Shown: positions 1-20,845, counted from the stretch's first letter. The stretch: DNA of 20,845 nt from a virus (IMGVR_UViG_3300031675_000032:1-20845), one strand, 5' to 3'. Notes: generated by a model not told the origin, from the letters alone. Numbers and translations are program-made.

Positions 1-848
1 ACCGGAGCAGTTGGTTGCACAGGTGCTGATGTAGTTGGTTTTGCTGAAGCACTTGCAGGAACGTCTACGCCATAAGGCTTGTAGAAGTTACCCCAACGTT
101 CAACATCATACAACTCACCGTCAACTGATGCTTGGAACATTTCGCTAATTGCGTTAAGTTCGTCTTGCCCAGGTCTTTTTGGTAAAAAGTCTGATAACGT
201 ATACAAACCATTTGTATCAATTGCCGCTAATTCATCTTCATTTAAGCCACGTTCTTTACGAGCCCATTTTGAAGTACTATAGTCAGCGTATTGACCTTTA
301 GTGGTTTTCATTACTCTAAAATCTGTACCATTTACATAATCAGTAGGAATGTTTTCCATATCAGGATCCATTAATGCTGATTTAATAATGTTAAAGATTT
401 GAGGGGATATAACAAAACGTCTGATTGGATTTTCAGGTATTGTTTCGTTAAGTGGGTTTTCAGTAACATATCCTTGGAATATGTAACTTCTTTTTTTCCA
501 GTACTTACGACCCATGTCTTCTAGACTTGTGTCTTTAAACCAAGGACGAACCTCAGTTAATACTGGACAAGTATCTCCGTACATTTCTGCACATGGTACT
601 TGTACTGTAACAGGTTTACTGTCACCGCCTTTTACACCCGGAAAAGAAAGTCTAATCATTTGTCTTTCTTGCCAAAAGAACGTGTTATCAGTGTCTGCGT
701 CAGGTAAGAACCTGAGAACAGCTGATGTTCCTTCGTCGATATTCCAGTGTGGATAAATGGCGTTGTCGCCGCCTGTTGATGATTGGCTAGAACTTTTTGT
801 GTTCTCCATGCTTGCCAATTTAGCCCTTATTTCTGCCAAAGATGCCAT
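1..848 (-). CDS. 32: gp32-like single-stranded DNA-binding protein (3' end outside window)
   Basis: Read from ATG at 848 for 282 codons to the window edge, so the C terminus is missing. It would coat ssDNA during phage replication, recombination and repair. An OB-fold-like core is visible: AVLRFLPD (residues 43-50), then FFWQER, then VPCAEMYGDTCPVL (84-97), then GRKYWKKRSYIFQGYV. Basic and aromatic residues are spaced as in T4-like gp32, especially the marine-phage version. Only two cysteines (C86 and C94) occupy the zinc region, fewer than the Cys3His site of T4. The visible end is rich in Ala, Pro, Thr and Ser, like the flexible linker before the acidic tail. The start is fixed by AGGAG eight bases upstream. 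It follows the 560-residue gene after a 153-base control region and has both a sigma70-type and a late promoter. Confidence 0.9.
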   Translation of the reverse strand, partial: MASLAEIRAKLASMENTKSSSQSSTGGDNAIYPHWNIDEGTSAVLRFLPDADTDNTFFWQERQMIRLSFPGVKGGDSKPVTVQVPCAEMYGDTCPVLTEVRPWFKDTSLEDMGRKYWKKRSYIFQGYVTENPLNETIPENPIRRFVISPQIFNIIKSALMDPDMENIPTDYVNGTDFRVMKTTKGQYADYSTSKWARKERGLNEDELAAIDTNGLYTLSDFLPKRPGQDELNAISEMFQASVDGELYDVERWGNFYKPYGVDVPASASAKPTTSAPVQPTAP

Positions 849-864
849 AATAGTGTCTCCTATG

Positions 865-942
865 TTTGTGCCATAATGTTGTAATACTACTTTGTGTTAA
901 TGTATTACTTGTGCCTAAGTTTAATGTCTTTGTGCCATGATG
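865..942 (-). repeat. Paired 14-base repeat in the gp32 control region
   Basis: On the plus strand TTTGTGCCATAATG (865-878) and TTTGTGCCATGATG (929-942) differ at one base. The first copy lies in the mRNA leader just before the gp32 Shine-Dalgarno site. The second fills the spacer of the sigma70-type promoter and touches its -35 element. On the minus strand the first copy begins a four-residue open frame (ATG at 874, Met-Ala-Gln-Thr) whose TAG (860-862) overlaps the AGGAG used by gp32. The placement suggests an operator or translational control element, as gp32 is autoregulated in T4, but no binding is shown. Confidence 0.45.
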
Positions 943-946
943 TCAA
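918..946 (-). promoter_or_regulatory. Sigma70-type promoter of gp32
   Basis: On the minus strand a perfect -35 TTGACA (941-946) is followed after exactly 17 bases by TAAACT (918-923, four of six matches to TATAAT). Transcription would begin near 911, giving a leader of about 60 bases before the gp32 ATG. This fits early or middle expression of a replication protein by host RNA polymerase. Confidence 0.7.
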
Positions 947-994
947 CCTTTTTTTATCTTTTTATTGATAACAACCGTTGTCTTGTTGTGTATG

Positions 995-1001
995 TATTTA
1001 T
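995..1001 (-). promoter_or_regulatory. T4-type late promoter, upstream gp32 promoter
   Basis: ATAAATA on the minus strand, ending right at the stop codon of the 560-residue gene. It is followed by CATACA, as is the late element before that gene. It would give gp32 a second, late transcript with a leader of about 140 bases. Confidence 0.5.
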
Positions 1002-2684
1002 TTAATCTTCAATAAAACTACTTATAAAATCGGTATATTTTTCTTCTTCTGTTACAGTATGGGCCATTTCAGCATGGTCTACTCGTTGTGCTGATAACAA
1101 TGAAGCCTTAACTGCTCTATATTCAAATTGATTCATAGAACCACCATTGCTTAGTTTATTACTAATACTACCTAAGTAGTTTGCAAGTTGTGGATTCTTA
1201 GCAGTAGAACCTAACTGTGATACTTGGTGCCCTAGTTTTGCTTCTGGTGTTGCAAAGTCCATTGGATCTTCACTAATAAGTTCTTTAATACCTGCAAAAT
1301 TCTCTTCTTCAACAGTTTGCATAATCATGCTTTCAAATGCAGATTGCTTATTAACTAGTTTACTAATTGTTTCGTGTACGTTACCTACTTTGCTATCAAA
1401 GTGTGTTTCAGTGAAATGGTCTTCTAATGATACTTCATTAACAATATCAACATTGTTCATATCGTTGAGACTTTCTACTGCTTTACTATAAGTTTTTACA
1501 CCGCTTAATTTTTTGAATGTTTCTTTAATTGTTTTAACATGTTGTTTAGCAAGTTCTACATAGTCATTATTTTCTTCATTAATAAGACCTTGCTTCTTAA
1601 CATAGTTTGCAAATTCTTTTAACGTTTTTAATTCGTTACACATGCCAACAATACTTTCGCCTACTGTATCGTGCATTGTTCCGCCATTGTATAAATGCCT
1701 TGCCATTGCTCTAGCACCGTTTAAGTTTTTGCTTGGGAACAAGAATCGTTCTTCATTGTTCTCTATAAATATTTTTTGTATGTTTCTACTTCTAGAACCA
1801 CGTACTTCTTCGTTTACTGCTTTAGTGTGCTTAACAATAATCTTTGTTCCACCTAGTGGTTGATTACTTGTTTTAATACTGCCTCTCATAGAACCTAAAC
1901 TTGCTTCAGTGATAGTTTCTTCTTCCATCATATCTTCTGCTATTGCTTCTGATACAGTTCCTTTGCCATCACAAGTGCCACAAACTTCGTTGCCTTTTTG
2001 ACAAGTACTTTGTCCGCCATCACAACAAGGACAGTCTACCATTGCTTCAAACACATCATCTGAGTTCATTGCATTTATGCCTGCATCCATTAATTCTTTT
2101 GCAGACTCGTCTGTTTCAAATCCACACTCTGTTGCAAAGTCCATAGATGAACTGTAATACATATCGCTAAAATCAGGTTGTAGTTCTTTAAGTTTTTCAC
2201 CAATCTCTTCTGGTGTTTTACCTAAGTTAATTTCTTGGTTGCCTAAGAACATATACAAAGATTGGTCATCTTGGCATCCTACAACTGTTCTATCTTCATT
2301 AACAGGTTCTAGTCCTGCTAGTTTTCTCATTTCATTATGTTCTTTCATGTCTGATTCTCTTGATATGTTAATTGCTTCACTGCTTGGTTTTAATGTTTTA
2401 CCAAATACTCTAAAATCTAACATCATTAAATAGTCTTTTGCTATTTCCGATAGTTGGTTTCTTATTGTATCTGTTTGGTCAGTATTAGCACTGATACTAA
2501 GTCTTATTTCTTCTTTTGGAACATTAAGTGTAACTAGTAAGTTAGGATCTTCAACAAAAAATCTAATTGCTTCTGCTGGATCGCCTACAACTTCACCTTC
2601 TTTATTATAAGTATCGATTTGAAATCCATAACCTTTTAATAGGTTAAAAACTCTATCTGCTACTGTTCTTACACTCGTTGCCAT
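1002..2684 (-). CDS. Unrecognised 560-residue protein with DnaJ-like zinc-knuckle motifs
   Basis: I do not recognise this family. The protein is acidic. In the middle it has two CxxCxGxG-type knuckles like those in the zinc domain of DnaJ: C218-P-C220-C221-DGG and C235-GT-C238-DGKG, with an extra C228 between them. C218, C221, C235 and C238 could bind one zinc ion. The N-terminal 100 residues look like a compact alpha/beta domain. The C-terminal 250 residues are mostly predicted helix with many Glu, Asn and Ser. There is no signal peptide or membrane segment. The start has GGAG nine bases upstream and a late promoter 25-31 bases upstream. Its place between gp17 and gp32, with late control, suggests a virion or assembly role; a chaperone-like or nucleic-acid-binding role is equally possible. 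Confidence 0.75.
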   Translation of the reverse strand: MATSVRTVADRVFNLLKGYGFQIDTYNKEGEVVGDPAEAIRFFVEDPNLLVTLNVPKEEIRLSISANTDQTDTIRNQLSEIAKDYLMMLDFRVFGKTLKPSSEAINISRESDMKEHNEMRKLAGLEPVNEDRTVVGCQDDQSLYMFLGNQEINLGKTPEEIGEKLKELQPDFSDMYYSSSMDFATECGFETDESAKELMDAGINAMNSDDVFEAMVDCPCCDGGQSTCQKGNEVCGTCDGKGTVSEAIAEDMMEEETITEASLGSMRGSIKTSNQPLGGTKIIVKHTKAVNEEVRGSRSRNIQKIFIENNEERFLFPSKNLNGARAMARHLYNGGTMHDTVGESIVGMCNELKTLKEFANYVKKQGLINEENNDYVELAKQHVKTIKETFKKLSGVKTYSKAVESLNDMNNVDIVNEVSLEDHFTETHFDSKVGNVHETISKLVNKQSAFESMIMQTVEEENFAGIKELISEDPMDFATPEAKLGHQVSQLGSTAKNPQLANYLGSISNKLSNGGSMNQFEYRAVKASLLSAQRVDHAEMAHTVTEEEKYTDFISSFIED

Positions 2685-2708
2685 TGACTTGTATCTCCGT
2701 TATGTATG

Positions 2709-2715
2709 TATTTAT
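2709..2715 (-). promoter_or_regulatory. T4-type late promoter of the 560-residue gene
   Basis: GATAAATACATAC on the minus strand, 24 bases before the start codon. The transcript would carry GGAG as a ribosome binding site. The flanking CATAC is shared with the element at 995-1001. Confidence 0.65.
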
Positions 2716-2730
2716 CATTTAGTAAGGATT

Positions 2731-4323
2731 TTACAGCATACCGACAGGCATAGGTTCGTCGTATTCGTCATACGGTCCGTCATCAGGTCTTGAACCGTCA
2801 CCTATGTTTTGATTTACTACTGTAAATATATCATCTTCAAATGTACTAATGTAACTAATCATTCTACATGCTGTCATCATACTCATAACTAAGTCATCTG
2901 ATTCACCAGGCTGTCCTGCAAAACTATTACCACGTGCTACAAAGTTTTTAAGCTCACTTAAAAACGCTTTACTGTAGACTTTTAGTTTGCCTTGCTCTAT
3001 GAAACGTTTAAGTTGTAAACAGCCGTCAATTTTAGTCTTACTGCTTGTATGAAATCCTTTACGTCCACGTTTGCCTTGTACTTTAACAGGATCATGTAAA
3101 AATGTTCCTGGGAATTGTTCTTCGCCTGTATCTCTAATTACAACTAGGGCGGCTTCTCCAATTGTATTGTTCTCTACTGTCCAATACAATTCTTTTGAAC
3201 CATACTGTTTTAATTCTTTTAAAATTTCCATCATAACTCTTATTTGTCCTTCAACAGGAGTTTTGTTATGACACCATTCTGCTACTTGTACCATGCTAGG
3301 TAATTCTACTACTTGTATTGCAGAGTTATCTCCGCCTGTTCCTGCACTAGGATCTAACGACAGCACATACATTTTATCTGCTGTGGGCCTTTTGTACCAA
3401 CGAACTTCTCCTGTCTTGTACAGGGTTGGTGTGTGCGTCATAGTTGCCAAATGCAACGAGTCAATAAGTGTTTCGTTGTATATAATAAATTCACATTCGT
3501 GTTCACGCCTAAAACGTTCTTCACCAATCCTACTCATTTCTTCTGTAGCCCATTCCTCATCTCTATCTGGATGTTGATCCCATGTTGCCATGTAACCTCT
3601 GAATCCATTAATACCTACTTCTTGTTCATTGCCATATTCATCTGTAGTTTTAATTGCTTGATTCCAAATACCAGCAAAGGTATCATCATCACTGTTTGGT
3701 GTACTTGTAACAATACACTTACCGCCTGTTGCTAGTGTAGGTGATAGCGAAGTCCAAAACTCTTTGGCTATTCTAGGTGGCACAAACGCAAACTCATCTA
3801 AGTATACTAATGTTAAGGACATACCACGACCAGTATTTTCAGTTGTTGTACTTGCAACAATTCTACTGCCGTTATCAAACGTTAAACTTGTTTTGTTATA
3901 TTCAACAACACCTGCTCTAATATGATTTGGTATGCTTTCATACGCATATCGTATACGTTGCATAATTTCTTGAGCGCCAGCCGCCTTATGTGCCGCTACT
4001 AGTATTGTACTGTCTGGCTTGAACATTGCAAACCATAGTAAGTAACCTGCCGCCACAGTGGTTTTACCCATCTGTCTGCCTAGCATGTTAATACTATAAC
4101 GATGTGCATTGTAATTAGCAATTAAATCTTCTTGATAGTCGAATGGGTTGAACTTAATACCACCTTTTGTAGGGTGTTGTATCTTCACAAAGTTCTTCAT
4201 GAAGTGCATTGGTCCTGTGTTAGAATCGCAACATGCTTGGAACTCCCTTAACATCTCAGGATCATAAGGAATCTTCGAATATGCTTGTTTAACTAACTCT
4301 GTATTTACTGTACCTTTTGGCAT
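2731..4323 (-). CDS. 17: gp17-like terminase large subunit (packaging ATPase and nuclease)
   Basis: This motor cuts concatemeric DNA and pumps it through the portal into the prohead. At 530 residues it is shorter than T4 gp17 (610). The ATPase has Walker A GRQMGKTT (82-89), Walker B LVYLDEFAF (172-180, with D176 and catalytic E177) and coupling motif TSTPNS (206-211). The RNase H-like nuclease follows, with metal-binding acids at D324 (LSLDPSAG), E384 (WTVENN) and D476/D477 (ESDDLVM). All expected catalytic residues are present, so it should be functional. ATAAATA ends five bases before its ATG. No Shine-Dalgarno site lies in those bases, so its late transcript may be leaderless. In T4, genes 16 and 17 are adjacent; here two unknown genes separate them. 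Confidence 0.97.
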   Translation of the reverse strand: MPKGTVNTELVKQAYSKIPYDPEMLREFQACCDSNTGPMHFMKNFVKIQHPTKGGIKFNPFDYQEDLIANYNAHRYSINMLGRQMGKTTVAAGYLLWFAMFKPDSTILVAAHKAAGAQEIMQRIRYAYESIPNHIRAGVVEYNKTSLTFDNGSRIVASTTTENTGRGMSLTLVYLDEFAFVPPRIAKEFWTSLSPTLATGGKCIVTSTPNSDDDTFAGIWNQAIKTTDEYGNEQEVGINGFRGYMATWDQHPDRDEEWATEEMSRIGEERFRREHECEFIIYNETLIDSLHLATMTHTPTLYKTGEVRWYKRPTADKMYVLSLDPSAGTGGDNSAIQVVELPSMVQVAEWCHNKTPVEGQIRVMMEILKELKQYGSKELYWTVENNTIGEAALVVIRDTGEEQFPGTFLHDPVKVQGKRGRKGFHTSSKTKIDGCLQLKRFIEQGKLKVYSKAFLSELKNFVARGNSFAGQPGESDDLVMSMMTACRMISYISTFEDDIFTVVNQNIGDGSRPDDGPYDEYDEPMPVGML

Positions 4324-4328
4324 ACAGT

Positions 4329-4335
4329 TATTTAT
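4329..4335 (-). promoter_or_regulatory. T4-type late promoter abutting gp17
   Basis: CATAAATA on the minus strand followed by ACTGT and then the gp17 ATG. With the usual T4 late spacing the first transcribed base would be the A of the ATG. Confidence 0.65.
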
Positions 4336-4358
4336 GTGGAATTATAGGTTGAATTTTG

Positions 4359-4730
4359 TTATTTAGAACTATTCATTAAGAAGTCTTTAAGTCTGTCTCT
4401 AATAACACTACTTAAAACTTCTTTATCTGTGGACATTGATGCATCTTGCTTTGCATCTGGGTCTATGTCTGTTCTTGGAAATTGCATTCCAGTTGGGTTT
4501 TCTTCTGGTTGTGAAACAACTATTGCATCTAATGGCATTTCTGCAGGATGTTCTGCGCCACATGGTTGTTCTTGTGCTTCTGGTTCACCTGCAGGCAAAG
4601 TAATGCCTACTTTTTGTAGCATTAATTTTAAACCTTCAATTGAATCTGCAGTTGCATCAATAGTTACTGCTGAACTATCACCATGCATAGATTTTTTGTA
4701 TGAATGATTTTCTCCAGTACTGTTTGACAT
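4359..4730 (-). CDS. Unrecognised 123-residue acidic protein
   Basis: Not recognised. The N terminus is polar. A short hydrophobic stretch, SIEGLKLMLQKVGI (30-43), could form a helix. It is followed by a Pro/Glu-rich, probably disordered middle (about 44-95) and a C-terminal helix (VLSSVIRDRLKDFLM). Such an architecture suits a small adaptor or core protein. Its ATG overlaps the stop codon of the preceding gene as TAATG, so it is probably translationally coupled to it. Lying between the small and large terminase genes, it is probably expressed late, but no function can be assigned. Confidence 0.7.
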   Translation of the reverse strand: MSNSTGENHSYKKSMHGDSSAVTIDATADSIEGLKLMLQKVGITLPAGEPEAQEQPCGAEHPAEMPLDAIVVSQPEENPTGMQFPRTDIDPDAKQDASMSTDKEVLSSVIRDRLKDFLMNSSK

Positions 4731-5431
4731 TAGTTTCTTCTCGAACTCTGTGATATAACATCAACGTGTTTGGCTTCTGGAGCCAATCCGCCGTGTGCTT
4801 GACCAGTAATTGTATCATGCATTGCATGTAGGTCATCTCCCATAATACCATCTTTACTAGGATAGTTACGGAAATAGTCTGCACCTTTCTCATCTTTAAT
4901 TCTTTGGAGTTCTGCTAAGAATTTAGCATTGTATTCTTCTCCAAATAGAGGACCGTCTGTTTCACCTTGTTGTGCTTCATAATGGTCTTGTTCTGAAGAG
5001 CTATCTACTTCGTCTAATATTGCTCCTGGAACTTCTACTTGTCTGTCTTTGTCATTAGCAAGTCTTTCTTCAGCCATTTCGCTTTCAACCCTTTTAGGAT
5101 TGTCTACGCCCATAACAATTACACGTTCATGGTCACAACCACAAGCAACTGCTACATATACTTCTAAAATTCTTTCATTGACTGGATATTTTAACACGAC
5201 ATCAGTACTACATACTTCTGAGGTAACACTTAAACCTTTAAGTCTTTTGAATTCAATTGGATTCTCTTGTATAGGCAACCTTTTCCAAGGTGTAGCACTT
5301 ACAAGATTATATTTTTGTAAAGCACCTTCTAACTTAGATAAGTCATCAGGACTACAATCTCTTGCTAATTTAATTCTGTAACCGTATTCTTTATTGAACG
5401 ATTCGGTTATAATGTCTTTAAGTTCTCTCAT
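4730..5431 (-). CDS. Unrecognised 233-residue protein between terminase genes
   Basis: Not recognised. Residues 1-110 look like a folded alpha/beta domain with alternating hydrophobic strands (SEVCSTDVVLKYPV, ILEVYVAVACGC). Cysteines at 26, 74, 97 and 99 and H101 might bind a metal, though the spacing matches no motif I know. Residues 110-160 are Glu/Asp/Ser-rich and probably flexible. The tail from 165 is Gly- and His-containing and basic at the end. The start has GGAG nine bases upstream, and a late promoter lies a further 12 bases away. It is coupled to the next gene through TAATG. Packaging, prohead maturation or virion roles are all possible from context. Confidence 0.75.
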   Translation of the reverse strand: MRELKDIITESFNKEYGYRIKLARDCSPDDLSKLEGALQKYNLVSATPWKRLPIQENPIEFKRLKGLSVTSEVCSTDVVLKYPVNERILEVYVAVACGCDHERVIVMGVDNPKRVESEMAEERLANDKDRQVEVPGAILDEVDSSSEQDHYEAQQGETDGPLFGEEYNAKFLAELQRIKDEKGADYFRNYPSKDGIMGDDLHAMHDTITGQAHGGLAPEAKHVDVISQSSRRN

Positions 5432-5452
5432 GTTAATAACTCCGTATGCACT

Positions 5453-5459
5453 TATTTAT
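5453..5459 (-). promoter_or_regulatory. T4-type late promoter of the 233-residue gene
   Basis: GATAAATA on the minus strand, with a leader of about 16 bases containing GGAG before the ATG at 5431. Confidence 0.65.
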
Positions 5460-5477
5460 CATATTTAGGAAAATTTA

Positions 5478-5990
5478 CTAGTTTTCCTTTGCGTTGATAA
5501 TTTTAAGTAGTTCATTTCTGTCTACAACACTACCTTGTGTACCTGAAGTACTACCGGATTGTACATTGTTGTCTAGTCTTCCCTTCTTAATCATTAAATC
5601 AATCTGTTTTAACTTGGAATCTATTTTGCTGTCTTTGGCTTCTAAGGCTGTCTTTAACATTTTAGCCGCACTATCAAAAATACTGCCTGCTTCTCTGTCT
5701 CCAACGTTCATACCTAAGTTCATCAACTGCTGATAACTGTCAACTGCCTGTTGAGCAATGTCGTCCATCTCTGTGTCATGCTCTTCAAGCCCTTTAACAT
5801 TTTGTAATGCATGGTCTATCTTTTCTGCGTTAGTTAATGCTGTTTGTACATCTTCAATATCCACTGCTGTAACTTCAAATTCTGAAATGTCATTCAAGTC
5901 AGGGAGTTTATCTTCAGTATCGCCTATAATTTTATTAGGTTCGTCTGACATTGGGGGTAAATTAAATTCTTCTTCTAGTTTTTTGGTCAT
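5478..5990 (-). CDS. 16: gp16-like terminase small subunit
   Basis: It would recognise phage DNA and stimulate the gp17 ATPase as a ring-shaped oligomer. The 170-residue length matches T4 gp16 (about 164). The layout fits too: an acidic, disordered N terminus with NLPP near the start (residues 10-13), a long central helical segment (about 50-140) that reads as a helical hairpin, and a Ser/Gly/Thr-rich linker before a short final helix. The segment with YQQLMNLGMNV, AAKMLKTALEAKDSKI and LKQIDLMIKKGRL resembles the central coiled-coil of T4-like small terminases. Identification rests on this pattern and on proximity to gp17, since the family is poorly conserved. The late promoter is five bases from the ATG, so its mRNA may be leaderless. 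Confidence 0.65.
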   Translation of the reverse strand: MTKKLEEEFNLPPMSDEPNKIIGDTEDKLPDLNDISEFEVTAVDIEDVQTALTNAEKIDHALQNVKGLEEHDTEMDDIAQQAVDSYQQLMNLGMNVGDREAGSIFDSAAKMLKTALEAKDSKIDSKLKQIDLMIKKGRLDNNVQSGSTSGTQGSVVDRNELLKIINAKEN

Positions 5991-5995
5991 ACTGC

Positions 5996-6003
5996 TATTT
6001 ATA
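5996..6003 (-). promoter_or_regulatory. Full-consensus late promoter abutting the gp16-like gene
   Basis: TATAAATA on the minus strand matches the T4 late consensus at all eight positions. GCAGT and then ATG follow. The predicted start of transcription is the ATG itself. Confidence 0.7.
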
Positions 6004-6008
6004 CTATG

Positions 6009-7058
6009 TTACAAGTACTTTGTAATGTTATATGGTATAGATACATAGGGTAAGTCTACTACTTGACGTATCTGATTGAGAAACTCTGGTCTTAAAGGAT
6101 GATCCAATTGGTCAACTACGTCTTCTTCTGCAAAATTATCAAATGTTCCCCAATCGTCCATTCTACTTATAGTACATTGTGCATCATAACGTGCTGTTAG
6201 TTTAACAAAATTAACAACATCATGTGCATTTGCTTTTTGACACACAAATCTAAAGTGTACATCAGCGCCTTCTGGCTTGTTCTCATGCATCCAGTCTAAA
6301 TTTTCTATAAGTTTTTCAAAGTTACCCGGTCTTCTTACTACTTCGTATACTTCTTTACTGCCTGCATCTATACTAATTTTAAATTCGCTTATATTAGGAA
6401 GTATTTTACTATCTGGTAATTGCTTACTCATTAATAATCCGTTTGTGAACAATGTAAGAGTGTGATTATGATTAGGAATCCAGTCTGTAACAAACGGTCT
6501 CATTATGTTACTTGCTAAAGGATCGCCATTTCCAGTTAATGTAATGTGTGTACGTTCTTTAAATCTGCGTAATAGACTAATTGTATGCTTGGCATACTCT
6601 ACTTGCTGTTGATAAGTGTCGCCTTCTGTGTGTAATATCATTTCTGGTCTACAACTTGGACATGCAAGGTTACAACTTTCATCTACATTAACATATATAC
6701 TATAAAATTCTTGTCCTTTGTTGTTTATGTGATGTAAATCATGTTCCATTATTCTGCAATGCTCTACAGCACACCATGTAAACTTTTTATCTTCTACATC
6801 TTTTTGTAATTCTTTTGCTAGTGGATTTGACCATACATCTTCTAATTCATAACAGTCCAATATATTACATATAACAAATGGCAAATATAATTCACAGTTA
6901 TCAATGAAGCATTCGCCCTTTGTTGTGATATTTAAACTACGATGTGGTATTGTACAACTGTTAGTAATAGTGTGTTTAAGTTCATTGTTACGTTTTGCCA
7001 TTGGCATTAGTCCTCTTGTTGGACTTTGTAACAATTTATAGTCTATCAGTGTCGACAT
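6009..7058 (-). CDS. Radical SAM protein with an N-terminal SPASM-like cysteine region
   Basis: A 349-residue protein. CNLACPSC (129-136) is a CxxxCxxC site for a SAM-cleaving 4Fe-4S cluster. TLTGNGDP (about residues 173-180) resembles the SAM-binding GGE strand, and later strands (LFTNGLLM, FKISIDAG) follow the radical SAM barrel. Upstream, cysteines 35, 50, 55, 64, 69, 96 and 101 sit in a pattern like a SPASM/twitch domain: a first Cys, G-E-C, a strand, N-I-L, then VWSNPLAKEL. In known SPASM proteins that domain normally follows the barrel. SPASM-type enzymes usually modify peptides or proteins or activate sulfatases; the substrate here is unknown. The start lies within the end of a 41-codon gene. 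The product would be cytoplasmic and oxygen-sensitive. It ends six bases before the gp16-like late promoter. Confidence 0.85.
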   Translation of the reverse strand: MSTLIDYKLLQSPTRGLMPMAKRNNELKHTITNSCTIPHRSLNITTKGECFIDNCELYLPFVICNILDCYELEDVWSNPLAKELQKDVEDKKFTWCAVEHCRIMEHDLHHINNKGQEFYSIYVNVDESCNLACPSCRPEMILHTEGDTYQQQVEYAKHTISLLRRFKERTHITLTGNGDPLASNIMRPFVTDWIPNHNHTLTLFTNGLLMSKQLPDSKILPNISEFKISIDAGSKEVYEVVRRPGNFEKLIENLDWMHENKPEGADVHFRFVCQKANAHDVVNFVKLTARYDAQCTISRMDDWGTFDNFAEEDVVDQLDHPLRPEFLNQIRQVVDLPYVSIPYNITKYL

Positions 7059-7161
7059 TCGGTCTTACCCATTTTCCATTTCTGTATACTGCAACTTCGC
7101 CTTTGTTGCAAAGTGTGTGTTCGCCTTCTACCGGACGTTGCGGTTCTCTTACCTTAATCAT
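7036..7161 (-). CDS. 41-residue small protein
   Basis: A short open frame whose ATG overlaps the gp4 stop as TAATG and whose last 23 bases overlap the start of the radical SAM gene. It fills what would otherwise be a gap of about 100 bases. The product contains GEVAVYRNGKWVRP (residues 21-34), a G-x-hydrophobic, aromatic, NG, WV pattern. The same pattern recurs in the sheath insertion and in other phage tail proteins. No function is known. It is supported by start-stop coupling and by the protein-like motif, not by length. Confidence 0.6.
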   Translation of the reverse strand: MIKVREPQRPVEGEHTLCNKGEVAVYRNGKWVRPNVDTDRL

Positions 7162-7634
7162 TATTTCCTGCGAGGTTTACGTTGTGCGGGTTTTCTCTTT
7201 TTGTTGTTTCTGAATATTTGGTCTTCAGTAATTACTTTAAAATGCATACCCTTGGCTTTAGCCCACTCTCTGGCGGCTGTCCATTTGGCGGCATTTAGCA
7301 TTGTTTGAATTTTATCGCCTTTTCCTCTGGCGGCTTCTATTATAGTTTGGCTCTTAGGTTTAATTTCTATAAGCTCTACTAACTGCTTACCAGATTTGTC
7401 TGTGTATTGTACCATAAAGTCGGGTACATAGTTAGTAATCTTTCCTGTGAACGGATTTTGGTAGGGAATTTTTACATTCTCACTAGCCCACTTGGTTATG
7501 TTTGGATGTCCATCACAGAACCTCATAAACGCCGTCTCCCAACTGCTACGAGCATAAGGTATCTTAGTACCTACATACTTTTCCGGGTTTTGTACGGTGT
7601 ATTGTCCTTGTGAATAGTGCTTACTACCAGCCAT
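7161..7634 (-). CDS. 4: gp4-like head completion protein (nuclease fold)
   Basis: The T4 gp4 family is needed to complete DNA-filled heads before tail joining and has a restriction-endonuclease (TnsA-like) fold. The 157 residues are close to T4 gp4 (150). Diagnostic segments are SSWE (30-33), then TKWASENVKIPYQNPFTGK, then YVPDFMV (69-75) and LIEIKPKSQ (88-96). Together E33, D72, E90 and K92 form a PD-(D/E)xK-type catalytic set. The C terminus is strongly basic (KKRKPAQRKPRRK), which suits DNA binding at the portal vertex. The ATG is preceded by AGAGGT at a good distance. It lies 10 bases after the 145-residue gene, and a full-consensus late element sits about 95 bases upstream, inside that gene. 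Confidence 0.9.
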   Translation of the reverse strand: MAGSKHYSQGQYTVQNPEKYVGTKIPYARSSWETAFMRFCDGHPNITKWASENVKIPYQNPFTGKITNYVPDFMVQYTDKSGKQLVELIEIKPKSQTIIEAARGKGDKIQTMLNAAKWTAAREWAKAKGMHFKVITEDQIFRNNKKRKPAQRKPRRK

Positions 7635-7643
7635 GTTACCTCT

Positions 7644-8081
7644 TTACGGTCTTATAACTGATGCAATTTTTGAATTTCTATTGAATTTGTCAACAGTTAA
7701 ACCTATGTTATTACCTTTTGGTCTAATACTATTTATAGCTTTATATGTTTGTTCTGCTAACTTTATGCTATCTTCGTTTAGTTCGAAGTATGAAATGGGG
7801 TGTACACCTTGTTGGTCTGCAACTGTAATTAATGCAACTGCCAATGTTTTAGCAGTAGGGCCATTGAATCCTATACTTTCAAGTCTGTTTTCTATTATGT
7901 TAATTTTGTTTGGGTCCATGCCCTTAAAATTTTGTGGTACCATGTTTACAAGTATTTCAACACTTGCTTCTGGTAATGGAAAATTAATAGTATTGTTTTC
8001 TATAAACTGTACAAGTTTATCTCTACGAACTTCGTAACTAATCTCATTGCCGAATGTTTCGTATAAACTCTTACTACTCAT
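7644..8081 (-). CDS. Unrecognised 145-residue protein between the gp48/54-like gene and gp4
   Basis: Not recognised. The start at 8081 is chosen over an in-frame ATG at 8159 for two reasons. It overlaps the upstream stop in the arrangement ATGAGTAG, and it has AGGA eight bases upstream; the longer form would overlap the neighbour by 86 bases. The product is mostly predicted helix with mixed charge and has no membrane segment. One stretch (GPTAKTLAVALITVADQQGVHPISYFEL) is well packed and hydrophobic. Its position in the baseplate and head-completion cluster suggests a small virion component; in related marine phages such genes are annotated as structural or hypothetical. Confidence 0.75.
   Translation of the reverse strand: MSSKSLYETFGNEISYEVRRDKLVQFIENNTINFPLPEASVEILVNMVPQNFKGMDPNKINIIENRLESIGFNGPTAKTLAVALITVADQQGVHPISYFELNEDSIKLAEQTYKAINSIRPKGNNIGLTVDKFNRNSKIASVIRP
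7730..7737 (-). promoter_or_regulatory. Full-consensus late promoter inside the gene upstream of gp4
   Basis: TATAAATAGTATTAG on the minus strand matches the T4 late consensus at all eight core positions. It lies in the C-terminal coding part of the 145-residue gene and would give gp4 a transcript with a leader of about 90 bases. As it falls in coding sequence it could be chance. Confidence 0.45.
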
Positions 8082-9123
8082 TTGATGATCCTGTAAACTG
8101 TTCAAAGAACTTGTCTGATTGTTTGGATCTAACATCGCCGTTTTCATCGCCAAACCCACCTACTAAAAAGTCTAGATTTTTTGCTCCCATATGGGGATTT
8201 TTAGTAACACTACGTTCAGGCATAGAACCACCCGGTGTATCAACATTTGTTTCACCTGCTCTTAGTTTTTTCCAAGCACCTTGATTGAATCCTGTGAATC
8301 GTTGTAACTCATCTTCTGAGATCCAATCGTTTACAGCTGGATTAATACTAAAGTTTTCGTAACTAATGTTCATTGTTATCATTGCTGGTGCTGAGTCTGA
8401 ATGGTCAATTCCATCTATTTGAAAATCTGTTATTAAAGGATTAAATATTGTATAACGTATTGCTTTCTGTCCATGGAACTTAACTATGTCCATACTAGTA
8501 ATAAAGTTTCTTTCTTTTCCTGGTCTAAGGTTGTACCCCATTGCGTCACTATCAAACTTTCCTAAAGTAACTGAGTCTGATCCGCCTGATGCTATTGCTT
8601 CTGGAACTACATCGTATGGTGTAATTTTTGGTGTATTTGTTGCACCAGTCATGTCAAATTTTCCCATTGGGTTAACAAATAAATGAGCATAAGCCTTCAT
8701 TAAAACTATTACCCACGCACTATCAACTGTATCATATGCTGTTACCTGTATAGGTTTCATTTCTGTGTGAGTCACAGTGATACGTTTTCTATTATATTGA
8801 TTTTTTACGTCTGTTTGAATTTCTGCACTTGGTACCTCAGCAGTTTTACACATAGAACTTAGTTGGTTCATTGTGTCAGTGCTGTTCAGGGCGTCAATTT
8901 TCACTCCTGAATTGAAGTGAAAATTAACGTATCCTTGAAACTTTTGACGTACTGGGTTTATGCCAGGATTGAATCGCTTTGCATTGTTCCAATCTCTCAG
9001 ATAATGGTTAACTGGTGTTTGACCATTACTCTGATGTGCATTACCCGTCCGCTGACCGTTATAATAGCCGGTACCTAATAGTTCTGCGGCTATTCTATAT
9101 AGTGGACCTCTAACTCCTGCCAT
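8074..9123 (-). CDS. Baseplate tail-tube protein (gp48/gp54-like)
   Basis: A 349-residue protein that fits the T4-like proteins sitting on the baseplate hub and starting or capping the tail tube. The middle (about 70-290) has the alternating strands of the gp19-type tube fold: VNFHFNSGVKI, then KRITVTHTEMKPIQVTAYD, and AMITMNISYENFSI. A helical segment VDSAWVIVLMKAYAHLF lies between them. The C terminus is polar and Gly-rich and may be flexible. The ATG at 9123 is chosen over TTG at 9126 because AGGAGG lies five bases upstream. It follows gp19 by 20 bases, consistent with co-synthesis of tube and baseplate. I cannot separate gp48 from gp54 by eye. Confidence 0.7.
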   Translation of the reverse strand: MAGVRGPLYRIAAELLGTGYYNGQRTGNAHQSNGQTPVNHYLRDWNNAKRFNPGINPVRQKFQGYVNFHFNSGVKIDALNSTDTMNQLSSMCKTAEVPSAEIQTDVKNQYNRKRITVTHTEMKPIQVTAYDTVDSAWVIVLMKAYAHLFVNPMGKFDMTGATNTPKITPYDVVPEAIASGGSDSVTLGKFDSDAMGYNLRPGKERNFITSMDIVKFHGQKAIRYTIFNPLITDFQIDGIDHSDSAPAMITMNISYENFSINPAVNDWISEDELQRFTGFNQGAWKKLRAGETNVDTPGGSMPERSVTKNPHMGAKNLDFLVGGFGDENGDVRSKQSDKFFEQFTGSSNE

Positions 9124-9143
9124 CAAGACCTCCTAGCGAATTA

Positions 9144-9767
9144 TTATGCGCCAGTACTTCCTGCTGGTCCAGGGTTAACGTTAGTAAACGGATTTCCTTG
9201 TGCTAAGATTCCTGCTACAACACTACTTGTTCCTTGCTCATGTATTGCATTATCAAATCTAATTGTTAATGATACAGTTACAGGTTCGTTAGTGGCATAG
9301 TCGGCATCTGAGTAGTCAGTGTTAGTTATAAAACATCCTTCTAAGAACCAAACTTCAGTTGCATCTGCGGAAGAACCATCTAATGATTCAACAAGCATGT
9401 TGAATTTGTAGTCTTCGCCAGCAATTGGAGCCGTCTGTTCTAAGTGATTAAGTTGTCTACTATTCTGTGCGCCAACAATTCTTGCTACACTATTACTAAT
9501 GTCGTCTCTTAGGACAACTGTAATAGGATCCCATGTGTGTTTGCCTTGGACATACACTTTTGAGTTGTAAGAATCAATTGGAACTTCTTCATAGTTTACT
9601 TTAGGACGAGTTACGTTCATAACATTCTGTGTGAATTCTCTCGTAGATTGGTCTCCGCCAAATCCACTTAGCATACTAACCCTAAATCTGAATTTCAGTT
9701 TAGGCATTAAGATGCCTTGGTTATCACCTATCGGAACACCAAATTTATTTTTTGTTGGTTCTGCCAT
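9144..9767 (-). CDS. 19: gp19-like tail tube protein
   Basis: Hexamers of this protein stack into the rigid inner tail tube through which DNA passes. The 207 residues compare with 163 in T4. From the ATG at 9767 the core shows KLKFRFRVSML, then the loop FGGDQSTREFTQNVMNVTRPKVNYEEVPIDSYN, WDPITVVLRDD, and the late strand VTVSLTIRFDNAIHE. These are the features of T4-like tube monomers. An in-frame ATG at 9794 was rejected because AGGAG lies nine bases before the 9767 start and inside the longer reading. The C-terminal tail after residue 190 is Gly/Pro/Asn-rich. A late promoter lies about 57 bases upstream. Confidence 0.9.
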   Translation of the reverse strand: MAEPTKNKFGVPIGDNQGILMPKLKFRFRVSMLSGFGGDQSTREFTQNVMNVTRPKVNYEEVPIDSYNSKVYVQGKHTWDPITVVLRDDISNSVARIVGAQNSRQLNHLEQTAPIAGEDYKFNMLVESLDGSSADATEVWFLEGCFITNTDYSDADYATNEPVTVSLTIRFDNAIHEQGTSSVVAGILAQGNPFTNVNPGPAGSTGA

Positions 9768-9823
9768 GTTTATATCTCCTAATCCATAAGACACATTTTA
9801 ATAGTAGGTCTTATCGTTACATT

Positions 9824-9830
9824 TATTTAT
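9824..9830 (-). promoter_or_regulatory. T4-type late promoter of gp19
   Basis: GATAAATA on the minus strand in the gap between the hydroxylase-like gene and gp19. The leader is about 50 bases and contains AGGAG. Confidence 0.65.
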
Positions 9831-9868
9831 CTAAAATGGGAGAAAATCTTTATACTAGTACTTAATGG

Positions 9869-10657
9869 CTATTGCTTTCTAATGTATGGAACTTCAGCAC
9901 CAAAATTCATTTCTTTGAACTTAGAATTAAAGAAATGTACCCCAGTAGGCAAATCTAATAAATTTCTGTGTAGGTCTACACTAAAAACTGCTCTATGTTC
10001 TGAAGACTCGTTGTATGCACTATGTATCCATTGATTATTAAACCCAAAAGTTTTTGTCCAGTCAGTTTCTTCATTGCAAACTTCAAAATATAACTCACCT
10101 TCTGGTACATACAAAGGAACATGTATTCTCATGTAGCCACCTTTTCTATTTTCTATACCAGTATGTCTTTTTATAACAGAGTCTGCTCTAAGTATAGAAT
10201 AACTTGCAATAGGGCATTCTTCTAAAGTCCATCTATCTAATAATTTTCTTGCTGTTGGTATTTTTGGATTGTCTACTGTGAAATCAAAATGTGTTTCTCT
10301 ATCTTCAGTAAACCAATCTGGTCTGCCATCTAAGCCATACCGTAAATTGTTAGCCATCCATGAATCTAACCCATGTTCGTTTTCTGCTACAAGACGTTGT
10401 GCGTCTGTTATAGTATAGTTACGTTGGTCTAATACTGCTTTGTATGATTCATCTCTGTCTAATACTTGTTGTATCTTTTCATGTGGTGTACCTTCTACAT
10501 CGGCAACCATATCTTCCCAAAGTCCTTCTCTGAAAGAGTCTAAGTAATCATAGATATCATTCAGTGCTTGAGTAGAACCTGGCCCGTCTTTATGCCATAC
10601 CTTTTGAAAGGCAGAGGAAAGTTTTTCTTCTTTTGTAAATTCTGAGTTTAGCTTCAT
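9869..10657 (-). CDS. Aspartyl/asparaginyl beta-hydroxylase-like Fe(II)/2-oxoglutarate oxygenase
   Basis: A 262-residue protein whose C-terminal half carries the signature of the Asp/Asn hydroxylase family. SVIKRHTGIEN (residues 160-170) supplies the HxG iron site at H165. MRIHVPLYVPEG is the conserved R-x-H strand. WIHSAYNESSEHRAVFSVDL supplies the second iron ligand H212 and R222 for 2-oxoglutarate. The H-to-R distance of ten residues equals that in human AspH. As in that family, no carboxylate iron ligand is present. Residues 1-120 are mostly helical and not recognised. A late promoter lies six bases before the ATG. It sits between sheath and tube genes, where T4 has no such enzyme. Substrate unknown: a virion or host protein, or a small molecule. 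Confidence 0.8.
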   Translation of the reverse strand: MKLNSEFTKEEKLSSAFQKVWHKDGPGSTQALNDIYDYLDSFREGLWEDMVADVEGTPHEKIQQVLDRDESYKAVLDQRNYTITDAQRLVAENEHGLDSWMANNLRYGLDGRPDWFTEDRETHFDFTVDNPKIPTARKLLDRWTLEECPIASYSILRADSVIKRHTGIENRKGGYMRIHVPLYVPEGELYFEVCNEETDWTKTFGFNNQWIHSAYNESSEHRAVFSVDLHRNLLDLPTGVHFFNSKFKEMNFGAEVPYIRKQ

Positions 10658-10663
10658 AACAAG

Positions 10664-10670
10664 TATTTAT
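10664..10670 (-). promoter_or_regulatory. T4-type late promoter of the hydroxylase-like gene
   Basis: CATAAATACTTGTT on the minus strand runs directly into the ATG at 10657, a spacer of six bases. No Shine-Dalgarno site is possible on a transcript started here. Confidence 0.6.
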
Positions 10671-10676
10671 GCAGTC

Positions 10677-10708
10677 AAAAAAAAGACGCCTTAAAAAAGA
10701 CGCCTTTT
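10677..10708 (-). terminator. Terminator after gp18, built from a direct repeat that pairs through G-U wobbles
   Basis: In the minus-strand RNA, AAAAGGCGUC (10699-10708) is followed by an 8-base loop UUUUUUAA and then GGCGUCUUUU (10681-10690), with four further U (10677-10680). GGCGUC pairs with a second GGCGUC with four Watson-Crick pairs and two G-U pairs, and AAAA pairs with UUUU. The DNA looks like a tandem direct repeat rather than a palindrome. The opposite-strand RNA would have A-C mismatches, so the element should act only on minus-strand transcripts. It lies 19 bases after the gp18 stop. Confidence 0.65.
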
Positions 10709-10726
10709 AATTTATTAATGTATTGC

Positions 10727-13513
10727 TTAACTACCGGATGATCCCAAAGTGTTTTGGATTCTAATCGGAATGTATATAAACTCAACTGCTTTGACAGGCT
10801 GTATAGCAATGTCAATGTAAAGTTCATTTCTATCAATTCTAGCAGATGTGTTATTTGTTCCATCACAAACTGTAACGAAGTCAAATAAACCTCTTTGAAT
10901 AACTAAGTTACTCAATAAACCATCAACTACATCTTTAGCATTTTGTCTAGTTACTGCATCATTTGGTTCAAACAAGAACGGCTTAACGATATCGTCAAGT
11001 CTTTCTCTTATGTACACAATAAGTCTAGCAACGTTCACTCTATCCAATGCACTTGCAGTTGGGTTAAGTGTTTTTTGTCCAAATACTGCAAGTCCACGTC
11101 CTGGGAATTGAGCAATTGGATTAATTTTGTTACCATATAATGTATCTCTTTGACCTTCGTTGAGTGTTACCGGAGTATACTCGCCTGTTGTCGGATCTAC
11201 ATAACCTACTGATGTTGCATTTTGAACAAGACCTCTTTGGAAGCCTGCTGGTGCAAACCAAGGGAAAGCAACCTGGTCATTGTATGCAAGAGTTCTTAAA
11301 GCAACATGACTTGAAGGAACAACAACGTTGGTTCCGTCTAAGTTAGTTGTTAAAGCACTTGGGTAATAAACAGCCGCGTATGGTGAAGCAGAAACAAGTC
11401 CGTCCTCTCCATTCTCACTAGCATTGTTGGCGTTAGTGGCCCAGTCTTTTGTGCTTGTAGCATCTGCTTTAAGTCTAAATGGTGAGTCAGCAATAACAAA
11501 GGCAGTATTTCTTCTGTCTGTGCTTAATGCTACCATTTCGTCTAGCAATTCAGGGAAGCCAGGAGCGGCAATAATGTTATATGCATTAACTTCACTTCTA
11601 ATGTCATCATTAGAAACGATTGCAGATTGCATTTTAGTTTTAACTAAATTGTGTACTGCTTTTCTTAATCCAAACATGTTACCGTCTGTTTTGTTTCCTG
11701 AAGCATCAACCCATACGTTACCAATATTAGTAGAAGCTGGAGTATAATTAATCTTATACTCTTTAACATTACCTACTGAAGCACGTTTGTTATAGCCCCA
11801 GATACCACTTGGGTATGCTGTTGCCAATGGTGCGTCTGCATCTAATGAACTTGCTGAAGACTGTCTAAAGTCTCCAAACACTATTCCTTCTGCTGTATGC
11901 TGATCACTTCCGTCTACTGAAACCCAGGCTGTACCTGACCACTTGTAGAATTTAGGGAAGTTTTCTGTATCGTCTGAATCCAACCATGCGTCGCCGGCTA
12001 CTAGAGCAGTTCCGTCTGATTGTACTGTTGGTGCTGTTGCAGTTACACTTACGTCTTTTGTGAAAGTAACCCAAGCACTACCGTTGTGTTCTAATAAGTC
12101 AACGTTAGCCTTAGCCACTGTCGCATTGTACCAGTAAGTACCTTCTGCTAAAGTTCCTGTCATAGTAGTTTTTGATGCTACATACGATAGGGCTCCGTAG
12201 TTAGAGTATGTTTTGTTTAATGCAACCGCCTGTGTTCCTAGTCCAATTGAACTTGGTCCAAAGTCTGCGTGGTTACTTTGTACAACTATATCTCTACCTG
12301 TACTAGAAGTTAATATAATATTATTATTACTTCCTATTGAAGCAAGAACTTCAGTTACACTAGCCGCACTAAGAGCCGCGTTGATGTCATAAACTGCATC
12401 TTCGGCTGTTGATGTTGCTGGAGTAGTACTGATTGTACCTGCCAATGTTACAACTGTAGTTGTGCCATTGTAAACAATGTCTAAACTGCTGTTGCCGGAA
12501 ACGTCTACGCCACTAGCGAACGCTGATGAACCAGTCGCTACTAATGATGTGTTTCCATTATGTCTTTTCAGGTCATACTCTGCTTCTGTTCCGCCATGTA
12601 CTGCAATAAGGTCGCCAACTTTAACGTTTGCCGTTCCTATTGTAGTAAGTGCTGTATCAGTGTTTGCATATATTGATGTTGCTACTGCACTAAAAGTCTT
12701 ACTTGAAGAACTGTAAAGTTTAGTAGATAAACTTGCACCTGTGTTAGGTGTTGAAGTTTGAACAAATATGTCTCCAGCTGAAAGAGCCGTAGTATTGTCT
12801 GATCTTAGACTTGGTACTGATAAATGAGTACTAAATTGGAAGTCACCTGATGTTGCTGAACCCCAACTAGTAGTACCTACTTGGTACCAGTCGTTTGAAT
12901 ATTTTTCGTAGTATTTAACTTGGGTAGAAGTTCCACCAGCCGCTGTATTTGCCACAACTGCGTAATCGCCGTTCTGTCCAAATGCTTGGCTTGGTCCACC
13001 TGTTCCTGAGTTTATACTTGTTGAATCTACAACGGATACTGTTTTCTTAACCCATGCTGTGCCTGACCATTCTCTTAACCCGAAAGTTGAAGATGCTGTG
13101 TCAAACCAGTATGATCCATCTGCAATAGCGCCTGTTGGAGCCTTGCTGGATGCCGCTAATTCACCTAAGTCTATATCTGCTCTCAGAACGTATGCTCTGT
13201 TTGCCAAACCTAAGAAACTGTGGGCCGCTAGTAAACCGTATTCATTGAGATCATAACCATTCAACTGATTACTACCACTTGCATAGAAACTTGGGTTTCC
13301 AAACTGTTGTAGTAGCTCACGTTGACTAGTCATTAGTTTTAATTTACCTGCGTTTGCTTTAGTTGTAAATGCCGCTGTACTTGTTCCATCTGGTCCAGTT
13401 TTATCCTGGGCCGTAGCGATGATTAACAAAGGTACAGTTCCAGCACCCGCCGCCGCATAAAACGATTCGTCGGATACACTAATGCTAACTCCTGGTGATA
13501 CTAATTCTGCCAT
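10727..13513 (-). CDS. 18: gp18-like contractile tail sheath protein
   Basis: It forms the contracting outer tail cylinder. At 928 residues it is much longer than T4 gp18 (659). The N terminus, AELVSPGVSISVSDESF, is the usual beta-strand opening used for inter-subunit weaving. The C-terminal third (about 600-925) holds the conserved core with GRGLAVFGQKTL (806-817), NVARLIVYIRERLDDIVKPFLFEPND (827-852) and a final IDIAIQPVKAVEFIYIPIRI strand pair. The extra length is a surface insertion from about 120 to 590, rich in Ser, Thr, Ala and Gly, with degenerate repeats. The start has AGGAG seven bases upstream and a late promoter about 40 bases upstream. The gene is monocistronic or nearly so, with a terminator just after it, as suits a highly expressed protein. 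Confidence 0.95.
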   Translation of the reverse strand: MAELVSPGVSISVSDESFYAAAGAGTVPLLIIATAQDKTGPDGTSTAAFTTKANAGKLKLMTSQRELLQQFGNPSFYASGSNQLNGYDLNEYGLLAAHSFLGLANRAYVLRADIDLGELAASSKAPTGAIADGSYWFDTASSTFGLREWSGTAWVKKTVSVVDSTSINSGTGGPSQAFGQNGDYAVVANTAAGGTSTQVKYYEKYSNDWYQVGTTSWGSATSGDFQFSTHLSVPSLRSDNTTALSAGDIFVQTSTPNTGASLSTKLYSSSSKTFSAVATSIYANTDTALTTIGTANVKVGDLIAVHGGTEAEYDLKRHNGNTSLVATGSSAFASGVDVSGNSSLDIVYNGTTTVVTLAGTISTTPATSTAEDAVYDINAALSAASVTEVLASIGSNNNIILTSSTGRDIVVQSNHADFGPSSIGLGTQAVALNKTYSNYGALSYVASKTTMTGTLAEGTYWYNATVAKANVDLLEHNGSAWVTFTKDVSVTATAPTVQSDGTALVAGDAWLDSDDTENFPKFYKWSGTAWVSVDGSDQHTAEGIVFGDFRQSSASSLDADAPLATAYPSGIWGYNKRASVGNVKEYKINYTPASTNIGNVWVDASGNKTDGNMFGLRKAVHNLVKTKMQSAIVSNDDIRSEVNAYNIIAAPGFPELLDEMVALSTDRRNTAFVIADSPFRLKADATSTKDWATNANNASENGEDGLVSASPYAAVYYPSALTTNLDGTNVVVPSSHVALRTLAYNDQVAFPWFAPAGFQRGLVQNATSVGYVDPTTGEYTPVTLNEGQRDTLYGNKINPIAQFPGRGLAVFGQKTLNPTASALDRVNVARLIVYIRERLDDIVKPFLFEPNDAVTRQNAKDVVDGLLSNLVIQRGLFDFVTVCDGTNNTSARIDRNELYIDIAIQPVKAVEFIYIPIRIQNTLGSSGS
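11915..13120 (-). repeat. Degenerate W-x-G-x-WV repeats in the sheath insertion
   Basis: Within gp18 residues 132-533, units of about 25-30 residues recur with the pattern G-x-hydrophobic-hydrophobic, a variable Ser/Thr-rich turn, an aromatic, then NG or SG and WV. The clearest are 132-157 (GSYWFDT to WSGTAWVKK), 457-485 (GTYWYNA to HNGSAWVTF) and 507-533 (GDAWLDS to WSGTAWVSV). Weaker copies lie at 181-212, 247-277 and 299-327. They are protein-level repeats; the DNA is diverged. They may be small exposed beta domains on the tail surface. Confidence 0.6.
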
Positions 13514-13550
13514 TATAATCTCCTAATATTATTAATTATGTTAGTGCAAT

Positions 13551-13557
13551 TATTTAT
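13551..13557 (-). promoter_or_regulatory. T4-type late promoter of gp18
   Basis: GATAAATA on the minus strand, 37 bases before the gp18 ATG. The leader is AT-rich and carries AGGAG. Confidence 0.7.
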
Positions 13558-13575
13558 CATAAAAAGTGTAAAGCA

Positions 13576-13594
13576 CGGTATTATAAAACTACCG
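13576..13594 (-). other. Small stem-loop in the kinase-gp18 gap
   Basis: CGGTA (13576-13580) and TACCG (13590-13594) form a five-pair stem with a nine-base loop. It lies between the terminator of the kinase gene and the gp18 late promoter. It could be an auxiliary terminator or a processing site. Nothing else is seen in the 126-base gap apart from the promoter and ribosome binding site. Confidence 0.3.
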
Positions 13595-13626
13595 GAGTAC
13601 AATAAAATATGAGGTTTTGATAAATA

Positions 13627-13641
13627 AGACCGGTTTGGTCT
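13627..13641 (-). terminator. Terminator of the neck-oxygenase-kinase operon
   Basis: On the minus strand AGACC, loop AAACC, GGTCT form a perfect five-pair stem overlapping the kinase stop codon. UUAUUUAU follows. The stem is short, so efficiency may be modest. Confidence 0.5.
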
Positions 13642-14296
13642 ATAATGCTTGTATTTTGGGGGTAAAGATATTATTATGTATTAAAGTTACTTGTTCTTGC
13701 AAATCTTCTAGTGTTCCTGTGTTAGATATCTCATAATCAAAATCATATCCTGCCCACTTCCATTCACTTGCATGTACACTTGCATAACGTGTTTCCATTG
13801 TGTGCTTTGCTGGAACACTACCTTTATTGGCGTGTGATGCCACTTCATACCATTCAGGCATGACGTTTCTTATAACATGAATAACTATACCGTCAAGTTG
13901 TTTAACTAAGTCTAGTTCATTTTTAAATCTAGCGTCACTTACAACAACTAGTTGGTCTTCTTGTGATCTCTTTCTAATACGATATTCTAAACTGTCTAAC
14001 CAAATGTCTTGATTAAAATGTGTACGCATTATTTCTGTACCTAACAACTGAAGTGCTAGTCTTGGAGTAAAATTATCTATGTTTAATTTTTTAGTCCAGT
14101 AAAGGTCTGCTGTTTCTCTAAAGTCTCTACTTGCTAATGTATCGCCTTCTAACATGTGTCTATCCCAACCAAACACACTAGAGCATAAATCTTTTAAAGG
14201 TGCCGCAAAACTATCCTTTACTGCTCCTCGTTCTACGAACATCTCGGCAACTGTATCTTTGCCACTTCCCATAAATCCTGTTATTCCTATTATCAT
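13640..14296 (-). CDS. Deoxynucleoside monophosphate kinase-like protein (gp1-like)
   Basis: A 218-residue P-loop kinase. GITGFMGSGKDTVAEMF (residues 4-20) contains the Walker A loop with the GSGKDT form typical of T4 gp1-type dNMP kinases. VVVSDARFKNELDLV (about 116-130) matches the later strand-turn in which D and R contact nucleotide, and IRKRSQEDQ precedes it. Such enzymes phosphorylate dNMPs, sometimes hydroxymethylated or otherwise modified ones, to dNDPs for phage DNA synthesis. T4 gp1 has 241 residues. An AGGA lies 11 bases before the ATG. The gene follows the fourth oxygenase by 23 bases and ends in a terminator. In T4 a dNMP kinase is an early gene, so a place in a late operon is unusual. 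Related small P-loop kinases cannot be excluded. Confidence 0.75.
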   Translation of the reverse strand: MIIGITGFMGSGKDTVAEMFVERGAVKDSFAAPLKDLCSSVFGWDRHMLEGDTLASRDFRETADLYWTKKLNIDNFTPRLALQLLGTEIMRTHFNQDIWLDSLEYRIRKRSQEDQLVVVSDARFKNELDLVKQLDGIVIHVIRNVMPEWYEVASHANKGSVPAKHTMETRYASVHASEWKWAGYDFDYEISNTGTLEDLQEQVTLIHNNIFTPKIQAL

Positions 14297-14319
14297 ACTA
14301 TTATATATCCTAATAATTA

Positions 14320-15207
14320 TTACTTAAAGAAATTTCCGGAAGAAACCAATTCTTCAATTCTTCTAAAATTCATTCCTTCACCTGAATGTACTCTAAACGA
14401 TACCCTAGGAGTATTATTAGTTAATACTCTATGCCATTTGGCTAAGTTAATAAAAAACGGATTATGCATTCCTTTACGTTCAGCACTTATAGGTATATGG
14501 TCTCTCCACATCTCAGAGTCTGCAATATAGCTCGTAGAGGCTGAAACTTTCAATCCATCTTGAGCGAGAACTTCCGGGAGACCTTGTGGAGTTATTTTGT
14601 AATCTGGATTATTGTTAAGCCATGTGTTTACAAATTTAGATTCTACTTCGTTGTACTTGTTATTCAACTCATCAGTAGCATGTGTAAATTGTAGGATACT
14701 CTCGTCTACATCTCCTAATAGTCTAAAATTACAACATACCGATGCTCTTACTTGGTGCAGTATTTGTGTATTAAAATCTACAGGAATATCATTTGGAATT
14801 TTTACAGGACCTTCTGTATGCCACTTTGATGTTTTATTAAAACACAAAATAGTTATAGGTGGTAACTTACCACCTGGTAGTTCCCAAAGGTCATCTAAAT
14901 AGTCTTCATGAAATGTGTCTCTAGCCCAATCATACACTTCACGTTTTAGTTTGCTATTCTTAATAAGTGCTGTACCATTAAAATGTATATTGTCATCTTC
15001 CCGTCCGTTTAGGCTGTGTATATATTTGTCATATTCATTCGCCGGTTGGGATTGCCAATTATTCCATGCTAGTTTATTTGTTTTAATTATAAAAGGTTTA
15101 AGGTGGCTTTTGTTATCATTAATTAATTCGTAATCTTCATCAGAAAAGATGTCGTCTACTGTCCAGGGTAGTTCCATTGTTGGTAAATCTATATAACAGT
15201 TTTTCAT
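14320..15207 (-). CDS. 2-oxoglutarate/Fe(II) oxygenase-like paralogue 1
   Basis: A 295-residue member of a four-gene tandem family. The putative iron triad is H130-x-E132 (KWHTEG) and H259 (AKWHRVLTNN), with R268 or R272 in TPRVSFRVHS as 2-oxoglutarate ligand. VCCNFRLLGDVDES (157-170) is a further block shared by the family. The N terminus, IDLPTMELPWTVDDIFSDEDYELI, recurs in the paralogues as a start module. It is the closest relative of paralogue 2, with stretches that are near-identical in DNA. ATGA start-stop overlap with the upstream gene and AGAGG eight bases upstream support coupled translation. HxE instead of HxD is allowed in several oxygenase families. Assignment rests on spacing of these residues, so a related cupin-like fold with another activity is possible. 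Confidence 0.65.
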   Translation of the reverse strand: MKNCYIDLPTMELPWTVDDIFSDEDYELINDNKSHLKPFIIKTNKLAWNNWQSQPANEYDKYIHSLNGREDDNIHFNGTALIKNSKLKREVYDWARDTFHEDYLDDLWELPGGKLPPITILCFNKTSKWHTEGPVKIPNDIPVDFNTQILHQVRASVCCNFRLLGDVDESILQFTHATDELNNKYNEVESKFVNTWLNNNPDYKITPQGLPEVLAQDGLKVSASTSYIADSEMWRDHIPISAERKGMHNPFFINLAKWHRVLTNNTPRVSFRVHSGEGMNFRRIEELVSSGNFFK

Positions 15208-16121
15208 TTAAAAAACCTCTGTGTTTCTACAAGTTCTTCTATTTTTTTAAAAGTCATTCTTTCGTGTGAATGTACTCTAAATGTTACTCTAGGAGTATTG
15301 TTGGTTAATACTCTATGCCACTTTGCTACATTAACAAAATACGGATTATGCATTCCTACATGTTCTGTAATTTTATTAAGATGGTCAGCCCATTGATCCA
15401 TATCTGATATGTAACTACTAACAGGGCCTACTCGTATGTTATTTACAATAGCTAGGTTTGGTGGACGTTTTATTAACCTGGATAAAAATCTTGCATAGTC
15501 TGTAAAAAATTTATCTCTAGCCAGTTCATGTGTACGTTCCAATTCGTCTGAACCATTTGCAAATTCTATTTTACTGTTGTCCGTATCTCCCAATAGTTTA
15601 AAGTTACACACAGCAGGTGGTCGTAATTTATTAATCCTATTAAAGCCATCAACATCTCCACCAGATGGAGCCTCAAAATCTGGAGTTTTCATTGGTCCTT
15701 CACAATGCCATCCTGAAGTTTTATTAAAACATAAAACTGTTACAGGAACTACTTTGCTGGCGCCGTTGGGACCGGTCCATAGATTATCTATATAGTCTGC
15801 ATGAAATGTATCGTTAAGCCATTCCCACATTTGGCGTTTTAATATTTGGTCATGTACTACTGCTGTGCCATTGAAATGCATTTCTCCAGCAAGTATCGTA
15901 TCTATGTCTTGCTGTACAAGGTCTCCAGTATGCTTTCCAGCCTGAAGTAAATCATATCGTTGCTTGCCGGCATTAGTCCACGTAATGTTTTTTGATTGTA
16001 TTGAATAGTTCTTTGACGCACCATCTTTTGCATGTATCAACTCTATATCTTCAGCTGAAAGAATATCTTCTGCCGTCCATGGTAGTGTTAAATTAGGTAC
16101 ATCTATGAAACATCCATTCAT
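15204..16121 (-). CDS. 2-oxoglutarate/Fe(II) oxygenase-like paralogue 2
   Basis: A 305-residue protein with H139-x-E141 (GWHCEG), H269 (AKWHRVLTNN) and R278/R282 (TPRVTFRVHS). The shared VCNFKLLGDTDNS block is at about 171-183. It has two insertions relative to the others: one after the N-terminal module (about 52-75) and a Gly/Pro-rich one after the HxE motif (150-168). These would lie near the active-site mouth and may change specificity. It overlaps both neighbours by ATGA, so all members should be made from one mRNA. The N terminus reads FIDVPNLTLPWTAEDILS, as in paralogue 1. Confidence 0.65.
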   Translation of the reverse strand: MNGCFIDVPNLTLPWTAEDILSAEDIELIHAKDGASKNYSIQSKNITWTNAGKQRYDLLQAGKHTGDLVQQDIDTILAGEMHFNGTAVVHDQILKRQMWEWLNDTFHADYIDNLWTGPNGASKVVPVTVLCFNKTSGWHCEGPMKTPDFEAPSGGDVDGFNRINKLRPPAVCNFKLLGDTDNSKIEFANGSDELERTHELARDKFFTDYARFLSRLIKRPPNLAIVNNIRVGPVSSYISDMDQWADHLNKITEHVGMHNPYFVNVAKWHRVLTNNTPRVTFRVHSHERMTFKKIEELVETQRFFK

Positions 16122-17047
16122 TTTAAAAATTTACCTTCATCTATCAAACTTTGAAAATGTTCAAACGTTTGATTTTTGTGTCCCATAAATCTTAAACTAA
16201 CTCTCGGTGCTACTGTTTTAATATTAACCCTGTGCCAAGAAGATAAATTTAATAAAAATGGACTGTGGTATCCTTCTATTTTTCCTGCAGGTTTTAAACG
16301 CTGTAACATGTCATTACTAGATGTTTGGTCAATAGTTTCTGAAACACTAATGCCATTATCACTCCACATAGTCACAGGCTCTTTGCCGTCAACCTTCCAT
16401 TGGTCTGTGAAACGTTTATTTAATGCATCATACTCTGCTGTAAATATTTCATCTGGTTCTGCAACTTCAATAGAGCAATCATCTGCATCGCCTAATAGCC
16501 TAAAGTTACATACAGCACTTGTACGTGATGTTTCAATTCTATTGTGTAATAAACTTTCGTCTGCAACTTTTCTCCAACCTGATAACCCCTCTGTGTGGAA
16601 TGTACTTGGTCCACTAAACCCAATAAGTGTAATAGGAACAATTTTCTTTCCGCCCAAACTCCAAATGTCTGCTAGATAGTCCTCATGGAATGTATCTTGT
16701 GCAAACTCTCTGAGTGTGTACATTAGTTTTTTATTTGTTATGACTCCTATACTTGTTGGAGGTCTATAGCCTTTCATTTTTTCGCCTACAACAAAATCTT
16801 CATCTTTGTCTAACACAATATCTGTGCCGGCAATCTTATGTTCGTTTGGGCTATACATCCAACTCATGTTTTCTGTTTGGGCCATTGTCCAACCAAACAT
16901 GTCTGGGTGCTCTACGATTTCTACCTTGTCATTAAATTTTTCTCTGTCGTAAATTAAATCGTAATCATCTTCCGTAAAAATATCATCTACTGTAATAGGT
17001 AATTCCAAATCTGGAAAAGAACAAAGGTGATTTCTTACGTTATGCAT
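16118..17047 (-). CDS. 2-oxoglutarate/Fe(II) oxygenase-like paralogue 3
   Basis: A 309-residue protein with H151-x-E153 (TFHTEG, where Phe replaces the usual Trp), H272 (SSWHRVNIKT) and R282/R286 (APRVSLRFMG). The block SAVCNFRLLGDADDCS (177-192) matches the paralogues. It shares HEDYLADIW with paralogue 1. It is more diverged in the middle, and the C-terminal motif is followed by HKNQTFEHFQSL instead of MNFRRIEEL. Its ATG overlaps the stop of paralogue 4 by eight bases, and its own stop overlaps paralogue 2 by ATGA. Confidence 0.65.
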   Translation of the reverse strand: MHNVRNHLCSFPDLELPITVDDIFTEDDYDLIYDREKFNDKVEIVEHPDMFGWTMAQTENMSWMYSPNEHKIAGTDIVLDKDEDFVVGEKMKGYRPPTSIGVITNKKLMYTLREFAQDTFHEDYLADIWSLGGKKIVPITLIGFSGPSTFHTEGLSGWRKVADESLLHNRIETSRTSAVCNFRLLGDADDCSIEVAEPDEIFTAEYDALNKRFTDQWKVDGKEPVTMWSDNGISVSETIDQTSSNDMLQRLKPAGKIEGYHSPFLLNLSSWHRVNIKTVAPRVSLRFMGHKNQTFEHFQSLIDEGKFLK

Positions 17048-17837
17048 TTATTAATTTACCCTCTTTATGTAAGTTAGCCCAATGACTCATTGGTAGTTCT
17101 TCATTACACATTAATCTAAAACTGATCCTCGGTTCTTTAGTCCTACTATTTTCAACACGGTGCCAAGGATTAGGGTGGGTATCTTGATGTCCTAAGTTTA
17201 AGAGGAACGGACAATCGTAGTTTATTTTTCTATCTATTTCTGTAACATTATCATCAATAGTCATTATTGCATCACTATAAAAATTACTTCTAATGTTTTT
17301 ATCTTTACACCATTGGACATCTTGCCCAGGTGTTCTCAAATTGTATAACTGCTCGACAGTATTTAACACATACTCACTTGGTTGCCCAAATACAATATCA
17401 CTGTCCTCATCTGCTTTTAATTTAATATTAAGTACAGCACTAGTTCTTGCAAATCCTTCTTCCAATTTTGTCCAAGGATAAAATCCTTCGTAATGCCATC
17501 TGCTAGATTCACTTGCTTTAGTCATTACTAATGTTGCTGGAAATGATTTATTAGGGCGTTTGTAAAATGCTTTTGTAAAAAAGTTATCTGGGAAAACATC
17601 TTTCGCCCATTCTTGCATTAAACGTGATATGCTTTTATCTACTAAGAAACCTATCTGTAAGTTAGGTGCTTCTTCATTTGTGGTCCATGCTATCTTTTGT
17701 GCATTTTTAAAAACATATTCTGAGGGGTTGTGTCCATCTTGTAAGGCAAAATCTGAATCAAGTAAAATATCTTCTGCTTTAAACGGTAAAGGAAACTTTA
17801 AAAGTTCTGGTATGTCAAAATATGTGTTCCCAGACAT
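17040..17837 (-). CDS. 2-oxoglutarate/Fe(II) oxygenase-like paralogue 4 (most divergent)
   Basis: A 265-residue protein, the shortest and most diverged of the four but with every putative ligand kept: H115-x-E117 (RWHYEG), H226 (NPWHRVENSR) and R237/R241 (EPRISFRLMC). The block SAVLNIKLKADEDSD (133-147) aligns with VCNFRLLGD. It lacks about 30 residues between the N-terminal module and the core that the others have. The ATG overlaps the stop of the gp13-like gene as TAATG. A good Shine-Dalgarno at normal spacing is absent (AGGA only two bases away), so translation probably depends on coupling to the neck gene. Confidence 0.65.
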   Translation of the reverse strand: MSGNTYFDIPELLKFPLPFKAEDILLDSDFALQDGHNPSEYVFKNAQKIAWTTNEEAPNLQIGFLVDKSISRLMQEWAKDVFPDNFFTKAFYKRPNKSFPATLVMTKASESSRWHYEGFYPWTKLEEGFARTSAVLNIKLKADEDSDIVFGQPSEYVLNTVEQLYNLRTPGQDVQWCKDKNIRSNFYSDAIMTIDDNVTEIDRKINYDCPFLLNLGHQDTHPNPWHRVENSRTKEPRISFRLMCNEELPMSHWANLHKEGKLINA

Positions 17838-18604
17838 TATCCTATAACAAAGCCTAGTGGTGAGTTGCCTTCTTCCATGTTGTGTATTGATGCTATCAAT
17901 TGATCCATCTCTGTTAATGCTTCTGCCTTTAAGGCATCGCCATTAAGAGTTACTGCTCCACCTGGTCCTGGTAATCCACCTGGGAATTTGCTTCTTGCTT
18001 CACCTAACATCATTTTACTCTGTGCTAATGCAAAATTAGAAAGCCAATCTGCGGCATACACATCTTTAATTAAAACACTCTCTGGTATAAAGTTATTAAC
18101 TCCAACTGCAATGTCTTCTGCGTGTGCCACGTTTCTTAGAATAGTTAATTCTTTTGTGTTGCGATTAAATGTAAAATTATACTCACTACCAAATATACGA
18201 CCAATAGTTTCCTTGTATTGTGCAAATGCATCAAATACTGCAAGTCCACCTATTTGTCCTGCTTGTAGCATGTACATGTTATTAAATGCAACATCAAATG
18301 GATCAAAGTTAGTACCGCCACCACTGTTAGTTCCGATGCCTCTTCTATATAAACGCTTAACGTCTATAACTTCATCAGGGAGTGTATACTTTGTTACACC
18401 GTCCTGTGTTTGTACAAAAATAACTGCTTCTTCTACACTACCGCTACTCAACTGTCTATACTTTTGTAAAGATTTGTTGATTGCTATATCGTAATGCTCT
18501 CTATCCAACTCAACATCTACCATTCCGTCAGCCAGTCTTAACTGAATTTCCTTAATGATTTCGTCTCTGTTGTTGTAGCCTATTTGGTCTATTCTCTGTG
18601 CCAT
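17837..18604 (-). CDS. gp13-like neck protein
   Basis: A 255-residue protein from the ATG at 18604. GTG at 18619 is rejected because it would lie upstream of the late start site. The N-terminal half resembles T4-like gp13: RDEIIKEIQLRLADGMVDVELDREHYDIAINKSLQKYRQLSSGSVEEAVIFV, then a YTLPDEVIDVKRLYRRG strand-turn. Later parts show VFDAFAQYKETIGRIFG, a long helix (DWLSNFALAQSKMMLGEARSKF) and a Gly/Pro-rich GGLPGPGG. gp13 joins the portal to the tail after packaging. Confusion with gp14 or another connector protein is possible. A late promoter abuts the ATG. It is the first gene of the operon with the oxygenases. Confidence 0.55.
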   Translation of the reverse strand: MAQRIDQIGYNNRDEIIKEIQLRLADGMVDVELDREHYDIAINKSLQKYRQLSSGSVEEAVIFVQTQDGVTKYTLPDEVIDVKRLYRRGIGTNSGGGTNFDPFDVAFNNMYMLQAGQIGGLAVFDAFAQYKETIGRIFGSEYNFTFNRNTKELTILRNVAHAEDIAVGVNNFIPESVLIKDVYAADWLSNFALAQSKMMLGEARSKFPGGLPGPGGAVTLNGDALKAEALTEMDQLIASIHNMEEGNSPLGFVIG

Positions 18605-18609
18605 ACTAC

Positions 18610-18616
18610 TATTTAT
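18610..18616 (-). promoter_or_regulatory. T4-type late promoter abutting the gp13-like gene
   Basis: GATAAATA on the minus strand followed by GTAGT and then ATG. The same five-base spacing occurs at gp17 and the gp16-like gene. It is the only late promoter seen ahead of the four oxygenase genes. Confidence 0.65.
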
Positions 18617-18628
18617 CACTTTCCAGTG

Positions 18629-19786
18629 TTAGAAGGCTCTAAGTATGATTGTAGTATCGTTTATTCTTCCGTTTAGTTTGGTTGGTGTTGTTTTTACTTC
18701 GTCAAATGCTTTAGCAAAACGTGTTTTAGCATTTCCGGTCCAGTTGCTAATCTGTTCTTTTGGCTTTCTAAGTGTCTTTTGCATAGAAGAGCCTGCATCA
18801 AAGCCTATTATAGTTGTGCCTTTAACCATTAATCCGGCACCTTCTCTTGCCATATTACGTGGGTCTTTGTTCTCTGCGTGGTACACACCTATCTTCCGGG
18901 ACTTTGTATTGTATAACCAAAGTTCGTTAGCATACACGACGTCTGTGGGCGATATAGATGCTATTCCTAAGTCTCCATCGGCTACTTGGAACTTTAACTT
19001 CTTAATTATGCTTTCTTTACTTCTGCTTCTAGGCTTACGTTGTTTTCTGTTTGCTTTACCAGTAAGTATGATTGCATCGCAGGCATTACTAATTTTTTGA
19101 AAAAAGCCTAAATAATCCTTCTTCATTTTCTTATCCATAAAACTGTATGCTTCATTTAATTGTTCACATGTTCCATCGATACTTTCTTGTGCTTCTGCAA
19201 GTAAAGGTATGTATTGGTCTTGAATCATTTTAGCATGAGCAGGTTTAATTACTCCAGACTGATATACTTTCATATCTTTATCTGGATCAAACTTTTTAAG
19301 GTCAATCTTATCTGCTTCTATGAAGTTATCCATAACATCGTCCCAGTCTCCACATAAGTCAGTAATTTGTTCTAACATTCTTTCTTGTATAGACACTTTT
19401 GGTTTCACAACTTCTTTAACTTTGACTTCTTCCATTATCTCATTACCTTTCTCAATCCATTCTGGTATTCGTTTTTCATAAAATGCTACATACCGTTCAG
19501 GCATGTAACCAACTCTGGACCACATGTATCCATATTTTGCACTACTGCTAAATCTCCAATCCGGGTTTTTAAGTATTATCTTAATATCAGCCTTATCCCA
19601 ACCACTGCCGTCTTTAACCCATTTCCTAAATTGTAGTACTTGGTCTTTAGTGGCTATCTCAGAATGTACAAAGTAATCCATTTCACGGAATGCGTTTTCT
19701 TGTTCGTCAGGATCTGTTACCAGTATGAATTTCTTCCAATCTGGTTGTGTAGTGACGTAAACTGTTCTCTGTTTTTTTCTAGCCAT
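18629..19786 (-). CDS. Unrecognised 385-residue basic protein
   Basis: Not recognised. The ATG at 19786 is chosen; TTG at 19810 would precede the GGAG at 19801-19804 that serves this gene, although its 14-base spacing is long. Residues 1-100 hold many aromatics (QPDWKKF, YGYMWSRVGYMPERYVAFYEKRIPEW) and look like a small folded domain. The middle is a helical, charged region (about 110-250). From about residue 250 come basic stretches (RKQRKPRSRSKESIIKKLKF), then a beta-rich end (ELWLYNTKSRKIGVYHAE, GLMVKGTTIIGFD). It could bind nucleic acid. Unlike its late neighbours it has a sigma70-type promoter. It ends 13 bases before the late promoter of the gp13-like gene. Confidence 0.75.
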   Translation of the reverse strand: MARKKQRTVYVTTQPDWKKFILVTDPDEQENAFREMDYFVHSEIATKDQVLQFRKWVKDGSGWDKADIKIILKNPDWRFSSSAKYGYMWSRVGYMPERYVAFYEKRIPEWIEKGNEIMEEVKVKEVVKPKVSIQERMLEQITDLCGDWDDVMDNFIEADKIDLKKFDPDKDMKVYQSGVIKPAHAKMIQDQYIPLLAEAQESIDGTCEQLNEAYSFMDKKMKKDYLGFFQKISNACDAIILTGKANRKQRKPRSRSKESIIKKLKFQVADGDLGIASISPTDVVYANELWLYNTKSRKIGVYHAENKDPRNMAREGAGLMVKGTTIIGFDAGSSMQKTLRKPKEQISNWTGNAKTRFAKAFDEVKTTPTKLNGRINDTTIILRAF

Positions 19787-19821
19787 AACTTTTATTTTTA
19801 CTCCAAGCAATATTCGTAGTT

Positions 19822-19850
19822 AGTATAACTTCAAATAAATTGTTTGTCAA
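19822..19850 (-). promoter_or_regulatory. Near-consensus sigma70 promoter of the 385-residue gene
   Basis: Perfect TTGACA (19845-19850), a 17-base AT-rich spacer and TATACT (19822-19827, five of six matches) on the minus strand. Transcription would start near 19815, leaving about 28 bases before the ATG. It is the best host-type promoter in the window. Confidence 0.8.
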
Positions 19851-19870
19851 TTGGTAAATTTTGAATCAAA

Positions 19871-19883
19871 AGGTTTAAAACCT
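19871..19883 (-). terminator. Possible weak terminator after the FabZ-like gene
   Basis: On the minus strand AGGTT, loop TTA, AACCT form a five-pair stem overlapping the stop codon, followed by TTTTG. It separates the FabZ-like gene from the next promoter. The stem is short and the U-tract brief. Confidence 0.35.
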
Positions 19884-20304
19884 ATAGTTTTTTAGCAGTA
19901 AGCCCAATACTTGCTGAAGCAACACGTTTTTCATTACAAAAAACTTCACAATCATAAAATATGTTATTCATTTTACGTTTTTTAAGTGTCGCATTAAGTG
20001 TTAATACATCTCCAGGGAATACTGGATTACGGAATTTACAACCATCTACCCTAGTAACAAAAGTTACATAGTCACTATGCTGTACTGCACCAACGTCTTG
20101 CTCTGCAAGATATAATGCATGTATTCCGGCGCATTGATTCATTCCTTCTATAAGATAAACTCCGGGCCATATCTTAACATGTGGGAAATGTCCTTCTAGG
20201 ACTGGATGGTCTGCTTGGACTTCGTAAGTTGCTACAATAGAATGGTCATCTATAATCTTGTGACTGTCTATTAATGCTATTGGGTATCTGTGTGGTAGTT
20301 CCAT
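19882..20304 (-). CDS. FabZ-like 3-hydroxyacyl-ACP dehydratase (hot-dog fold)
   Basis: A 140-residue protein matching bacterial FabZ in length (about 140-150) and motif order. MELPHRYPIALIDS is the FabZ opening (LPHRYPFLLVDR type). HPVLEGHFPHVKIWPGVYLIEGMNQCAG (33-60) holds the catalytic pair H39 and E53, 14 residues apart as in FabZ, and the PGV turn. FRNPVFPGDVLTLNATLKKRK is the conserved substrate-tunnel strand pair. FabZ dehydrates 3-hydroxyacyl-ACP in fatty acid elongation. Both catalytic residues are intact, so it is probably active on an acyl-thioester; FabA or another hot-dog dehydratase is the alternative. No clear Shine-Dalgarno is seen before the ATG. It follows the partial gene at the right edge by 20 bases, suggesting one operon. 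Confidence 0.85.
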   Translation of the reverse strand: MELPHRYPIALIDSHKIIDDHSIVATYEVQADHPVLEGHFPHVKIWPGVYLIEGMNQCAGIHALYLAEQDVGAVQHSDYVTFVTRVDGCKFRNPVFPGDVLTLNATLKKRKMNNIFYDCEVFCNEKRVASASIGLTAKKL

Positions 20305-20324
20305 ACAAGTAGTTATGTAAGGAA

Positions 20325-20845
20325 TTATAGTGAGTTGCGGTATTCTTGAACAGTTAGTATAGTAGGCACATCATCTTTCCATAATGTTACAGACTCTACT
20401 CTATTGTGTTCCTTGATATTCATTACTTTATCATAATATGCCATATGGTCATTGTACATATCTTGCCTTAACAAGTTACTGCCCAATATTGGATTCCTAG
20501 TAGGATGTATTTTCTTCCTAAGGAATGCCTTATGGGTAACCTGTGCAAGATGAAATGCTTTCATCAATGTTACTCCATGTTTGTTTGTATATATAACCAT
20601 GTCTTCTTGACCAGGGCCAAATATTCCGGATCTTTGTAGGGTTCTGTATTCTTCTTTAGACTTTTCTGTGTACCCATAAGCGGCTGGATCTGCCTGTATG
20701 GCACTTTCAGTTTTTGTACCATCCATTTTTTCACCTTTACCTATGGACCTACGAAGTTTATATATAACAGGATAGATAGCATCCAGTTTATTATAATCTA
20801 AATCTGTTAATTTATTGTATGAATCTCTTAAACCTTCATAAGTAT
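20325..20845 (-). CDS. Unrecognised gene, 5' end outside window
   Basis: The reading frame stays open from its stop at 20325-20327 to the window edge, about 172 codons, with no stop. An internal ATG at 20726 with AGGTGA in front could start a 133-residue form. The 39 further codons upstream are protein-like (KLDAIYPVIYKLRRSIGKGEK), so a longer gene is favoured. The product is polar and basic with many Tyr and Lys; I recognise no domain. It lies 20 bases before the FabZ-like gene and may share its transcript. Confidence 0.65.
   Translation of the reverse strand, partial: TYEGLRDSYNKLTDLDYNKLDAIYPVIYKLRRSIGKGEKMDGTKTESAIQADPAAYGYTEKSKEEYRTLQRSGIFGPGQEDMVIYTNKHGVTLMKAFHLAQVTHKAFLRKKIHPTRNPILGSNLLRQDMYNDHMAYYDKVMNIKEHNRVESVTLWKDDVPTILTVQEYRNSL

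Follow-up and report, generated by a model that had tools for sequence, protein, structure and literature searches.

A new family of predicted Fe(II)/2-oxoglutarate oxygenases forms a clade-specific tandem array beside a phage neck gene

Why would a phage keep four related oxygenase-like genes in a row between a neck gene and a nucleotide kinase gene? The question is posed by a stretch of viral DNA of 20,845 nucleotides (IMGVR_UViG_3300031675_000032; in the following, the window), in which the genes for four proteins, here called A to D, follow a gp13-like gene on the same strand (Table 1). The original prediction described four consecutive, overlapping genes, and the open reading frames on the minus strand bear this out: gp13 and A are joined by TAATG, A and B share eight bases, and the B/C and C/D junctions both read ATGA. 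For gp13 itself, the start is probably the ATG at 18604 and not the GTG at 18619. The similarities among the four proteins are far above chance (E-values: C-D 2e-85, B-D 4e-43, B-C 3e-34, A-B 8e-19, A-C 5e-10, A-D 2e-9) and, judged by their sequences, A, B, C and D are true paralogues. The motif order proposed for all four holds for the first motif (with the variants WHYEG, FHTEG, WHCEG and WHTEG), for WHRV and for PR(I/V)(S/T)(F/L)R, but only B, C and D have the exact CNF(R/K)LLGD block, in place of which A has LNIKLKAD. The same four genes are found at 100% protein identity on a longer IMG/VR contig, L004.

Table 1. Features of the window around the oxygenase array
Feature	Position	Strand	Remarks
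Tail sheath, gp18-like	10727..13513	-	identified from homology to, and shared gene order with, the sheath gene annotated in Pseudomonas phage Cassandra
Further, unrelated 2OG oxygenase	9869..10657	-	Asp_Arg_Hydrox match; between sheath and tube genes
Late-promoter-type element GATAAATA	13551..13558	-	37 nt before sheath gene; first of its type past the array
Deoxynucleoside monophosphate kinase (dNMP kinase)	13640..14296	-	downstream boundary of the insertion
Oxygenase D, 295 aa	14320..15207	-	ORF; WHTEG; AF2 model with double-stranded beta-helix
Oxygenase C, 305 aa	15204..16121	-	ORF; WHCEG
Oxygenase B, 309 aa	16118..17047	-	ORF; FHTEG, WHRV, R
Oxygenase A, 265 aa	17040..17837	-	ORF; HYE motif, WHRV, R
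gp13-like neck / head-tail adaptor Ad2	17837..18604	-	phrog_211; ORF list gives GTG 18619
Late-promoter-type element GATAAATA	18610..18617	-	5 nt before gp13 ATG; conserved across both the clade and its sister
phrog_11903 protein	18629..19810	-	upstream of gp13 in all relatives
FabZ-like 3-hydroxyacyl-ACP dehydratase	19882..20304	-	part of the clade-specific upstream island
B12-type radical SAM protein, C-terminal end	20325..20843	-	full length in L004:5723-7513

The four proteins had been likened to the Fe(II)/2-oxoglutarate (2OG) oxygenases, and structure prediction and residue conservation agree with this view. The structures of D and A were predicted by AF2 with family alignments (pLDDT 88.3 and pTM 0.87 for D; 78.8 and 0.79 for A), and a double-stranded beta-helix (DSBH) is present in both models; the outcome that the original prediction had named as refuting, a fold that lacks this helix, is thus not what the models show. 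In the models of both D and A, HxE comes after a core strand (118-123 in D), the second His (His259 in D) is part of a further strand (258-262), and the strand after that (268-275) begins with the Arg (Arg268). HxE, second His and Arg are arranged in this way in known 2OG oxygenases. Foldseek searches of the PDB with both models returned almost exclusively DSBH/cupin enzymes, including KDM7A, WelO5, PHF2, FIH, NO66, HalB, HygX and KanJ, with modest TM-scores of 0.2-0.45 and with TET2 and TYW5 low in the list. Among viral models, the matches were proteins of ~200 aa from uncultured phages and cyanophages (probability 1.00), and PSSM2_104 (Q58MQ0) of P-SSM2 was among the best. In an alignment of 58 family members (~265-325 aa), H130, E132, N160, H259 and R268 (numbering of D) are invariant in all 57 that are full length. 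Thus, fold models and ligand set together support A-D as predicted enzymes of the Fe(II)/2OG oxygenase type; from the topology of the models, the H, E, H and R side chains would converge in one pocket, and the proteins would be active enzymes, presumably hydroxylases.

The details of the ligand set separate the family from its closest structural neighbors. The HxE..H residues correspond to the facial triad of KDM4-type enzymes, and the JmjC enzymes KDM7A, FIH and NO66 match A-D in their DSBH fold. However, in JmjC enzymes 2OG is bound by a Lys on an earlier strand, while in A-D the ligand is likely the invariant Arg nine residues past the distal His; moreover, the JmjC profile does not match the family. 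WelO5-type halogenases, KanJ and HygX, which also match in fold, provide a precedent for the tailoring of small molecules. The ligand set argues against a halogenase of the WelO5 type: WelO5 lacks the carboxylate ligand, whereas in A-D it is not replaced by a small residue. Because this Glu is invariant in the triad (57/57), hydroxylation or desaturation is expected rather than halogenation.

By sequence, the family stands apart from known families. A-D and a family profile had no match in Pfam, NCBIfam, PHROG or PDB sequences. The families that the original prediction had named for comparison (PhyH, 2OG-FeII_Oxy and Asp-hydroxylase) did not recognize A-D; indeed, neither A-D nor a 29-member family set matched any Pfam 2OG family, including Asp_Arg_Hydrox, even at E<=10. 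A maximum-likelihood tree resolves about fifteen types in the family. Searches of PHROG with types A-D, M, O and E gave nothing above chance (the cyanophage families phrog_61, phrog_81 and phrog_274 included), and none of 50,697 phage records was matched in tblastn searches with types A, C, M and E and one remote type. Scanning 84,980 bacterial and archaeal genomes with short exact peptide patterns, which distant cellular kin could escape, revealed no relative. In keeping with the earlier remark that no such system had been described, the open-access literature held no description of an oxygenase array of this kind. We conclude that A-D represent a new family in a new arrangement inside the known Fe(II)/2OG oxygenase superfamily.

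The closest parallel is in cyanophages, in which a single genome may encode several 2OG oxygenases, as many as five, of differing lengths (PMC3037559). For those resembling prolyl-4-hydroxylases, a role in repair has been suggested (PMC2984593), and a secondary-metabolite cluster with 2OG oxygenases has been proposed (PMC7824862). Like A-D, the cyanophage proteins (PF13640/PF13759; phrog_61, phrog_81, phrog_274) are DSBH 2OG oxygenases of T4-type phages and occur several to a genome. In P-SSM2, PSSM2_104, 105 and 108 form a short block just before the baseplate gene gp25. However, this set comprises unrelated subfamilies of ~200 aa in a baseplate neighborhood, while the A-D family consists of paralogues of ~265-325 aa at a different site and with modular variation; HMMER and HHalign comparisons of the P-SSM2 oxygenases with the A-D family were not significant, and none of the former matched the family HMM.

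To which phages does the array belong, and how did it arise? A survey of related genomes, gathered by family queries and, separately, by a gp13 query, placed the family on ~45 IMG/VR contigs, some of which are near-identical and all of which are fragments, so that family members in other parts of the genomes may have escaped notice. On each contig that includes the flanks, an array of one to five genes separates gp13 from the dNMP kinase gene, and three different parts of the family used as queries each led to this interval. Copies off this site comprise one extra gene upstream in L027 and one antisense gene upstream of gp13 in L011. All contigs whose gp13 is at least 86% identical and that extend downstream of it carry the array (1-5 copies). 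By contrast, in the sister clade, in which gp13 is 71-78% identical, the array is present in none of 24 testable junctions, and the gap between gp13 and kinase is 0-4 bp in 22. The nearest cultured relatives are the PA5oct-group jumbo T4-type Pseudomonas phages (Arenbergviridae; identity of 58% for TerL and 52% for gp13), and not the cultured marine T4-like phages, a group that the original prediction had mentioned. PA5oct and Cassandra have the same order gp13-dNMP kinase-gp18-tube, but no oxygenase at the gp13-kinase junction, which in Cassandra represents the empty site. Thus, the array is a clade-specific insertion that subsequently expanded. From their kin, these uncultured viruses of bacteria are apparently marine; the genes of a 109-kb relative pointed clearly to neither a host nor a pathway.

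The arrangement of regulatory elements suggests when the array is expressed. The T4-type late element NATAAATA has ten copies on the coding strand and two on the opposite one, and eight of the ten coding-strand copies stand 5-37 nt ahead of a gene start; because of this bias in strand and position the relaxed element is informative, unlike the exact TATAAATA, which is not enriched (3 found vs 2.5 expected). In the window, NATAAATA is found ahead of gp13 and gp18 but not ahead of any of A-D or of the kinase gene, in agreement with the claim that the only late promoter ahead of the array is that of gp13. Nearly all relatives checked have the element at the same place before gp13, with or without the array, and all have it ~30-48 nt upstream of gp18. 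It is absent before the oxygenase genes of relatives, except for type E in L010, and in L006, L007 and L011 it is also found before the kinase gene. This pattern supports late transcription of the array from a putative gp13 promoter. Among oxygenase-oxygenase junctions, 31 of 35 overlap, and in the window the units end in EGKL, EGKF or TQRFF plus stop, with a purine-rich GAGGG, GAAGG or GAGG 9-13 nt before the next ATG. Each unit seems, therefore, to carry the ribosome-binding site of the next, which would make the exchange of units easier.

Are the paralogues interchangeable copies, parts of one machine, or separate enzymes? The types are mixed between phages in a fixed order. L010 has E-A-B-C-D, the window A-B-C-D, L006 and L007 A-B-F-I, L008 A-B-F-G-H and L013 B-F-G-H; shorter arrays are B-F-H (L014), N-O (L035), K-J (L028) and M alone (L042). 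A and B are stable orthologues: A recurs on five other contigs with 63-91% identity, and B is the most conserved paralogue, with 75-94% identity between phages. C, D and others turn over; C is 71% identical to its L010 orthologue, and C and D are 70% identical between phages in which gp13 and gp18 are 95-98% identical. In the comparison of the window with L010, dN/dS is 0.14 for A, 0.07 for B, 0.27 for C and 0.32 for D; the values for gp13 and the sheath gene are 0.035 and 0.15. Thus, all four genes are under purifying selection, most loosely C and D, and the idea that the array is retained by selection is upheld.

The original prediction offered two interpretations of such an array, a set of enzymes for several targets or a hetero-oligomer. 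Separate orthologous types and strictly conserved catalytic residues in every copy fit the first. If A-D were instead obligate partners in a single enzyme or in a structural part of the collar, the tight overlaps and fixed order would be understandable, as coupled translation favors stoichiometric expression. But some phages have a single family member (L039-L042, L125-L130), A is missing from L013 and L014, the types vary freely, being gained and lost independently, and every copy has the full triad, which a structural subunit would not need; we therefore regard an obligate hetero-oligomer as highly improbable. Least probable in our view is a drain on 2OG or oxygen that alters host metabolism, as has been proposed for cyanophage 2OG oxygenases, with modulation of the 2OG level (Sullivan et al. 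2010, PMC3037559). For this purpose one gene would do, and diverged paralogues in a fixed order, separate constraint and late timing are not needed.

What, then, would separate enzymes act on? All clade contigs with enough sequence have an island upstream that encodes a ferredoxin-NADP-reductase-like flavoprotein, one to three B12-type radical SAM proteins and a FabZ-like dehydratase; the best but weak matches of the radical SAM proteins are to the ladderane-lipid and HpnJ families. At the corresponding place, the sister clade encodes a sugar-nucleotide epimerase/dehydratase together with an Asp-hydroxylase-like and a B12 radical SAM protein. Thus, a small biosynthetic cassette occupies this stretch of the late region in both clades. 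The island favors a role in tailoring, the product being glycan-, lipid- or peptide-like, although its functional link to the array is weak because their co-occurrence amounts to one evolutionary contrast, that of the clade with its sister.

Independently of the island, each paralogue could hydroxylate a residue of one late structural protein, such as sheath, fiber or adhesin. Co-transcription with neck and tail genes, as the promoter pattern suggests, the many protein hydroxylases among the structural neighbors (FIH, NO66, JmjC) and the very long virion-type ORFs (4903 and 1932 aa) in one relative would fit such a role. Foldseek matches cannot, however, discriminate between substrates, and C and D diverge fast (70%) where gp13 and gp18 are conserved, so that a conserved structural substrate would need to tolerate changing enzymes. 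We consider protein hydroxylation of this kind possible but doubtful.

Some phages have DNA-modifying 2OG enzymes, and TET2 and TYW5 do appear among the structural matches. Oxidation of DNA or RNA bases in the manner of TET/JBP, AlkB or TYW5, with the adjoining dNMP kinase handling the modified nucleotides, is nevertheless very unlikely: the array is apparently expressed late, together with virion genes, and TET/JBP and AlkB profiles do not match the family. Moreover, according to one study, jumbo phages have no TET/JBP enzymes (PMC7824862). Adjacency of the kinase gene was rejected as a hint of DNA modification; it carries no signal because the kinase adjoins gp13 in phages without the array as well.

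On balance, we lean towards a model in which A-D form a new Fe(II)/2OG oxygenase family encoded in a clade-specific late array, with type-specific substrates and a function as tailoring hydroxylases in a late pathway together with the island. In this model, the genes would have been inserted as a tandem array between gp13 and the dNMP kinase gene, would be read late from the gp13 promoter and would be translated by coupling via their overlapping ends. Each paralogue type would have its own substrate or position because types are gained, lost and replaced independently while their order is fixed and the catalytic residues are kept. As tailoring hydroxylases, they would probably act in a late modification pathway with the upstream flavin reductase, B12-radical-SAM and FabZ proteins. 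The late timing leaves products of the virion, the envelope or the lysis stage as candidates; our guess is that the most likely product is a modified group, glycan-, lipid- or peptide-like, on the new virion or on the host envelope. Separate targets and the link of array to island are both what we infer from the comparison of phages. We also speculate, with less confidence and as an idea that is unlikely as it stands, that the array is a modular, combinatorially evolving modification system: phages would gain, lose and swap single-domain oxygenase units in a fixed order at one site, and each unit would contribute its own oxidation to a product of the island, be it a virion decoration or an envelope glycolipid. 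In that case, the content of the array would set a phage-specific chemical pattern.

Marine phages were known by 2010 at the latest to carry scattered 2OG oxygenases, which have no established role. The family described here, which current profile libraries do not see, occurs only in a single lineage, at a single site and in a single expression class, and has a sister clade with an empty site. Together with the natural series of one, two, three, four and five members, this makes the question of what phages oxidize directly testable.

Two members of the oxygenase family lie away from the gp13-dNMP kinase junction, one of them antisense and upstream of gp13. The window also carries a fifth 2OG oxygenase, unrelated to the four tandem paralogues A-D, whose closest named families are LpxO/OlsC. 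It lies between the sheath and tube genes, as in part of the relatives (L010, L134, L135 and L138); Pseudomonas phage Cassandra has a homing endonuclease at this junction.

In cyanophage P-SSM2, a short block (L123:14602-17598) holds three 2OG oxygenases of different subfamilies and a glycosyltransferase-like gene, directly followed by the baseplate gene gp25. PSSM2_104 has an HTD...H...R pattern and ranks among the closest structural matches to the oxygenase model; moreover, phrog_274 and phrog_2297 are also matched by PSSM2_108, a related 2OG-FeII_Oxy_3 protein of P-SSM2. The label "DNA endonuclease V" of PSSM2_104 and both PHROGs is probably wrong, and all are probably 2OG oxygenases.

The late-region island is present in every contig of the array-carrying clade with enough upstream sequence. 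The window encodes a further radical SAM protein; in relatives, an AurF-like di-iron protein adjoins it or lies in the same stretch, between the gp4-like and gp16-like genes (window 6009-7058; L013:12076-13146). A contig of the window's phage encodes a TonB-dependent receptor plug domain protein (L120:7131-8795), unusual for a phage. A 109-kb relative encodes FecR-like, curlin-repeat and CHASE2-adenylate cyclase proteins close to structural genes (L115:1582-6226).

Coordinates of oxygenases, late-region genes and late elements
Feature	Location	Strand	Remark
Family member outside array site	L027:2147-2962		
Family member outside array site	L011:9686-10876		
Fifth 2OG oxygenase	window 9869-10657	-	Asp_Arg_Hydrox profile match, 47 bits
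PSSM2_104 (Q58MQ0), P-SSM2	L123:14602-15231		annotated "DNA endonuclease V"
Island: ferredoxin reductase-like protein, two B12 radical SAM proteins, FabZ	L004:3211-7956; window 19882-20843		late region
Radical SAM protein	window 6009-7058		
Late element	window 18604-18617		element and spacer up to gp13 ATG
Late element	window 5990-6003		element and spacer up to gp16 ATG
Late element	window 4323-4336		element and spacer up to gp17 ATG
Late element	window 10657-10671		element and spacer up to Asp-hydroxylase gene ATG

At gp13, gp16, gp17 and the Asp-hydroxylase gene, only 5-6 nt separate the end of the T4-type late element NATAAATA from the ATG. Judging from this spacing, the late mRNAs of these genes would therefore be nearly leaderless.
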